This document shows positions 1 to 64,000 of a stretch of 64,000 nucleotides of DNA, piece after piece. Position 1 is the stretch's first letter. Each line of letters opens with the position of its first letter. The position numbers and the translations under genes are program-made. The stretch covers positions 1 to 64,000 of the forward strand of contig CACYKF010000001.1 in NCBI GenBank assembly GCA_902774905.1, given 5' to 3'. The notes under the pieces are model-generated. The model saw only the letters and a program-made list of their open reading frames with translations, had not been told where the DNA came from and made no database searches. This DNA comes from an uncultured bacterium. Its GTDB lineage: Bacteria > Cyanobacteriota > Vampirovibrionia > Gastranaerophilales > Gastranaerophilaceae.

Positions 1-19
1 CGCCATCGACAGCACTACG

Positions 20-110
20 CATTTTGCTTTTTGTGGCTTTTGCCACAAGCAAAATGGCTTCGGCTTTGGCTCGCAATCCGCTTTGAGGCACTTTTGCCAT
101 CAAAAGTGCC
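20..110. repeat. Two perfect hairpins at the window edge
   Basis: Positions 20-56 form an inverted repeat (CATTTTGCTT with AAGCAAAATG, inner stem GTGGC/GCCAC). Positions 87-110 form a second one (GGCACTTTTG, loop CCAT, CAAAAGTGCC). Neither is followed by a clear T-run, so they look more like a dispersed palindromic element than a simple terminator. No gene is visible in the first 303 bases; the rest of the stretch is AT-rich promoter DNA. Confidence 0.6.
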
Positions 111-247
111 CCTGTCCGGAGGACCCTGCGGAGCATATATTTATATACCGATAATATTTTTTATGTATAAAACATGTAACTGATTGCTTGACATGTGCAA
201 AAATGACATGAGTTTGTTGTATTATTTATAATTTTGTATTGAACTAT

Positions 248-268
248 TTACAATTCACTATTCACTTA
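248..268. repeat. Solo arm of the GTGAATN-heptamer repeat
   Basis: The tract reads TTACAATTCACTATTCACTTA, the same ATTCAC heptamer array that forms the right arm of the elements at 1950-2053, 12251-12701 and 15952-16096. No partner arm is visible nearby, so this is a solo arm or a decayed copy. Confidence 0.5.
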
Positions 269-281
269 TTTATGCTACAAT
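254..281 (+). promoter_or_regulatory. Probable promoter of the Lrp-aminotransferase operon
   Basis: TTCACT at 254-259, a 16-bp spacer and an extended -10 (TGC then TACAAT, 273-281) fit a sigma-70-type promoter. A TAAGGAG ribosome site follows at 291-297. The -35 hexamer lies inside the heptamer repeat arm. Confidence 0.45.
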
Positions 282-303
282 AACAACAAATAAGGAGTTA
301 AAC

Positions 304-786
304 ATGAGAGAACAGTTGTTGGCAATAATTGAAAAAAACAGCAGAATCGGGATTAGTGAACTTGCAGTTTTGTTAGGCAAAGAAGAAATTGAAGTTGCAA
401 ACGAAATTAAAAAACTTGAGGAAGAAAGAGTAATTTGCGGGTATCATACGCTGATTGACTGGGAAAAAACATCTATTGAAAAAGTTTCTGCAATAATTGA
501 AGTCCGGGTAACGCTTCAAAGAGGTCAGGGGTTTGACAAAATCGCTCAAAGAATTTATAACTATCCTGAAGTAAAATCTGTTTATCTAATCTCAGGCGGA
601 TTTGATTTGATGGTAACACTGGAAGAAAAATCTTTAAAGGAAATTGCGGCTTTTGTTTCGGATAAACTCTCGACATTAGACAATGTTTTGAGTACGGGAA
701 CTCATTTTGTACTCAAAAAATACAAAGACCACGGCACTATTTTAGACGAAGTAAAAGAAGATGTAAGAGAGGTTGTTACTCCGTGA
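304..786 (+). CDS. Lrp/AsnC family transcriptional regulator
   Basis: A 160-residue protein with an N-terminal winged helix-turn-helix (about residues 4-55, ending with the family-typical VICGYHTLIDW) and a C-terminal RAM/ligand-binding domain (about 60-140). Family members sense amino acids and control their metabolism. Its stop overlaps the GTG start of the aminotransferase by 4 nt, so the two are co-translated. This recalls AlaR/AlaT of Bacillus, so the regulator probably controls its own operon. AAGGAG lies 7 nt before the ATG. The effector cannot be told from sequence. Confidence 0.88.
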   Translation: MREQLLAIIEKNSRIGISELAVLLGKEEIEVANEIKKLEEERVICGYHTLIDWEKTSIEKVSAIIEVRVTLQRGQGFDKIAQRIYNYPEVKSVYLISGGFDLMVTLEEKSLKEIAAFVSDKLSTLDNVLSTGTHFVLKKYKDHGTILDEVKEDVREVVTP

Positions 787-1949
787 GAGAATTTTTATCA
801 GACAAAGTTCAAAATATCAAGCCGTCAGGGATAAGAAAATTTTTTGACATCGTAAGCGAAATGAAAGATGCAATTTCGCTTGGTGTCGGTGAACCTGATT
901 TTGAAACGCCATGGCATATTAGAGATGAAGGCATTTATGCTTTTGAAAAAGGCAGAACTTTTTATACTTCAAATTCAGGCTTGTTACCTTTAAGACAAGA
1001 AATTTCAAACTATATCAAAAGAACACAAGGTACTTGTTACAACCCGCAGAAAGAAATACTTGTCACTGTAGGAGGTTCAGAAGCCATTGATATTGGTTTA
1101 AGAGCGCTGATAAATGATGGGGACGAGGTTATTATTCCTCAGCCGTCTTATGTTTCTTATGCGCCTTGTTCATATCTTGCGGGCGGTAAAAATGTTTTTA
1201 TCAATTTACAAGCGGGAAATGAATTTCGTTTGACTCCGCAGGAACTTGAAAATGCAATTACCGACAAAACAAAGGTTTTGGTTTTGCCTTATCCTAATAA
1301 TCCGACAGGTGCAATCATGGAGAGAAAAAATCTTGAAGAAATTGCACAGGTTATTAAAAAGCACGATATTTTTGTGATTTCTGATGAAATTTATTCCGAA
1401 TTAACCTACAAAGATAAACATGTTTCAATTGTAAGCCTTGACGGAATGAAAGAGCGTACGCTTCTTATAAACGGATTTTCTAAAAGTTATGCAATGACAG
1501 GGTGGCGTTTAGGTTATTGCTGCGGCCCTGATTGGCTTATTAAGCAAATGACAAAAATTCATCAGTATGCAATTATGTGCGCCCCGACAATTAGTCAATA
1601 TGCTGCGGTTGAGGCTCTCAAAAACGGCGATGATGATGTCAAAATGATGCGTGAATCTTATAATCAGCGCAGAAGATTTTTGATGGATGCGTTTAAAAAA
1701 ATGAGATTGGAATGTTTTGAGCCTTACGGTGCTTTTTATGTATTCCCTTGCATAAAAGAATTTGGGATGACAAGCGAAGAATTTGCGACAAAATTTTTGC
1801 AGGAGGAAAAAGTTGCCGCAGTTCCGGGGACTGCATTTGGCGACAGCGGAGAAGGATATTTGAGAATATCCTATGCTTATTCGTTAGAAAAACTCAAAAT
1901 TGCAATGGAAAGACTTGAAAGGTTTGTTAATAAATTGCGTCAATCTTGA
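783..1949 (+). CDS. PLP-dependent class I/II aminotransferase
   Basis: A 388-residue fold-type I aminotransferase. The substrate loop NNPTGAI, the Asp of SDEIYSEL that binds the pyridine nitrogen, the PLP-lysine motif NGFSKSYAMTGWR and the C-terminal arginine region YLRISYA are all present. It most likely moves amino groups between aspartate or alanine and 2-oxo acids; the exact substrate is uncertain. The GTG start overlaps the TGA of the Lrp gene. The stop codon directly abuts the repeat element at 1950. Confidence 0.9.
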   Translation: MREFLSDKVQNIKPSGIRKFFDIVSEMKDAISLGVGEPDFETPWHIRDEGIYAFEKGRTFYTSNSGLLPLRQEISNYIKRTQGTCYNPQKEILVTVGGSEAIDIGLRALINDGDEVIIPQPSYVSYAPCSYLAGGKNVFINLQAGNEFRLTPQELENAITDKTKVLVLPYPNNPTGAIMERKNLEEIAQVIKKHDIFVISDEIYSELTYKDKHVSIVSLDGMKERTLLINGFSKSYAMTGWRLGYCCGPDWLIKQMTKIHQYAIMCAPTISQYAAVEALKNGDDDVKMMRESYNQRRRFLMDAFKKMRLECFEPYGAFYVFPCIKEFGMTSEEFATKFLQEEKVAAVPGTAFGDSGEGYLRISYAYSLEKLKIAMERLERFVNKLRQS

Positions 1950-2053
1950 ATAGTGAATCGTGAATAGACCTTTACTTGTTTAAATGTTGTAAAATGTTCG
2001 ACAGCACCGTAAATGACAATTCACCATTCACGATTCACTATTCACTATTCACA
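1950..2053. mobile_element. ORF-less derivative of the four-helix-bundle element
   Basis: About 104 bp. The left arm contains GTGAATCGTGAATAGACC; the right arm is an array of ATTCAC heptamers in inverted orientation. On the minus strand the centre reads ELSFT, then VLSNILQHLNK and a stop. ELSFT resembles the arm-encoded ELSVT that precedes the gene at 12292-12639, and the rest resembles that gene's C-terminus (GLSKYLKNK). This fits an internally deleted copy that kept both ends. It fills the gap between the aminotransferase stop and the zupT stop. Confidence 0.6.
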
Positions 2054-2057
2054 TTAT

Positions 2058-2867
2058 TTACCCTACAAGAATTAAACTCAACCAAATAAACAATATGCCC
2101 GACATAATTCCGACAATTGATAAGTGCCAATTCCCGTATTCTTTTGCAAGCGGCAGCAGTGTATCAAACGAAATGTATGTCATAATTCCCGCAACCCCTG
2201 CCATCAAAATACCTACCAAAACCTGCGGTAAGAATAACCCAAAAATAAACATTCCGACTAATGCACCAATAGGTTCTGTTATACCTGATAGTGCAGCATA
2301 AAGCATTGCATAGCGCTTTTTACCGGTTGCATGGTATATAGGAAGTGCAACCGCAATTCCTTCAGGAATATTATGTATCGCAATCGCAAGCGCAACAGAA
2401 ACCCCTAAAGTAATATTTTGCGTTGTGGTTAAAAATGTCGCTAAGCCTTCAGGAAAATTGTGAACACAAATAGCAACGGCAGTCATAATACCAGCCCTTT
2501 GGAGTTTATAATGCTTGAACCCGTCATTTTCTTCAGGTGCATCAGGGTTTAAAAGTTCTTTTGTATCAACATGGTCAGGCAAAAAATAATCTATTGCGAT
2601 AGAAATTAAAAGCCCACCTATAAAACCTGCAAATACAAGCCACTCAAAACTATGAGGGAAATTTCCCTTTAAAAGTTCTTTTGCTCCCGGCAAAATGTCC
2701 ATAAAAGATATAAAAATCATTACACCGGCGCTAAATCCCAAGCCCAGAGATAAAGTCTTCAGGTTATCTTTTTTGGTTATAAATGCCACAATCCCGCCAA
2801 TTGCGGTAGTCAAACCCGCAAGCATAGTAAGACTGAAAGCCACTGCAAAATTGTTCGGTATAATCAT
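2058..2867 (-). CDS. zupT: ZIP family divalent metal transporter ZupT
   Basis: Inner-membrane ZIP transporter that imports zinc and often iron or manganese. The two signature metal-binding helices are visible as HNFPEGLA and HNIPEGIAVALP, within about eight hydrophobic segments. The start at 2867 (MIIPNNF) is preferred over one 11 codons upstream because AAGGA sits properly before it and it matches the ZupT N-terminus, giving 269 residues. The leader upstream holds a possible structured RNA (2955-3097), so expression may be attenuated. It is transcribed divergently from yggS. Confidence 0.88.
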   Translation of the reverse strand: MIIPNNFAVAFSLTMLAGLTTAIGGIVAFITKKDNLKTLSLGLGFSAGVMIFISFMDILPGAKELLKGNFPHSFEWLVFAGFIGGLLISIAIDYFLPDHVDTKELLNPDAPEENDGFKHYKLQRAGIMTAVAICVHNFPEGLATFLTTTQNITLGVSVALAIAIHNIPEGIAVALPIYHATGKKRYAMLYAALSGITEPIGALVGMFIFGLFLPQVLVGILMAGVAGIMTYISFDTLLPLAKEYGNWHLSIVGIMSGILFIWLSLILVG

Positions 2868-2954
2868 TAGTGTAAATCCTTTGTGAGTTAATTTTATCAT
2901 AAAAATATTTTTTAACTATAATGTTCAACCTTCCGATTGATTGAAAAATATAAA

Positions 2955-3097
2955 AAATGCCATGACTCTCGCATGGTGCATGTATTTTGGGCATATTCAG
3001 ACGATAAAATATTAAGGAATGTTAAGCGTGGCCTATATTTGAGTGAATGGCTGAAACCATGTCGCTGACATGATTTCGGGGAAATTTAATATTCTTA
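2955..3097 (-). ncRNA. Candidate structured leader RNA with attenuator upstream of zupT
   Basis: Positions 3013-3025 and 3086-3097 pair in about 12 bp with one bulge and one G-U. They enclose a strong hairpin (3051-3079, core CATGTC-GCT-GACATG) and a weaker stem near 3030-3052, which together suggest a three-way junction. On the minus strand, CCATG/CATGG (2960-2976) followed by CATTTTTT looks like a terminator before zupT. The yggS promoter lies beyond the element, so it is not in the yggS leader. No known riboswitch class was recognised. Confidence 0.4.
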
Positions 3098-3119
3098 AAA
3101 TACTTATTTAATAAATATC

Positions 3120-3148
3120 TTGGACAACATGAAAAAAAATTGTAAAAT
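3120..3148 (+). promoter_or_regulatory. Promoter of yggS-sepF
   Basis: TTGGAC (3120-3125), a 17-bp spacer and TAAAAT (3143-3148) form a good sigma-70-type promoter about 50 nt upstream of the yggS start. Confidence 0.6.
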
Positions 3149-3197
3149 AAAAATATGCTCATTATTTGAGTGTCTTTCTTGTAGAGGTAATGATTGA

Positions 3198-3860
3198 ATG
3201 TTTGAGACAGTTAGGGATAATCTTTTACGGATACGGGAAGAAATTGAACCTTGTAAACCAAAAATAATTGCGGTAACGAAGTATTACGGACAAGAAGCGA
3301 TAGTCAGTGCTTATAAAGCGGGTATTCGCGATTTTGGGGAATCAAGAGCGGTTGAGGCTTGCGAAAAAATAAGTTCTCTGCCAATGGAAATAAAACAAAA
3401 TTCAACATTTCATTTTATAGGTCATTTGCAGACAAACAAAGTGAAATTGGTTATAAAAACTTTTGATTATATTCATTCTGTTGATTCGCTAAAACTTGCA
3501 CAATGTATTTCGCAACACGCAAAAGAGGTTGGTAAAACCCAAAAGATTTTGCTTCAGGTTAATAATGCAAATGAAGAACAAAAATTCGGGTTTTCAAAAA
3601 ATACTCTGTTTGAAGTATTCCAACAAATGCAAAAGTTGGATAACATAAAAATAGTCGGGGTTATGAATATGGCTCCGCTGGGGGAGGATGAATCTGAACT
3701 AAACAGATTATTCTCGGAAATCAGACAAATAAAAGACGAGTTGAACACAAGGTTTGGCTGTGATTTGAAAGAAATTTCAATGGGGATGAGTCAGGATTAC
3801 AGAATTGCAGCAGTTCAGGGTTCGACAATGTTAAGAATAGGCAGAAAGTTATTTACATAA
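3198..3860 (+). CDS. yggS: YggS/PLPBP pyridoxal-phosphate homeostasis protein
   Basis: A 220-residue single-domain relative of the alanine racemase barrel. Family members bind PLP and buffer the vitamin B6 pool without known catalysis. The PLP lysine lies in IAVTKYY near residue 27, with the family motif FHFIGHLQTNK and the C-terminal SMGMSQDY and LRIGRKLF. AGAGGT precedes the ATG. It lies 19 nt upstream of sepF, an arrangement seen in cyanobacteria and Gram-positives, so the two are probably co-transcribed from the promoter at 3120. Confidence 0.93.
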   Translation: MFETVRDNLLRIREEIEPCKPKIIAVTKYYGQEAIVSAYKAGIRDFGESRAVEACEKISSLPMEIKQNSTFHFIGHLQTNKVKLVIKTFDYIHSVDSLKLAQCISQHAKEVGKTQKILLQVNNANEEQKFGFSKNTLFEVFQQMQKLDNIKIVGVMNMAPLGEDESELNRLFSEIRQIKDELNTRFGCDLKEISMGMSQDYRIAAVQGSTMLRIGRKLFT

Positions 3861-3879
3861 TTATACGGAGGAAGATAAA

Positions 3880-4374
3880 GTGGCGATTGTAGAGAGTTTA
3901 AGAAAAGTAGTAGATTTCGTTAAGGGTGGTTTTGTTGATGATGATCCGTTTGATGAAATAATGGATGAAGAAAACGGAGAATACATTGAACCGGGCTCCA
4001 ATGCGGTAAGAGCAATTGATTATGAACCTGTAACAGAGCCAATCAGAGAATCAAAAGTTGTCCGTGACCCGAGATTTAATCATGGCGGAAACGAAATTGT
4101 GGTTATTGAACCGCACTCTTTTGATGATGTTGCCACTATTGTAGATAAATTAAAAGACAGAAAAATTGTTATGCTTGATATGCATCTTTTAGACAATCAT
4201 CAATCACAGAGAACAATTGATTATATTTGCGGTGCATCACAGGCATTGGGCGGTCAGCCAAAGAGAGTCGGAGACAGAGTATTTGTATTTGCTCCAAATA
4301 ATGTCACTTTATCAGCAGATACTCCGGCTGTTCAAAATAAGTATGATACTGCATGGAGAACAAATCTCCAGTAG
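3880..4374 (+). CDS. sepF: Cell division protein SepF
   Basis: A 164-residue cytoplasmic protein that tethers FtsZ to the membrane and shapes the division septum. An acidic, disordered linker (about 15-70) follows an N-terminal amphipathic helix, and the conserved SepF domain (about 75-155) contains VVIEPHSFDD, RKIVMLDMHLLD and RTIDYICGASQALGG. SepF is the usual FtsZ anchor in Gram-positives and cyanobacteria rather than proteobacteria, which supports the taxonomic reading. GTG start behind GGAGGAAG. A strong terminator follows. Confidence 0.92.
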   Translation: MAIVESLRKVVDFVKGGFVDDDPFDEIMDEENGEYIEPGSNAVRAIDYEPVTEPIRESKVVRDPRFNHGGNEIVVIEPHSFDDVATIVDKLKDRKIVMLDMHLLDNHQSQRTIDYICGASQALGGQPKRVGDRVFVFAPNNVTLSADTPAVQNKYDTAWRTNLQ

Positions 4375-4410
4375 TAATCTTGGTATGAGAAGAGATAGTT
4401 TGTAAATTTG

Positions 4411-4439
4411 GGCATCTTGAAAAAGATGCCTTTTTTTTT
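4411..4439 (+). terminator. Rho-independent terminator after sepF
   Basis: GGCATCTT and AAGATGCC form an 8-bp stem with a GAAA-type loop, followed by nine T. Confidence 0.9.
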
Positions 4440-4482
4440 ATTCTTATAAATACATCTTTTATAGGATTTTTTTCTTATTTAA

Positions 4483-4511
4483 TTGCAAATTATTAGTGTA
4501 ATTTATATGAT
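4483..4511 (+). promoter_or_regulatory. Promoter of rel, near-leaderless
   Basis: TTGCAA (4483-4488), a 17-bp spacer and TATGAT (4506-4511). The start codon is at 4521 with no Shine-Dalgarno site, so the transcript would have a leader of only about 0-4 nt. Confidence 0.55.
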
Positions 4512-4520
4512 TAATCTGCT

Positions 4521-6722
4521 ATGTCAGACGTCGAAACATTCAAAGAACTAAAAGAAATTTTAGTTGAACAAAAACATTCAGGTGAAGATATTGCACTTGT
4601 AGAAAAGGCATATAAGTTTGCAAAGAAAACTCATGACGGGCAGTTTAGAGTTTCAGGCGAACCGTACATTATTCACCCTGTTGAAGTTGCAAAAATTCTT
4701 GCCGGTCTTGAAGTTGATATTCACACTCTTATGGCGGCTTTTTTGCATGATGTATTGGAAGATACGGATACCTCACCTGATACGATTAAAGAAATGTTTG
4801 GGGAAGATGTTTTAAATCTTGTTCAGGGAGTAACAAAATTAGGGAAATTAAAGTTTAAATCAAAAGAAGAGCGTCAGGCAGAGAATTTCCGCCGTCTGTT
4901 TATAGCAATGGCAAATGATATTAGGGTAATTTTTCTCAAACTTGCAGATCGCCTGCACAATATGAGAACTCTCAACTTTATGACGCCTGAAAAGCAGAAA
5001 AAAATTGCTCGTGAAACTCTTGATATTTTTGCGCCACTGGCTAACCGATTAGGTATTTACACAATAAAAGCCGAGTTAGAAGATTTATCGCTAAAGTATT
5101 TAGAGCCGGAAAAGTATTTTGAAATTGCCCAACTTGTTGCTCAAACCAAAGCAGACAGAGAATCTACCGTTAATGAACTTATTGATAAAATATCTCATGA
5201 TGTTGAAAAAAGTGGAATAAAAGCGCAGATTACAGGCAGAGCAAAGCATTATTACAGTATTTATGCAAAAATGAAGCGGCAGAATATTACATTTAACGAC
5301 CTTTACGATGTTACTGCTGTGAGGGTAATCGTAGATTCCATAAAAGAATGTTATGAAGTTTTGGGTATAATTCACTCTCAATTCAAGCCTATTCCGGGTC
5401 GTTTTAAGGATTATATTGCAATGCCCAAAGGCAATATGTATCAATCATTACATACATCAGTAATCGGTCCGAGATTAAAGCCGTTAGAGGTTCAGATTCG
5501 TACATGGGATATGCACAGAACCGCAGAATATGGTGTTGCGGCGCATTGGAGATATAAAGAAAAAGGTTCTCAAAAGGCAGATGCAGCGACAGATAAACAG
5601 TTTTCATGGCTTCACAAATTAGTTGAATACGATAAAGAAGTAACAAATGCTAAAGATTTTGTATCAAGTGTTAAATTGGATTTGTTTTCCGATCAAGTAT
5701 TTGCGTTCACTCCAAACGGAGATATTTATGATTTTCCAAAAGATGCAACCTGCGTGGATTTTGCATACAGAATTCACACGGATGTCGGTCATAAAACAGT
5801 CGGAGCATTAGTAAACGGAAGAATTGTACCATTGAATACAAAACTCAATAACGGTGATATTATTGAAGTTTTGACTTCAAAAACCCCTGCCCCTCGTCTT
5901 GATTGGCTTACATTTGTTGTAACCAAACAGGCTTCATCGAAGATTAAACAATGGTTTAAGAAAAATAACCGTGATGAGCATATCAATCTCGGGAAATCAA
6001 GTCTTGAACACGAACTGACTAAAGCAGTATTTGATGAAAATATCAAAAACGGTGAGTTTGAAAAAATAGCCAAAACCATGAATTATCAATCAGCGGATGA
6101 TTTGTTTGCGGCTCTTGGCTACGGCGAAACAACAGTCAGCAAAATTACCAATAAACTTAAAAAACCTGAAGAAAAACATCTTGAAGATACATTCCACAAA
6201 TCGGGAAGAAAAGGCTCAAACAAAGATATTCTCGGTTTAGAGGGGATGTTATACTCTTTTGCAAGATGTTGTTCCCCAATTCCGGGAGAGCCGATTGTCG
6301 GAGTTGTCACCCGTAATAAAGGGGTTACGGTTCACAGGGTAGATTGCAAAACCTTAGAAACAATTCCGCCTGAACGAATGATGGATATTAAATGGGCGGG
6401 AATTAACACAAACAAAACTTATACAACAACTATAAGAGTAGAAACCGCCGAAAAATTGGGACTTTTAAAAGATGTCATTTCTGCGGTATCAGATAATAAT
6501 ACAAATATTGTCAGTGCAAATATTAAAACAAAAAATCATGTAGGTATTATTGAAATCGGTATAGAACTTGATAACATAGATACACTTAAAAAAGTTATCA
6601 ACTGTATTCAGGCATTACCCGATGTTTACAGTGTAAAGCGTATTCAAACATCAGCAAATACGATAAAAAATACTTCTGCAAGCAAACCGCAGAAGAAGAA
6701 TTATAAAAACAAAAAAAATTAG
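4521..6722 (+). CDS. rel: Bifunctional (p)ppGpp synthetase/hydrolase Rel
   Basis: A 733-residue stringent-response enzyme. The HD hydrolase domain (about 30-175) shows HDVLEDTD and LADRLHNM. The synthetase domain (about 230-345) shows GRAKHYYSIYAKM and YQSLHT. The loop RFKD near 293 is the charge pattern typical of bifunctional Rel rather than RelA. TGS (about 393-455, FTPNGDIYDFP) and C-terminal ACT (about 635-715) domains follow. It makes and degrades (p)ppGpp in response to amino acid starvation at the ribosome. The two following membrane genes are close behind (10 nt). Confidence 0.95.
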   Translation: MSDVETFKELKEILVEQKHSGEDIALVEKAYKFAKKTHDGQFRVSGEPYIIHPVEVAKILAGLEVDIHTLMAAFLHDVLEDTDTSPDTIKEMFGEDVLNLVQGVTKLGKLKFKSKEERQAENFRRLFIAMANDIRVIFLKLADRLHNMRTLNFMTPEKQKKIARETLDIFAPLANRLGIYTIKAELEDLSLKYLEPEKYFEIAQLVAQTKADRESTVNELIDKISHDVEKSGIKAQITGRAKHYYSIYAKMKRQNITFNDLYDVTAVRVIVDSIKECYEVLGIIHSQFKPIPGRFKDYIAMPKGNMYQSLHTSVIGPRLKPLEVQIRTWDMHRTAEYGVAAHWRYKEKGSQKADAATDKQFSWLHKLVEYDKEVTNAKDFVSSVKLDLFSDQVFAFTPNGDIYDFPKDATCVDFAYRIHTDVGHKTVGALVNGRIVPLNTKLNNGDIIEVLTSKTPAPRLDWLTFVVTKQASSKIKQWFKKNNRDEHINLGKSSLEHELTKAVFDENIKNGEFEKIAKTMNYQSADDLFAALGYGETTVSKITNKLKKPEEKHLEDTFHKSGRKGSNKDILGLEGMLYSFARCCSPIPGEPIVGVVTRNKGVTVHRVDCKTLETIPPERMMDIKWAGINTNKTYTTTIRVETAEKLGLLKDVISAVSDNNTNIVSANIKTKNHVGIIEIGIELDNIDTLKKVINCIQALPDVYSVKRIQTSANTIKNTSASKPQKKNYKNKKN

Positions 6723-6732
6723 GAGGTTATAT

Positions 6733-7290
6733 ATGGAAACGATTACACAAAACGCAATTCAGTACTATTACTATCTGGCATGGTTCGCTACAATTTTCTT
6801 TGTTATAAAATTGATAATATTTTCTGTTTTTGGAGGGGGCGATTCGGAAGTCAGTTCGGATTTTAATACCGAAACGGACACTGACGGAACTTTCCATTTT
6901 ATATCTCTACAGACAATTCTTGCATTTTTAATGGGTTTTGGCTGGATGGGATATGCCGCACTAAAATCATTTAATATGGGACAACTTGCAACTTTTGGCA
7001 GTGCATTCGGCATCGGTCTTGTATTTATGCTCGCTACGGCATATTTAATGACATTAGTAAAAAAACTTGAAAAAACCGTTGTAAAAGATAAAACAACCGC
7101 CTTGGATAAAATCGGTAAAGCATATACAGATTTTGCTCCAAAAGGGCAGGGACGTGTTGAAATTGAAATTAACGGTCAATTAACCGTTGCAGAAGCAATA
7201 AACAACACTGAAAATGAAATCAAATCTTTTGATGCAGTCAAAGTTATCAAAGTTGAAAATGAATTGTTGTATATAGAAAAAGTAATATAA
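6733..7290 (+). CDS. NfeD/YuaF-like membrane protein
   Basis: A 185-residue protein with three hydrophobic segments (about 12-35, 55-78, 82-108) and a soluble C-terminal domain (about 118-185) with the beta-rich pattern of an NfeD-type OB fold (GKAYTDFAPKGQGRVEIEINGQ). It lies 18 nt before a flotillin gene, as YuaF lies before FloT in Bacillus, where the pair organises membrane microdomains. AGGAGG ribosome site. The family name rests on layout and context, not on a diagnostic motif. Confidence 0.7.
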   Translation: METITQNAIQYYYYLAWFATIFFVIKLIIFSVFGGGDSEVSSDFNTETDTDGTFHFISLQTILAFLMGFGWMGYAALKSFNMGQLATFGSAFGIGLVFMLATAYLMTLVKKLEKTVVKDKTTALDKIGKAYTDFAPKGQGRVEIEINGQLTVAEAINNTENEIKSFDAVKVIKVENELLYIEKVI

Positions 7291-7308
7291 GAAAGGAGAA
7301 CATAAACT

Positions 7309-8763
7309 ATGGAAGGAATTTTTGGTTTAATTGTTGCAGCGGTGTTAATACTGATTGCAGTATTTGCGTTCGTAGCAAACCAATACAAAAGATGCCCGTC
7401 AAACAAAATTATCGTAGTTTACGGTAAAACAGGCGGCGAAAGAACAGCAAAATGCGTACACGGCGGAGGTACATTTATTATCCCGTTAATTCAGGATTAC
7501 GGGGTATTATCTCTTGAACCTATGACAACAGATATCGACCTTAAAGGTGCGTTGTCAAAAGGTAATATCCGTGTTGCAGTACCATCAACATTCACATTCG
7601 GTATTTCAACCGAGCCATCAATTATGATAAACGCCGCAGAGCGTTTGCTCGGATTATCAAGAGCAGAAGTTATCACTCAGGCAAGTGATATCATTTTAGG
7701 TCAATTGCGTCTTGCAATTGCTACTTTATCTATCGAAGAAATCAACCAGGACAGAGAAAAATTCTTGGAACAAATTAACGCAAATGTAAACACAGAGTTG
7801 AAAAAAATCGGTCTTGAAATCATCAACGTAAACATCAAAGATATTACGGATGAATCAGGATATATTGATGCTATCGGTCGTAAGGCCGCAGCTGAAGCAA
7901 TCAACAAAGCAAAAGTTGAAGTTGCTCAACAGGAAAAACTTGGTGCAGTCGGTGAAGCCGAAGCAAACAAAGAAAAAGAAGTACAGGTTGCACAACAAAG
8001 TGCAATGACTGAAATCGGTAAAACGAACGCTTCAAAAGAACAGCGTATTAAAACTGCTGATTTGGAAGCACAGGCAGTTGAAGGTGAAAACATTGCAAAA
8101 GCGAATATCGCCGAATACAATGCAACATTATCCGTAAAACAGGCAGATGCGTTCAGAGAAGGGGAAGTTGCAAAAGCAAACGCTCAAAGAGATGTATTAC
8201 TTGCACAAAAAGAACAAGAAGAAGCAAAACTTAAAAAAGAAGAACTTGCAAGACAAGAAGTAGAAAAACTTAAAATCCAGGTTCAGGCTGATGCAGAAGC
8301 TGAAAAATTAAGACGCGTAGCAAATGGTCAAGCAGATGCTATCAAAGCAAAATACTTTGCGGAAGCAGAAGGTGTCAAAGCCGTCTTGGAAGCAAAAGCG
8401 CAAGGTTATGCTGATTTAGTCAGAATTTCTAATAACAGACCTGAAATTGCTACAAGTTTCTTAATGATTGAAAAAATCCAGGATCTTGTTGCAAAACAAG
8501 TTGAAGCAATTAAAAATATCAAATTTGATAAGATTACTGTATGGGACGGCGGAGCAGGCTCTGCTAACGGTTCAACAACCGCTAACTTTATGAGAGATTT
8601 AATCAAATCTCTTCCTGCAATGCACGATCTTGCTAATCAGGCAGGCATTGAGTTACCGTCAGTTTTGGGTAAAGTTGATAACGGAATTGATGACATTAAA
8701 GTCGCAGCAACTCCTGCTAAAGAAAAACCGCAAACTCCGGTAATTAAAAAAGAAGAAAAATAA
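7309..8763 (+). CDS. floT: Flotillin-like SPFH/band 7 protein
   Basis: A 484-residue membrane scaffold. One N-terminal hydrophobic segment (about 4-25) is followed by an SPFH domain (about 30-200), then a long Glu/Ala/Lys-rich coiled coil (about 200-350) typical of flotillins, and a C-terminal tail with a Lys/Pro-rich end. Flotillins oligomerise on the inner membrane and recruit partners, including NfeD-type proteins such as the gene just upstream. AAAGGAG ribosome site. The symbol is by analogy with Bacillus FloT. Confidence 0.85.
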   Translation: MEGIFGLIVAAVLILIAVFAFVANQYKRCPSNKIIVVYGKTGGERTAKCVHGGGTFIIPLIQDYGVLSLEPMTTDIDLKGALSKGNIRVAVPSTFTFGISTEPSIMINAAERLLGLSRAEVITQASDIILGQLRLAIATLSIEEINQDREKFLEQINANVNTELKKIGLEIINVNIKDITDESGYIDAIGRKAAAEAINKAKVEVAQQEKLGAVGEAEANKEKEVQVAQQSAMTEIGKTNASKEQRIKTADLEAQAVEGENIAKANIAEYNATLSVKQADAFREGEVAKANAQRDVLLAQKEQEEAKLKKEELARQEVEKLKIQVQADAEAEKLRRVANGQADAIKAKYFAEAEGVKAVLEAKAQGYADLVRISNNRPEIATSFLMIEKIQDLVAKQVEAIKNIKFDKITVWDGGAGSANGSTTANFMRDLIKSLPAMHDLANQAGIELPSVLGKVDNGIDDIKVAATPAKEKPQTPVIKKEEK

Positions 8764-8794
8764 TTTTTAAATAAATTATTCAGAATTTTTAAAA

Positions 8795-8823
8795 AGGTGC
8801 GTCTTTATGGCGTACCTTTTTCA
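8795..8823. terminator. Bidirectional terminator between floT and XRE gene
   Basis: GGTGCG and CGTACC pair (one G-T) around a 9-nt loop, with A-run on one side and T-run on the other, so it can serve both converging genes. Confidence 0.7.
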
Positions 8824-8827
8824 AATG

Positions 8828-9082
8828 TTAATCATCTTTAAAATCATAATTAAAATCAATATCTTTGAGCAACTCATCAATTGTTACATTCAATAAACGG
8901 GAAACTCTTAATAAAGTAGAAAATTTATAATCATTTACCCCGTTTTCCAATCTGCTCCATGTTGCTGTTGTCAAATAACCATTGGCAAAAACAAATTGAT
9001 TTAAAGACTTTGATTGTTTTAATCTAAGTTCTTTAATTTTTTTAGATAATTTTTGTAAATTTTCTTTATCAATCTGTTGCAT
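8828..9082 (-). CDS. XRE-family helix-turn-helix regulator
   Basis: An 84-residue protein, nearly all one Cro/C1-type HTH domain (about 10-72; core LRLKQSKSLNQFVFANGYLT then WSRLENG), with an acidic C-terminus. It is divergent from the 75-residue gene at 9142, and an ATTACA-TACA-TGTAAT palindrome in the shared 59-bp gap is a probable operator. A TAGTAT box ends 8 nt before the ATG and no ribosome site is visible, so the mRNA is probably leaderless. Confidence 0.8.
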   Translation of the reverse strand: MQQIDKENLQKLSKKIKELRLKQSKSLNQFVFANGYLTTATWSRLENGVNDYKFSTLLRVSRLLNVTIDELLKDIDFNYDFKDD

Positions 9083-9085
9083 ATA

Positions 9086-9132
9086 TGTAATACTAATGTT
9101 TTAATAATAGAAATTCATTACATACATGTAAT
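9086..9132. promoter_or_regulatory. Operator region between XRE gene and small divergent gene
   Basis: A 16-bp palindrome (ATTACA at 9117-9122, TGTAAT at 9127-9132) overlaps the -10 of the rightward gene. A further TGTAAT half-site lies at 9086-9091 beside the XRE start. This fits autoregulation by the XRE protein. Confidence 0.5.
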
Positions 9133-9141
9133 ATTTAAATT

Positions 9142-9369
9142 ATGAAAACTCATCTGATTCATATTAAATACTCTAAAACAAATTTGCCATCCGTATTTAT
9201 GGCAAGGTCTTTTACAAGAAAAGAAATTCTTGAGATTGCATCTGAAATTTGCAAAAAATTTGATTATATCTATTATGACGAACTAAAAACTACATTCATT
9301 TGTAAATCTGCTTCAATAAGCCATAAGGTAATGCGCTATCTGATAAATAAGTATGTACATCTGAAATGA
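9142..9369 (+). CDS. Small basic protein of unknown function
   Basis: 75 residues, Lys-rich, with a predicted beta-alpha-beta-alpha pattern and two cysteines; no family recognised. It is divergent from an XRE regulator across a palindromic operator, a layout used by many toxin-antitoxin and small regulated cassettes, but nothing in the sequence proves that role. No Shine-Dalgarno site; a TAATAT box ends 8 nt before the ATG. Confidence 0.55.
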   Translation: MKTHLIHIKYSKTNLPSVFMARSFTRKEILEIASEICKKFDYIYYDELKTTFICKSASISHKVMRYLINKYVHLK

Positions 9370-9424
9370 ACACATTATTGTAACAAACCTTTTTCAAATG
9401 TTAAATTTTCAACAAATATTGTAT

Positions 9425-10195
9425 TTATTGATTTAGTTCTTTTTTAGCCTGTTTCCACAATGCATCATATTCTTCAAACGAGTATTCTGTCAATGGTTTT
9501 GTTGCAAGTTCTTCCATTTTGCGGAAACGCTTTTCAAATTTTTTGTTTGCCTTTAATAATGCCTGTTCTGCATCAATTTTATTCCAGCGTGCAAGATTTA
9601 CGGCTGCAAAAAGAATATCCCCGTATTCTTCTTCCATGTGGGCTTTATCTTGTTCATTTTCCGCCTGTTTAAATTCTTCTATTTCAGAATAAAAACAGTC
9701 ATATAAAGATTGTTCATTTGGCCATTCGAAACCGACTTTCACGGCTCGTTTAGAAATTTTTTGTGCTAATACAAGAGCCGGTTGGCTTTTTGACAACCCG
9801 TCCATCGCAGATTTTCGTTCTGTTTTTTCTTCCGCTTTTAATTTATCCCATGCTTTTAAAACATCTTGGGCGTTATCAATTTTTGCATCTCCAAAAACAT
9901 GCGGATGGCGGTGAATAAGTTTGTCTTTCAATTCTTTTGCAACCGCATCTATATCAAAGTCGCCATGCTCGGATGCAATTTGAGAATGTAAAAGCACCTG
10001 CAAAAGAACATCTCCAAGTTCTTCTCTGAGATGCGGCATGTTGTTTTCATCAATGGCATCAACAGCCTCATAGGCTTCTTCAAGCATATTCGGGCGCAAA
10101 GAATTGTGCGTCTGCTCTCTGTCCCAGGGGCATCCGTCAGGCGCTCTTAATTTTGCCACAACTTCAATAAGTTCTTCCAAATTTTTGTATCCCAT
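9425..10195 (-). CDS. mazG: Nucleoside triphosphate pyrophosphohydrolase MazG
   Basis: A 256-residue tandem MazG protein that hydrolyses (d)NTPs to the monophosphate and pyrophosphate, for house-cleaning or to modulate (p)ppGpp. The N-terminal domain carries LRAPDGCPWDREQTH and the metal-binding EExxE-type region NMLEEAYEAVDAI with EELGDVLLQV. A second copy is in the C-terminal half (EEEYGDILFAAVNLARW). No Shine-Dalgarno site: an extended -10 (TGC-TAAAAT, 10202-10207) ends 7 nt before the ATG, so the mRNA is probably leaderless. Confidence 0.93.
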   Translation of the reverse strand: MGYKNLEELIEVVAKLRAPDGCPWDREQTHNSLRPNMLEEAYEAVDAIDENNMPHLREELGDVLLQVLLHSQIASEHGDFDIDAVAKELKDKLIHRHPHVFGDAKIDNAQDVLKAWDKLKAEEKTERKSAMDGLSKSQPALVLAQKISKRAVKVGFEWPNEQSLYDCFYSEIEEFKQAENEQDKAHMEEEYGDILFAAVNLARWNKIDAEQALLKANKKFEKRFRKMEELATKPLTEYSFEEYDALWKQAKKELNQ

Positions 10196-10301
10196 GCCCG
10201 TATTTTAGCACAAATCATCTGAAAAGACGATTTTATATTCAGCCGATATGGTAGACTTAACAGGTGGATATATAGTTTGTAAGAAATGAGGTAGAAAAAA
10301 T

Positions 10302-10838
10302 ATGTCAACAATAGAAAGAGTTAGCCAATGGAGTCACCGTATTTTTAATACGACTGCCAATGAACAAAATGTACGCAGAAGTTCTAATCCTTTTGCACAA
10401 TCTAATTTTCAGAAAAATATTTTGATGGAAGATGTTTTTGAATCTTCTGATAAGAAGCATGTTAGTTTTACAGGTGGCATCACTCAGGGAACTAAAAGAA
10501 TATATTCTACTTTTGTAGGTTCAATCAATGATTTTGGTAAAAAATTCTATGACGGGATTGAATCAATAAAAGAGTTTGGTTTAAGAATGAAAGATGGTAT
10601 AGTCGGAATGTGGAATAAAGCCGTTGAACTCGGCAATACAGAACTTCATCCGATTGAAGGTTTAAAAAATGGTTATAGTGCGATTAAAAATGTATTAGCA
10701 ACCGATATGGGTAAATTGTTTAATACAAGAGAAAAAGAAGTTGCAAGACTTGCAAAACTTGATCCGCAAAGCGAAGTAAAACCAATGTTATCTGACGCAG
10801 TCAAAGCATTGGAAGAAGAAATAACAATGGCAGCATAG
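10302..10838 (+). CDS. Unknown protein with VSFTGG motif
   Basis: 178 residues, no signal peptide or membrane segment, no family recognised. A disordered Asn/Ser-rich N-terminus (1-50) leads to HVSFTGGI at about 53-60, followed by a mostly helical body. The motif recurs near the N-terminus of four other unrelated unknown proteins in this window (14368, 22079, 27475, 54479). GAGGTAG ribosome site. It lies 12 nt upstream of the next gene and is probably co-transcribed with it. Confidence 0.75.
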   Translation: MSTIERVSQWSHRIFNTTANEQNVRRSSNPFAQSNFQKNILMEDVFESSDKKHVSFTGGITQGTKRIYSTFVGSINDFGKKFYDGIESIKEFGLRMKDGIVGMWNKAVELGNTELHPIEGLKNGYSAIKNVLATDMGKLFNTREKEVARLAKLDPQSEVKPMLSDAVKALEEEITMAA

Positions 10839-10850
10839 GGAGAAAAAATA

Positions 10851-11240
10851 ATGAATATTACAATTAATAAGACAACAAAAACATATAACAGAGTAAGTGA
10901 TATTATTGATTCTCTAACTATTAACCCGAATCCTGAAGCGGTTGCTGTATTAGAAGAAATCGGCACAAATTCTTCTATCGACGAAGTCAGGGAAATGACT
11001 GCAAGAGCACTTGTCAAAAGAAATGAACCCGCTTCTTTATCGGTTGTTATCACTCAAAGAGGAAAAGGTATCAATGACATGTCCACAGTCGTTGCAATGA
11101 GTACAATTAATTGCTTATTATCTTTGGAAGACAAAGAAGAAGCAATGAAAGTTCTTGAAAATACAATTTCAGGTGAAGGAATTGAAGAAGATGTCAGAGA
11201 AAATGCTCGTTCAGTAAAAGCATTGATGGCATTAAGTTAA
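10851..11240 (+). CDS. Small helical (HEAT-like) protein of unknown function
   Basis: 129 residues with alternating amphipathic helices in roughly 35-residue units (PEAVAVLEEIG, DEVREMTARALVK, EDVRENARSVKALMAL), which resembles HEAT/PBS-lyase-like repeats; the repeat assignment is tentative. AGGGAG ribosome site. Second gene of a probable two-gene operon, closed by the terminator at 11274. Function unknown. Confidence 0.7.
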   Translation: MNITINKTTKTYNRVSDIIDSLTINPNPEAVAVLEEIGTNSSIDEVREMTARALVKRNEPASLSVVITQRGKGINDMSTVVAMSTINCLLSLEDKEEAMKVLENTISGEGIEEDVRENARSVKALMALS

Positions 11241-11273
11241 TAGAGTATTGTTGATATATATTTTGTATTATAG

Positions 11274-11304
11274 CAGGTTCTGAAATTTCAGAGCCTGTTT
11301 TTTT
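11274..11304 (+). terminator. Terminator after the 10302-11240 operon
   Basis: CAGGTTCTGA and TTTCAGAGCCTG pair with one mismatch, followed by seven T. Confidence 0.85.
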
Positions 11305-11321
11305 ATGCTAATCTTATGTGT

Positions 11322-11846
11322 ATGAATATAACCGGCGGAATTTACAACAGACAAAAGATAAAAGCTCCTGACGAAAATATTACAAGACCGACTCTTTCAA
11401 AGGTCAGAATGAGTGTTTTTAATACCTTAAGTGCTCTAATTGAATTTAATGGTAAAAGTTTTCTTGATATGTATTCCGGTTCGGGAATAATGAGTCTTGA
11501 AGCCATATCAAGAGGCTTTGAGAGTGCTGTTGCTATTGAGCAAAATAAAAAAGTTTATTCTGTTATAAAATCCAATTTTTTGAAGTATGAAAAAAAGCAC
11601 GATTTAAAACTTATTTTTGGTGACAGTTTAAAAGTATGCAAAAAATTTGAACAAAAATTCGATGTAATTTATATAGACCCGCCGTATTTTGCCGGAATTT
11701 ATGAAAAAAGTCTTGAAGCGATTAAAGAAATTTGTAATGATATTGTAATTTTAGAGCATGTAACAGAAGTTGAAATCCCGAAAAATTTTGAAATTTTAAA
11801 ACAAAAAAAATACGGTGATAAAATTATTACATTTTTACATAAGTAA
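11322..11846 (+). CDS. rsmD: 16S rRNA (guanine-N2)-methyltransferase RsmD
   Basis: A 174-residue SAM-dependent methyltransferase for G966 of 16S rRNA. It shows the N-terminal family signature NITGG and TRPTLSKVRMSVFN, the SAM motif LDMYSGSGIMSLEA and the catalytic IDPPY. The start at 11322 fits the family better than the ATG two codons earlier. It also lies 8 nt after an extended -10 (TGC-TAATCT) with no ribosome site, so the mRNA is probably leaderless. Confidence 0.9.
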   Translation: MNITGGIYNRQKIKAPDENITRPTLSKVRMSVFNTLSALIEFNGKSFLDMYSGSGIMSLEAISRGFESAVAIEQNKKVYSVIKSNFLKYEKKHDLKLIFGDSLKVCKKFEQKFDVIYIDPPYFAGIYEKSLEAIKEICNDIVILEHVTEVEIPKNFEILKQKKYGDKIITFLHK

Positions 11847-11849
11847 TAT

Positions 11850-11921
11850 ATCTGTATGTTCATTTCTTTTTGTTTGTGTGGCATAAGAAAAAAATGAACA
11901 ACTTATAATTCACATTATAAG
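11850..11921. repeat. Dispersed palindromic repeat, TGTTCATTTCTTTTT type, copy 1
   Basis: TGTTCATTTCTTTTT (11857-11871) pairs with AAAAAAATGAACA (11888-11900), followed by the palindrome CTTATAATTCACATTATAAG. A closely similar copy is at 19273-19359. Confidence 0.6.
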
Positions 11922-11933
11922 AACAAAAATATC

Positions 11934-12245
11934 TTACTTGTGATATTTTTGTTCCACAATTTCGAGCCACTTTGCGTGGTTGTAGTTTTTATAACTGTCA
12001 GCAAAATTTATAAGAGAAGTCACAAGTTTTCTTCCGCTGTCTGATTTCCCAACTATTAAATAATCGCCGTTTTCGTTTTGGCAATACAAAATTTCACGAT
12101 GAACAATTTTTTCGACATTATTTTTTGGGTTTTTATTTATCACCTGAAATAGCCATTTGTGCAAAAGTTCTAACGGCGTGGTTTTATGCGTCATCAGTTC
12201 GTTGTTGTATTTTTGTAAAAATTTTGCGTATTCTGTTAGTATCAT
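11934..12245 (-). CDS. Unknown 103-residue protein
   Basis: A compact alpha/beta-looking protein (NENGDYLIVGKSDSGRKLVTSL region) with no recognised family, signal peptide or membrane segment. Its start codon lies 5 bp from the left arm of the four-helix-bundle element at 12251, so that element has probably replaced or separated its original upstream region. A TATATT box adjoins the ATG, and no Shine-Dalgarno site is visible. Confidence 0.6.
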   Translation of the reverse strand: MILTEYAKFLQKYNNELMTHKTTPLELLHKWLFQVINKNPKNNVEKIVHREILYCQNENGDYLIVGKSDSGRKLVTSLINFADSYKNYNHAKWLEIVEQKYHK

Positions 12246-12250
12246 AATAT

Positions 12251-12701
12251 AGTGAAAAGTGAATTGTGAATAGTGAATAGACCGTTTAGGTTTATTTATT
12301 TTTTAAATATTTTGACAAGCCTATTAGCATTCGTTTTATTTCGTTACATTCTTCCATTATGTTATCATAAGATTTTATGTATCCCAAATTTTTTGAAATT
12401 ATAAGTTGTGTTTGTAATTCAGCCAAAGAACCAATTGCAATACTTATAAAGTTCAATGTTTCTTTGTCTGAAAATCTCGCGCATCCTTCTGCGATGTTTG
12501 AAGGAATCGAAATTGCGCATCGTTGCATTTGATTTTTTAAACCAAAATTTTCACTTTGCGGATATAATTTTGTAATGTCATAAATTTTTGTGACTAAATC
12601 TATCGATTTTTTCCAAACCTCTAAATCTTCGTGCTTCATTATCTTCTCCAATCCTGTAACCGACAATTCACAATTCACAATTCACTATTCACCATTCACT
12701 T
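12251..12701. mobile_element. Four-helix-bundle (S23/IVP) element with inverted heptamer arms
   Basis: A 451-bp unit. The left arm (12251-12284) is an array of GTGAATN heptamers ending GTGAATAGACC. The right arm (12661-12699) is the inverted array (ATTCACN repeats), preceded by CCTGTAACCGACAATTCAC. Between them lies one gene, the S23-like protein on the minus strand. Copies at 15952-16096 and 1950-2053 share both arms and inner edges but lack the gene. The arms could form a long stem, as in 23S rRNA intervening sequences that carry the same protein family. The right edge abuts the comF stop codon. Confidence 0.7.
12292..12639 (-). CDS. Four-helix-bundle protein, S23/23S rRNA IVP family
   Basis: 115 residues from the start at 12639, chosen for GGAGAAG 5 nt upstream and the family-typical beginning KHEDLEVWKKSIDL. 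A longer frame would begin inside the repeat arm. Family hallmarks are seen: RCAISIPSNIAEGCAR, FISIAIGSLAELQTQL and the C-terminal GLSKYLKN. Members occur inside 23S rRNA intervening sequences and, as bAvd, in diversity-generating retroelements, where they form basic oligomers that bind nucleic acid. Here the gene is the only cargo of an inverted-repeat element. Its function is unknown. Confidence 0.88.
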   Translation of the reverse strand: MKHEDLEVWKKSIDLVTKIYDITKLYPQSENFGLKNQMQRCAISIPSNIAEGCARFSDKETLNFISIAIGSLAELQTQLIISKNLGYIKSYDNIMEECNEIKRMLIGLSKYLKNK

Positions 12702-13344
12702 ATAAGGGTGTTGTTGTAGCGAAGCAAACAATATCATATATTTCTGCTTTGTTCAGTTCTCTAATCATCTCCTCAAAAGTTGAACCTGTTGTGCAAATAT
12801 CATCAATCAAAAGCAAGTGCTTATTTTCAATGAGTTTTGTTTTATCGACTTCAAATGCTTTATCCAGATTAACAAGCCTTTGAGATTTTTTTAGGTTATA
12901 TTGCGGTTTGGTATCTTTTACTCGCTTAATCAAACTTGTATTCAACTCAAAGCCGGTTAGTTTGGAAAGTTCTTCCCCCACTAAATCCATGTGATTGTAT
13001 TTGCGTTTCTTTTTACGCTTTGAGTAAATCGGAACGGGTACAATTTGAAAATCACCTTCAAGTCCTAACCTTTGCCAGTACTCATACATAAATTTTGCCA
13101 TGTAATATGCAAGGTCACTTTGGCGGTGGTATTTTATTCCTCGTATCATTTTTTGTAGATTTTTTGAATATTCCCCTGCGCAATAGATATTTATGCAGTT
13201 AAAAGTTCTGTTTACTTCGGCGGGTAAATGTTCAAGTGTGTCGTAACAATTTGAACACATTTTTACACACTCTTTTGATGAACCGCAAAAATAACACTTC
13301 TTTTTATAAATCCAGTCTAAAAGATTTTCAAAAAACTTGTTCAT
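12700..13344 (-). CDS. comF: ComF family amidophosphoribosyltransferase-like protein
   Basis: 214 residues. An N-terminal four-cysteine zinc finger (CYFCG near 18 and CSNC near 32) and a C-terminal type I phosphoribosyltransferase domain with the PRPP loop LLIDDICTTGST are present. ComF helps bring single-stranded DNA across the membrane during natural transformation in competent bacteria; other members act in DNA metabolism. An extended -10 (TGA-TAAAAT) ends 8 nt before the ATG and no ribosome site is seen. The stop codon touches the S23 element. Confidence 0.9.
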   Translation of the reverse strand: MNKFFENLLDWIYKKKCYFCGSSKECVKMCSNCYDTLEHLPAEVNRTFNCINIYCAGEYSKNLQKMIRGIKYHRQSDLAYYMAKFMYEYWQRLGLEGDFQIVPVPIYSKRKKKRKYNHMDLVGEELSKLTGFELNTSLIKRVKDTKPQYNLKKSQRLVNLDKAFEVDKTKLIENKHLLLIDDICTTGSTFEEMIRELNKAEIYDIVCFATTTPL

Positions 13345-13377
13345 AACAATAATTTTATCACAATTTTAAACTAAATC

Positions 13378-13500
13378 GTCATGCCGTACTTTACAAAGGG
13401 AACAGCCGTAACAAAGTGAGGCTTGTGACCCTGTATCCGTCGGCAAAGCCGTTAGGTGATACGGCATCAATTCGTCATGCCGTACTTGATACGGCATCTA
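13378..13500. repeat. Cluster of palindromic repeats upstream of the GIY-YIG gene
   Basis: Several copies of a GTCATGCCGTACTT / GATACGGCAT type palindrome (13379-13394, 13473-13499) surround GTTAGGTGATACGGCATCA at 13451-13469. That 19-bp string recurs exactly at 13926-13944 downstream of the GIY-YIG gene. Confidence 0.7.
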
Positions 13501-13519
13501 TCTGTGTTATTATAAAACA

Positions 13520-13870
13520 ATGCAAGAAAAACAAAGTTACATCTATATTATGTCTAATTACACCCATACAACCTTTTATATTGGTGTAACTTCCAATTTA
13601 TACGGAAGAATGTTTCAGCATATAAATAAATTGGCAGATGGATTCACTGCGAAATACAATATAAATCAACTTCTATATTATGAAATATATTCTGATATTG
13701 AAACCGCAATAAACAGAGAAAAGAAACTAAAAAAATGGCGAAAGCAATGGAAGTGGGATTTAATTGATAAAGTTAATCCCGAAAGAAAAAATTTATATGT
13801 TGATGGTGAAATATTGCCTATAAATCAAGATTTAATACAGATCCCGCATCAAGTGCGGGATGACGCATAG
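13520..13870 (+). CDS. GIY-YIG family nuclease-like protein
   Basis: A 116-residue UvrC-type single-domain protein with the signature split as YIYIMS and FYIGVTSN (about 7-25), the conserved YGRMFQH helix, the catalytic-type Glu region YYEIYSDIETAINREKKLKKW, and a basic tail. The last nine residues (PHQVRDDA) are encoded by a palindromic repeat. The gene lies between repeat clusters and a 19-bp direct repeat. An extended -10 (TGT-TATTAT) ends 7 nt before the ATG, suggesting a leaderless mRNA. Its role, whether in repair or in repeat spread, is unknown. Confidence 0.85.
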   Translation: MQEKQSYIYIMSNYTHTTFYIGVTSNLYGRMFQHINKLADGFTAKYNINQLLYYEIYSDIETAINREKKLKKWRKQWKWDLIDKVNPERKNLYVDGEILPINQDLIQIPHQVRDDA

Positions 13871-13944
13871 TTTGTATCAAGAGCAAGATGATAAAATTGT
13901 TTATCTCGGTCATGTAGGCGAAGTTGTTAGGTGATACGGCATCA
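13848..13944. repeat. Palindromic repeats overlapping and following the GIY-YIG gene
   Basis: ATCCCGCATCAAGTGCGGGAT is a palindrome covering the last codons of the GIY-YIG gene. The second copy of GTTAGGTGATACGGCATCA lies at 13926-13944 and runs up to the stop codon of the XRE gene. Confidence 0.7.
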
Positions 13945-13945
13945 G

Positions 13946-14170
13946 TTAAAACGAAAAATTAAACAACTCATTGAGTTCAACACCAAGAGCATCTGCAAGT
14001 GTAATCATCGTCTTAATTGTTACATTTGCTTCTCCTCGTTCAATTTGCCCGATATAATTAAAGTTCATATCCACGATTTCGGCAAGTTTCATTTGAGAAA
14101 GTTTTTTAGACTTTCTTACATAAGCAAGTTTTGCCCCAAAGCGTTTTTCGACTCCCGAATTTATACTCAT
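13946..14170 (-). CDS. XRE-family helix-turn-helix regulator
   Basis: 74 residues from the start at 14170 (MSINSGVEK). The HTH is clear: AYVRKSKKLSQMKLAEIVDMNFNYIGQIERGEANVTIKTM is split between helices 2-4, with ALGVELNELF after it. The start three codons upstream lies inside the -10 box TATAAT, whose end is 8 nt before this ATG, so 14170 is the likely leaderless start. It stands alone, and its target is unknown. The stop codon follows the 13926 repeat directly. Confidence 0.82.
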   Translation of the reverse strand: MSINSGVEKRFGAKLAYVRKSKKLSQMKLAEIVDMNFNYIGQIERGEANVTIKTMITLADALGVELNELFNFSF

Positions 14171-14367
14171 ATCAGACATTATAAATTTGTTTACGGTAAA
14201 TTTCTAATGTCTATTAGAAATAATTTAATTGTTAATAACTGTTAATTTTTATAAATATTATCTTTAAAATAGTAAATTTAAAAATTTTATTACCGTTTAT
14301 TAGTATATAAATAATAGTTATTAAATATTATTTGTGAACGAGTGCTATAAAGAAAGGAGTATTTAGA

Positions 14368-14910
14368 ATGGACCAAACAGGCAAAATCAGTATTGGGAAT
14401 GTTTCATTTTACAAAAGTGATGTTAAAGAATCATCTGTCATGTACAAAGATGGTCAAAAACTGAATTGTGTATTTTTAAATGACGGAACAAAAATTACAT
14501 TTAAAGATCAAAAGAAAGATGCTAATGCAAGCGTAGAAATGGGCACATACCAAGGTCCGACCCAACTTGGCAATAAACGAGGTACAGGATTTTTCGGAAT
14601 ACAAGGGTTGACTATAGAAGGCTCTAATTATGACGATTATTATCATTTGTTCAACTGTGACGATTTCAATGTTGATACAAAAGGTGGCGGTCATGATGAA
14701 GTTAGAGTATTCAATAATAATGGTAAACATACTAACGGAGTATTAAAAACTGACGGCAATGACAGAACATCAACTGGAGATAATCCTGTTATTGTGAACG
14801 GAAGTGAAGGATTATTTTTTAGAGGAATACGAGATGTAATTAATATGAACGAAGAGCCTTTGCATTATAAAAAATTTGAAAATATAGATCCTAAGAATAT
14901 AAATCATTAG
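14368..14910 (+). CDS. Unknown Asn/Asp/Gly-rich protein with NVSF motif
   Basis: 180 residues, no signal peptide or membrane segment. GNVSFYK at about 10-16 matches the N-terminal motif of four other unknown proteins in the window. The middle (about 75-135) is rich in Gly, Asp and Asn in a beta-strand rhythm (IEGSNYDDYYHLF, FNVDTKGGGHDEVRVF) that loosely recalls calcium-binding beta-rolls, though no complete RTX nonapeptide is present. AAAGGAG ribosome site and its own terminator at 14942, so it is monocistronic. Function unknown. Confidence 0.7.
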   Translation: MDQTGKISIGNVSFYKSDVKESSVMYKDGQKLNCVFLNDGTKITFKDQKKDANASVEMGTYQGPTQLGNKRGTGFFGIQGLTIEGSNYDDYYHLFNCDDFNVDTKGGGHDEVRVFNNNGKHTNGVLKTDGNDRTSTGDNPVIVNGSEGLFFRGIRDVINMNEEPLHYKKFENIDPKNINH

Positions 14911-14941
14911 TTTATATATTTAAAGACTTCAAAGTAATCAT

Positions 14942-14971
14942 AAAAAGGGTACGAATATTCGTACCCTTTTT
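14942..14971. terminator. Bidirectional terminator
   Basis: A perfect 20-bp palindrome (GGGTACGAAT then ATTCGTACCC) flanked by A5 and T5 serves the 14368 gene and converging thiL. Confidence 0.92.
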
Positions 14972-14972
14972 G

Positions 14973-15911
14973 TCAGTTAAAATGATTAAAAATTTTATCT
15001 TCCACATCTTGTTTTGAAAAGTGGATTGTTTTTCCGTCTATATTTAAATCAACCCCCAAACCTTTTTTAGCAACACCGATTTGAGTTCCGGCATCAAATT
15101 CTTGCGGTACGACTGCGACAAGTCCGTAATCTTCCCCGCCGAATAAAATCATATCCTGCCAAGTGTTAAATTGTTCAAGGTCTTTATCATGCGGTATCTT
15201 GTCAAAATCAATTTCTAATAATACCCCGCTTTCGTTTGCAATAGTTGATAATGCGTCCATAAGCCCGTCTGATGTGTCCATCATAGCGTAAGTAGTTTTT
15301 ATGTTTAAACCAGCCTTAGAACCAAATTCAACCTGTGCTTGTGGTTCTAAGTGTGCTTTTATAAATTTTTGCGGTTCGGTTTTTCCTTCAAGCAACAATT
15401 TTAATCCTGCGCCACTTGAACCATGTAAACCTGATGCAACAACTTTGTAACCCTCTTTTGCATTTTTTCTTGATGAAATATTACGCCCTTTTGCATCTCC
15501 TATTGCACAAACAGAAACATAAATTTTATCTGCCGAAGTTATATCTCCGCCAACAATTTTAATATTTTCTCCCTCTCCTTTTGGGAGAGGGCTGGGGTGA
15601 GGGTTGCAAGCCTTTTTTGCACCTTCATAAAACTCTTTTACAAAATCAGAATTAATATCGTTTGGCAAAGATAGCGAAATCGTCAGATATTTTGGCTTTG
15701 CACCGCTTGCACAAATATCTGAAATATTTACCATGACAGATTTATAGCCTAACTGAAATGGAGATATTAAATTCTTTTTGAAATGCACATCTTCTACAAG
15801 ACTGTCTTGCGAAACGACTATGCCCAAATCTTTTAGATATGCGCAGTCATCCCCGATATAATCCGACTGCAAAACATTTTTTATAATATTTATAAATTCT
15901 TTTTCTTTCAT
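14973..15911 (-). CDS. thiL: Thiamine-monophosphate kinase ThiL with in-frame repeat insert
   Basis: 312 residues; phosphorylates thiamine monophosphate to the diphosphate cofactor. Visible motifs are GDDCA, the substrate region DSLVEDVHF, VNISDICASGA, VGGDITSAD, and MDTSDGLMD. Between AKKA and the conserved VGGD the protein carries NPHPSPLPKGEGE, encoded by a palindromic repeat (15568-15606) absent from typical ThiL, so the kinase tolerates an insert in a surface loop. The start at 15911 is preferred because the upstream TTG lies within another palindrome. Confidence 0.9.
   Translation of the reverse strand: MKEKEFINIIKNVLQSDYIGDDCAYLKDLGIVVSQDSLVEDVHFKKNLISPFQLGYKSVMVNISDICASGAKPKYLTISLSLPNDINSDFVKEFYEGAKKACNPHPSPLPKGEGENIKIVGGDITSADKIYVSVCAIGDAKGRNISSRKNAKEGYKVVASGLHGSSGAGLKLLLEGKTEPQKFIKAHLEPQAQVEFGSKAGLNIKTTYAMMDTSDGLMDALSTIANESGVLLEIDFDKIPHDKDLEQFNTWQDMILFGGEDYGLVAVVPQEFDAGTQIGVAKKGLGVDLNIDGKTIHFSKQDVEDKIFNHFN
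15568..15606. repeat. CCCTCTCC/GGAGAGGG palindromic repeat inside thiL
   Basis: CCCTCTCC-TTTT-GGGAGAGGG followed by CTGGGGTGAGGG lies in frame within thiL. Related palindromes are at 19215-19238 and 45739-45782 in non-coding DNA. Confidence 0.75.
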
Positions 15912-15923
15912 ATTATTTCTTAT

Positions 15924-15942
15924 GTTGGGCTGAAAGCCCAAC
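15924..15942. repeat. GTTGGGCT/AGCCCAAC palindrome before thiL
   Basis: An 8-bp inverted repeat with a GAA loop lies 13 bp upstream of the chosen thiL start. It is probably a further dispersed palindrome. Confidence 0.5.
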
Positions 15943-15951
15943 TTACATATT

Positions 15952-16096
15952 TGTGAATTGTAAATCGTGAATTGACCTTTACAAATTTATAGATGTTTAA
16001 ATATTTAATAAGCACTGATAACGACCATTCACAATTCACCATTCATTTATAAAACCCTGTGACCGACAATTCACTATTCACAATTCACGACTCACA
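15952..16096. mobile_element. ORF-less derivative of the four-helix-bundle element
   Basis: The left arm has GTGAATTG and CGTGAATTGACCTTTA. The right side has CCTGTGACCGACAATTCAC, matching the inner edge of the 12251-12701 element at 18 of 19 positions, then ATTCACN heptamers. A second block of ATTCAC heptamers lies inside. On the minus strand the central part encodes VLIKYLN, similar to the C-terminal IGLSKYLKN of the S23 protein. It fills the gap between thiL and the GGDEF gene and ends 2 bp from the latter's stop. Confidence 0.6.
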
Positions 16097-16097
16097 T

Positions 16098-18005
16098 CTA
16101 TACTATATCATGCTCAAGCAGTGAAATAAACTCATTAACAAGATTTGTATTCCATTTTTTGCCTGCATCCGATTTAATTATTTCAATAGCATCACGATTA
16201 GACATCTTCGCTCTGTAAGGTCTTGCTTCAATCAGCGCAAAGTACTCATCAATAATCAAAATTATTTGGGAAGTCAAAGGAATTTCCTCCTTTGATTTTT
16301 TGTTCGGATACCCGCTTCCGTCCCAATTTTCGTGGTGTTGTTCAATAATCGGCAAAATATCCTGAACATAAGAAATCGGCTTTAAAATCTTTTGTGCTGC
16401 AATAATCGGGTGATTTTTAATAGTTTCTTTTTCTTCCTCAGTCAAAGGAGTAGCCTTTTGTAAAAGCCCCGGAGAAATCATCAGATTGCCTATATCGTAT
16501 AACAAAACAGCGACTTTAAGATTGTCAACCTCCTGTTTTGGCAGGTCAAATCTTTTTGCAAGCGACACCGCCATAAGAACTTTGTTTTTAACAACTCCGT
16601 TTTCGTGCATTGGGTTGTATAGTTTGGTCAGCATATCTGCAACCATATAGAGAGAATTTTGTCTGTTTTCACCCTCATCCACGCTGTCTTTAAGTTTTTG
16701 ACACAACTCTTTTGAAAGTCTTTGAGCCATAGGTACACGATTTTTAGATAAAATATCAATGAATGTATTAACGGCAATTTCCTGCCAGGAAGTTTCAGAC
16801 ATAGATTTTGCAAGTGTAACCTGATTTCTGCCGTTTCGTTTTGAATTATACATTGCTTGGTCTGTAAGTTCCAAAAGTTCTTCTACATTTGAGGTATGCT
16901 CTAAAAATGTCGCAACCCCCAAACTGCCTGTAATATGTCCGATAGTTTCAATCTCCTGACTTTCTATTGACTTACGGATTCTTTCTGCCGCTACCATTGC
17001 ACCGTCAGATGATATGCCCGGCAAAAGAACATCAAATTCTTCCCCGCCGATTCTTGCAGGAACATCAATTGAACGGGCATTGGATTTTAAAATATCTGCA
17101 ATAGTTTTTATAGCCAAATCGCCATAAGAATGTCCGTAAGTATCGTTGATTTTTTTAAGGAAATCCAAATCAATTCCAATAACAGAGAACGGAATATTTT
17201 GGCGTCTTGCACGCTGAACTTCTTTATTTAAAGATTCTTCGAAATATCTGCGGTTATAAAGTCCTGTCAAGGCATCTGTTACTGCTTCTTCTCTGACCGC
17301 CTGGAATAAGTCCGCTATAGTAATTGCCATTTCAATCTGTTTTGCAAAAAGTCCCAAAAAATCTGTTTCTGCCGGCGCAAGTTCTTCACGGGAAGAAAAA
17401 ACGCAAAACCAGCCAAATTCTTTATCTCTTGGTAATAAAGGTATAGTAATAATAGATTTTACAGGCTGATTTGTTAAAATTTGACCGATAGTATCCTGAT
17501 TAAGTTCAGGCATGATTGCTTTTAAAGACAAATCAAGCGACTTTGACTGCATTATTTTATTTTCTTTGAGGGTATCTGAAAAAATGCTGTTTTCACTGTA
17601 ACTTAAGCGTCTTGTTTGAATAGACGGTGAGCCGATAATGTGATTTAATCTTTCGATTAAACCGTCTTTTGATTGTGCAATAATTCTGCAAAAATCACCG
17701 TCAGAATCTTTGCATTTGCGGATAATAGCACAATGCATATAACCAAGTTCGCCTTGCGTACTGTTTACAATTGCTTCTAATACATTTTCTAACGGAGTTG
17801 AAGAATTCATCATATCCCAAATGTGCTGCAAAGTTAACATTCTGCGGTTTGCATCATGCAATTCTGCCGTTCGTTCTTCAATTTCTTTTTCTAATTGCTG
17901 ATTTCTTTCATATATTTCCAAATAGTCACGCTTTTCGTTGTAAATATTATTTTCAACTTCTTTTACTCTATTGGAAAATTCTTTAAATATATTAAATAAA
18001 CCCAT
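16098..18005 (-). CDS. GAF-GGDEF-HD-GYP hybrid signalling protein
   Basis: A 635-residue cytosolic protein: N-terminal coiled coil (about 10-60), GAF-like sensor (about 65-230), GGDEF domain (about 240-400) and HD-GYP domain (about 430-625). The cyclase looks active (GGEEF near 320) with an intact inhibitory site RSID four residues before it. The phosphodiesterase part keeps HHENWDGSGYP (near 560), but the metal-binding HD is LLYDIG near 500, with Tyr for His, so its catalysis is doubtful. It probably makes cyclic di-GMP or binds it. The ribosome site is CAGGAA. Confidence 0.88.
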   Translation of the reverse strand: MGLFNIFKEFSNRVKEVENNIYNEKRDYLEIYERNQQLEKEIEERTAELHDANRRMLTLQHIWDMMNSSTPLENVLEAIVNSTQGELGYMHCAIIRKCKDSDGDFCRIIAQSKDGLIERLNHIIGSPSIQTRRLSYSENSIFSDTLKENKIMQSKSLDLSLKAIMPELNQDTIGQILTNQPVKSIITIPLLPRDKEFGWFCVFSSREELAPAETDFLGLFAKQIEMAITIADLFQAVREEAVTDALTGLYNRRYFEESLNKEVQRARRQNIPFSVIGIDLDFLKKINDTYGHSYGDLAIKTIADILKSNARSIDVPARIGGEEFDVLLPGISSDGAMVAAERIRKSIESQEIETIGHITGSLGVATFLEHTSNVEELLELTDQAMYNSKRNGRNQVTLAKSMSETSWQEIAVNTFIDILSKNRVPMAQRLSKELCQKLKDSVDEGENRQNSLYMVADMLTKLYNPMHENGVVKNKVLMAVSLAKRFDLPKQEVDNLKVAVLLYDIGNLMISPGLLQKATPLTEEEKETIKNHPIIAAQKILKPISYVQDILPIIEQHHENWDGSGYPNKKSKEEIPLTSQIILIIDEYFALIEARPYRAKMSNRDAIEIIKSDAGKKWNTNLVNEFISLLEHDIV

Positions 18006-18044
18006 CTGTAATTCCTGTGTTTGACTACCTATTATAACATTATT

Positions 18045-19103
18045 TTAACTGAATATCAACCCGTTTATTGCATCAATAACATCATCTGCGCTCGGCGAAA
18101 ATGTACATGCTTCAAAATTTTCTTTATTGAAACATTTTCGTTTGAAACATGGCTGACAATTTAATCCTCTTCCGCCTAAAGAAATATATTTGTCATAACT
18201 GCCCAAAGGCCCTAAAACTTCTTTAGGAGTACAAGTAAAGATTGCAATAACTTTTGGGGTGCGTGTTGCCCATGCAAGATGAGCACTTCCGCTATCAGGT
18301 GAAATTACAAGATTAGCCCTTGAAAATATTTCGGCAAGTTCCAAAAGATTTGTTTTCCCTGCAAGATTTAATCCTTTTCCCTGTGCAATATATTCGATAA
18401 GGGCATTGTCATTTGAACCACCCGTAAATATTAAATTAACTTTATCAGATAAATAATTTACAACTTCACGCCAATTATCTTTGTTCCAGTGTTTATTGCC
18501 CCAGGTTGTAGCAGGTGAGATTACTACGGTTTGTTTTGTTTTATCCAAATCTTTTAAAAGTTCGTTTACTTTTTGAATTTGAGAGTTTGTGCGTTTTGGC
18601 AGTGTCACTTTTATATCTTCAGGCGCAATTTCTATCCCCAAATGATTTGCGTATCTTAAATAATTCATAACTATCGGAGAATCGGGCTTGTAAGAAATAT
18701 TATCTATCCACTCGTTACCGCCCAAAAGTGACAATTCCCTGCCTTCTTTTGATATAATACGCCTTTTTGCTCCGCAAAATGCCATAAAATAAAGGCTTTT
18801 AAACATCATTTGAGAATCTATTGCTATATCGAATTTTTCTTCTCTTAACTGTTTAATTATGTCTAAATATTCAAAGAAACTTGTCAGACACATTCCGCGC
18901 TTTTTCCACTCTTTCATAGGTGCAAGAATAACCTTGTCAACACAAGGATTGTTTTTAACAATATCAATCCCCTTTTCAGATACAAGCCAAGTAACTTCGT
19001 AACCTGCATCTTTAAGTGCATTGGCAAGCGGAACATTGAAAATTACATCACCCAAAGATGATAATTTTATAAGTAAAACTTTTTTCTTTCTGTTTCCCGA
19101 CAT
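18045..19103 (-). CDS. Glycosyltransferase family 9 (heptosyltransferase-like)
   Basis: 352 residues, GT-B fold. The N-terminus KVLLIKLSSLGDVIFNVPLA is classic for the RfaF/WaaC group. The C-terminal half has PATTWGNKHW and SPDSGSAHLAWA, the donor-binding region. Members add heptose to the lipopolysaccharide inner core at the cytosolic membrane face, so this supports an LPS-like outer membrane, but the sugar is not certain. A C-terminal cysteine cluster (LNCQPCFKRKC) is typical of the family. GGAG ribosome site. Confidence 0.87.
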   Translation of the reverse strand: MSGNRKKKVLLIKLSSLGDVIFNVPLANALKDAGYEVTWLVSEKGIDIVKNNPCVDKVILAPMKEWKKRGMCLTSFFEYLDIIKQLREEKFDIAIDSQMMFKSLYFMAFCGAKRRIISKEGRELSLLGGNEWIDNISYKPDSPIVMNYLRYANHLGIEIAPEDIKVTLPKRTNSQIQKVNELLKDLDKTKQTVVISPATTWGNKHWNKDNWREVVNYLSDKVNLIFTGGSNDNALIEYIAQGKGLNLAGKTNLLELAEIFSRANLVISPDSGSAHLAWATRTPKVIAIFTCTPKEVLGPLGSYDKYISLGGRGLNCQPCFKRKCFNKENFEACTFSPSADDVIDAINGLIFS

Positions 19104-19197
19104 AATTAAACTCCGCTATAAATTGTGATATAACACATGCAATTGCATTATACACCAAACAATTACTTATATAAATAATAGGTATTTATATATTAAG

Positions 19198-19260
19198 TTA
19201 GCCAAAATAGATTATCCTCTCCTGCTTGCAGGAGAGGGGAATATTTTATTTCTTGGCTAA
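19198..19260. repeat. Nested palindrome: TTAGCCAA arms around a CCTCTCC hairpin
   Basis: Outer arms TTAGCCAA and TTGGCTAA enclose the hairpin CCTCTCCTGC-TT-GCAGGAGAGG. The inner part resembles the palindromes at 15568 and 45739. Confidence 0.6.
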
Positions 19261-19272
19261 TTAAGTAAATAT

Positions 19273-19359
19273 TATCTGTATGTTCATTTCTTTTTCATCG
19301 CAATCAAAAAGAAAAGTGAACAATGCTTCTTTCTTATAATTCACATAATGTGAATTATC
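19273..19359. repeat. Dispersed palindromic repeat, TGTTCATTTCTTTTT type, copy 2
   Basis: It shares ATCTGTATGTTCATTTCTTT and TTATAATTCACAT with the copy at 11850-11921, with a matching inverted arm (AAAAAGAAAAGTGAACA). Confidence 0.6.
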
Positions 19360-19399
19360 TTTACCTATTGTAAAGAATTTGGGCAAAATACTTGTGTTT

Positions 19400-19409
19400 A
19401 TGCTATAAT
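19400..19409 (+). promoter_or_regulatory. Extended -10 promoter of gyrA
   Basis: TG-C-TATAAT lies about 32 nt before the gyrA start. A GGAGG ribosome site follows at about 19428-19432. Confidence 0.55.
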
Positions 19410-19440
19410 TTTGACATAAGAAGACTTGGAGGATATGTAA

Positions 19441-22008
19441 TTGACTACTCAGCAAAACATGTTTGGGGATGGAAAAATTGTTCCCGTTAATATTACAAAA
19501 GAAATGAAGACATCCTATATTGATTATGCAATGAGTGTAATCGTAGGTCGTGCATTGCCGGATGTTCGTGACGGTTTAAAACCGGTTCACAGACGTATTT
19601 TATACTCGATGAACGAACTTGGGATGTACCCTGATAAACCGTTTAGAAAATGTGCTCGTATCGTCGGTGAAGTTCTTGGTAAATATCACCCGCACGGTGA
19701 CAGTTCTGTTTATGAAGCATTAGTTCGTATGGCTCAGGACTTTTCAACAAGATATTTAATGGTTGACGGTCATGGAAACTTTGGTTCTGTCGATGGTGAC
19801 GGCGCTGCTGCAATGCGTTATACAGAAGCAAGAATGCACAAAATTACCCAATCAATGCTTGCTGATATTGATTGTGAAACAGTTGAATTTCAACCAAACT
19901 TTGACGGCTCTTTACAAGAACCTACCGTCTTGCCTGTAAGACTTCCAATGCTTTTACTAAACGGAGTTTCCGGTATTGCGGTCGGTATGGCTACAAATAT
20001 CCCTCCGCACAACCTTTGCGAAGTTGTGGATGGTACTATTGCATTGATTGATAACCCAAATATTACTATTCCTGAACTTATGGAATATATTAAAGGCCCT
20101 GATTTTCCGACTGCTGCGACTATTGTCGGTAAAAACGATATTAAACAGGCTTATGAAACAGGCAGAGGTTCTATTACAATGTCTGCAGTTTCAGGATTTG
20201 AAGAAATAGCAGGCGGAGCAGGCAGACAGGGCAGAACTGCAATTGTTATCACAGAAATTCCTTATCAGGTTAATAAAGCAATGCTTATTGAAAAAATAGC
20301 AGATCTTGTAAAAGACGAGAAAATTAAAGGGATTTCAGATATTCGTGACGAATCCGACCGTGATGGTATGAGAATTGTTATCGAACTTAAACGAGATGCA
20401 AAACCTGATGTAGTTCGCAATAATCTGTATAAATTTACTCAACTTGAAACAACATTTGGGGTTAATATGGTTGCTTTATGCGGTCAACAACCTCGATTGA
20501 TGAATTTGTACGAAGTATTGAATGAATTTGTTGAACACCGAATTGAAATTGTTACACGCAGAACAATTTTCTTCCTCAAAAAAGCAAAAATAAGAGCGCA
20601 TATTTTGGCAGGTTTGATTATTGCTCTGGGTTCAATTGATGAAGTTATTGAACTTATCAAAAAATCAAAAACAACCGATATTGCAAGAGATGGTTTGATG
20701 AGCCGTTTCGGACTTGATGCCGATCAGGCAAATGCTATCCTTGAAATGCAATTACGCCGTTTGACAGGTTTGGAACAAGACAAAGTAAAAGCAGAATATG
20801 ATGAGTTGCTCAAGAAAATTGAAGAATACGAATCAATTTTGGCAAGTCGTCAAAAAATTCTTAATATTATTAAAACAGAACTTCTTGAAGATAAAGAAAA
20901 ATATGGTGACGAAAGAAAAACTCAAATTGTTCCGGAACGCGGTGAAGTAACAATCGAAGATTTGACTCCGAATACTCCTATGGCAGTATTTATCACTCAC
21001 CAAGGGTATCTGAAGCGTATTCCGTTAGATACTTTCGAACGCCAAAACAGAGCAACAAGAGGTAAATCAGGTATCAAAACTAAAGAAGATGATGATATTC
21101 AGCATTTCTTTACCGCTATGATGCATGATAAAGTCTTGTTCTTCTCATCAAAAGGTACGATTTACAGCCTGAATGTTTATGACTTCCCTGAAGGCGGTCG
21201 TCAGTCTAAAGGTTTACCAATAATCAATGTTCTTCCGATTGAACAGGATGAAAAGATTACGGCAGTTGTTCCCGTAAGTGAATTTTCTCACGACTTGAAC
21301 CTTATTATGCTTACTAAAAAAGGTAATATAAAGAGAATTGAACTTGATAATTTCTCAAATATCAGGAGAAACGGTATTATTGCAATTGGTTTAGATGAGG
21401 GCGATAGTCTTAATTGGGTAAAACTTGCAAAATCTTATGATGAAATAATTATAGGAACATCTTGCGGTATGGCAATCAGGTTCCCGATTAAAGATTTAAG
21501 ACCGTTAGGCAGAAGTGCTAAAGGTGTTATTTCCATGAAATTAAGAACAGGCGATGAAATTGTCGGATGCGATATTGTTCCGCAGGATTATGATGCTGAT
21601 TTGCTTGTTGTAACATCTGACGGTTTTGGCAAACGCACAAAATTATCAGAATTCAGAACTCAAAACAGAGGCGGTATAGGTCTTATTGCAACCAAATTCA
21701 AAACATCATCTTCAAGACTTGTTGCATTAACTATCGTAGAAGACAGTGACGATATTATGCTTGTTACTGCAAATGGTGTTGTTACAAGAATAAATGCAGG
21801 TTCTATTTCGCAACAAGGTCGCCCTGCAACAGGTGTCAGAGCGCAAAACTTAAATGACGGGGACAGTGTTGTTTCGGTTAATAAAATTCTGAACCCTGAT
21901 GAAAGTGATGCTGTTAAGTCTGTATCCGCAGAATCTTCTGCTCCGGTTCAGGATGAGGTTCAGCAAACGAGCCTTTTGACAGATGAATCTTCTCAAACAG
22001 AAGAATAA
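19441..22008 (+). CDS. gyrA: DNA gyrase subunit A
   Basis: 855 residues; the breakage-reunion subunit that introduces negative supercoils with GyrB. The catalytic tyrosine is in [10 protein letters not shown] near residue 123. The quinolone-determining region is [16 protein letters not shown]. Six beta-pinwheel blades follow. The GyrA-box position reads [10 protein letters not shown] (about 535-545), a cyanobacteria-like version of the usual QRRGGRG. TTG start behind GGAGG, 8 nt spacing. No gyrB nearby. The acidic C-terminal tail is typical. Confidence 0.95.
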
Positions 22009-22026
22009 TTTAGCATATAATAAATA

Positions 22027-22060
22027 AAACGGCTTCAATTTTTATTGAAGCCGTTTTATT
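22027..22060. terminator. Bidirectional terminator after gyrA
   Basis: AAAACGGCTTCAA and TTGAAGCCGTTTT form a 13-bp perfect stem ending in T-rich DNA. It also serves the converging gene at 22079. Confidence 0.93.
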
Positions 22061-22078
22061 GTGTTTATTTATGTTGTC

Positions 22079-24016
22079 TTATGCAACTTTTTTCTTTGCT
22101 CTTTTTAATTTGCCGTACTGTTCAAATAATTTTTCATATTCATTTTGATAAACAATTTTTGCATCTTTTGAATTAAAATCTTTGCCTTTTGCGGATTTCA
22201 AGTTTGAAACTTTTGCTTCAATTAAATCTAATTTTGCGAGAATTTCTTTCATATTATATATTCTGTGTCCTTCGCTATCGGTTTGTTTTAGCATATAATT
22301 GACCAATTTTCTGTTTTTACCGTTTATTCTTGAATACAACTTAATTGCATCTTTATTTTCGACATTAGGTCTTTGTCCTGCCATTTTTTGCATTTTTCTC
22401 GTATCTTTTATTGATTCAAAGATTTCCGGTAAGAGTTTTAATCTCATAACCATTGCCCCAACATTATAATCATGCTGTTGATTTTCAAATGTTTTTTGTC
22501 CGAGTTTTTGTTTGATTATTTCATTAACATCATTTTGAACCCGAAGTTTTCTTGCCTGTGGAGATTCCTTGAATGTACGCTTGAGTTTAATAGCAGGAGT
22601 TTTTGTTTCAATTGCTGTGGTAGGATAAACAGGTGCAACGACAGGAGTGTACGATGGTTTAACCAGCTGAATTTCTGTTGTGGCTTGCGGTGCAGCACTC
22701 TCTATTCTGTTGTATCTCATTTGATTAATTTTATTTTCAACAAATCTTGCCATTTGACTTATTTTAGATTCTTTTTTAGAAAATCCGGCCTTTATTGAAT
22801 CCTCAAGAATCTGCGCATAACTTTCAGTAATAAAGAACGGATTTTCAACTTCATTTTTTAGAGCATTTATTCGCTCTTCCTCATCGGTATATCTAACTAT
22901 CCTTGCAATGTTTTTGTGAAAAATTTCCGCTTTTTTGGACGGTACTACATCCAAAATTCCTGCCAGATCTCTGATTGATTTCGCTTTTATATCATCTCCC
23001 AAAACTTTATATACAAAATTTGCACTGCTTTTGTCACTATCCATTTTGTCAAAAAGTTTTTTCATCGCTTTAATTTCGTTGTGAGATGCTTCTGCATCTT
23101 TGCCGGTCGTTGAATATTTGAATTTGCTCAAAATATCAAGTCTGGTTTGTATATTTTCGGCATTTGAGGTTTTATACATTTTTAAAATATCCGAAAAATC
23201 AGCAGGTGTTAAGTCTTTTTTATGAGCAAGAAAATCTCCAAATACATGCTTGATAAATTTTTCACCCTCTTTTGAATAATTTTGTTCAAGATATTTTGCT
23301 TCGCTGCCTATAGTTGTTTTTATTGCTCCAATTTTCATAAGCGATTCAACTGCTTGTTTTGCATCAAAAATTTCCGAATGAAAAGTTCCTGTTTCAACCA
23401 TTTTGTCAAGTTCTTTTACTGCATTTTCATTATTAGAAGCGTATTTTAAATATGAAACATATTTTTCTGAATTTTTAATATATTCCTGTTTATTTTTAGA
23501 AGATAGCAAATCGGTAATAATTTTAATCGCTTCTTTATCTCCGCCAAGAACATCATGTTGCATTGTTTGAACAAATTCAAGACTTTTTTTATCGGTCGCA
23601 ACAGTGAAAAGTTTTGGCAAAAGTTCAAGCGGAGCATCGGTATTTTTTACAATACCAAAATGTGCAATTTCAGGGTTTTCTACTGTTTTAAATGTTTCAA
23701 TCAAACCATTGGGGTCTTCTTTTAAGTTCCCTGCTCTTGTAAAATTTCTTGCATTATAGTTTGTAACAAGAGATTTTAAAAATTGCATTCTTGTTTCGTT
23801 TGCATCTTTTGTTAATTCTAAAAGTTCAGAAGTTCTCACTCCGATAATATTGCCATATCTTTCGCAGGCATCATGAATAATTCCCTGCACTTTTTCGCTT
23901 CGCATGTTTTTGGGTATAAAACTTTTTATTCCGATACCCTCGAACGATACATTATTATTTTGGTTATATTTTTGTCTGACATTGTAATTATAACTATTTA
24001 TAGAATTTACCTGCAT
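22079..24016 (-). CDS. Large helical protein of unknown function with NVSFEG motif
   Basis: 645 residues, rich in Lys, Glu and Asn, with no signal peptide or membrane span. A short Asn-rich disordered start (QVNSINSYNYN) leads to NNVSFEGIG at about 22-30, the motif shared with four other unknown proteins here. The body is predicted helical, possibly as repeated helical hairpins (about 60-420), with a Pro/Thr-rich linker near 450-480 and a second helical part with a basic end. No family recognised. GGAGG ribosome site. Confidence 0.78.
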   Translation of the reverse strand: MQVNSINSYNYNVRQKYNQNNNVSFEGIGIKSFIPKNMRSEKVQGIIHDACERYGNIIGVRTSELLELTKDANETRMQFLKSLVTNYNARNFTRAGNLKEDPNGLIETFKTVENPEIAHFGIVKNTDAPLELLPKLFTVATDKKSLEFVQTMQHDVLGGDKEAIKIITDLLSSKNKQEYIKNSEKYVSYLKYASNNENAVKELDKMVETGTFHSEIFDAKQAVESLMKIGAIKTTIGSEAKYLEQNYSKEGEKFIKHVFGDFLAHKKDLTPADFSDILKMYKTSNAENIQTRLDILSKFKYSTTGKDAEASHNEIKAMKKLFDKMDSDKSSANFVYKVLGDDIKAKSIRDLAGILDVVPSKKAEIFHKNIARIVRYTDEEERINALKNEVENPFFITESYAQILEDSIKAGFSKKESKISQMARFVENKINQMRYNRIESAAPQATTEIQLVKPSYTPVVAPVYPTTAIETKTPAIKLKRTFKESPQARKLRVQNDVNEIIKQKLGQKTFENQQHDYNVGAMVMRLKLLPEIFESIKDTRKMQKMAGQRPNVENKDAIKLYSRINGKNRKLVNYMLKQTDSEGHRIYNMKEILAKLDLIEAKVSNLKSAKGKDFNSKDAKIVYQNEYEKLFEQYGKLKRAKKKVA

Positions 24017-24153
24017 TTATATTTCCTCCGCCGGTGTAAATGTATTAAAAACAAACAAAAAAAAATTTGCTACATGTTATTTTATAATAAACAAATGTAA
24101 ATATAAAAATATATCTTAAAATATATACAAAAATTAATCATACAAATATTGGG

Positions 24154-24181
24154 TTTACTTTTAAATAAAAAACATTAAAAT
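24154..24181 (+). promoter_or_regulatory. Promoter of the 24188 gene, leaderless type
   Basis: TTTACT, a 16-bp spacer and TAAAAT (24176-24181). The ATG is 7 nt after the last base of the -10, and there is no ribosome site. Confidence 0.55.
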
Positions 24182-24187
24182 ATCTGT

Positions 24188-24796
24188 ATGAAAAAGTTAT
24201 TATCTATAATTGTCACTTTATTAATATTAAATACAATGTGCATAGGCGGGGGTATGCTTGTCAGCCAAAAGTTTTTTCCTCCCGCCTATGCCGAAGGTGA
24301 AGATTTGTGGGGAAATTTCAATACTGATTTGTCAAGTCCGAAAGAACAAAGATTTGTCAGTGATGAGGAATTTGAGCAGGCTATTAAAAAGAAAAATAAA
24401 AAACTTGATAAGTGGAAAAAAATATTGCTTAATAACGGTTCGCCAAGAGGGGAGCAGTTTTCTGAGTCAAATGAAACGGAAGCGATAAATAATAATCAGG
24501 GAGCAGATGCATCTTTGCCTGTTTTGGCTTTACCTGTAGAAATTAAAATGGGCGAGGGCTCTATTCCCGTCGGACATTATCAGGTTGAAGGCAAAAACGA
24601 GGATGGCAGAATTGTACTGAATCTTTATCAGTCACACAATTTGGTTGCAACAATCCCTGCAACCGAAACAAACGAAGATTATGAACAGGAAGAAATCCTT
24701 TTTGCAAGTTGGGTAAGCCAAGACGATAATCACATAAAAATCATTTATGGTTCATTAGACTTTAATGCTTATGCGCTTGTGGACATTTTGCAGTAA
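24188..24796 (+). CDS. Exported protein of unknown function
   Basis: 202 residues. A signal peptide is clear (MKKLLSI, hydrophobic core, then PAYA before EGED, probable cleavage after residue 36). The mature part has a charged helical stretch (about 40-90) and a C-terminal beta-rich domain (about 110-200: PVGHYQVEG, RIVLNLYQSHNLVATIP). No family recognised; location probably periplasm or outer envelope. Probably transcribed without a leader from the promoter at 24154. It ends before the shared terminator with ctpA. Confidence 0.72.
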   Translation: MKKLLSIIVTLLILNTMCIGGGMLVSQKFFPPAYAEGEDLWGNFNTDLSSPKEQRFVSDEEFEQAIKKKNKKLDKWKKILLNNGSPRGEQFSESNETEAINNNQGADASLPVLALPVEIKMGEGSIPVGHYQVEGKNEDGRIVLNLYQSHNLVATIPATETNEDYEQEEILFASWVSQDDNHIKIIYGSLDFNAYALVDILQ

Positions 24797-24860
24797 ATCA
24801 TTTGTTATATGAAAGTACATTATATCATTGCAAACTTGGTGTTAAAAATTTTTAAATAAA

Positions 24861-24885
24861 AAGGGTGCGAAATTTCGTACCCTTT
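24861..24885. terminator. Bidirectional terminator
   Basis: AAGGGTGCGAAATTTCGTACCCTT pairs throughout with a single G-T. It lies between two converging genes. Confidence 0.85.
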
Positions 24886-24916
24886 AATTCTTTATTTTAT
24901 TATTGATTGTATATAC

Positions 24917-26140
24917 CTACTTTGACACAACATACGAACCTGTCTGAAGTTCGTGAGCAATTTCTATTGCTTTTTTGAGTTGTGCATCGTCTTTATTTTT
25001 AATCTGTTCGTCTGTCAGTTCAACAACAACATCAGGAGTAATTCCTTTTTTGTGAATATCTGTTCCGTTCGGAGTTAAATATTTTTGAATAGTAATATTT
25101 ATGCCTGAATTATTCGGGAGTTTATTTATTTCCTGAACAAGACCTTTCCCGAAAGATTGTGTACCTACTAAAACTGCGCGTTTATTGTCTTTCATTGCAC
25201 CCGAAAAGATTTCACTTGCAGAAGCTGAACCTTTGTTAAGTAATACAACAAGCGGTTTTGTTGTCAAAAGCGCATTAGAAGCCTTTTGTGTTTCTTTGTA
25301 ACCGTCTCTGTCAACTGTTGCAACTATATCTCCGCCGTTTAAAAACATATCGGATATATAAATTGCATTACTCAAAAGCCCGCCCGGATTTGAACGCAAA
25401 TCCAATATAAACGATTTTTTATCAGGATTATTCAAAATAATTTCTCTGACTTCTTTTGACGCATTTCTGCTGATAAATGAACTCAATCTGATATAGCATA
25501 TATCATCAGGAATTTTCATATCCGTCGGAACTTTTTGAGTTACTGATTTAATCTCAATTTCCGCTCTTGTAATTGTATAAGATTTAGGTTCTTCAACCCC
25601 TTTTCTTTTTATTAAAAGAGTTACTTGTGTTCCTTCTTCTCCTCTGATTTGGTCTGCTGCTTTGTCAACGGTTATACCTTTTGTACTTTTGCCGTTGATT
25701 GCAAGAATTTCATCATCCGCAAGCAAACCTGCTTTCTCTGCAGGAGTGTCCTCAATTGGCGCAATAACCATCAATTTGCCGTCTTTCATACCGATTTGAA
25801 TACCGATACCTTTTAAAGAACCCTTGATTGAACTTGTTTCTTCCAAAAATTCTTTTGGATTTAAAAATTTTGTATAAGGGTCATTCAAACTCGCTACCAT
25901 TGTATCAATTGCGACATAAGCATCTTCATCAGTCTGAATCATTTTGTCGTATTTGTGACGCCATTTTGCCCAATTTTGTTCATTATTTGTCTGGTCAACA
26001 TATTTTGTATTGATTAAACGCCAAACATTATCATACATTTCAACAGGAGTGGCAGCCTGAACATTTGAACTTATTGCCCACGAAAATGTTGCAACAAACA
26101 AACCAAAAAATACTGCACTCTTTTTTATCGAATTTTTCAT
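24917..26140 (-). CDS. ctpA: Carboxy-terminal processing protease CtpA (S41)
   Basis: 407 residues from the start at 26140, which has GGAGG 8 nt upstream. A signal peptide (to about SNVQA) exports it to the periplasm. A PDZ domain (about 95-175, GIGIQIGMKDGKLMV) precedes the peptidase core with LRSNPGGLL, the catalytic Ser in GSASASEIF and the catalytic Lys in SFGKGLVQ. S41 proteases trim C-termini of exported proteins. In photosynthetic cyanobacteria CtpA processes D1; here the substrate is unknown. Confidence 0.94.
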   Translation of the reverse strand: MKNSIKKSAVFFGLFVATFSWAISSNVQAATPVEMYDNVWRLINTKYVDQTNNEQNWAKWRHKYDKMIQTDEDAYVAIDTMVASLNDPYTKFLNPKEFLEETSSIKGSLKGIGIQIGMKDGKLMVIAPIEDTPAEKAGLLADDEILAINGKSTKGITVDKAADQIRGEEGTQVTLLIKRKGVEEPKSYTITRAEIEIKSVTQKVPTDMKIPDDICYIRLSSFISRNASKEVREIILNNPDKKSFILDLRSNPGGLLSNAIYISDMFLNGGDIVATVDRDGYKETQKASNALLTTKPLVVLLNKGSASASEIFSGAMKDNKRAVLVGTQSFGKGLVQEINKLPNNSGINITIQKYLTPNGTDIHKKGITPDVVVELTDEQIKNKDDAQLKKAIEIAHELQTGSYVVSK

Positions 26141-26282
26141 GCTATAAACCTCCAATAATTCCACCTTTATATATATCAGACGAAATTATTTTATAAAAGT
26201 TCCGTTTATCTTGTGTATTATAATAACACAATTAAGGGAAAATGTGAAATAGTCAATGGATAAAAGTAGTAAATTCAGACTA

Positions 26283-26897
26283 TTATTTATCAAACTGTAA
26301 AACTTTTAAGCCTAAAAAACTTGCTTTTTTCTTCACATCAGGGAGTTCATAGCATTTAATACATCTTGCTTCATAAGTTTCATCCCCGCCTATCATAATC
26401 AAAGGCGAATTTTTATCTGCAGGCTTGCCGTCAATGAGTCTTTGAGTTCTTGTTGCTTCTTCACATCCGCATTTCATGCAAACGGCATGCAATTTATCTA
26501 CTTTTGTTGCTATGCACATAAGTTGCGGCATATACCCGAACGGCTCGGCTTTAAAATCAAGTTCTAATCCTGTTCCTATTACCTTTTTACCCTGTTTAAT
26601 AAGTTCGGTTATGACAGGAACAATATTTGAGTCAAAAAATTGTAATTCATCTATCGCAACAATCTGTGCATCTTTTACAAGACTCATAATCTGAATGGAA
26701 TGTTTAACCTTGACAGCATCAAGCCACAAACCGTTTCTTGATTCGATATAATCCCCGCCAGTTCTTGTATCAACATCAGGCGAAATTACAACAACCTTTT
26801 TCTTTGCAATAATACATCTTCTTATCCTGCGCAAAAGTTCTTCTGTTTTTCCGCAACTCATAGGACCTGTGATTAGTTCAAAACAATATCCGTCCAT
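26283..26897 (-). CDS. tdk: Thymidine kinase
   Basis: A 204-residue type II thymidine kinase that salvages thymidine to dTMP. The P-loop is GPMSCGKTEELL (about 11-22), the Asp-Glu pair is in VAIDELQFFD (near 80), and a zinc-binding lasso has paired cysteines (CMKCG near 140 and CIKC near 177). The start 26897 has AAGGGA nearby. It stands alone between ctpA and the ribosomal gene block. Confidence 0.94.
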   Translation of the reverse strand: MDGYCFELITGPMSCGKTEELLRRIRRCIIAKKKVVVISPDVDTRTGGDYIESRNGLWLDAVKVKHSIQIMSLVKDAQIVAIDELQFFDSNIVPVITELIKQGKKVIGTGLELDFKAEPFGYMPQLMCIATKVDKLHAVCMKCGCEEATRTQRLIDGKPADKNSPLIMIGGDETYEARCIKCYELPDVKKKASFLGLKVLQFDK

Positions 26898-26990
26898 TAT
26901 CCCTTAAATTTTCTCCCATAAAGCATGTTCAACTGTATTAATTATAGAACTTTAAAACCAAAAATAAAAGTAAATTAATGTAAAATAATA

Positions 26991-27019
26991 GGTCGGCTTT
27001 ACTAAGCCGACCTACTTTT
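26991..27019. terminator. Terminator of the S8-L6-L18 gene block
   Basis: GGTCGGCTT and AAGCCGACC form a perfect stem with a TACT loop, with T-rich DNA on both sides. Its sequence belongs to the TCGGC/GCCGA palindrome group also at 33284, 33652 and 59748. Confidence 0.75.
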
Positions 27020-27040
27020 TAATTTTTATTTTGATATTTA

Positions 27041-27409
27041 TTAAAACATCAAACCTGCTTCTCTTGCAGCGTCTGCCAAAGCGGCAACTCTGCCGTGATA
27101 CAAGAATCCGCCTCTGTCAAATACAACACATTCGATTCCTGCTTTTTTGGCTTTTTGAGCAATTGCTTCGCCAACAACTTTTGCTGCTTCAATATTTCCG
27201 CCGTTTGAAAGTTTTTCTTTCAAATCTTTATCGTTTGAAGATGCAGATGCCAATGTCACATGGTTTTCATCATCAATCAATTGTGCGTAAATATGTTTTG
27301 TACTTCTGTAAACAGCAAGTCTTGGGAATTCAGAAGTTCCTGAAATTTTTAATCTGATACTTCTGTGTCTTTTTTGTACTAATGGTTTTCTTTCTTTTTG
27401 TTTAATCAT
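27041..27409 (-). CDS. rplR: 50S ribosomal protein L18
   Basis: 122 residues, full length. It binds 5S rRNA in the large subunit. Basic N-terminus ([20 protein letters not shown]), then [21 protein letters not shown] and [26 protein letters not shown] are all typical. In most bacteria rpsE, rpmD, rplO and secY follow directly; here a terminator follows and then tdk, so the spc operon is broken at this point. It is separated from rplF by an unknown gene and a repeat-rich spacer. Confidence 0.96.
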
Positions 27410-27474
27410 TTTATTTTATCCTTTCTTTTGCCCAAACCTGCTTGAAAAACCACTTCAAGAGTTTATATGGGCGT

Positions 27475-27777
27475 TTATGCTTGTAAATCTAACTTATATT
27501 CCTGAATATTTTTTCTTATATATTGCTTTGCGAGATTTTCTCCGCCTATAGTTTCAAAAATATTGGTGATAACATTAGGGTTATCTATTGCACTGACAAA
27601 TCTTATTCTGTCATCAAAAGCAACAACATTATAAAATTTGTCATCTTTTGAGAGATTATCTCTTATTATTTTTTGAAATTGTGCAGCTTTTGCTTCGATT
27701 TTATCCTTCGGAGTGCCATTCGGCACAACCAAATCATAAATACCGTTAAAAGCAATATTTTTTACAGGACTAAGCAT
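27475..27777 (-). CDS. Unknown 100-residue protein inside the ribosomal gene block
   Basis: No family recognised. KNIAFNGI at about residues 6-13 matches the N-terminal motif of four other unknown proteins in this window, here with Ala for Ser. The rest looks alpha/beta (AAQFQKIIRDNLSK, FYNVVAFDDRIRFVSAI). GGGAAAGGAAA precedes the ATG. It lies between rplF and rplR in the same direction, so it is probably co-transcribed with them, which is not a normal spc-operon position. Confidence 0.7.
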   Translation of the reverse strand: MLSPVKNIAFNGIYDLVVPNGTPKDKIEAKAAQFQKIIRDNLSKDDKFYNVVAFDDRIRFVSAIDNPNVITNIFETIGGENLAKQYIRKNIQEYKLDLQA

Positions 27778-27779
27778 TT

Positions 27780-27985
27780 ATTTCCTTTCCCTCCTGTGTA
27801 ATCAAAGATTATGAATAATCTTCTTGGCAGGAGATTCTGAAACAAGTTCGGGATAATCCCGCCTGTGCAATCATAGATTGCTCCGCTCACTTCACTTTCG
27901 TTTCGTTCGCAACGGCGGAGATATAATGTTTCGCGCCCTGCTCGTCTTGCTAATCGCAAGCCGACACTGGCACTCCACACCGGCT
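27780..27985. repeat. Repeat mosaic between rplF and the unknown gene
   Basis: About 200 bp of mixed higher-GC repeat fragments: GAAACAAGTTCGGGATAATCC (compare 33378-33396), paired CAATCATAGATTG-type strings, and CGTTTCGTTCGCAACG. A frame spanning it is judged spurious. Confidence 0.5.
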
Positions 27986-27990
27986 CACGC

Positions 27991-28530
27991 TTACTTCTTA
28001 CCGGCTTTACCGACTTTGCGTCTGATGTATTCGCCTTCGTATTTAACACCTTTTCCTTTGTATACTTCAGGCGGACGCTTAGATCTGATTAAAGCAGCAA
28101 TATCGCCTACCATCTGTTTGTTTGCACCTTTAACAGTGATATTTGTGTTATTTTCAACAGTGATAGTAATTCCTTCAGGCGGAACAATATCAACAGGGTG
28201 AGAATAACCCAAAGCCATGTTCAAAGTTTTACCCTGCATTTGCGCTCTGTAACCTACACCATTGATTTCTAACTTTTTAACAAAACCGTCTTTTACACCA
28301 ATAACAGCATTTGCTACCAAAGTTCTTGACAAACCGTAGAAAGCATCTGTTTCTCTTGATGTTCCGACTTTTGTTAATGTGATTGTATTGCCGTCTAATT
28401 TTACGGCGATTTCAGGACGAACTTCGACAACTTCAGTTCCCAAAGGTCCTTTTGCAGTAACTGTTTGTCCTTCTACTTTAACCTCAACACCCTGAGGTAC
28501 TTCGATTGGTTTTTTACCTATTCTTGACAT
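27991..28530 (-). CDS. rplF: 50S ribosomal protein L6
   Basis: 179 residues from the start at 28530 (MSRIGKKPIEVP), chosen for AAGGAG upstream and the universal L6 beginning; a longer frame is not supported. Two L6 domains are seen, the second with the conserved PPEVYKGKGVKYEGEYIRRKVGKAGKK end. It binds 23S rRNA near the factor-binding site. It follows rpsH by 75 nt, the usual order. Confidence 0.96.
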   Translation of the reverse strand: MSRIGKKPIEVPQGVEVKVEGQTVTAKGPLGTEVVEVRPEIAVKLDGNTITLTKVGTSRETDAFYGLSRTLVANAVIGVKDGFVKKLEINGVGYRAQMQGKTLNMALGYSHPVDIVPPEGITITVENNTNITVKGANKQMVGDIAALIRSKRPPEVYKGKGVKYEGEYIRRKVGKAGKK

Positions 28531-28605
28531 TTTTAATTTTCTCCTTTTGGTATATGTAATAACTTTTGCCAAACTTTTCTACCAATTACATTTGGCTAAA
28601 TAAGA

Positions 28606-29004
28606 TTAATAAACATAGCAAAGAACTTCGCCGCCGATATTTTCTTTTCTTGCTTTTCTGTCAGTCATCAAGCCTTTGCTTGTTGATATAACAGCGATAC
28701 CCAAACCGCCTAAAACTTTTTCCAAGTTCTTAGCCTTTGAATATGTTTTCAAACCAGGTTTTGAAACTCTTACTAATTTTGTAATTACAGGTTTATTTTT
28801 TGAGTCGTATTTCAATGTAATTGTAATTACATTGAATTTACCAACCTGTTTTACTTCATAATCTTCGATGTAACCTTCTTCTTTCAAAACTTTTGCCAAA
28901 GCAACTTTAAGTTTTGAAGACGGAACATCAACGCTTGGATGAGATGCCTGCGCACCGTTTCTGATTCTTGTTAGCATATCTGCTATCGGATCTGTCATTG
29001 ACAT
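28606..29004 (-). CDS. rpsH: 30S ribosomal protein S8
   Basis: 132 residues, full length. Typical [15 protein letters not shown] start and the C-terminal [27 protein letters not shown]8 binds helix 21 of 16S rRNA and in E. coli represses the spc operon. The usual upstream genes rplN-rplX-rplE-rpsN are absent, so rpsH is the first gene of this block. AAGGAG ribosome site. Confidence 0.96.
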
Positions 29005-29175
29005 AATTTTGTCTCCTTTTTGTGAAACTTACCCGCAGTTCATCGGGCAGTATTTCCATCTATAACACCGCTTACTGAATTAATTTTTGTTTTCACCATA
29101 TAGGAAAACTTATTTCAGCAGTTCGGAACTGTATGTTCAAATTATCATAAAGTATTTATATTTGCAAGGTCAATG
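29005..29175 (-). promoter_or_regulatory. Leader of the rpsH-rplF-rplR block
   Basis: A 170-bp leader with a possible GATAAT -10 near 29149, a CAGTTC/GAACTG hairpin near 29125, and CCCGATGAACTGCGGG (29030-29046) just before the ribosome site. The last could occlude translation, as in S8 autoregulation, but no S8-site match was shown. Confidence 0.35.
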
Positions 29176-29180
29176 TTAAA

Positions 29181-30455
29181 TTATTTTAACTTTTCAAATA
29201 ATTCCAAAAATTCTGGGAAAGAAATATTTACCCATTCAAAATCTTTTATCAGAATTTCTTTTTTACAAACAAGTCCTGCTACATACAAACTCATTGCAAG
29301 ACGGTGGTCTTTGTAAGACTCAACTTCAACTCCGCCGTTTAACTTTGTTTTGCCGTTTATAATCATTCCATCCGGAGTTTGCTCTATATCTGCACCGAGT
29401 TTTGAGAGTTCTTTTACGGTTGTTTCAATTCGGTCTGATTCCTTATTTCGTAAATCCTGCGCATCTTTAATAACAGTTTGACCTTTGCATTGAGTTGCCA
29501 AAACTGCAATTACAGGAATTTCATCAATTAATTTCGGTATAATTTCACCGCAAATTTCAACTCCTTTCATATCAGGTGAATATTCGACCTTTATATCCCC
29601 GACTGCCTCCCCGCAAACTTCTCTTTGGTCAAGAATTTCAATATCCCCGCCCATCTGTTTGACAACTTCAATAACTCCTGAACGCGTTGGGTTTAAACCG
29701 ATATTTTTTAATATTATTTTTGAATTTGGAACAAGCAAGCCTGCAACAATAAAATAAGCACAAGATGATATATCTCCGCAAATATTTATTTCAAACGGTT
29801 CTAACTCTGACTTTTCTATACAAATATAACCGTCTTGTTCAAAAATATTTGCCCCCATATTTTTTAACATAACTTCAGTGTGATTTCTTGACGGGTAAAT
29901 TTCTTTGTATCTTGTCGTGCCCTGTGCAAAAAGTCCTGACAACAACACACAAGATTTGACCTGCGCAGATGCAATTTTTGATTCATAAGTTATGCCTGTT
30001 AATTTACTTCCGCAGATATTTAATGGCGCATGAAAATCCTGTGAAGATATTTTTGCCCCCATTAAAGAAAGCGGTTCAATAATGCGTTTCATAGGTCTTG
30101 CAGAAAGACTATCGTCCCCTGTCAAAACACAATCAAAATTTTGCCCGGACAAAACTCCGGTCATAAGGCGCATTGTAGTACCTGAATTACCGCAATACAA
30201 ATATTTTGACGGCTTTTTTAAAATTCCGTCAGAATTTACTATAATCGTCTGATTATCTTTTTCTATATCAACGCCAAGTTCTTTGCAAATTTCTAATGAT
30301 GAATTAGGATCCTGCCCTTTTGAAAAATTTTTAATAACGGATTTGCCTTTTGCTAATGATGAAAATATAACCGCTCTGTGTGAAAGCGATTTGTCAGACG
30401 GAATTTCTGTCTCTCCTTTAAGAAAATTAAAATTCTTTTTCACAACCAAATTCAT
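29181..30455 (-). CDS. aroA: 3-phosphoshikimate 1-carboxyvinyltransferase (EPSP synthase)
   Basis: 424 residues; transfers enolpyruvate from PEP to shikimate-3-phosphate in aromatic amino acid synthesis. It shows the N-terminal PSDKSLSHRA, GNSGTTMRLM (near 90), LSARPMKRI and the C-terminal KESDRI and YKDHRLAMS. The start 30455 is preferred: an extended -10 (TGA-TAAAAT) overlaps the ATG three codons upstream and ends 8 nt before this one, with no ribosome site, suggesting a leaderless mRNA. Confidence 0.94.
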   Translation of the reverse strand: MNLVVKKNFNFLKGETEIPSDKSLSHRAVIFSSLAKGKSVIKNFSKGQDPNSSLEICKELGVDIEKDNQTIIVNSDGILKKPSKYLYCGNSGTTMRLMTGVLSGQNFDCVLTGDDSLSARPMKRIIEPLSLMGAKISSQDFHAPLNICGSKLTGITYESKIASAQVKSCVLLSGLFAQGTTRYKEIYPSRNHTEVMLKNMGANIFEQDGYICIEKSELEPFEINICGDISSCAYFIVAGLLVPNSKIILKNIGLNPTRSGVIEVVKQMGGDIEILDQREVCGEAVGDIKVEYSPDMKGVEICGEIIPKLIDEIPVIAVLATQCKGQTVIKDAQDLRNKESDRIETTVKELSKLGADIEQTPDGMIINGKTKLNGGVEVESYKDHRLAMSLYVAGLVCKKEILIKDFEWVNISFPEFLELFEKLK

Positions 30456-30614
30456 ATAATTCATTTTATCACAAATTTTGTTTGATTACCTATAACAAAG
30501 ATTATGTAAAAATTTTTTATATGATACTTTTTATATAATATTTTCATGATAGGATTTTTATATAAAAAACATATAGTAACACTTTTTTTAATATTTAAAA
30601 GGAGAAAGAAAATT

Positions 30615-33275
30615 ATGAGTGAAAAACGTGTATGGTTGTTCAGAGAGGGTAATGCACACATGCGTGCCGAATTGGGCGGTAAAGGTGCTAACCTTGCTGA
30701 AATGACAAATTTAGGACTTCCTGTTCCGCCGGGGCTTACAATCACAACAGCAACCTGTATGGAATACATCAACAACGGCAACAAAATGCCTGAAGGTTTG
30801 ATGGACGAAGTTAAATATTATTTAAAAGAAGTTGAACAACAGGCAGGTAAAAAATTCGGAGATGCTACAAATCCGTTATTAGTTTCTGTTCGTTCAGGTG
30901 CTCGCGTTTCAATGCCTGGGATGATGGAAACTATCCTTAACCTCGGTTTGAATGACGAAACAGTTGAAGCAATGGTTAAATTAACAAATAACCCTCGTTT
31001 CTGCTACGATTCATACAGAAGATTTTTAACAATGTTTGGTTCTGTTGCCTGGGAAATGGACAGACAAAAATACTTTGAATCAGAAGTTGAAAAAGTTAAA
31101 GCAAGAGAAGGCGTTAAAGAAGATACTCAAATTTCAGCAGAAGGCTGGAAATCTTTAATTCCTGTTTACAAACAAACAATTAAAGAAGTTACAGGTAAAG
31201 AATTCCCGCAAGACCCTTATGTTCAACTTCAGGAAGCAATTGAAGCAGTATTCCGTTCATGGAATATTCCTCGTGCAGTCGCTTACAGAAATATGAACAA
31301 AATTGACCACAACTTCGGTACTGCGGTCAATGTTCAGACAATGGTATTCGGTAATATGGGTAATGATTGTGCAACAGGTGTTTCATTTACTCGTAACCCT
31401 GCAACCGGCGAAAACAAATTCTACGGTGAATACCTTGTAAACGCTCAAGGTGAAGATGTTGTTGCAGGTATCAGAACTCCAAAACAAATTTCTGAACTTG
31501 AAACAGATATGCCTGATATCTATGAACAATATGTAAATATTGCAAAACAACTTGAAAAAGGTTATCACGATGTTCAGGATATGGAATTTACCGTTGAAAG
31601 AGGTAAATTATGGATTCTTCAGACAAGAAACGGTAAGAGAACTGCAAAAGCAGCAATCAAAATTGCCGTTGATATGTTTAATGAAGGAATTATTACTAAA
31701 GAAGAAGCAATTATGCAAGTTGACCCATATTCAGTTTATCAGGTATTGTTACCTTGCTTCAACCCTGACAAAGTTAAACATTCACACAAAGTTTCAAAAG
31801 GTGTAAACGCATCTCCGGGTGCTGCGGTAGGTAAAATTGTATTTGATACCGAAGAAGCCGCTCGTCGTGGGGAAGCAGGTGAAAAGGTTATCTTAGTCAG
31901 AATTGAAACATGTCCTGATGATATTCACGGTATGGCAGTTTCACAAGGTGTTTTAACACTTCGCGGCGGCGCTACTTCTCACGCTGCAGTTGTTGCTAAA
32001 GGTATGGGTAAACCATGCGTTTCAGGTTGCGAAGATTTGAAAATCGATTTGGCAAATGAAACAATTACTTGTTCAGACGGAACAGTATTCCACAAAGACG
32101 ATATTATTTCTCTTGACGGTGGAACAGGTGAAGTTATGGAAGGTGCTATTGAACTTGTTGAAGCAGGTATTGATGCTGATTTTGAAACATTCTTTGGCTG
32201 GGTAAACGAAATAAAAGAACTTCACGTTGAAGCAAACGCTGATACCCCAAAAGATATTGAAAATGCTATCAAATTTGGTGCCGAAGGTGTAGGTCTTTGC
32301 AGAACAGAACATATGTTCATGGATCCTGACAGACTTCCTTGGGTACAAAAAATGATTATTGCAGGTACCACAGAAGCAAGAAAAGAAGCACTTTCTCACT
32401 TACTTCCAATGCAATACTCAGATTTCTATGCAATGTTCAAAGCATTGGGCGACAAACCTCTTACAGTTCGTTTGTTAGACCCGCCATTGCATGAATTCTT
32501 ACCTTCTAAGATTGAATTGGTTGAAAAAGTTGCAACTAAAAAAGCATTAGGTCAAGATTATGCAGAAGATGAAAAAATGCTTGAAATCGTTGAAAACTTG
32601 TCAGAATCTAACCCGATGATGGGATTGAGAGGCTGCCGTTTAGGTTTAACTTATCCTGAAATCAACGAAATGCAAGTCAGAGCAATCTTTGAAGCATGCT
32701 GTGATTTGACAAAAGAAGGACACAAAATTCAACCGTGGATTATGATTCCTTTGATTGGTCACATCAACGAACTTAAAACTGCAAAAGCAACATTAGTAAG
32801 CGTTGCTGAACAAGTTATGCAGGAAAAAGGAATTAAATTAGACTATAAATTCGGTACTATGATTGAAATTCCTCGTGCTGCTCTAACTGCTAAAGAAGTT
32901 GCAACAGAAGCGGAATTCTTCTCTTACGGTACAAATGACTTGACTCAAATGACATTTGGTTACTCAAGAGATGATGCAGAAGGTAAATTCCTTAAAAACT
33001 ATGTAGAACAAAAGATTTTACCTTGGAACCCGTTTGTAACTTTAGACTTCAACGGTGTTGGCAGACTTATTGAAATGTCAATCAATGAAGGCAGAGAAGT
33101 TAATTCTTCACTTGTTGGCGGTATCTGTGGTGAACATGGTGGCGATCCTGATTCTGTAAAATACGCTCACAAAATCGGTTTGAACTATGTTTCATGCTCT
33201 CCATACAGAGTTCCGCAAGCAAGACTTGCTGCTGCTCAGGCGGTAATCGAATGTAAAAAAGCCGCTAAGGTATAA
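30615..33275 (+). CDS. ppdK: Pyruvate, phosphate dikinase
   Basis: 886 residues; interconverts pyruvate, ATP and phosphate with PEP, AMP and pyrophosphate. The N-terminal ATP-grasp part has GGKGANLAEM, the phosphohistidine domain has GGATSHAAVVAKGMGKPC (His near 453), and the C-terminal PEP barrel has GLCRTEHMF, GTNDLTQMTFGYSRDD and the catalytic Cys of GGICGEHGG (near 838). The layout is PPDK rather than PEP synthase. AAGGAG precedes this ATG, so a longer frame is rejected. In fermenters it often runs glycolytically. The DUF299 regulator is not in this window. Confidence 0.96.
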   Translation: MSEKRVWLFREGNAHMRAELGGKGANLAEMTNLGLPVPPGLTITTATCMEYINNGNKMPEGLMDEVKYYLKEVEQQAGKKFGDATNPLLVSVRSGARVSMPGMMETILNLGLNDETVEAMVKLTNNPRFCYDSYRRFLTMFGSVAWEMDRQKYFESEVEKVKAREGVKEDTQISAEGWKSLIPVYKQTIKEVTGKEFPQDPYVQLQEAIEAVFRSWNIPRAVAYRNMNKIDHNFGTAVNVQTMVFGNMGNDCATGVSFTRNPATGENKFYGEYLVNAQGEDVVAGIRTPKQISELETDMPDIYEQYVNIAKQLEKGYHDVQDMEFTVERGKLWILQTRNGKRTAKAAIKIAVDMFNEGIITKEEAIMQVDPYSVYQVLLPCFNPDKVKHSHKVSKGVNASPGAAVGKIVFDTEEAARRGEAGEKVILVRIETCPDDIHGMAVSQGVLTLRGGATSHAAVVAKGMGKPCVSGCEDLKIDLANETITCSDGTVFHKDDIISLDGGTGEVMEGAIELVEAGIDADFETFFGWVNEIKELHVEANADTPKDIENAIKFGAEGVGLCRTEHMFMDPDRLPWVQKMIIAGTTEARKEALSHLLPMQYSDFYAMFKALGDKPLTVRLLDPPLHEFLPSKIELVEKVATKKALGQDYAEDEKMLEIVENLSESNPMMGLRGCRLGLTYPEINEMQVRAIFEACCDLTKEGHKIQPWIMIPLIGHINELKTAKATLVSVAEQVMQEKGIKLDYKFGTMIEIPRAALTAKEVATEAEFFSYGTNDLTQMTFGYSRDDAEGKFLKNYVEQKILPWNPFVTLDFNGVGRLIEMSINEGREVNSSLVGGICGEHGGDPDSVKYAHKIGLNYVSCSPYRVPQARLAAAQAVIECKKAAKV

Positions 33276-33283
33276 ATATTAAA

Positions 33284-33308
33284 TGTCGGCAAGTAATTGT
33301 CGTCCTAC
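33284..33308. repeat. Decayed TCGGC-type palindrome after ppdK
   Basis: GTCGGC-AAGTAATT-GTCGTC lies 9 bp after the stop codon. It resembles the intact copies at 26991 and 59748. Confidence 0.4.
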
Positions 33309-33311
33309 TTT

Positions 33312-33441
33312 AAAAGCGAGAATTTTAATATTCTGAATCACTCCGTTAAAATTACCATATTTTATAATCGGGGTGAGCCCCTGAAACAAGTTCAGGGTGA
33401 CAGCAAAACTGTCTTTTCAGAATGACAAAATTCTCGCTTTT
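33312..33441. terminator. Terminator-like stem with a dispersed palindrome in its loop
   Basis: AAAAGCGAGAATTTT near 33312 pairs with AAAATTCTCGCTTTT ending near 33441, and an inner ATTCTGAA/TTTCAGAAT extends the stem. The loop of about 75 nt contains CCCTGAA-ACAAG-TTCAGGG (33378-33396), a common dispersed palindrome. A repeat seems to have landed in the loop of the ppdK terminator. Confidence 0.65.
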
Positions 33442-33632
33442 TATAAATTTAAAATATAATTTTGTGTTTCGGTTTTAATATTGTCACTTATTTCTTCTAT
33501 CAATTCTATGAATATTTCTTTTTCAATGTTATCTGTTTTGCAATAATTCATCAGATAATTTAATCTTCGTGTAAAGAGTTTCACATTCGCTTTTATCATT
33601 TCTTTTTCGGATTTAATAAGTTCTTCTTGCAT
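33441..33632 (-). CDS. Small charged helical protein of unknown function
   Basis: 63 residues, about half Lys, Glu, Asn or Ile, predicted as two amphipathic helices; no family recognised. TAGGAG lies 7 nt before the ATG, which supports a real gene despite the small size. Its stop codon overlaps the base of the nested terminator stem. Confidence 0.55.
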   Translation of the reverse strand: MQEELIKSEKEMIKANVKLFTRRLNYLMNYCKTDNIEKEIFIELIEEISDNIKTETQNYILNL

Positions 33633-33651
33633 TATTTGCTCCTATAATATT

Positions 33652-33715
33652 GGCATGGTAATGCCGACCTACAAATAAATTTGCATGTCATTGCGAGCGA
33701 AGCGAAGCAATCCAG
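33652..33715. repeat. Two dispersed repeats: GGCATGGTAATGCC and GTCATTGCGAGCGAAGCG
   Basis: GGCAT-GGTA-ATGCC at 33652-33665 and GTCATTGCGAGCGAAGCGAA followed by GCAATCCAG at 33687-33715. The second is a widespread bacterial intergenic repeat type. Confidence 0.65.
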
Positions 33716-33801
33716 CCTTTATTAAGTTTTATTTTATTATAATTTCTAATAATAGAAATTTATTGCTATATTCATGAATAATATAATATTAATTGCTATA
33801 T

Positions 33802-33830
33802 TTGTCAACATATTCATAAATTTATATAAT
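33802..33830 (+). promoter_or_regulatory. Promoter of the 33837 gene, leaderless type
   Basis: TTGTCA (33802-33807), a 17-bp spacer and TATAAT (33825-33830) are near consensus. The ATG is 7 nt after the -10, so transcription should start on the A of the ATG. Confidence 0.7.
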
Positions 33831-33836
33831 TAATAT

Positions 33837-34052
33837 ATGAGATTAAATGTAAGAGAACAAATAAAAGCACTATTATCGCAAGAAAATGTAACTCAAAAGG
33901 AATTAGTTGCTATACTTAACAGTATGGGTAAAAAATATTCTACGACAAGTTTATCTCAGCGTTTAGGACGCGGCTCTTTCACCTACAATGAAGTCATGAC
34001 TATCGCAGAAATTTTGGGCTATGATGTACAATTTGTCAAGGAAAACAAGTAG
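33837..34052 (+). CDS. Small HTH protein, paralogue A
   Basis: 71 residues, one helix-turn-helix-like domain (VTQKELVAILNSMG, then SLSQRLGRGSFTYNEVMTIAEILGYDVQFV). It is clearly paralogous to the protein at 39183, sharing KKYS/KHYS, SQRLGRG/SQKLSRG and the AEILGYDVQFVK/GQILGYELKFVR end. The two flank the EmrAB-TolC efflux genes. The promoter is near consensus and leaderless. Probably DNA-binding; target unknown. Confidence 0.75.
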   Translation: MRLNVREQIKALLSQENVTQKELVAILNSMGKKYSTTSLSQRLGRGSFTYNEVMTIAEILGYDVQFVKENK

Positions 34053-34081
34053 GTAAATTTTGACCTACACCGACGAAATAT

Positions 34082-35647
34082 TTATCCTCTGCTCTTACTC
34101 TTTTTAAATAAGAACAATAAAGGAATAAGAACAAAGCATGCAACCCCAAAGATTCTGAACGAATCCATAAATGCCCATAAGGTTGATTGCTTAATAAGTG
34201 TTCCGTATTGAGAGTACATTGCCATATATTTTGCCATATCAATACTTGTATATTGTGATATAGCAGCGGCAGTCATTTGAACTTTTTGAACAAAGATAGG
34301 ATTAAGTTCGCTTAATTTACCTACCATCATATATTGATGCACTTGTGCAAATCTTGTCAAAAATGTTGCAACAAGTGATGTTCCTATCGCACCGCCGATA
34401 TTTTTGAACAGGTTTTGTATTCCTGAAGCATTGGTCATTTGTTCATTTGACAGAGTTTCAAGAGACAAATTGATAATAGGAACCATTGACATTCCTAAGC
34501 CAAAACCCATCAGGCAGTTTGGTATCATAATATTCATTTGGGCAATTTGCAAATTCAAAAATCCGAACATCAAACTTGCCGTACCAATACATGCCAAACC
34601 GACAATAACAAGTTTTCTTTTATCAACCCTGTCTGCAATAAAAGCACAAATAATAGTTGCACTTAAACTCCCGATTCCTCGAGGCATCATGGATAAACCG
34701 CTTAAATACGCAGTATAACCCATCATACTTTGCAAAAATTGTGGTAGAATTGCAATTGAAGCATATAAAACAGATTGCATAACAACCTGAATAAAAGTCC
34801 CGACAACAAATTCTTTATTTTTAAATACACTCAAATCAATGAGAGAGTCTTTTCTTTTTGCCTGAGAAACAAAAAAGCAAACCGCAGAAATACAAGATAT
34901 AGAAAAAATCCATCTTATCCATGTTGCATTAAACCAGTCAGCATTATTCCCTTTATCAAAAAAGACCTGCAGACATAACAACCATAAAAACAGGAAGAAA
35001 AAGCCTATACCGTCTAATTTTACACCTTTAACGCGTCTTGCATAAGGCGGATTGAAAAGCAAATTCTTTGCCATAACCGCTGCAATACATCCCAACGGAA
35101 CATTTATAAAGAATATCCACGGCCAAGTCCAGTTGTCAGTAATCCAACCGCCTAAGACAGGTCCGATAATAGGAGCAATAATTACCCCCATACCGAATAT
35201 TGCCATCGCCGTTCCTCTTTTTTCTTTAGGGAAACTTTCCATCATAATAGCCTGTGACAGAGGAACAATTCCGCCCCCACCTGCACCTTGTAAAATTCGA
35301 AATATTACCATCTGCCCGAGAGATTTTGCCATCCCGCATAATAAAGATGCAAAGGCAAAAAGTAATATACTTATTACATAGAAATTTTTACGTCCAAACA
35401 GTTTACTAAAATATCCTACAGACGGAATCACAATACCAGAAGCAATTAAGTAACTTGTTAAAATCCAGATACTTTCATCTCTTGTGGCAGAAAAACTGCC
35501 TGCCATGTGGGGCAGAGCAACATTTGCAATTGTACCGTCCATAACATACACAAAAACCGCAAGTAATACCGGCAGACAAGCAAGCCAGGGATTCTCAGGC
35601 AGATATTTATTTTCATCTTCTTCTATTTGTGTTGATTGTGCGGACAT
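34082..35647 (-). CDS. emrB: EmrB/QacA-type MFS multidrug transporter (DHA2, 14 TM)
   Basis: 521 residues with about 14 hydrophobic segments. Motif C-type ILQGAGGGGIVPLSQA and GFLNLQ-type loops, plus MDGTIANVALPHMAGS in TM1 (the family motif D1), mark the EmrB/QacA drug:H+ antiporters. With the membrane-fusion protein just upstream and the divergent TolC-like channel it would form a three-part pump across both membranes. It follows emrA by 13 nt. Substrates unknown. Confidence 0.93.
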   Translation of the reverse strand: MSAQSTQIEEDENKYLPENPWLACLPVLLAVFVYVMDGTIANVALPHMAGSFSATRDESIWILTSYLIASGIVIPSVGYFSKLFGRKNFYVISILLFAFASLLCGMAKSLGQMVIFRILQGAGGGGIVPLSQAIMMESFPKEKRGTAMAIFGMGVIIAPIIGPVLGGWITDNWTWPWIFFINVPLGCIAAVMAKNLLFNPPYARRVKGVKLDGIGFFFLFLWLLCLQVFFDKGNNADWFNATWIRWIFSISCISAVCFFVSQAKRKDSLIDLSVFKNKEFVVGTFIQVVMQSVLYASIAILPQFLQSMMGYTAYLSGLSMMPRGIGSLSATIICAFIADRVDKRKLVIVGLACIGTASLMFGFLNLQIAQMNIMIPNCLMGFGLGMSMVPIINLSLETLSNEQMTNASGIQNLFKNIGGAIGTSLVATFLTRFAQVHQYMMVGKLSELNPIFVQKVQMTAAAISQYTSIDMAKYMAMYSQYGTLIKQSTLWAFMDSFRIFGVACFVLIPLLFLFKKSKSRG

Positions 35648-35660
35648 TGTATACCTTTAA

Positions 35661-36671
35661 TTATTTAACTTTTACTCTCGGTACAACAGACATACCCGGT
35701 ACAATATTATATTTTTCTTTATCAATTTTTTCTGTGAATACGATTTTTACAGGGATTCTTTGTACGATTTTTACAAATGAACCAACTGCGTTTTCAGGAG
35801 GGAAAAGGCTTGATTTTGCACCTGACGCTCTCTGAATACTGTCAATTTTACCTTTAAATACATGGTTTGGATAAGTATCAATTTTGATATCGACAGATTG
35901 ACCCGGTTTCATGTTTCTTAGTTGGTTTTCTTTAAAGTTTGCAACTACCCAGACTTCTTCAGGTACAAGAGTAAACAATGGAGAACCAACATTCACATAC
36001 ATACCTTTTTCAACTCTTCTTGAAGATACTGTACCTGATTGAGGTGCATAAATCTTGGTATAAGAAAGGTCAAGTTCAGCTTTTTCTTTCGCCGATTTTG
36101 CATTGGCTAAATTGGCATCTGCAACGGTTTTGTTGCTTTCCTGAGTCAAAATTGACTGCTGCGCCTGAGTTAAACCTGCTTTTGCATTATTATATTTTAC
36201 TTCTGCCATATCAAGAGTTTGTTTTGATACTGCACCCTGTTCGTATAGGTTTCTGTATCTTTCCAAATCCTTTTGCGCAAGTTCTATATTAGATTCTGAA
36301 GCAACAAGATTTGCTTTGGCATTTGCCTGATCGTATTGAATTCTTTCATAATTAGCATTTGCCTGATCTAATTTTACTTGATAATCCGCGCTGTCAATAG
36401 TTGCGATAAGTTCACCGGCATGAACATATTGGTTATCTCTGATATAAACATTTTCAATTTGCCCTGAAACTCTTGGTGCTACATTAACAGAGATATTTTC
36501 AACATAAGCATCATCAGTGGATTCATATTTCATTTCGTTGATAACATAAATTCCCGCACAAATTAATAATACAGTTATCATTACTGCGGCAATTTTTCTT
36601 TTAAGTCCTTTTTTAGAAGGTTGTTCCTGCTCTGTATCAACAGCCTGTTGTTCCTGAATTTGTTCTTCCAT
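35661..36671 (-). CDS. emrA: EmrA-type membrane fusion protein (HlyD family)
   Basis: 336 residues: a short cytosolic tail, one membrane anchor (about 27-46), then the periplasmic adaptor with biotinyl-lipoyl halves (VAPRVSGQIENVYIRDNQYVHAGELIATID and YTKIYAPQSGTVSSR), a coiled-coil hairpin between them (about 110-200) and a beta-barrel. It links EmrB to the outer-membrane channel. AGAGGT ribosome site. It lies 19 nt after the marR stop, in one operon. Confidence 0.93.
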   Translation of the reverse strand: MEEQIQEQQAVDTEQEQPSKKGLKRKIAAVMITVLLICAGIYVINEMKYESTDDAYVENISVNVAPRVSGQIENVYIRDNQYVHAGELIATIDSADYQVKLDQANANYERIQYDQANAKANLVASESNIELAQKDLERYRNLYEQGAVSKQTLDMAEVKYNNAKAGLTQAQQSILTQESNKTVADANLANAKSAKEKAELDLSYTKIYAPQSGTVSSRRVEKGMYVNVGSPLFTLVPEEVWVVANFKENQLRNMKPGQSVDIKIDTYPNHVFKGKIDSIQRASGAKSSLFPPENAVGSFVKIVQRIPVKIVFTEKIDKEKYNIVPGMSVVPRVKVK

Positions 36672-36690
36672 GTTTTATACCTCTTATATT

Positions 36691-37152
36691 TTATATATTT
36701 AGTTCTACTTCGTTTTTTAAAATTTCTCTAAACCCCTGCATTAGCGACTTCATATCTTCAATTTTCTCGGTTGAGAAAGCTCGGGGAATATTTTGAAGAT
36801 ACTCTTTTATTTTTAATGTTATGTCAGATAAAACAATTTTGCCATCCTCTGTCAAAATTATTTTTCTTACAAGTCTGTTATTCTTTGTCCCTGCAACTCT
36901 TTCAATATAACCTTTTTGCTCAAGAGAATTTAGTATTCTGCCTGTAGAAGGGCGGTCTTTAAGAATAATTTTTGCCAAATCCCTCTGACACATTTCACCA
37001 TTAGTAGCAATTGTATCTAAAGTAACAACTTCCTCAAGCGAAAGAATACATTCAAATTTTTTTAACAACTGAGATGCAAGATACTTGCAATATTTTGCCG
37101 TAAGTTCAAACTGATAATATATTGAATTTATATAGTGTTTTTCTTCCTGCAT
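36691..37152 (-). CDS. MarR family transcriptional regulator
   Basis: 153 residues with the MarR winged-helix fold (about 40-125): ATNGEMCQRDLAKIILKDRPSTGRILNSLEQKGYIERV, then the wing NRLVRKIILTEDG. It heads the emrAB operon and is divergent from the TolC-like gene. Two palindromes in the shared region (37167-37200) are likely operators, so it probably represses both units and is released by a small ligand. Confidence 0.92.
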   Translation of the reverse strand: MQEEKHYINSIYYQFELTAKYCKYLASQLLKKFECILSLEEVVTLDTIATNGEMCQRDLAKIILKDRPSTGRILNSLEQKGYIERVAGTKNNRLVRKIILTEDGKIVLSDITLKIKEYLQNIPRAFSTEKIEDMKSLMQGFREILKNEVELNI

Positions 37153-37166
37153 ATTATATTTCTTGG

Positions 37167-37200
37167 TTGTGTTACAAAAATAATGTGTTGCATTTACAAC
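37167..37200. promoter_or_regulatory. Two MarR-type operators
   Basis: TTGT-GTT-ACAA (37167-37177) and GTTG-CATTTA-CAAC (37187-37200) have centres about 21 bp apart, two helical turns, in the marR/tolC divergent region. Confidence 0.55.
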
Positions 37201-37263
37201 AGTAATATGCTATCATATTGTCATAAAATTTGCAAGCAAATATTTTAAAGAAGGAATAAAACA

Positions 37264-38664
37264 TTGAAAAAGATACTTATTACACTACTTGTAGCAGGAT
37301 TTGTTATGTCCGATATTACCCCTGCTGTTTGTATGGCAAAAAGCGTTAAAAAGACCTCTGAACCTCAAAAGGTTTCAATTTCAAAAACGCAGAAAATGAG
37401 AAAGAAAAGCGAACAGTTTAAATATGATTATATAAACTACGAATGGTGGTCAAATTTTAATGACGACATTCTCAAAAGTTATATTGATAAAGCAATTAAA
37501 AAGAACTACTCTTTGAAAATGGCAACTATTGCAGTTGATGAATACTATCAGGTAGTAAGAATTAATTTCGGGAATGAACTTCCGATGGCAGGCATAGGAT
37601 TTGCACCTGCACTTGTAAAACAACCGGGATTTACCAATACCAATTCAAGTTTTGCCGTTCCGGCACTTGTAAATTACGAAGCAGATATTTTCTTAAAAAA
37701 TCACGACAAGACCAAAATGGCTAAAAAAGATTACGAAAAAGCACTTCAAGATGAAAGAACAGCCTATATTACAATAGCATCCGCAGTCGGAGCAACCTAT
37801 CTTAATATCGTAAAACTTGATAAAATGATAGAACTTCAAGAGCAAATAGTTGCTGACAGAAAAGTTATTTATGATTTGATGCTATTAAGAAATAAAGAGG
37901 GTTTGACATCAACATCCGATACAGTAAAAGCAAACAAAGCATATATTGCAGGTCAGACATCTTTAACAGAATACAAAAAGCAAAGAAACATTTTGCTAAA
38001 TAAGTTGTGTGTTTTAATTGGCGAAAGTCCTGAAAAATCAGCAGAAATTGAAAGAATTTCTTATGACAATCTGAATTTCAGCGGTGTTATTCCAAAAGAA
38101 ATTTCAACAGAAGTTATTGTTCAAAGACCTGACTACATTACTGCGGAAAAAATGATTGAAAAAGCCGGAATAGATGTCAGAGTTGCGAAAAAAGAATTTT
38201 TGCCGACTATTAATTTAACAGGTGTCGCACTGTTTATGAACAGTGATTTTGGCAGTATTTTTACTACAAAAGGTGCGCTTGCCGCTCTTGCAGGGGCAAT
38301 AAATTTACCGCTATTCACAGGGGGGAAAAGAATTGCCAATTTAAGACTTAAAAAAGCAACTTATCAACGACTTTTGAATAATTATTATCAGACAAATCTG
38401 ACTGCAATTCAGGAAATAAATGATTCTCTGACAACCATCGCACACGACGATAAAAAATATGAAGACACAAAACTCCAGTCAGAATTAGAAAGAAAAGATT
38501 TTGGTTTGAGCAGTTCAAAATATGAACAGGGCATTATCTCTAAACTTGATTTAACACAATTAAGAGAAAATGTACTTTCAACAGATAAACTTGTTGCAGA
38601 CCAAAAAATAAACTGTCTTGTAGATTACATTACTTTGTATAAGGCAGTCGGAAGTCAATTATAA
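37264..38664 (+). CDS. TolC-like outer membrane efflux channel
   Basis: 466 residues. Signal peptide to about residue 27, then an OprM/NodT-type arrangement (WWSNFNDDILKSYIDKAIKKNYSLKMA, the first helix, and the inner repeat starting SKYEQGIISKLDLTQLRENVLS). Residue 19 is Cys but lacks a good lipobox. It is the probable outer-membrane exit for EmrAB, read divergently and under the same MarR operators. TTG start with GAAGGAA upstream. Confidence 0.88.
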   Translation: MKKILITLLVAGFVMSDITPAVCMAKSVKKTSEPQKVSISKTQKMRKKSEQFKYDYINYEWWSNFNDDILKSYIDKAIKKNYSLKMATIAVDEYYQVVRINFGNELPMAGIGFAPALVKQPGFTNTNSSFAVPALVNYEADIFLKNHDKTKMAKKDYEKALQDERTAYITIASAVGATYLNIVKLDKMIELQEQIVADRKVIYDLMLLRNKEGLTSTSDTVKANKAYIAGQTSLTEYKKQRNILLNKLCVLIGESPEKSAEIERISYDNLNFSGVIPKEISTEVIVQRPDYITAEKMIEKAGIDVRVAKKEFLPTINLTGVALFMNSDFGSIFTTKGALAALAGAINLPLFTGGKRIANLRLKKATYQRLLNNYYQTNLTAIQEINDSLTTIAHDDKKYEDTKLQSELERKDFGLSSSKYEQGIISKLDLTQLRENVLSTDKLVADQKINCLVDYITLYKAVGSQL

Positions 38665-38690
38665 TATTCTTAATCATATTTTTACTTACT

Positions 38691-38718
38691 AAAGCCGAAA
38701 ATTTATTTTCGGCTTTTT
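38691..38718. terminator. Bidirectional terminator
   Basis: AAAGCCGAAAA and TTTTCGGCTTT form a perfect stem, ending in TTTTT, between two converging genes. Confidence 0.9.
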
Positions 38719-39061
38719 ACTTTGTTTGTTTATACCAAACCCTAAAATTTTTAATCTCATCTAAAACTTTTTCAAATGAACCGTCAAAACGCAAACCTCT
38801 GTCATCAATAATCAAATATGACGGAATTTTCGTATTTGTAACATCTTCAAAATATTGCTCAATATTATTATCTGCAAGCCATTTTTTTGCAGATTGAATA
38901 TTTCTTGTGGTAAATAAATACAAATTATAATCTGAAACAAGTTTTTTTAAAAAATCTTCGGCTCCCTGCTTTACATCAGGTATAAAATTTTCATCATAAT
39001 TCCCTTTATATTCATTTAAAACACCGTCTAAATCAATAAGAATGGTTGGTTTATACCTCAT
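38717..39061 (-). CDS. Small HAD-superfamily hydrolase
   Basis: 114 residues. Motif I is DLDGVLNE with the nucleophile Asp (about residue 9-11), motif II is LFTTRN (Thr near 51), and SYLIIDDRGLRF supplies the acidic motif IV. There is no large cap, so substrates may be macromolecular or bulky phosphates. AAGGAG ribosome site. It stands alone; substrate unknown. Confidence 0.85.
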   Translation of the reverse strand: MRYKPTILIDLDGVLNEYKGNYDENFIPDVKQGAEDFLKKLVSDYNLYLFTTRNIQSAKKWLADNNIEQYFEDVTNTKIPSYLIIDDRGLRFDGSFEKVLDEIKNFRVWYKQTK

Positions 39062-39182
39062 CTTTTCACTCCTTTATAAATAAATGTTAAAATTGTTATT
39101 ATTATAATATAATACTTATTCCTATATACTAATGGATTTTACTTTCAAATAAAAATTATGTCAATATACTCATGAGGCAGAT

Positions 39183-39401
39183 ATGAGTGTAAAAACAGAT
39201 ATTAAAACTATCCTCGCTGAAAGCGATTATACAATTAGCCGTTTGGCTAAAGATTTGAGCAAAATAATAGGAAAACATTATTCACAGTCTAATATTTCTC
39301 AAAAATTATCGAGGGGAACGCTAAAATACGAAGAAGCCAAATTAATTGGGCAAATTTTAGGGTATGAACTCAAATTTGTAAGAACAAAGTCATTTGTGTA
39401 A
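39183..39401 (+). CDS. Small HTH protein, paralogue B
   Basis: 72 residues, paralogous along its full length to the 33837 protein (ISRLAKDLSKIIGKHYSQSNISQKLSRGTLKYEEAKLIGQILGYELKFV). Unlike its paralogue it has a GAGG ribosome site 7 nt before the ATG. It lies just beyond the efflux cluster. Probably DNA-binding; target unknown. Confidence 0.75.
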   Translation: MSVKTDIKTILAESDYTISRLAKDLSKIIGKHYSQSNISQKLSRGTLKYEEAKLIGQILGYELKFVRTKSFV

Positions 39402-39446
39402 TCTATTATTTTGCGGAGAATACCCAATTCCCTTTAGATGTTGTTG

Positions 39447-41441
39447 TTACGACTGTTTTTGGGGTTTGCTTTTGCGTGTTTTGTTTTTGGCTGTTTTGTC
39501 TTTGGTAATTTTGGATTTGCGGGTTGTTTTTGTATCTGATGACGAATTCTTGTTGTTGCTGATTTTGTTGTTTCTTTTCTTCTTTTCGTGCTTTTTTTTT
39601 TGCGCAAGTTTAATTTTTGTCTCCTGACTTGCTGAGTTAAATGCGCTTGCCATAAGGGTAGAGGTATAAACAGGAGTAGTGTGCGCATAATCAAAGAGAA
39701 TTACACCGTTTACATTCATTTTTCTTGTTTCAAAAATCTGACGAATTAAATCCTCACTCGAACCGCCCATAAATGTAACAAACAGCCCGGCATAGAGTTC
39801 GGTTTGAGGTGCTTTTATATTCATTACATCATTCATCATTGATGCAAGCATTTTAGAATCATAGGTTAAAAACAGAGGAGTAAAACCATCAATATAGCCG
39901 TTTGATGACCAACTTCTCCAATCCTGCTGTTTTGTCGCAAGAGCAGATGCAATATCAGGGAAAATTACGGTACTGACATAGGTATTATTTTCTTTTCCAA
40001 GTTTGCCTGCTTTTCGGACAAAATCGGTTATTATATTTCGCCTGAAAGCATTCCAATCGTACCACATTGCATCGGAAATTGTTAATTCGACAGGGTCTTT
40101 GCCATAAATTGATTGAAATTTATTGCGTGCATATTCACTAAACCCCCACGCGCACATATCATTACGGGGATTAGAATTAGGGTATCTGATATAATCAAGA
40201 TTTATTCCGTCAGGTTTGTAATCCTGTATAATTTCAGATAACAGTTCAAGCAAAAATTCCTGAACATTATCATTTGCAGGGTCTAAAAAGTATCCGTTAT
40301 GTTCGGAAACAGACATTGTAGGTCCGTCACAATCGGCACATTTTTTTGTTTTGTTACCCCATTCGGGGTGTTGAGCAAGAATACTTGTCGGTGTGAGATT
40401 CGGATTCTTATTCCCAACATAAAAGGACTGGAACCATGTGTGAACTTTAATCCCCCTTTTATGCGCTTCATCAACCCAAACTTTCAACGGGTCAAAACCT
40501 TCAAATAATTCATTTTGTACGGTAAAACCGTATTTGTTCATTGTTTTACTCGGGAAAATTGTTTTTCCGTGGTAATAAGTTTCCAAAAATACATTGTTAA
40601 AACCATTATCTTTGAGTTTATCAAGAGTTGCAATAATTTGTTCGGCACTTGTTTCTGTCGGGCGAACCCACACACCTTTTAATTCATTCGGAACATAAGG
40701 CAGGGCAGTTTTTATTGCCATATTACCTTCTTCAATCGCATCTTGGCTGTACTGCTTTAAGGTTTGCAAATCATTTTTTGAACTTTGCGCTTTTTCAAGA
40801 TAGGAGCGTGCATTTTTTATATGTTCAAGAGCATTAATAGGATTATAATTTGGGGAATTTTGCTTGTAATAATTTACGATAGATTCTGCTTCATCTATTT
40901 TTGCACGGGCATCAAAGGTAAAACTTTCTGAAGTCGTATAAATGGTTATAGTTTGACTGACGGTGTCAACATAAACCTTTGAGCCGATTGTTATATTTTG
41001 AGTAATCCAATTTTTGGCACTGCCATGACCGCTTATGACAATCCCTCCTTTTGGAATAGCACTGTCAGCACCCGATAAAGATGTAACAATATTACCATCC
41101 ACAATGGCTTCGGTCCCGAATTCATTTGTCTGCGTATGTTCACCATAATTTGCGGTATAAATTACAAGTTTATTCGGACCTCTGCCTCCGGGGTAATATC
41201 CCGTATTTGATGCTGGATCTAACAAATCAAATCTGCGCGTAACCTGTTTGAAAATTACATCTCCCATATTAATTTTTATTGGTTCAAATACCTCTAAAAC
41301 AGGAGTTGTATTTTCTTCTTCATCACTAAAAAATTCAATATTACCTTCAGGAGAAAAAAAGTCACTCATTTCATCTGCATATACAGGTGCAAATGTCAGA
41401 CTTAAAGCAAATAAAACGGTTATAACTTTCGATTGTGTCAT
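39447..41441 (-). CDS. Exported glycoside-hydrolase-like protein (GHL10/DUF187 type)
   Basis: 664 residues. A signal peptide (to VYADE) is followed by an N-terminal beta domain (about 55-170, with VISGHGSAKNW), a helical linker (about 180-235) and a barrel domain (about 240-600): LKGVWVRPTETS, NNVFLETYYHGKTIFPS, HTWFQSFY, DGINLDYIRYP. This is the pattern of YngK-type hydrolases. The last 60 residues are Lys/Ser/Thr-rich. Probably acts on envelope or external polysaccharide. It is the last gene of a three-gene operon; its ATG directly follows the previous stop. Confidence 0.85.
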   Translation of the reverse strand: MTQSKVITVLFALSLTFAPVYADEMSDFFSPEGNIEFFSDEEENTTPVLEVFEPIKINMGDVIFKQVTRRFDLLDPASNTGYYPGGRGPNKLVIYTANYGEHTQTNEFGTEAIVDGNIVTSLSGADSAIPKGGIVISGHGSAKNWITQNITIGSKVYVDTVSQTITIYTTSESFTFDARAKIDEAESIVNYYKQNSPNYNPINALEHIKNARSYLEKAQSSKNDLQTLKQYSQDAIEEGNMAIKTALPYVPNELKGVWVRPTETSAEQIIATLDKLKDNGFNNVFLETYYHGKTIFPSKTMNKYGFTVQNELFEGFDPLKVWVDEAHKRGIKVHTWFQSFYVGNKNPNLTPTSILAQHPEWGNKTKKCADCDGPTMSVSEHNGYFLDPANDNVQEFLLELLSEIIQDYKPDGINLDYIRYPNSNPRNDMCAWGFSEYARNKFQSIYGKDPVELTISDAMWYDWNAFRRNIITDFVRKAGKLGKENNTYVSTVIFPDIASALATKQQDWRSWSSNGYIDGFTPLFLTYDSKMLASMMNDVMNIKAPQTELYAGLFVTFMGGSSEDLIRQIFETRKMNVNGVILFDYAHTTPVYTSTLMASAFNSASQETKIKLAQKKKHEKKKRNNKISNNKNSSSDTKTTRKSKITKDKTAKNKTRKSKPQKQS

Positions 41442-42125
41442 TTAGTTGCGTAATCTCCTCTTGTAATATCCTGAACTTTCGTATTCTTTTACTGCATTTT
41501 CATTTATTTTCCCTGAAAGTTCATTATCCTGCGGGTTTAATTCAAGACTTTTTTTGTAATATGTGTTTGCTCTTGGAATATCGCCAAATCTTTCGTAAAT
41601 TTTACCGATTTTTTTCATTGTAGAGGCATCTTCTTTTCTGCCGTAATTCAAAGCATTGTGGTAATATTCAAGTGCTTTTTTGTATTGTTTTCTTGTGTAA
41701 TAAAATTCGGCGAAATAAAAATTTGCATCCGTATCTTTGTAATTCAAACCCAAAACTCTATAAAAATATGCTTTGGCGTATGCATCATTTTTTTGCAAAT
41801 CATAAATTCTTGCAAGTTGTATGCATGGATAAGAATCAGATTTATCAAAATTGGACAAAATATAATACTTCGATGCCGCATTTTTCAAATATTGAGCCTG
41901 TTTATCTTTATCTTCTGTTGTAAGCGCAGTTTGAAAAAGCGTATCGGCATTATTTTTTGTAATTTCTTTATTGAATTTTGAATAATCAACACTCAGATTT
42001 TTTTCTTCATCCGCTTTTGCATATACACTTTGGAACGAAAAACTCTGACAAATTATAGTTCCCAAAAGTACAAGCGCGAATAAAAACTTACAAATCCGAG
42101 AATGACGGTTCTGGTGATGTATCAT
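41442..42125 (-). CDS. Exported TPR protein
   Basis: 227 residues. An N-terminal basic stretch and hydrophobic segment (about 12-34, ending VYAKA) act as signal peptide. At least four TPR units follow (ACIQLARIYDLQKNDAYAKAYFYRVLGL, ANFYFAEFYYTRKQYKKALEYYHNAL, TMKKIGKIYERFGDIPRANTYYKKSLEL, each about 34 residues). Such proteins act as scaffolds in the periplasm. Its start overlaps the previous gene by 38 nt. Confidence 0.82.
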   Translation of the reverse strand: MIHHQNRHSRICKFLFALVLLGTIICQSFSFQSVYAKADEEKNLSVDYSKFNKEITKNNADTLFQTALTTEDKDKQAQYLKNAASKYYILSNFDKSDSYPCIQLARIYDLQKNDAYAKAYFYRVLGLNYKDTDANFYFAEFYYTRKQYKKALEYYHNALNYGRKEDASTMKKIGKIYERFGDIPRANTYYKKSLELNPQDNELSGKINENAVKEYESSGYYKRRLRN

Positions 42126-42411
42126 GGTGGTAGAATGAATAATCGTCTTTGGCAGGGTCTAAGTATGCATGGAATCTTTTCCACCATCTGACAGGTGCTT
42201 TTGAACTTTTAAATTTAATTTCTTCACTGCTGTAGTATTCTTCACCCAATGCTCTGGCTCTGCCGACATTTACTGTATCATATATTTGTTTTGAATATCC
42301 GTTGTTACGCAAATATTCTTCTGACATTGTACGGTCAACAGAAATTGCACAATGCGCAGGTATCTGAACCGACAACGCAAATATTGCAAACAATAATAAT
42401 TTCTTTTTCAT
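42088..42411 (-). CDS. Small exported protein of unknown function
   Basis: 107 residues from the ATG at 42411, which has AGAGG 8 nt upstream; an in-frame GTG two codons earlier is less likely. Signal peptide MKKKLLLFAIFALSVQIPAHCA, then a short mature domain with RWWKRFHAYLDPAKDD. No family recognised. It is the first gene of an operon with a TPR protein and a GHL10-type hydrolase. Confidence 0.68.
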   Translation of the reverse strand: MKKKLLLFAIFALSVQIPAHCAISVDRTMSEEYLRNNGYSKQIYDTVNVGRARALGEEYYSSEEIKFKSSKAPVRWWKRFHAYLDPAKDDYSFYHHDTSPEPSFSDL

Positions 42412-42519
42412 AGGCACACCTCTATATCAAAATTATAATGATTTTTTTTTAGTCGTACAAGTATATTATAAATTGTTTACAATAAAATAACATGGATTAT
42501 TTGTATGATTAATTTTTAA

Positions 42520-42548
42520 TTGATTAAAATATTTTTTTAGATTAAAAT
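42520..42548 (+). promoter_or_regulatory. Promoter of the LptF/G gene, leaderless type
   Basis: TTGATT (42520-42525), a 17-bp spacer and TAAAAT (42543-42548). The ATG is 7 nt after the -10, with no ribosome site. Confidence 0.6.
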
Positions 42549-42554
42549 TTAACT

Positions 42555-43691
42555 ATGTTTTCAAAAATTTTGGAATATTTAAAAGATAAGTATTATCGTA
42601 CAAAAGTTTTGGACAGATACATTCTTAAACAGATTATCATGATGTTTTTGATGGGGGTATTTGTTTTTACAACTATTATTTTTGCATCAGATACTTTTAT
42701 TACTCTTATTAAACAGATTTCTCAATTCGGAATTCCGTTCAAAATTGCATTGATTATGATTTTGTTAAACCTTCCTGCTGTTATTGTTATGTCTATTCCG
42801 ATGGGGGTATTATTATCAACCGTAATGGTTTTGAATAAACTTAGTCTTGCGTCAGAAATTACTGTTATGCGTTCATGCGGTATCAGTTTAAACAGAATTG
42901 CAAAACCAATTTTTATTTTTTCAATTATAATGGCACTTTTGACTTTTGCAATAAATGAAAGTGTTGCTCCGGTTATGAGAAAAACATCAAAAGACTTGGC
43001 GTTGTGGTCTTTGGGTCAAAAACATGTTCCGGACGGGAAAGAAAATTTTGTATTCAAGGAACTCGGTTCAGGTTCGTACTTAAAGCGGCTTTTTTATGTG
43101 GGAAAAAGTACGGGCAGAACGCTATATAATGTTACTGTGCTTGATAATTCAAAGCCTGAAACAATACAGGTATTACAGGCAAGAGAGGGAAAAACTTCTC
43201 CTGAAGGCTGGATATTTGACAAAGGTGCAATTTATACAATAGATGTCAATGGACAAGTTTTGAATACAACATTATTTGATACTTCTACAGTTCAATTCGG
43301 TCTTGATTTGTCCAAAGCAATGGATGAAGATGTCGCAGATGAAATGAATTTTACTAAATTAACAAAGTATTTGAACAAAAAAGACCTTACCGATGAAGAC
43401 AAAAGGGCTTTGACTGTTCAACTATATGATAAACTTGCACTTCCGCTTGCGACAATAGTTTTTGTCCTGTTAGGTGTTCCGCTCGCTATTACTCCGCCAA
43501 GAGTTCGCTATAACAGAGGATTTTTGTTCACAATTTTGATTATATTCGCATTTTATGTTTTAAGAGCCTTGTCAATTTCTATGGGAGAAGCAGGAACAAT
43601 CCCGCCTTACCTTGCGGCTTGGGTCCCTGATGCGACTCTTGCATTTTTAGGCGGTATTTTATATTACAGAAAAGTTTATACGATTTCGTAA
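42555..43691 (+). CDS. LptF/LptG family permease (YjgP/YjgQ)
   Basis: 378 residues with the family layout: two N-terminal membrane helices, two more near 60-140 (MSIPMGVLLSTVMVLNKLSLASEITVMRSCGIS), a periplasmic jelly-roll domain (about 150-270), and two C-terminal helices. LptFG with LptB extract lipopolysaccharide from the inner membrane, supporting an outer membrane in this organism. It stands alone; some lineages use one gene in place of lptF and lptG, and which applies here is unclear. Confidence 0.9.
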   Translation: MFSKILEYLKDKYYRTKVLDRYILKQIIMMFLMGVFVFTTIIFASDTFITLIKQISQFGIPFKIALIMILLNLPAVIVMSIPMGVLLSTVMVLNKLSLASEITVMRSCGISLNRIAKPIFIFSIIMALLTFAINESVAPVMRKTSKDLALWSLGQKHVPDGKENFVFKELGSGSYLKRLFYVGKSTGRTLYNVTVLDNSKPETIQVLQAREGKTSPEGWIFDKGAIYTIDVNGQVLNTTLFDTSTVQFGLDLSKAMDEDVADEMNFTKLTKYLNKKDLTDEDKRALTVQLYDKLALPLATIVFVLLGVPLAITPPRVRYNRGFLFTILIIFAFYVLRALSISMGEAGTIPPYLAAWVPDATLAFLGGILYYRKVYTIS

Positions 43692-43724
43692 TTTTGAATT
43701 TTATTGTAAAAATGCAATAAAAAA

Positions 43725-43742
43725 GGAACCTTAGGAGGTTCC
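43725..43742. terminator. Hairpin after the LptF/G gene
   Basis: GGAACC-TTAGGA-GGTTCC follows an A-run, so it would terminate better on the minus strand. Confidence 0.55.
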
Positions 43743-43860
43743 GTTATTGTAGTAGGGGAAAAGGAGGAAATTTATTATGTTTTAGTTACATGATATTTAT
43801 CGGTTCACTTTAATAAAAACTTTAATAAATTTATTCTGATGTTTACAATTCGTTACAAAA

Positions 43861-43890
43861 AGCGGCAACCGTACACGGCTGCCGCTTTTT
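43861..43890. terminator. Terminator between LptF/G gene and pgi
   Basis: AGCGGCAACCGT and ACGGCTGCCGCT pair with one mismatch, with T5 after and A5 before, so it is bidirectional. Confidence 0.88.
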
Positions 43891-43924
43891 CGTATTGTAT
43901 TAAAGTATTAAAAATTATAAGTTA

Positions 43925-45223
43925 CTAAGAAATTCTTCCCGGAACTACAACTCCGCCTTTTAAGTTCTTTTTGTAAAATTCAACATGTGGTTGAAGTACG
44001 CTATCAAGAACTTCAGGGAATTCGGAATTGTTCATAATTCTGGTTACAATTTCCTGATAAACAGTTGCAAATGCTCTTAACTGAGTTAATCTGCCTGCTG
44101 CTTCAGGAGTTAAACCCATTCCAAGAGTTTCTACTCTTTCAACAAATAATGAACCTGTTACAGAATATGATTTTGTTAAAGCATCAATGTAACTTTCGGA
44201 ATTTTCACGACATTCACCCTTATCAACAGGAACTGTAAGTGCAAATACGAGTTTGTTTGCAGGGTTAAAATGTGCTTCTGCGCTGTGATGCATTGCATCA
44301 GGAACTTTTGCTACCTGTTTAAGAGTATCTTTTACTGATTCATTCTGCATCTGTGCATGCCAATAAACAGTATTTTCAAAGATTGCTCCCATATATTGAT
44401 GAACTGAAGCATCAATACCGTTTGACTTTGCGTCTGCCCAGAAAATACCTTCTTTTAACGCATCATTCAATTCCAAATCTGCGCTTAATGATTCTTGTGA
44501 AACAGTTTGAGCAGAATTTAACATTGTCAGCATATCTTCTTTTTTCATTCCGGCATAAGCAAGTGTGAAAAGTGCGTGGTCGTCAAATGCGCTAAATCTT
44601 CCGCCTACATCGTCATGAATAAACAAATCGCCTATCCAATTATTTTCGTTTGATGTTCTGCGCAGTTCTGATTTTTCTGAATTAGCATCAGTTACGGCGA
44701 TAAAGTGTTTATTTGCCAAAACTTTTGCTTCACTTTCAGATTTGCCTTGAGATTTGTATGCTTCAATAAGTCTGTTTAAAATTCTCAAAAATCCGTCTTT
44801 TGTTTCAAAAGTTGAACCTGATTTTGATGCAATAAGGTAATTTGAACTTGTTACATCTCCGCCTAAACGGTATAAAAATCTTTCCCAACTTGAAGAATCA
44901 ATATCAGAATAGAATTCGATATCTGTTCTGTTAATGTTCAATCCGTTAATTGATAACATGTGTTCAACTGTGTGTTTTGAACCGCCAATGCCCATAACGC
45001 TCAATGTTTTGGCACCTGTTGCATTTTTAAGTGCTGATACCATTGAATAGATATCATCAATTCTTTGCGCTTGTTTGGATGGCAAATCTACCCAATTCAA
45101 AAATTGTCCCTGTTTATTTGCTCTTGAAGAAAATTCATTCACAAATTCAGATACTTTTGAAGTGTACTTGCTAAAATCTATACCTGAGAAATTAGCCGTT
45201 AAACTTGAACTTTTAGTCAACAT
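43925..45223 (-). CDS. pgi: Glucose-6-phosphate isomerase
   Basis: 432 residues; interconverts glucose-6-phosphate and fructose-6-phosphate. The sugar-phosphate site SKSGSTFETK (near 135), VMGIGGSKHTVE, and GGRFSAFDDHALFTLAY are conserved. It is shorter than the proteobacterial enzyme and matches the compact bacterial form. AAAGGGA ribosome site. Stands alone. Confidence 0.93.
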   Translation of the reverse strand: MLTKSSSLTANFSGIDFSKYTSKVSEFVNEFSSRANKQGQFLNWVDLPSKQAQRIDDIYSMVSALKNATGAKTLSVMGIGGSKHTVEHMLSINGLNINRTDIEFYSDIDSSSWERFLYRLGGDVTSSNYLIASKSGSTFETKDGFLRILNRLIEAYKSQGKSESEAKVLANKHFIAVTDANSEKSELRRTSNENNWIGDLFIHDDVGGRFSAFDDHALFTLAYAGMKKEDMLTMLNSAQTVSQESLSADLELNDALKEGIFWADAKSNGIDASVHQYMGAIFENTVYWHAQMQNESVKDTLKQVAKVPDAMHHSAEAHFNPANKLVFALTVPVDKGECRENSESYIDALTKSYSVTGSLFVERVETLGMGLTPEAAGRLTQLRAFATVYQEIVTRIMNNSEFPEVLDSVLQPHVEFYKKNLKGGVVVPGRIS

Positions 45224-45346
45224 ATTTTCCCTTTCTTTTTTACTGTCCCCTTTACGAAAATAATTTTAACACAAAAGCATAATTTTTATCACAAATCCTA
45301 TAAATAACGGATATACTATATTCATAATTTTCTTTAAAATATGAAT

Positions 45347-45673
45347 ATGGATTACTATGCGTCATTAGAAAACGAGGATAAAGAACTGAAAGCTGTCGGA
45401 TTGGAACTGATGTTTTTAACTCCGGAAAAATACTCATCAAAAGATGGTATCACAGCCGTTGAACTGTCTAAGCGTGTAAATATTCCTGTTGAAACAGTTA
45501 AGAAAAAACTAAGCATCCTCAAAGATAAAAATATTGCGATAGTAAAAGGAATAAATCCTAAATATTGGACTTTTGACCAGTATAATTTTCAAAGGCTTCC
45601 TGATGATGACGATATATTCCTTCTTTTATGCAGTTTTGATGATGTGGATTTTGATAAATTTTTCGCTTATTAA
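45347..45673 (+). CDS. Small winged-helix protein of unknown function
   Basis: 108 residues from the second ATG. The centre is a winged HTH (GITAVELSKRVNIPVETVKKKLSILKDKNIAIVKG), and the end is acidic (DDDDIFLLLCSFDDVDFDKF). The -10 box TAAAAT directly adjoins the first ATG, and the second ATG lies 7 nt after it, the spacing of leaderless genes elsewhere in the window, so 45347 is chosen. Probable transcription regulator; target unknown. Confidence 0.7.
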   Translation: MDYYASLENEDKELKAVGLELMFLTPEKYSSKDGITAVELSKRVNIPVETVKKKLSILKDKNIAIVKGINPKYWTFDQYNFQRLPDDDDIFLLLCSFDDVDFDKFFAY

Positions 45674-45738
45674 AACGCAAAAAAGCATATATTTTTAAAA
45701 ATGAATATGGTAAGATAAATTAAAGAGAGGAATAAAAA

Positions 45739-45782
45739 CACTAACCTCTCCCTGACTCCCTCTCCAGAGGGAGGGAAAGTGT
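45739..45782. repeat. CCCTCTCC/GGAGGG palindrome in the lysA leader
   Basis: CTAACCTCTCCCTGACTCCC is followed by TCTCCAGAGGGAGGGAAAG. It separates AGAGAGGAATAAAAA, which looks like the original ribosome site, from the lysA start. Confidence 0.6.
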
Positions 45783-45789
45783 AAAAATA

Positions 45790-47121
45790 ATGACAAATTC
45801 GGCAAATCAATCACAAAAACCGCTAACAACAAAAATTAATTCGCTCGGCAATATTGAAATAGGCGGATGCGATTTGGTTGAACTTGCGGAAAAATACGGA
45901 ACTCCGCTTTATGTCATTGACGAAAATACTTTAAGAACAATTTGCAAAGATTATAAAAAAGCATTTGAAAAATACCCCAAAACAAATATAATGTACGCAT
46001 CAAAAGCATTATGCACAAGTGCTGTCAGCGCAATATTATCACAGGAAGGTTTGGGGTTTGACACGGTTTCGGGCGGCGAAATTTATACGATATATAAAGC
46101 CGGCGCTGATATGAATAAAGTTTTGTTTAACGGCAACAACAAATCCATTGATGAACTTAATCTTGCGATAGATTTAGGTGTTGGCAGAATTTCTGTTGAT
46201 AATTTTTATGAACTTGCGCTTTTAAATACAATTGCACAAAGTAAAAATAAAACTGTAGATATTCTATTGAGAATTACTCCCGGAATAGAATGTCACACTC
46301 ATCAATACATTCAGACAGGGCATCTTGATTCAAAATTCGGATTTGATTTAACCCAAATTGATGAGGCGGTTGAATTGATTCTCAATGAATATACAAATCT
46401 TAAATTGCACGGCTTACACGCTCATATAGGTTCTCAAATTTTTGAAACAAGCGTTTATTCCGATGAAATTGATATTTTATGTTCGGAACTTTCAAGGTTA
46501 GATGAAAAATTCGGACTAAAACTTAACGAAATCAATATAGGCGGTGGTTTGGGCGTAAAATACACTGAAGAAGATGTTCCGCCGTCAACTTATGAAATCG
46601 GAGAAATTATTGTCAGCGCCTTAGATAAAGCAACACAAAAATATAATATTGAACCTCCTGCGATATTTTTAGAACCCGGCAGAAGTATAATTTCAATGTG
46701 CGGGGTTACTCTTTATACCATAGGGAGTTCAAAACAAGTTCCCAAAGGCAAAAAATATGTTTCAATAGACGGCGGTATGGCTGATAATCCTCGTCCGAGT
46801 CTTTATCAGGCAAAATATCTTGCCCAAGTAGCAAATAAAAAAGAAACAGATGAAACCGAAGAAATTACAATCGGTGGCCGTTTTTGCGAATCGGGAGATA
46901 TTTTAATAGAAAATATTACCTTACCAAAACTTGATGAAGGTGATATATTGTGTGTTTATAATACAGGTGCATATAATTATTCAATGGCTTCAAATTATAA
47001 CAGAGTTGAAAAGCCTGCAATGGTACTTGTAAATAACGGTGAATCCGAAGTTATTGTAAAACGGGAAACTTTGGATGATTTGATAAGATGTGATGTAATT
47101 CCTGATAGGTTGAGAAAGTAA
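45790..47121 (+). CDS. lysA: Diaminopimelate decarboxylase
   Basis: 443 residues; makes L-lysine from meso-diaminopimelate. The fold-type III barrel has the PLP lysine in YASKAL (near 70), HAHIGSQ, NIGGGLGV and EPGRSI; the active-site Cys is in CESGD (near 365) and the substrate Tyr in YNTGAYNYSMASNYNR. The ribosome site is poor and disturbed by a palindrome just upstream. It begins a lysA-cdaA-yitT operon, an order known from cyanobacteria for the first two. Confidence 0.95.
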   Translation: MTNSANQSQKPLTTKINSLGNIEIGGCDLVELAEKYGTPLYVIDENTLRTICKDYKKAFEKYPKTNIMYASKALCTSAVSAILSQEGLGFDTVSGGEIYTIYKAGADMNKVLFNGNNKSIDELNLAIDLGVGRISVDNFYELALLNTIAQSKNKTVDILLRITPGIECHTHQYIQTGHLDSKFGFDLTQIDEAVELILNEYTNLKLHGLHAHIGSQIFETSVYSDEIDILCSELSRLDEKFGLKLNEINIGGGLGVKYTEEDVPPSTYEIGEIIVSALDKATQKYNIEPPAIFLEPGRSIISMCGVTLYTIGSSKQVPKGKKYVSIDGGMADNPRPSLYQAKYLAQVANKKETDETEEITIGGRFCESGDILIENITLPKLDEGDILCVYNTGAYNYSMASNYNRVEKPAMVLVNNGESEVIVKRETLDDLIRCDVIPDRLRK

Positions 47122-47122
47122 T

Positions 47123-48025
47123 ATGGATAGTATTTTAATTGGTCTGCAAAATTTAATAGTTGAATGGCAAACAAACATTAAAGATGCTTTTGGGTGGAAA
47201 AATGTTTTTGAAGTGTTGATAATTGTATCAATACTGATGCTTATATATCAAAAATTTATTAAAAATTCCCAATCCGAGAAATTTGTAAAAGGGGCTTTTG
47301 CACTTGTATTCATTTGGATATTAAGTGAAATACTCATTGCAATAAATTTACAAATTTTGGGTGTATTTTTGCGTTCGGTTGTTTTATTTGTATCTTTGAG
47401 TTTGATTGTTATATTCCAGCCTGAACTAAGAAAATTGCTTGGGTATTTAGGTCAGGTAGGATTTATTAATAGGCTGTTATCGGGTAAAAAGTCCGTAAAT
47501 GCAAAATCCGTAGATGTAATAAAGGAAGTAGTTGAAGCGGTAAAATATTTATCCAAAACTCACACCGGTGCGCTAATGGTTTTTCAAAAAGATTTGAGTA
47601 ATACTTTTAAAGATGTCGGAACAATTCTTAATGCAGATGTTTCAACCGAACTAATTTTGACAATTTTCCATGTTAATACCCCGTTGCATGACGGTGCAAT
47701 AGTAATCAACGGCGATAAAATAATTTCAGCGGGAGTTTTGCTTCCTTTGACTGAAGATCCAAAACTCAGTTGGAAATACGGAACACGCCACAGAGCCGCA
47801 ATAGGAATGACAGAAAACACAGATGCGGCTTGTCTTGTAGTTTCGGAAGAAACAGGAGATGTTTCAATTACAATGGACGGAAGTCTTAAAAAATATGATG
47901 ATATTCCGTCATTAAAGGCGGATTTGGAAAATATTCTCGGAATAAAAAAATCTGAAGATGTTTCAGAGGAACGCAAATTCAGCCTTGAAAAACTGATTGC
48001 AAAAAACAAAAATACGGACAAATAA
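47123..48025 (+). CDS. cdaA: Diadenylate cyclase CdaA
   Basis: 300 residues; makes the second messenger cyclic di-AMP from two ATP. Three N-terminal membrane helices (about 24-40, 53-71, 74-93) precede the DAC domain with the catalytic LHDGAIVI (near 188) and GTRHRAAIGM (near 222). Cyclic di-AMP controls potassium, osmotic balance and wall metabolism. The start lies 1 nt after the lysA stop. No CdaR partner gene is next to it. Confidence 0.95.
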   Translation: MDSILIGLQNLIVEWQTNIKDAFGWKNVFEVLIIVSILMLIYQKFIKNSQSEKFVKGAFALVFIWILSEILIAINLQILGVFLRSVVLFVSLSLIVIFQPELRKLLGYLGQVGFINRLLSGKKSVNAKSVDVIKEVVEAVKYLSKTHTGALMVFQKDLSNTFKDVGTILNADVSTELILTIFHVNTPLHDGAIVINGDKIISAGVLLPLTEDPKLSWKYGTRHRAAIGMTENTDAACLVVSEETGDVSITMDGSLKKYDDIPSLKADLENILGIKKSEDVSEERKFSLEKLIAKNKNTDK

Positions 48026-48026
48026 A

Positions 48027-48875
48027 ATGACTCGTCAGAAAATAAAAGTTTTAAAGTTAATAAGAAAATTAATTTTTATAACCTTTGGTGCAATTATCAC
48101 AGGTTTTGCACTCGGGTCTTTTTTGTCCCCAAATGACATCATTGACGGTGGAGTAATCGGTGTTTCAATGATTTTGAGTAATGCATTTAAACTCAATTTA
48201 GGTTTACTCATTATGATTTTAAACCTGCCGTTTATTTTGATGGCTTGGAAAAAGATGGGTACAAGGTTTGTCATACTTACCGCTTATGCAAACATAGTTC
48301 TTGCTTTGGCGACAAACTTTTTTCACGATATTCATGCAACAAACGATTTACTTTTGGCAACCGTGTTTGGCGGTATAATACTTGGGGTTGGGGTTGGAAC
48401 AATTCTAAAAAGTGAAGCCTCTCTTGACGGAACAGAAATGCTTTCGCTTATTGTCTCCCGCAGATTCGGGTTTAGTGTCGGGGAATTTATATTATTTATT
48501 AATGTATTTATATATGCTGTTGCCGGTTTGGTTTTTGGCTGGGAAAGCGCTATGTATTCTGTCATGACCTATTTTATAGGTTCAAAAGTAATAGATAGTG
48601 TAATGGAAGGATTTAACAGTTCAAAATCCGTAAGAGTGATTAGCGACAAATCAGCGCAAATTGGGGAAGCACTTATTGAAAAATTAGATATCAGTGTAAC
48701 ATATCTGCAAGGTGTAGGCGGATATTCGGGGTTGAATAAAGAACTTATTTACTGTGTAATTTCTCGTATAGAACTGCCCAAAATGCTTGATATAGTAAAA
48801 GAAATTGATGAAAGAGCATTTGTTTCTGTTGTTGATGTTCACGAAGTCTATGGCGGAAGTTTCAAAAAACATTAA
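48027..48875 (+). CDS. YitT family membrane protein (DUF161/DUF2179)
   Basis: 282 residues from the ATG at 48027, one base after the cdaA stop. Five to six membrane helices (about 15-190, including GFALGSFLSPNDIIDGGVIGVS and GTEMLSLIVSRRFG) precede a soluble C-terminal DUF2179 domain (about 215-282). Family function is not settled; transport is suspected. Close coupling to cdaA suggests a shared role with cyclic di-AMP signalling. Confidence 0.88.
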   Translation: MTRQKIKVLKLIRKLIFITFGAIITGFALGSFLSPNDIIDGGVIGVSMILSNAFKLNLGLLIMILNLPFILMAWKKMGTRFVILTAYANIVLALATNFFHDIHATNDLLLATVFGGIILGVGVGTILKSEASLDGTEMLSLIVSRRFGFSVGEFILFINVFIYAVAGLVFGWESAMYSVMTYFIGSKVIDSVMEGFNSSKSVRVISDKSAQIGEALIEKLDISVTYLQGVGGYSGLNKELIYCVISRIELPKMLDIVKEIDERAFVSVVDVHEVYGGSFKKH

Positions 48876-48932
48876 ATTATAGACAAGTAAAAAAAAATAT
48901 TATATACTTATTTTAGAAAACGAGGGAATAAA

Positions 48933-49280
48933 ATGGCTAAAAATAATGATACAGTTCCAATAGAAGTTACTATTTTGACATCTGACCACGATATCAAAGG
49001 GGTGGTTCATGTTTCAAAATATACAAATACAAACAGAGAACTTACTGATCTTTTAAACGACAGAGAAAGAAGATTTTTGGCCGTGACTAATGCTGAAATT
49101 TATCCTCGTACGGGGAATCAATCTCCGAGAAGATATAACTTCCTTGAAATTCACATGGATTATGTGTTGATGGTACATCCGACAACTCAGGCTGTATTCA
49201 GAGATTCAGGCAAAACTCAGGAAGATATTGCAAGATTCAGAGATTTGAGAGCAAAATTAAATCAGACAAAACCGTTTTAA
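48933..49280 (+). CDS. Conserved protein of unknown function
   Basis: 115 residues, soluble. A beta-rich start (VPIEVTILTSDHDIKGVVHV) leads to a helix (NRELTDLLNDRERRFLAVTNAEIYP) and a strand (YNFLEIHMDYVLMVHP), a pattern like small beta-barrel folds. No family recognised. GAGGG ribosome site. It may be transcribed with the following gene, 36 nt downstream. Confidence 0.72.
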   Translation: MAKNNDTVPIEVTILTSDHDIKGVVHVSKYTNTNRELTDLLNDRERRFLAVTNAEIYPRTGNQSPRRYNFLEIHMDYVLMVHPTTQAVFRDSGKTQEDIARFRDLRAKLNQTKPF

Positions 49281-49316
49281 GTAGCAAAAAATATTTTTAC
49301 GCTTTTTTAAATATCC

Positions 49317-50483
49317 ATGACGAGCGGATATTATTTGATTTCAAAAGTAGAAAAACTTCCTTATTACAAGTATAAGGGGGATGCTTTGCGATTGATAAAT
49401 CAGACAGCAAGAACAGTTGATGAAGTTATTGTCGGGTTAAAAAATCGCCCTGAAATAATAAGAAGAATAACCACTTTTAAAGACTCAAAAGGGAATATAA
49501 TAGAGCGAGCGATTAATTTTTCTGACAAACCGTACAGAAACAGAATTTATACAACTCGTTATAATGTTATCGGCGAAGATGAATTTGTAACTTCTGTTCA
49601 TACAAAAGAATATACATTGCCAAGAACATTGAAAAAGGCTCATGAGCAATCAGTTCTTGCTCATTATTCAAGAACTTTGTTTTGGACTCCTGTTAAGTTT
49701 TTTACAAATCACACAAGTGAAAATGTTGACACAGGCGACAAAATCTTAACACAGGTAAAACAGACAAACCTTTTGAAACCTCAAAAAGAAACTCACACAT
49801 TCGTTGAATTTCCTCATATTATCAATGGTAAAATTGAAAATAAGAAAAAAAAGATTTTAAAATTTTCTGTCAATACGCTCAACGGGCATACAATTAATGC
49901 AAAAAATATTCTTGAAAATGGGGCAAAACTTCCTCAAAATGATTCATTTTTAGGGATAAGAGCATTAGATATAAATGATTCTAAAACAGCATTTGCGCAA
50001 AAATTTTTGATTGAAAGAGGATTAAAAAATAAAAGAATAATAATTAATCCGGAATATTTGCCAGTTGATGACAGAGAAGAACTTGCAAAAGCACTTTTTG
50101 ACCCAAATGAAGGCGCTATAAATTTTGTAAAAGGGCACAAATTTACATCAAAATCAGAAGTTTGTACGACTTCACGACACGAAACAGAACATGGCTGGCA
50201 ATTCTATCTTCATGCAAGAAACACACAAGGCGGAACAACATATTGGGAAGAAAAAATGTATGATCTGTTTAAGGATTTGCCAAAATCATTGAAAAAAGAA
50301 GCGCAGGAATATACCGATTCAATTTGCTCTTATGTAACAATAGCCGAGGACAGGGCAAAATACCGCAAAAACCTGATTGAAATAAAAGCCAATGAACAGG
50401 GTGAAAAAGCAAGAGTTTTATATGATTACGAAAGAGCGGAAATCCAAAAAGAATTTCCGCACATTCCAAAAGAACTTTTATAA
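49317..50483 (+). CDS. Putative zincin-type metallopeptidase of unknown family
   Basis: 388 residues, no signal peptide. The only diagnostic motif is H288-E-T-E-H292 in TSRHETEHGWQFYLH, an HEXXH zinc site on a predicted helix; a downstream Glu (for example in the 325-370 helices) could be the third ligand. The N-terminal part is beta-rich with no known domain. No Shine-Dalgarno site before the ATG, so the start is uncertain. Catalysis is inferred from the motif only. Confidence 0.65.
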   Translation: MTSGYYLISKVEKLPYYKYKGDALRLINQTARTVDEVIVGLKNRPEIIRRITTFKDSKGNIIERAINFSDKPYRNRIYTTRYNVIGEDEFVTSVHTKEYTLPRTLKKAHEQSVLAHYSRTLFWTPVKFFTNHTSENVDTGDKILTQVKQTNLLKPQKETHTFVEFPHIINGKIENKKKKILKFSVNTLNGHTINAKNILENGAKLPQNDSFLGIRALDINDSKTAFAQKFLIERGLKNKRIIINPEYLPVDDREELAKALFDPNEGAINFVKGHKFTSKSEVCTTSRHETEHGWQFYLHARNTQGGTTYWEEKMYDLFKDLPKSLKKEAQEYTDSICSYVTIAEDRAKYRKNLIEIKANEQGEKARVLYDYERAEIQKEFPHIPKELL

Positions 50484-50490
50484 GTTATAA

Positions 50491-50964
50491 TTAGTCAGCA
50501 TCAAGATATTCGGTAACAAGTTCTGACATACATTTGCGTTCATCAAAAATTTCGTTTTCATTAAAGTAAATTGCTATTTCTCTTTCTGCGCTTTCAACAC
50601 TGTCAGAACCATGAACGACATTGTATTCCATAACTTGAGCGTAATCAGCACGAATTGTCCCGACTTCCGCTTTATCCGGATCTGTTGAGCCCATCAAATG
50701 TCTTACCCCTGCAACGGCATTGTAGCCTTCAACAACCATCGCAACTATCGGACCGCTTTGAATATATCTGATAAGTCTCGGGTAGAAAGGTTTTCCTTCG
50801 TGTTCCGCATAATGTGCTTTTGCCTGAGCATCTGTTACCTGAAGCATTTTTAATGCCGTAACCTTATATCCTTTTGTTTCAAATCTTTTTACAATATCAC
50901 CGATAAGTCCTCTTTGTACTCCGTCAGGTTTTATCGCAACAAATGTTCTCTCCTCTGCCCGCAT
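50491..50964 (-). CDS. ndk: Nucleoside diphosphate kinase
   Basis: 157 residues from the ATG at 50964, chosen for AAGGAG upstream and homology; a start eight codons earlier is not supported. It transfers phosphate between nucleotides. TFVAIKPDGVQRG, the active-site His in NVVHGSDSVESAEREI and the Kpn loop are present. The C-terminal extension (MSELVTEYLDAD) is slightly longer than in E. coli. Confidence 0.95.
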   Translation of the reverse strand: MRAEERTFVAIKPDGVQRGLIGDIVKRFETKGYKVTALKMLQVTDAQAKAHYAEHEGKPFYPRLIRYIQSGPIVAMVVEGYNAVAGVRHLMGSTDPDKAEVGTIRADYAQVMEYNVVHGSDSVESAEREIAIYFNENEIFDERKCMSELVTEYLDAD

Positions 50965-51031
50965 AATAAATCTCCTTAAAAATCTCAATACATTTTGAGT
51001 GTAGCATAAATTTAATATTTTTACAAATCTA

Positions 51032-51040
51032 TGTTATAAT
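51032..51040 (+). promoter_or_regulatory. Extended -10 promoter of the 51047 operon, leaderless type
   Basis: TG-T-TATAAT, with the last base 7 nt before the ATG at 51047. No ribosome site is seen. Confidence 0.6.
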
Positions 51041-51046
51041 ATCACT

Positions 51047-51985
51047 ATGAAAAAAATAGTTTTATCGTTAATTTTATCGGCATTAATTTGTTATGCGCCT
51101 GCATTTTCAAATGAAATAGAAGATGATTATTTTGATATTGCATCAAATTATTGTGTTACGGGTGATTATAATTCTGCATTAGAATATCTTGAAAAAATAC
51201 TTCAGATTAATCCGTCAAATCAGCATGCACTTGATTTGAAAAAGGGATTAAATCATGTAATTTCAAACGATAAAAAATCATTTATAGATAATGTATCACC
51301 GCTTGTAAGACAAGCAATGGAGTTTAAGCGCTCCGGAGATGAAACAGGAGAATGGAACACTCTTGTTAAAGCAACTCAGGATTCCAATGCTTATATTGCT
51401 TATTATTATCTTGGCAATTTTTATCGTTCAAAAAAAGAATACAAAAGTGCGTTAAATGCTTATAGCGCATCATCTTCTGCCAGACCGGATTTTGCACCGG
51501 CATATTTAGCAACGGCGATTGTGCTTTACGAAATGGGGCAATATAACAGTGCAATAAATCCGATAGATAAATATTTGTCATTTAATCCCGAAGATGATTT
51601 GGCGTATGCAATAAAATCAAGAGCAGAATTTGAACTTGGAATGATTTCTCAGGCTCAGGAGGATAACGAGATTGCAATTCAAATAAATGATTGCCCCGAA
51701 TATAGATTTGACAAAGCAAAAATTTTATTTAAACAGGGAAAAGCAAAAGAATCCAGAGAACTTTTTAAATCTCTTTTAAATGATATTCAGATTTCAAAAA
51801 TATATGAATACATGGGCTTGTGTGACCTTGCGCTAAATGATTACACTCAGGCGGTAACAGATTTTGACCGTGCAATCCTCTTAACTAATGATGACGAATA
51901 TCTTGAAATGAAATATAATGAAGCAAAACAAATGCTGGAAAGTAAGAATAATGGCTCATCATCACAAACAGAATTACCATACTAA
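51047..51985 (+). CDS. Exported TPR protein
   Basis: 312 residues. Signal peptide MKKIVLSLILSALICYAPAFS; then about six to seven TPR units (DYFDIASNYCVTGDYNSALEYLEKILQINP, AYYYLGNFYRSKKEYKSALNAYSAS, IYEYMGLCDLALNDYTQAVTDFDRAI). A periplasmic scaffold is likely. First gene of a four-gene operon; its 3' end overlaps the phosphoesterase start by 35 nt. Probably leaderless. Confidence 0.83.
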   Translation: MKKIVLSLILSALICYAPAFSNEIEDDYFDIASNYCVTGDYNSALEYLEKILQINPSNQHALDLKKGLNHVISNDKKSFIDNVSPLVRQAMEFKRSGDETGEWNTLVKATQDSNAYIAYYYLGNFYRSKKEYKSALNAYSASSSARPDFAPAYLATAIVLYEMGQYNSAINPIDKYLSFNPEDDLAYAIKSRAEFELGMISQAQEDNEIAIQINDCPEYRFDKAKILFKQGKAKESRELFKSLLNDIQISKIYEYMGLCDLALNDYTQAVTDFDRAILLTNDDEYLEMKYNEAKQMLESKNNGSSSQTELPY

Positions 51986-52940
51986 ATCGGGCAGTTTTTT
52001 GTCAAAAGTAACAAACACTTTTGCAACAATTGTAATGACCGTTGCTTTGATGTGGGGTTTGCAGGCATGCAGTAATGTTTCAGCCCTTCGTTTTGTGCAG
52101 TTAAGTGATATTCATTTTCTTGAAAACGGTTCAAATACAACATTCAAAATGATAGGTGAATCCCCACGCTTGCTTGATGATGCAATAGAACAAATTAACG
52201 AACAGAAAGATATTGATTTTGTCATGGTTACGGGCGATTTAATAGATAAACCGCTTGAAAAAGAATTAAAAGCAGTTTTACCTCATATGCAAAATCTAAA
52301 TTATCCGTGGTATTTTGCTTTTGGGAATCATGACAGATGCGTTGGCGGATATTTAGACACAAATTTATATCTGAAAATGCTTCGCGAAGCAAATCCTGAT
52401 TTCACTTATGATAATCCTTATTATTCTTTTGTCCCTAAAAAAGGTTATAGGGTAATAGTTTTAGATGACATTATAACAAAAGAAATAACCTCACAGGGGT
52501 ATATAGACGAAAAACAGTTAAAATGGCTTAAACGAGAACTTGACAGAGCCAAAAATGATACGGCATTAATATTTATGCATGTACCGTTGATTGAACCTTT
52601 TGCAAGCCCAAATCACAGATTAAGAAACGCATCGCAGGTTATGGGGCTTATAGAAAGTTATAAAAACCCTATAGGAGTTTTTCAGGGACACTACCACGCA
52701 ACAAGAGTCGTTCAGCATGAAAATGTTTTGTATGTAAATACTCCTGCGTTGGTGTCGTATCCTGATGCTTTTAGAATAATATCCGTTCAGAATTATAAAG
52801 ACAAAACAGTTTTTGAACTCAAATGGTTCGAAACGAGAGAAAAAACTATTCAAAAAATGGCAAAACTTCTTGTAATCGCATCTTCAATCTATACGGGAGA
52901 AGAAAATGAACGCAACGGAGTTTATGAGATAAAAAAATAA
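51951..52940 (+). CDS. Membrane-anchored metallophosphoesterase
   Basis: 329 residues from the ATG at 51951. The N-terminus is His-rich (AHHHKQNYH), then a hydrophobic segment ending LQAC, a possible though atypical lipobox. The calcineurin-like core has DIHF, GDLID, GNHDR, MHVPL and GHYHATR, so all metal-binding positions are present. It probably acts on phosphoesters or nucleotides in the periplasm. Overlap with the TPR gene shows tight coupling. Confidence 0.85.
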   Translation: MAHHHKQNYHTKSGSFLSKVTNTFATIVMTVALMWGLQACSNVSALRFVQLSDIHFLENGSNTTFKMIGESPRLLDDAIEQINEQKDIDFVMVTGDLIDKPLEKELKAVLPHMQNLNYPWYFAFGNHDRCVGGYLDTNLYLKMLREANPDFTYDNPYYSFVPKKGYRVIVLDDIITKEITSQGYIDEKQLKWLKRELDRAKNDTALIFMHVPLIEPFASPNHRLRNASQVMGLIESYKNPIGVFQGHYHATRVVQHENVLYVNTPALVSYPDAFRIISVQNYKDKTVFELKWFETREKTIQKMAKLLVIASSIYTGEENERNGVYEIKK

Positions 52941-52958
52941 ACATAAAAGGTTAATAAT

Positions 52959-53882
52959 ATGAAAGATTTCAAAGTAAAATTCAGAGGTGTAAGAGGCAGT
53001 TTTCCCGTTGCTGATAAGAAATTTTTGCAATACGGTGGAAATACCTCCTGTGTGGAAATTAATGCAGGCGGGCATGTTATTATACTTGATGCAGGAACAG
53101 GTATTGTTAAAGCCGGGGATGAACTTATGGAGAAATACATTTCTTCCGCGCTTGAAGTAAAAGACAGAACCCCTGTCTGTGCATCTGTTTTACTTTCTCA
53201 CATTCATCAGGATCATATTCTCGGGCTTACATTTTTTAAGCCAATGCATTTAAAATCTTCTAAAATCAGTATTTTTGGAGATGGAAATGATAGTGATATT
53301 TTAAAAGACAATCTTGAAAATCTCGTTTTTGGAAAAACTTTTCCGCTTGATTTAAACGATATTCAATGTGAACTTGATATTCACAATTTAGATGAAGATT
53401 ATGCAATTTTACTAAAGTACGGTTCAAAAGCGCAACTTGTAAAAAAAGATGAACTAAAACCACAGGAAAATGATGTTGTGGTGAGTTTTTACAAATCTTA
53501 TGTTCACCCGCAAAATGGCGTAATTATATACAAAATAACTTATCAGGGCAAATCTGTTGTCTATGCAACCGATAAAGAAAGTTATTTTGGCGGGGATAAA
53601 AAATTTGTACAATTTGCAAAAAATTGCAATTTGTTAATTCATGATGCCCAATACACTTCGGAGGATTATCTGAATTCTCATTCCCCAAAACAGGGGTTTG
53701 GACATTCAACTTATGATATGGCACTTGAGGCTATGCGGCAGACTGGGGCAAAAAATCTTGTATTTTTCCACTATGAACCGTCTTATGATGATTCTAAACT
53801 TGATAAAATAAAAGAACTTTATACATCACAAAATAAAAATGTTTATATGGCATACGAAGGTCTTGAATTAAATATTGAATAA
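52959..53882 (+). CDS. MBL-fold metallohydrolase
   Basis: 307 residues, cytosolic. It begins KVKFRGVRGSFPV, followed by YGGNTSCVEI, the zinc motif SHIHQDHILGL (near 78), a second-site LIHDAQYT (Asp near 228) and the final His in VFFHYEPSYDD. This matches the RNase Z/phosphodiesterase-like group of MBL proteins, often cyclic nucleotide phosphodiesterases. Substrate unknown. It lies 18 nt after the phosphoesterase gene. Confidence 0.87.
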   Translation: MKDFKVKFRGVRGSFPVADKKFLQYGGNTSCVEINAGGHVIILDAGTGIVKAGDELMEKYISSALEVKDRTPVCASVLLSHIHQDHILGLTFFKPMHLKSSKISIFGDGNDSDILKDNLENLVFGKTFPLDLNDIQCELDIHNLDEDYAILLKYGSKAQLVKKDELKPQENDVVVSFYKSYVHPQNGVIIYKITYQGKSVVYATDKESYFGGDKKFVQFAKNCNLLIHDAQYTSEDYLNSHSPKQGFGHSTYDMALEAMRQTGAKNLVFFHYEPSYDDSKLDKIKELYTSQNKNVYMAYEGLELNIE

Positions 53883-53908
53883 ACAAAATTAATTATTAAA
53901 AGGTTGGT

Positions 53909-54478
53909 ATGAAAAAACTGCTCACGATAATTGCAATATTTATGATGACACTTCCCGTGTTTGCAAAACCGGGAACTATTGTCACCTACACAATAGATCC
54001 TGAAAAAAATGCTTGGGAGCATAACAATGTCGGTGTAAATTATATGGAAGAAAAATGCTATTATGCCGCAATTCAGGAATTTAAAATCGCAATAAGTTTA
54101 AACCCAAAAGCGCAATCAACAGCAATTTATATGAACAATTTGGGAAAAGCATATCTGACAATCGGTTACCCGGAACTTGCTTTGGGGTGTTTTGAAGATG
54201 CACTGAAACAATACAGTCTGAATTTTGAATTTTATGATAATCTTGCAAAATGTTACGGACAGTTGGGAAGAACAAGTGAACAACTTGCAAAATATAAAAG
54301 TCAAATTGACAAAAATCCTGTTGCAAGAGTGATGGTTGGACTTTTGCAGGAGCAAAGCGGAAACAAAAAACAAGCGATAACAACTCTTGACGATTTTGTA
54401 ATGTCAGAACCGGATTTGATTATTACTCCTGCAGTTAAAAAACATATACAGGATTTGGTTAGCGAAATAAATCAATAA
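53909..54478 (+). CDS. Exported TPR protein
   Basis: 189 residues. Signal peptide MKKLLTIIAIFMMTLPVFA, cleaved before KPGTI. TPR units (NVGVNYMEEKCYYAAIQEFKIAISLNP, YMNNLGKAYLTIGYPELALGCFEDAL, FYDNLAKCYGQLGRTSEQLAKY). The last gene of the 51047 operon, so the operon begins and ends with exported TPR proteins. AAAGG ribosome site. Confidence 0.83.
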   Translation: MKKLLTIIAIFMMTLPVFAKPGTIVTYTIDPEKNAWEHNNVGVNYMEEKCYYAAIQEFKIAISLNPKAQSTAIYMNNLGKAYLTIGYPELALGCFEDALKQYSLNFEFYDNLAKCYGQLGRTSEQLAKYKSQIDKNPVARVMVGLLQEQSGNKKQAITTLDDFVMSEPDLIITPAVKKHIQDLVSEINQ

Positions 54479-55150
54479 TTAATATCTCAAAGATTTGGAA
54501 ATCTTTGAATGAATCGCATTTGCTTTGCTTAAATATTTGGTAAGTTTATCGTAATTTTGTACCTTTTCACCGTAAGGAATATTCATATCCATTAGTTCAT
54601 CAACGCTTTTGCTGATTTTGGATAACTGTTCTAACGAGTCGCTCAAAGTTACGACAGAATTAACTTTTTTTGAAATTTTTGCAAGAATTTTTCTTGATAC
54701 GAAAGACTGAACTTTGTATATTACGGGCATTTTTTCTTTCAAAGTTTCGTGCAGTATTTTTTCTTTATCTCCCAAAACACGACCACCGTAAGCGCGTTGT
54801 TTTTCAAGTGTCGATAGTTCCTGCAAATATCTTTGGCGTTTTGCTTTCAGACCTAAGGCTTCGTTTTGGGTGCCGTAATTATCTGCAATTTTGATTTTTT
54901 CGTCTAAATCTTTTATAGACTGTTCTTTTTCTTTTATTCTATAATCAATGCTCAATTCTTGTTCTTCTGTTTCATCAAATTTAGAATTGTTTAGTATTGT
55001 CGAATCATATCCGTTTAATCTTTTCTGCGGATTTTGAGTGAATGAAACATGATTAATATTTTTCGCATTGAAAGGATTTACCGGAGAGAATCCGAACTCT
55101 CTGGTAAAAATATTGGTATTAATACTGTTTTTTTGAGTATTGTTATCCAT
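54479..55150 (-). CDS. Unknown helical protein with HVSFT motif
   Basis: 223 residues from the ATG at 55150; TATAAT ends 7 nt before it, so it is probably leaderless. An Asn-rich disordered start leads to NINHVSFTQN (about 37-46 of this form), the motif shared with four other unknown proteins. A coiled coil (about 68-130) and a basic helical C-terminus follow. No signal peptide and no family recognised. Its stop codon adjoins the stop of the converging TPR gene. Confidence 0.72.
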   Translation of the reverse strand: MDNNTQKNSINTNIFTREFGFSPVNPFNAKNINHVSFTQNPQKRLNGYDSTILNNSKFDETEEQELSIDYRIKEKEQSIKDLDEKIKIADNYGTQNEALGLKAKRQRYLQELSTLEKQRAYGGRVLGDKEKILHETLKEKMPVIYKVQSFVSRKILAKISKKVNSVVTLSDSLEQLSKISKSVDELMDMNIPYGEKVQNYDKLTKYLSKANAIHSKISKSLRY

Positions 55151-55285
55151 ACCTATATTATAAACCGTCAAAAAAAATTTTTTGCCCTTTAAAAGTAGTA
55201 TCTTTACACAATATATTATTTATATTGCTTGAATGTTAGCGATGTTTATGGTTAAATTTAGAAATAGTAAAATTGGAGAAAATCT

Positions 55286-56458
55286 ATGAAATTAAATATT
55301 AAAATGACAAGAAAAAAACTTGCAATACTTATTTTGATTATAATTATTGCACCGATAGTTTATAACAAATTATCAGGACTTGTTACGGGTCTGATTATGC
55401 AACAAATGATGAGGATGCCTAAAGAAGTTGTTGTTGATTATCCTGTTAATACAGATTCTTATATCAGTGCAGAATCAACCGGCAGAGTTGAAGCCAAGTA
55501 TTCAATTGATGTTATGGCCCGAGTTGCAGGCTTTTTACAGAAAAAATACTTTAATGAAGGTGATTTTGTAAAAAAAGGTCAAACATTGTTCCAAATTGAC
55601 CCTCAGGAATTTCAACTTGAAGTGCGTAATTCACAGGCAACTGTTAATCAATATAATGCGTTGCTTTTAAATTCACAACAAGAGTTAGACAGAGCAAATG
55701 CCCTTATTAAAGAAGATTTGGTCAGTCATTCTTATGTTGACCAATCTCTTGCATCAAGAAACCAAAATCAGGCATTGTTAGATGCTGCAAGACAAAAATT
55801 GCAACTTGCAAGAGTAAATTTGGGCTACACAACTATAAAATCCCCAATAGATGGCAGAATAGGTAAAGTAAAAATTACCGAAGGGAATTATGTATCACTT
55901 ACTTCAGGGCCGTTAGTCAATGTGTCAAGTATGGATCCTGTTTATGTAACATTTAGCCTCAGAAGTTCAGACTTTATAAAAATGCTCAAAGCAAGTAACG
56001 AATTTAAAGATGTAAAGGTAAAAGTTCAGTTTGAAGGCGGGAAATGGTATGGCAAGACGGGTGTAGTTGATTTTGTTGATAACCAAATTGATAAAAATTC
56101 CGGCTCAATTCAGATGAGAGCAACATTTGATAACTCTGACTGGTGGCTTGTCCCCGGAGATTATATGAAAGTTTCTTTGGTTTCTCCTAAAAAATTCAAA
56201 TATATGACTGTCCCGCAAGCCTGCACTAAGGGTGATGCTATGAGCGGATACTATGTTTGGGTTGTAAATAAAGACAATACTGTTAAGAGAAAAGATATAA
56301 AAGTTTCTGACCAGATTGATAATCACTGGATTGTTGAATCAGGTCTTGATAAGAATGACAAAATTGTTGTCGCAGGGGTTCAGAATATCAGTGTTGAAGG
56401 ACAAAAAGTTAAAATTTTAACAAAAAAAGAATACGAAAAGAAACAAAAAAGCGAATAA
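55286..56458 (+). CDS. RND efflux periplasmic adaptor (AcrA/MexA type)
   Basis: 390 residues. One N-terminal membrane segment (about 10-28), then the adaptor: lipoyl halves (GRVEAKYSIDVMARVAGFLQKKYFNEGDFVKKGQTLFQID and LGYTTIKSPIDGRIGKV), an alpha hairpin (about 105-165), beta-barrel and membrane-proximal domain. It links the RND pump and TolC channel encoded next. GGAG ribosome site. No regulator lies beside it. Confidence 0.93.
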   Translation: MKLNIKMTRKKLAILILIIIIAPIVYNKLSGLVTGLIMQQMMRMPKEVVVDYPVNTDSYISAESTGRVEAKYSIDVMARVAGFLQKKYFNEGDFVKKGQTLFQIDPQEFQLEVRNSQATVNQYNALLLNSQQELDRANALIKEDLVSHSYVDQSLASRNQNQALLDAARQKLQLARVNLGYTTIKSPIDGRIGKVKITEGNYVSLTSGPLVNVSSMDPVYVTFSLRSSDFIKMLKASNEFKDVKVKVQFEGGKWYGKTGVVDFVDNQIDKNSGSIQMRATFDNSDWWLVPGDYMKVSLVSPKKFKYMTVPQACTKGDAMSGYYVWVVNKDNTVKRKDIKVSDQIDNHWIVESGLDKNDKIVVAGVQNISVEGQKVKILTKKEYEKKQKSE

Positions 56459-56479
56459 CCTTAATTTAGGATAAATACA

Positions 56480-59400
56480 ATGAAAAAGATATTTGATAAA
56501 AAAAACTTATATTTCTTTATACAAAAACCCAGATTTGCACTTGTAATTTCAATCTGTATAGTTTTAATGGGTTTGATTTCACTGGCGGGGTTAAAACAGG
56601 AAAGTTATCCTGATGTTACTCCTCCGCAAATTCAGGTCAGTGCTAACTATATGGGTGCAAGTGCAGAGGTTGTCGAATCTTCTGTAGCGACAGTTCTTGA
56701 GCAAAAATTGAACGGGGTTGAAAACCTTACATATATGACATCAACCTGCTACGACGGTATGTATCAGTTAAAGATGTTCTTTAAAGTCGGGACTGATAAA
56801 AATGTGAACCTTATGAATGTTCAAAACAGAATCCAGCAGGTTCAGTCACAACTTCCTGAAGATGTCCAAAGGACAGGGGTTACGGCTCTTAGCAGGTCTG
56901 CGGGTTCAGGTGCTCTGATTTTGACACTTATTCCCGAAAGAGGTAATTGGTCGCAATTAGACCTGACAAATTATGGTTCAATTTATGTAAAAGATGAATT
57001 GAAGCGTGTCGAAGGGGTTGCAGATGTCGATGTTTACGGTTCCGGCGATTATGCAATGAGAATATGGCTTGACCCTCAAAAAATGGCAGGCTTAAATATT
57101 TCAACAAGTGAAGTAAAAGCCGCAATAGCCGCTCAAAATACTCAGGTTACGGCAGGTGCTTTGGGACAAAGACCAACTGATGATGAACAGGCTTTACAAA
57201 TCACGCTAAAAACAAAGGGCAGATTACAGGATGTAAAAGAATTTGAAAATATAATTATTCGTTCAAATATTGACGGTTCAAATGTAAAAATAAAAGATAT
57301 TGCAAAAGTCGAACTCGGTGCGCAATCTTATCAGAACTTGGGTTTGGTTGACGGTAAACCGTCTGCGGTTATTGTAATTTCGCAGTTGCCCGATGCCAAC
57401 ATTATAGAGATGTCAAAAGCCGTACACAAAAAAGTTGATGAACTTAATTCAAGGTTAAATAACGGCTTGGTTATCAGTACAACAAAAGATGATGCAGATT
57501 ATATTGAAGAATCAATGTCAGAAGTTGAATTTACAATTCTTTTAACCGCTTTAATCGTTGTATTGATAATTTATTTGTTCTTGGGTGATGCGATGGCAAC
57601 ACTTGTTCCGTGTGCTACAATTCCTGTTTCATTAATCGGTACATTTTTTGCTTTAAAAGTTATGAATATGTCTATCAACCTTTTGTCATTATTTGCATTG
57701 GTTTTGGCAGTCGGGGTTGTTGTTGACGATGCGATTGTTGTAATTGAAAATGTTAAAAGACATATTGACGAAGGTAAATCTGCTATTGTTGCAACCCAAT
57801 TAACAATGGAGGAAGTAGGTTCATCACTTGTTGCAATGGCAATGGTTTTGATGGCAGTATTTGTTCCGATTATATTTATGGGCGGTATGACAGGGGTTAT
57901 GTATAAACAGTTTGCTGTTTGTATTGCTGTTTCTATTGCGATTTCTGCAATTTGTGCGTTGTCCTTATCTCCTGCAATGTGTTCTCACTTTTTAGGCAAA
58001 AAGCAAAATGATGAAATTGATATGCATGAGTCATCTTTACGTTCACATTTAAAGCATGTTTTAAGCAGAATAAACAGACGAACCTTGCGTTATGTTTCAA
58101 AATTTAATCAGGGATTTGACAAATTAGAAAATTTCTATATGGAATTTGTTGAAAAATTTGTCTATGACAAAAAGTTGACTATCATATTTTATATCGCAAT
58201 ACTTTTAATTACCGCAGGGACATTCAAAATAACCTCAACAGGATTTATTCCTGACGAAGACCAAAAGGTTTTGATTGCAAGTATAACCCTGCCTGACGGT
58301 GCGTCTTTACCGAGAACAGAAGAAGTTGCAAGACGATTTGTTGCTCAGGTAGGTGAACTTGATGGTGTTGATAAGAAAAAACTGACGGTATTTGGCGGAA
58401 ACGGGGCTTCAAACTCTGCCTTTGCCATTGTATTGTTAAAAGATTACGATTACAGAAAAATAGGACCTTTAAGATGGATAAAAAGAAAAATTCAGGGTCG
58501 TGAAACAGACCTTTCTCATACGGCAATTTTAAACAGAATCAGACAAATTGCTGCAAATACAAAAGAGGCTTCAATTATATCATTTTCACCTCCCGCAATT
58601 CAGGGTATGAGTATGATGGGCGGTTTTGAGTTCCAGATGCTTTCACAAGGAGATTATACTCCGCAACAGATGGAGCAGTGGGCAAATAAACTCATTATGG
58701 AAGCAAATCAGAACGAGTCACTTTCAGATGTCAATACAACATTTCAGGCGAATGTTCCGCAATATATTCTTGATATAGATTACGCAAAAGCAATGGCGCA
58801 GAATGTTGATTTGCAGGAATTGTATGCAACTCTTGCTTCAATGCTCGGAACTTATTATGTAAACGACTTCAATAAATACGGGCGTGTATTCAAGGTTGAA
58901 TTGCAGGCATTAAGTAAATTTAGAGATAAAGCAACAGATTTAGAAGGTATTTATGTAACAAACAGAGCAGGTGTCCAGGTTCCTGTCTTGTCACTTGTAA
59001 AATTGAGACAGACAATTGGTACGGCATCAATTACAAGATATAACTTGTATACATCTGTCCAAATTCAGGGGCAACAAACTCCGGGTAAGAGTTCCGGTGA
59101 TGCGATGAATGCTATGGAAGAAGTGGCAAAAAAAGTTCTGCCGTCAGATATGACATTTGACTGGTCGGGTACATCCGCACAGGAAAGGGAAGCATCAGGG
59201 CAAACTATTATGATAGTCAGTTTTGCTTTGATATTTGTATATTTGTTCCTTGTTGCGTTGTATGAAAGTTACACAATACCTTTTGCGGTACTTTTGATTT
59301 CGCCTGTTGCGGCTCTTGGTGCTTTGATATTCCAATTGATGATAAATCAGGCTTTTGATATTTATTCTCAGGTCGGTATGATTACTTTGATTGGTCTTGC

Positions 59401-59740
59401 GGCAAAACAATCTATTTTGATTGTAGAATTTGCAAAAACCGAACACGAAGAAAACGGTTTGTCTGTTCGTGATGCGGCAATAAAGGCTGCAAAACTTCGT
59501 TTCAGAGCAATTATGATGACTGAACTTGCATTTATTATCGGGGTATTGCCTATGATTTTTGCTACCGGTGCGGGTGCAAATTCAAGAATTTCGGTTGGTT
59601 CAACCGTATTTGGCGGGATGGTTGCGGCGGCTACATTAGGGGCAGTTTTGACTCCAGCTTTTTATGTAATCGTTCAGGAATTTGTTGATAAATTCCCTAA
59701 ACGCCCGATTACTCAAGAAGATTTGACCTACGAAGAATAA
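56480..59740 (+). CDS. RND multidrug efflux transporter (AcrB family)
   Basis: 1086 residues, inner membrane, proton-driven. Twelve membrane helices with two large periplasmic loops. The hallmarks are [24 protein letters not shown] near the start, the proton-relay pair in [14 protein letters not shown] (TM4), [14 protein letters not shown], and the second-half [16 protein letters not shown] with Lys in TM10. The length beyond AcrB comes from a longer cytosolic loop near 510-560. It probably exports drugs, detergents or lipids. The adaptor gene ends 21 nt upstream. Confidence 0.95.
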
Positions 59741-59747
59741 ATATAAT

Positions 59748-59767
59748 GTCGGCATAGTAATGCCGAC
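59748..59767. repeat. GTCGGCAT/ATGCCGAC palindrome in the RND operon
   Basis: GTCGGCAT-AGTA-ATGCCGAC lies in the 52-nt gap between the pump and TolC genes. Related palindromes are at 26991, 33284 and 33652. Confidence 0.7.
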
Positions 59768-59792
59768 TTACAACTTACAAAAAGGATAAAAT

Positions 59793-61379
59793 ATGAAAAA
59801 GATTTTAAATATAGCGTTGATAATTTCAATAACCGCAATGGGGCTAAATAGCGCACTTGCCAAAAAAGTTAATATAAATATGCCCGATGAAGAAATAGTG
59901 CAGCAGATTAGAGATGACAAAGCAAATGTGCTTGCATCTTCTAAAACAACTAAAACGGTTATGCCTGTTCAAATTGTCAAACCTGAAAAGCAGAAAAAGG
60001 TAAACAAAAGACAAGAAAATAAAAAGACAAAATTAAAGGCAGTAACGAAAGAAAAATCTTCAAAAGAAGCAGAAGGGATGTATGAATCAAAATTTCCTGT
60101 TATTGACAGTCAAATAAATTTTTACGATACATCAAATATTCCGCAAGAGGTCAGTCTTGAAGATTGCATAAAACTTGCCATTAATCATAACCCGACGATT
60201 ATGGCTGCAATAAGTAATGCCGAAATTTATAAGACAAAAATCGGACAGGCATGGTCAAATTATTTCCCAAAAGTCAGCGTAGGTGTTAGTTATTCAAGAA
60301 ATGATATGCTTATGACAATGGGTGGTGCCATGGCAGGCATAATTCCTCAAAAATATAATATGTTTTATGTGCCGACAATATCAGGCGAGATGTTGCTATT
60401 TGATTTTGGTAAAACAAAAGCACTTGCTGATAATGCAACAAGAATTTATGAATCAACTCGTTATGATGCGGAAACAAGTATTGAAAACGTGATTTATAAT
60501 GTAAAAGTTACTTACTACAATATGGTTTTTGCAAAAATCCAAAAAGAGGTTTATGCTGAAACAGTGAAGGACTATGAATTGCAATTAAAACAAGCAAGAG
60601 CATATTATGAAATTGGTAAAAAACCAAAAATTGATGTTACTTATGCTGAATATAACCTTGGAAAAGCCCAACTTAATGAAATAAAAGCAAAAAATACTCT
60701 TGAACTTGCCGCAGTTCAACTTGCTAACGCTGTTGGGATTCCAGAACTTGCAGGAGTAGTATTAAAAGATAAGTTAAATACAAAAAAATATCAGGTTGAT
60801 TTTCCTAATCTTATTGAAATAGCACAAAATTCAAGACCTTCACTTTTATCTGCGAAGAAAAAAATGGATGCGGCAGAATTAGCCGTAAGAGCGTCTAAAA
60901 GAGCATTTACTCCTGATATAAACGGTTTTGGATCTTTTCAACATGGCGGAAGAGAAATTAATAGCGATTATGGCTATCAATTTGGGATTAATATGCAGTA
61001 TTCAAATATAAATCTGATGAAAGTCAAAAAGCAAATGGACGAAGCAACCGCAACATATAAAAAAGCCGTTGCCGACTACGAAAAAAACAAGCAAAATGTA
61101 TATTTGGATGTCAAAAGTGCATACATAAGTCTGATGAACGACTTTGACAGTATAAGAGTCGCAAAACTTGCGCTACAACAAGCGAAAGAACAGCAATATC
61201 AGGCTTTTAGAAGATATCAGGTCGGATTAGGTGATGCTATTGAATTTAAAGATTCTGAAAATACTTATTTGAATGCACAATTAGATTACTATAATGTTCT
61301 TTTAAATTACAACATTCATGCGGCTGAAATTGAGCGTGTAATCGGTGCACCTATTCACGAATCCGATGTTGAATTATAA
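59793..61379 (+). CDS. TolC-family outer membrane channel
   Basis: 528 residues. Signal peptide to SALA, then an unusual Lys/Gln/Val-rich extension (about 25-110) before the TolC core (VSLEDCIKLAINHNPTIMAA, repeated half near 320 with LIEIAQNSRPSLLSAKKKMD). The coiled alpha barrel forms the exit duct of the RND pump. AAAGGA ribosome site. The end overlaps the converging repeat-protein gene by 6 nt. Confidence 0.92.
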   Translation: MKKILNIALIISITAMGLNSALAKKVNINMPDEEIVQQIRDDKANVLASSKTTKTVMPVQIVKPEKQKKVNKRQENKKTKLKAVTKEKSSKEAEGMYESKFPVIDSQINFYDTSNIPQEVSLEDCIKLAINHNPTIMAAISNAEIYKTKIGQAWSNYFPKVSVGVSYSRNDMLMTMGGAMAGIIPQKYNMFYVPTISGEMLLFDFGKTKALADNATRIYESTRYDAETSIENVIYNVKVTYYNMVFAKIQKEVYAETVKDYELQLKQARAYYEIGKKPKIDVTYAEYNLGKAQLNEIKAKNTLELAAVQLANAVGIPELAGVVLKDKLNTKKYQVDFPNLIEIAQNSRPSLLSAKKKMDAAELAVRASKRAFTPDINGFGSFQHGGREINSDYGYQFGINMQYSNINLMKVKKQMDEATATYKKAVADYEKNKQNVYLDVKSAYISLMNDFDSIRVAKLALQQAKEQQYQAFRRYQVGLGDAIEFKDSENTYLNAQLDYYNVLLNYNIHAAEIERVIGAPIHESDVEL

Positions 61380-62312
61380 TATGCATGCAAGTACCATTAA
61401 AATCAGCGTACCGATTTGAAAAGCGGTAGCCATATTTCTGCTCCACTTGTCGCTGTCATAGTGAGAAGAAGATTTTTGTGCCTGAATTGCACTTGAAAGC
61501 CTTTCTATACGCTCGCTGTCACTGTCGTTTGGGAAACTTGTACCAAAAACGCTGCTTTCAATACGACTAAGACGCTTTGAAGTCGGCTCATTGTCGAATT
61601 TTTTATGATAAATTTGTTTTTCAATTTTTGAAAGATTAAGAGGTTTTGGTTTTTGATAAGTCTGTTGCGGTGTTGAGGAATAAGTATTGCGACTGTTATA
61701 AGCGTCATAGTCAAAATCATACGGATCATAACTGTCTAAATGATAATCCTGCGCAAGTCTGTCGGCAGGCGAAGTATAAAATCCGTTTTCCTGTTGATGC
61801 ATACCGTTTAAAGCGAAACTTTGCGGTCTTAATTGGGCTTTTAACCGGTCAACACGGGTTGAAAGGTCGTCTTTATCATAAGTTTTATTAAAAGTTTTTT
61901 GCTCTAAATTTGAAAGTCTTGTTTTTATGTTCTGACCTTTTGAAACTTTTTTGAACACTTGCTTTTCAAGTTCGTCTATTGCCGGATAATCCATTGTTGC
62001 CGCACTTGAGGGTTCTTTTTCATAAGTTATATAATCACTTTCTTCCATAAAAGTATCTTCTTTTGGCTCAATTTCTTTACCCATTTCATTTGCACTCAAA
62101 TCTTTTGATAATTTTGCTATCCTTGAATCTGTTTTACCTGTTTGAGTTTTACCGTAAACTTTTTGCTCTATTCTGTTTAATCTTGAGGTATCATTTTCGT
62201 TTGAAAATGTAAATCCGTATAAAGATTTTTCAATTTTATCAATAGTCGAATTTGATGCAAATGCGCAGTTTGATATTAATATAAGAGTTAGAACAATGAC
62301 AAATTTTTTCAT
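61374..62312 (-). CDS. Exported, C-terminally anchored repeat protein
   Basis: 312 residues. Signal peptide to CAFAS; six copies of a unit of about 22 residues with the pattern I/L-E-K/Q-x-V/I-Y/F-G/K-x-x-F, a short acidic part, then S-x-R-L-x-R-I/L (starting near residues 24, 47, 115, 137, 230 and 252). A Tyr/Gln/Asp-rich linker lies at about 170-215. A C-terminal hydrophobic helix (about 293-312) suggests anchoring in a membrane. Function unknown. GAGGAG ribosome site. Confidence 0.75.
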   Translation of the reverse strand: MKKFVIVLTLILISNCAFASNSTIDKIEKSLYGFTFSNENDTSRLNRIEQKVYGKTQTGKTDSRIAKLSKDLSANEMGKEIEPKEDTFMEESDYITYEKEPSSAATMDYPAIDELEKQVFKKVSKGQNIKTRLSNLEQKTFNKTYDKDDLSTRVDRLKAQLRPQSFALNGMHQQENGFYTSPADRLAQDYHLDSYDPYDFDYDAYNSRNTYSSTPQQTYQKPKPLNLSKIEKQIYHKKFDNEPTSKRLSRIESSVFGTSFPNDSDSERIERLSSAIQAQKSSSHYDSDKWSRNMATAFQIGTLILMVLACIL

Positions 62313-62397
62313 AATAATTTCTCCTCTAAAGCAGAATAAAATCTTTAGAGAAGTAAATTAATTCTATGGTTATGGCATTTTTGAATTTCAAAAAATA

Positions 62398-62423
62398 ACA
62401 CTTTTGTCCTATGACAAAAGTGT
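62398..62423 (-). terminator. Terminator after nifS
   Basis: ACACTTTTGTC-CTAT-GACAAAAGTGT, an 11-bp perfect stem, followed on the minus strand by TATTTTTTG. Confidence 0.88.
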
Positions 62424-62434
62424 TGAATTTTTAC

Positions 62435-63634
62435 TTATTTACTAATTTTTAATTCTTTTAATGCCTTTAGTTCAGCCTGATAAGGTGAAATTTTTGTTAT
62501 ATCATCAATAACTTTTGGCAATTTTTCTATTACATAGTCGATTTCGTCTTCTGTCGTAAAACGGCTCAAACTCCATCTTATACTGCCATGAATAGCAGTA
62601 AAAGGAACATTCATCGCTCTTAAGACATGGCTTGGTTCAAGTGAACCTGATGTGCAGGCAGAACCTGATGAAGCACAAATGCCCAAATCGGACAAGTGAA
62701 GTAAAATAAGTTCGCCTTCAATGTATTCGAAACCGATATTTGTTGTGTTTGGTACCCGTTTTGCAAGACCGGTATTTACTCTTGCATTATAAATATTATG
62801 TAATATTCCTTTTTCTAATTTGTCACGCAGTCTTGCAACCTCTGTCATTTCATAATTCAAATTATCGGATGCAAGTTCCGCAGCCTTACCCAAACCTACA
62901 ATATACGGAACATTTTCCGTTCCTGCTCGTTTGCCTTTTTCCTGATGACCGCCGATAATTAATGGTGAAATCATTGTTTTAGAATTTACATACAAAGCAC
63001 CGATTCCTTTTGGAGCATGTAATTTGTGCCCTGAAATTCCGAGCATATCCACTCCGCAATCCGCTACATTTATCGGAACTTTGCCTGCTGCCTGAACCCC
63101 GTCAACAAAAAATTTTGTTTCAGAATTTTTTGATTTTATAATTTCTGAAATCTCTTTTATCGGATTCAAAACTCCTGTTTCATTATTTGCCCACATTACT
63201 GAAACAAGTGCGGTATCGTCATTTATAAGGTGCGATAATTCGTCGGTATTAAGTTCCCCGTTTGAATTTACTCCGATATAATCAACTTTGTAGCCTTGTT
63301 TTTCAAGATATTTATAGACATTCAAAACGCACGGATGTTCAATTTTAGTCGTTATAATGTGCTTTTTCTTGGTATTTGCCAGATAACCCCTGATGGCAGT
63401 ATTTGCACTTTCACTCCCGCAAGAAGTGAAAATAATTTCTTTTTCGTTTTCTGCGCCTAAGAAATCTTTCAGTTTTCCCCTTGCCTCACGAATGGCATGA
63501 GAGGATTTTTTGCTGAAATCGTACATACTTGAAGGATTTGCGTATTCTTCTTTAAAATACGGCATCATTTCTTCAAGCACTCTTTCATCAACCTTTGTCG
63601 TTGCGTTGTTGTCTAAATATATAAGTTTATCCAT
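62435..63634 (-). CDS. nifS: Cysteine desulfurase, NifS/IscS type
   Basis: 399 residues; takes sulfur from cysteine for Fe-S cluster assembly, using PLP. YLDNNATTKVDE, the PLP lysine in SGHKLHAPKGIG, and the sulfur-carrying Cys in SGSACTSGSLEPSHVL are conserved. The start codon overlaps the nifU stop by one base (TAATG), so the two are coupled, as usual for this pair. With no nitrogenase genes in view, general Fe-S supply is likely. Confidence 0.94.
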   Translation of the reverse strand: MDKLIYLDNNATTKVDERVLEEMMPYFKEEYANPSSMYDFSKKSSHAIREARGKLKDFLGAENEKEIIFTSCGSESANTAIRGYLANTKKKHIITTKIEHPCVLNVYKYLEKQGYKVDYIGVNSNGELNTDELSHLINDDTALVSVMWANNETGVLNPIKEISEIIKSKNSETKFFVDGVQAAGKVPINVADCGVDMLGISGHKLHAPKGIGALYVNSKTMISPLIIGGHQEKGKRAGTENVPYIVGLGKAAELASDNLNYEMTEVARLRDKLEKGILHNIYNARVNTGLAKRVPNTTNIGFEYIEGELILLHLSDLGICASSGSACTSGSLEPSHVLRAMNVPFTAIHGSIRWSLSRFTTEDEIDYVIEKLPKVIDDITKISPYQAELKALKELKISK

Positions 63635-64000
63635 TATTTTACCTCGATAACATTAATGTCTTCGCCAAGTGCATGTTTCAATGTTGTTTCAACAAAAGCC
63701 TTCAGGGTCATTGTTGAATTTTTGCATCCTGAACACATACCTTTAAGTTTGACATAAATATCTTTGTCTTTAATATCGACAAGTTCAATATCTCCGCCGT
63801 CTTTGTTAAGTTCCGGCGATATTTGGTTTTCAATTACAGAGTTTATTTTCAAAATCCACTGTGTTGGGGTTAATTTTTCTTCTTTAACTTCTGGTGTACT
63901 TCCGTTGTAATAGTTGTCAATAATTTTTTGAATTTCGCCTTTGCATCTCCCGCAGGCACCACCTGCTTTGGTGTAATTTGTAACTTCTTCAACGGTTTTG
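63634..64000 (-). CDS. nifU: NifU-type Fe-S scaffold, 5' end outside the window
   Basis: The reading frame runs to the window edge without a stop and shows two domains: a [2Fe-2S] BFD-like part with GACGRCKGEIQKIIDNYY and a C-terminal NifU domain (KINSVIENQISPELNKDGGDIELVD and GMCSGCKNSTMTLK, the CxxC site). So it is a modular NifU whose N-terminal IscU-like domain lies past 64000. It builds and passes Fe-S clusters with NifS. A TTG inside this frame near 63852 is not the real start. Confidence 0.9.
   Translation of the reverse strand, partial: KTVEEVTNYTKAGGACGRCKGEIQKIIDNYYNGSTPEVKEEKLTPTQWILKINSVIENQISPELNKDGGDIELVDIKDKDIYVKLKGMCSGCKNSTMTLKAFVETTLKHALGEDINVIEVK

Follow-up and report, generated by a model that had tools for sequence, protein, structure and literature searches.

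Genes of the S23 or 'four helix bundle' family are spread across bacteria and have no accepted function, and the excess of heptamers in bacterial genomes is known but unexplained. The S23 ORF has been described within the intervening sequences (IVS) of 23S rRNA in Leptospira and Coxiella (PMC4990558). Heptameric simple repeats, GGGAATC among others, are on record from Xanthomonas, Nostoc and Calothrix (PMC4692102), and TAACTGA repeats from Beggiatoaceae (PMC4679880). Rehm et al. 2015 describe for the GGGAATC repeats of Xanthomonas a preference for four units, which they relate to G-quadruplexes, and 70–75 convergent pairs, and they see no general association of heptamers with mobile elements (PMC4692102).

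The locus analysed here lies in a window of 64,000 nucleotides, the whole stretch of DNA under study, from the genome (G000, about 2 Mb) of an uncultured bacterium of the Gastranaerophilaceae. It consists of an S23 gene between inverted arrays of GTGAATN heptamers (Table 1). With the 23S rRNA IVS it shares the protein family, a single S23 ORF, similar in length, enclosed by complementary ends, and a sporadic distribution, IVS having been called selfish or parasitic. By contrast, the present elements lie outside rRNA and undergo no excision from it, their ends are arrays of 7–9 nt units, and gene-less derivatives are scattered over the genome. A siting in rRNA was ruled out for the window locus, which lies between comF and a small ORF, and for 60 further S23 loci, in which an Rfam scan found no rRNA. 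Avd and bAvd of diversity-generating retroelements (DGRs) have the same four-helix fold (TM about 0.81), but the present element contains neither template and variable repeats nor a reverse transcriptase, and its protein scores 30.4 bits against the bAvd Pfam family, below the 40-bit cut-off; RVT_1 has no match anywhere in the related genomes G015 and G030. As with MITEs, gene-less copies of about 105 bp with inverted ends are scattered intergenically alongside a rare gene-bearing relative. Unlike MITEs, the ends are tandem arrays with a free seventh base instead of one fixed inverted repeat, no known transposase family is involved, and the target duplication seems not to be constant. Terminal inverted repeats of the kind that define insertion sequences and MITEs are present, as inverted arrays plus a subterminal motif, and the element encodes no transposase with a known catalytic domain. 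As the element fails tests that define an IVS, an insertion sequence and a DGR, it was filed under none of the three. REP or BIME sequences are short palindromic repeats of intergenic regions, accompanied by one protein-coding relative, TnpA-REP, and the present elements resemble them in both respects; here, however, the protein is a four-helix bundle and not an HUH nuclease, and in many phyla the repeats enclose the gene. The heptameric simple repeats are alike in their seven-nucleotide units and, in Xanthomonas, in the four-unit preference and the many convergent pairs, but no link to S23 genes is drawn in the available text of PMC4692102 and PMC4679880. In Luteimonas (Xanthomonadaceae, L180), the arms around an S23 gene are built of GGGAATC units. 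No open-access paper linking S23 to heptamers, or describing S23 mobility outside rRNA, was found; subscription journals lay outside the search. IVS elements, Avd proteins, MITEs and heptameric repeats are each known.

The S23 gene at comF and its gene-less relatives

Table 1. Coordinates of the S23 element, its neighbours and the gene-less copies in the window
Feature	Position	Strand	Remarks
Left arm	12252..12278	+	four GTGAATN heptamers, first unit GTGAAA
Left subterminal motif	12279..12290	+	AGACCGTTTAGG, immediately inside left arm
S23/IVP four-helix-bundle gene	12292..12639	-	115 aa, ATG start at 12639
Right subterminal motif	12653..12665	-	TGTCGGTTACAGG (minus-strand reading), immediately inside right arm
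Right arm	12666..12699	-	five exact GTGAATN heptamers; end abuts comF stop codon (12700-12702)
comF	12700-13344	-	neighbour on right-arm side
Small ORF	11934-12245	-	neighbour on left-arm side, start at 12245
Gene-less copy	1939..2052	+	114 bp; present in G002, G015; absent at site in G016, G030
Gene-less copy, right end doubled	15953..16095	+	present in G002; absent at site in G015, G016
Half copy	246..265	-	lone three-unit array, partner array lacking

The gene matches Pfam 23S_rRNA_IVP (PF05635; E=3.7e-39, above the cut-off) and NCBIfam TIGR02436 'four helix bundle protein' (E=1.1e-38), and the arms are complementary over inverted repeats of 22 nt (95%) and 38 nt (84%). Arm coordinates, complementarity and family matches confirm the preliminary description of inverted GTGAATN arrays around a single S23/IVP gene, and the arm does touch the comF stop codon, as stated there. 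The full gene-bearing element measures about 0.45 kb. A longer S23 ORF, from a GTG at 12678, was rejected: this GTG lies within the right arm. The true start is the conserved ATG at 12639-12637, with a GGAG ribosome-binding site upstream, and the orthologue in the sister genome G030 starts there too. Beside comF, among short dispersed repeats, lies a stand-alone GIY-YIG nuclease-domain ORF (13520-13870, E=9.1e-14), and a 77-bp segment between direct repeats of CGTCATGCCGTACTT (13392-13468) is missing from the sister genome G002.

At two mismatches or fewer, GTGAATNGTGAATNGTGAAT has 140 matches in G000, against none for the reversed-pattern control, and most of them fall in elements of about 90–115 bp. 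The search of the genome for arms with and without the gene, which the preliminary description had proposed, returned about 50 array loci: they are mostly gene-less elements of about 105 bp with ends like those of the S23 copy, and one, the copy at comF, holds the sole S23 gene of G000. A gene-less element reads (GTGAATN)4, AGACCTTTACA..., a small GTGC..GCAC hairpin, ...GATAACGACT, inverted (GTGAATN)4. The inner ends of the S23 copy (AGACCGTTTAGG and TGTCGGTTACAGG) closely resemble those of the gene-less copies, which carry AGACCTTTACA in place of the left AGACCGTTTAGG, and ends of the form AGACCKTTTA and GTCGKTT are common to both kinds. The length of GTGAATN arrays peaks at four units (51 of 83 arrays).

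Other repeats accompany these elements. A dispersed hairpin repeat of another kind, GTTGGGCTTTCAGCCCAAC / GTTGGGGTAGAAACCCCAACTTAC, often adjoins the heptamer elements (window positions 15924-15950, and L062); at L062 a five-fold tandem block is made up of the two in alternation. Elsewhere in G000 (L047 453-1402, contig C2), two opposed heptamer arrays 0.95 kb apart surround small Xre-type regulator ORFs. One gene-less element is single in G000 and forms three tandem copies in G002 (L242 / L236), so that gene-less copies multiply locally too.

S23 genes, their arrays and the encoded protein in other phyla

Elements of gene-plus-arms layout, with a lineage-specific unit of 7–9 nt, occur around S23 genes in many bacterial phyla. 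The sample surveyed, picked regardless of flanks, comprised 80 named loci (by record title Bacteroidota, Geobacter and other Desulfobacterota, Betaproteobacteria, Acidobacteria, Planctomycetota, Nitrospirae, Clostridia, Gemmatimonadetes, candidate phyla and others) and 30 loci from the phylum of the window. A gene was counted as array-flanked if both sides had equal period, from 4 to 12 nt, and mutually complementary arms. Inverted same-period arrays surround 80 of 119 S23 genes (67%, mostly from other phyla) and only 6 of 253 control ORFs (2.4%) in the same loci (Fisher p=1e-43); mismatched flank pairs were positive in 60 of 1190 cases, and no array was called for one third of the 119 genes. 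Arms in no fixed relation to S23 genes elsewhere would have refuted the preliminary description, and these figures contradict that outcome. Periods were 7 (52 genes), 8 (23) and 9 (5), and none fell outside this range. The arms, of about 30 nt, end at a median of 32 nt before the S23 start and 8.5 nt after the stop.

Arm units follow the protein. They are alike in all six pairs of S23 proteins more than 70% identical, in 18% of pairs at 60–70% identity and in 1–3% below 50%. Around the S23 genes of other members of the window's genus, the inverted arrays have quite different units, for instance of TAAGACCG-, GATAAGTTT- and GGCGATAA-type. Among 44 genomes counted, GTGAYTRA arrays occur in 10 of 26 that bear S23 versus 1 of 18 that lack it, and GGGAATA arrays are most numerous in G133 and G235, where GGGAATA is also the unit of the S23 arms; the reversed-pattern control is unfit for this unit, the reverse of which nearly matches itself. 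A universal subterminal motif was ruled out: GWYCNTTAC is found inside the arms in 9 of 42 cases in the window's own order-level group (0.03 when shuffled) and in 0 of 154 in other phyla. A search for S23 in phages gave no match.

The AlphaFold model of the window S23 protein (pLDDT 97) has as its significant structure matches S23 proteins (2gsc, TM 0.93; 2rld, TM 0.84), then phage Avd (4dwl and 8ub7). The PHROGs label for S23 is also Avd. The solved relatives 2gsc and 2rld contain five chains each, and a solved relative is a homopentamer according to PMC4990558, which cites Lin et al. 2006. Residues conserved at 97% or more in 117 proteins include Y19, E29, Q36, R39, S43, N47, E50 and E73. 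Family searches returned S23/Avd-type families alone, and no known nuclease or recombinase motif or transposase domain in S23.

As RNA, seven of eight gene-less copies fold at z values of -4.3 to -8.0, the eighth at -1.6. The free seventh base, however, is matched between left and right arms in only 12 of 51 comparisons (shuffled mean 30%), which rules out a perfect-hairpin model: what is conserved is the heptamer unit rather than a perfect stem. A fixed unit with a free seventh base that is unmatched between arms, the four-unit preference, a pentameric relative and the co-divergence of unit and protein together suggest that an S23 ring recognises the array unit by unit.

Insertion sites in plasmids and sister species

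Twenty-eight plasmids carry S23, and cyanobacterial conjugative plasmids provide filled and empty versions of one site. In a conjugation-gene region, the site is filled in Trichormus variabilis plasmid C and in a Scytonema plasmid; Aulosira laxa NIES-50, Nostoc carneum and Tolypothrix PCC 7601 have the matching region, 97-98% identical, without the element. The empty site reads AAAAAGTAATTAACAAATAA and the filled site AAAAAGTAATAAA[TCAGAATTCAGAAG ... GTTCTTCTTT]GTAATTAACAAATAA, with a duplication of the target GTAAT, or perhaps of GTAATTAA (GTAATTAA) with one change, that is, of 5-8 bp. At an unrelated site, Aulosira plasmid2 carries a related element that is 82% identical over 416 bp, first to last repeat unit; relatives from Calothrix and Tolypothrix, 90-95% identical, have no insertion at this second site. 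The likeness of the two copies stops at the arms (exactly 416 bp, arm to arm), which together with the clean empty sites indicates that gene and arms suffice as the unit of insertion. Five further filled/empty pairs (Nostoc C052 vs C057; Nostoc ATCC 53789 vs C052; N. edaphicum, in the nrdB/nrdA gap, vs Calothrix; Pseudanabaena, in the cas6/cas4 gap, vs ABRG5-3; Calothrix brevissima vs Tolypothrix) have junctions with small replacements and no uniform duplication. The Trichormus site of Nostoc C052 (pC052_E, L355) holds a remnant made of the left arm and the start of S23, with the 3' part deleted.

In the window's genus, GTGAATN arrays occur only in a clade of four species: at one mismatch or fewer there are 97 matches in G000, 66 in G002, 22 in G015 and 15 in G030, and 0-1 in each of 32 other members. 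No S23 gene was found in G002 despite its 66 array matches, and most related genomes are without any. All three copies compared in the window, those at comF, 1939-2052 and 15953-16095, vary in presence between sister species, so that the comparison with sister strains proposed in the preliminary description does turn up empty sites. G000 and G030 have the comF element; G002, G015 and G016 do not.

The copy at comF nevertheless looks old. Between G000 and G030, S23 has a dS of 1.31, similar to that of the neighbouring comF (1.58) and aminotransferase (1.10) genes, which rules out a fresh insertion and suggests vertical inheritance since the two species split. With a dN of 0.11 (dN/dS 0.08), the gene is under purifying selection. 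Given this age, losses, recombinational allele replacement or independent insertions are needed to account for the lack of the element in G002 and G015, which are closer relatives; the G002 intergenic stretch at comF resembles that of the outgroup G016, which argues against simple excision. Nearly all gene-less copies that can be compared with G002 are common to both genomes, and recent activity in this clade is therefore low.

A probable minimal mobile element and competing explanations

The mobility of S23 elements is well supported. The preliminary description had proposed a mobile element with an S23 gene outside rRNA, and this part is borne out by the gene-less copies, the empty sites in sister species, the recurrence in many phyla and the plasmid insertions; its other part, in which the arms serve as a stem of RNA or DNA, holds only in so far as pairing is possible, the free base being unmatched. 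S23 genes outside rRNA are best read as members of a widespread class of minimal mobile elements that end in tandem-repeat arrays, and these ends are probably bound by the pentameric S23 protein. Quite likely, then, the window locus is a full copy of such an element (array, motif, S23, motif, inverted array), of a widespread class whose units are recognised by an S23 ring, with S23 or recruited host enzymes as the putative source of the chemistry. The ring would bind the arm units, perhaps one per subunit, and hold both ends together. Cutting and joining might be carried out by S23 itself, through the conserved residues listed above, or by host enzymes that it recruits, and insertion would be mostly into short intergenic gaps. 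Deletion of the S23 gene would leave the ~105-bp copies, spreading or persisting by themselves. A DNA intermediate is favoured, since no reverse transcriptase is detectable in many of the genomes that bear S23. Several points count against this reading: S23 has no known nuclease or recombinase motif, the target duplication seems not to be fixed (5-8 bp at a single plasmid site, and elsewhere either no duplication or small replacements), the comF copy is old, recent activity in the clade is low, G002 has arrays without S23, the S23 copies of G173 and G240 multiplied inside ordinary transposon ends, and one third of the S23 genes have no array call.

A more sweeping version, to which I would give an even chance, is that S23/IVP proteins are the mobility proteins of a bacteria-wide class of minimal transposable elements with no known recombinase, that the ring reads a co-evolving tandem unit, that the bacterial excess of 7-nt repeats is largely their debris and that the 23S IVS is a side branch that landed in rRNA. 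The finding ties together two puzzles, as one class of minimal mobile element seems to account for the heptameric repeats, both as its ends and in its gene-less derivatives. If S23 does move these elements, this would be a new way of moving DNA, with no known nuclease or polymerase motif. A unit as short as about 420 bp, together with the known near-identical empty sites, puts direct experiment within reach.

Alternatively, ordinary DDE transposases, working in trans or from ends that enclose the locus, could move S23 genes and heptamer arrays as cargo, with no role for S23 in mobility. Some S23 movement is indeed borrowed, since copies in two genomes multiplied inside ordinary transposon ends: ten in G173 (L305, L308-L316), 97-99% identical, lie inside the terminal inverted repeat ACTGAYGTTACGCA with 5-bp target duplications such as TAATA, and two in G240 lie inside GGCTCTTC..GAAGAGCC ends. 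The G173 family was accordingly rejected as direct proof of S23 transposition, its S23 genes being nested in the ends of another transposon. The duplication at the Trichormus/Scytonema site is DDE-like as well. As a general account, cargo is nonetheless unlikely: most S23 loci have no end sequence beyond the arms, the likeness of the two related plasmid copies is confined to the stretch from arm to arm, S23 is under purifying selection, and the units vary freely among lineages yet track the S23 protein, which a single transposase would not yield. In several of the ten G173 copies the S23 gene is broken by further array-bearing sequence.

Equally, S23, as a relative of Avd, might bring element RNA to a reverse transcriptase in trans for copying into new sites. 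The match to the Avd fold and the PHROGs name are consistent with this, as are the folding of the arms as RNA, the 3'-truncated copy in Nostoc C052 and the presence of reverse transcriptase in 11 of 20 S23-related genomes tested. I consider it improbable all the same: RVT_1 is unmatched in the other 9 of the 20 (some of them incomplete), among them the array-holding G015 and G030, which speaks against an obligatory reverse transcriptase, and neither a poly-A tail nor a regular target duplication is seen.

An immobile host RNA module, with the inverted arrays paired into a stem for insulating or processing the transcript in RNase III style and S23 as the binding protein, would suit the strong folding of the arms, the position of elements within operons (comF, nrdB-nrdA and cas6-cas4, for example) and the cutting of rRNA IVS elements by RNase III (PMC4990558). 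It is disfavoured by the empty sites, that is, by presence and absence at identical sites in 97-98% identical plasmids and in sister species, and with the degenerate base unmatched between arms and the gene missing from most related genomes it becomes very unlikely. That the arrays are slippage-prone simple repeats, for instance heptamers of G-quadruplex type, lying near S23 by chance or genome composition is scarcely credible, for although over-representation of heptameric repeats is known from bacteria, with Xanthomonas and Nostoc rich in them (PMC4692102), inverted arrays flank just 2.4% of other ORFs in the same loci, unit and period are equal on both sides, and AT-rich GTGAATN, without G-tracts for quadruplexes, has the same four-unit preference, so that quadruplexes need not be its cause.

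Reading S23 loci as minimal mobile elements would explain odd genomic associations of the family. In two cyanobacterial plasmids (Pseudanabaena pPg_01, L351; Anabaena sp. 90 pANA02, L363), an S23 element occupies the gap from cas6 to cas4 in a type I-D CRISPR operon. '23S rRNA IVP' is listed among CRISPR-associated candidates (PMC10910872), and such inserts may be the explanation for that entry.
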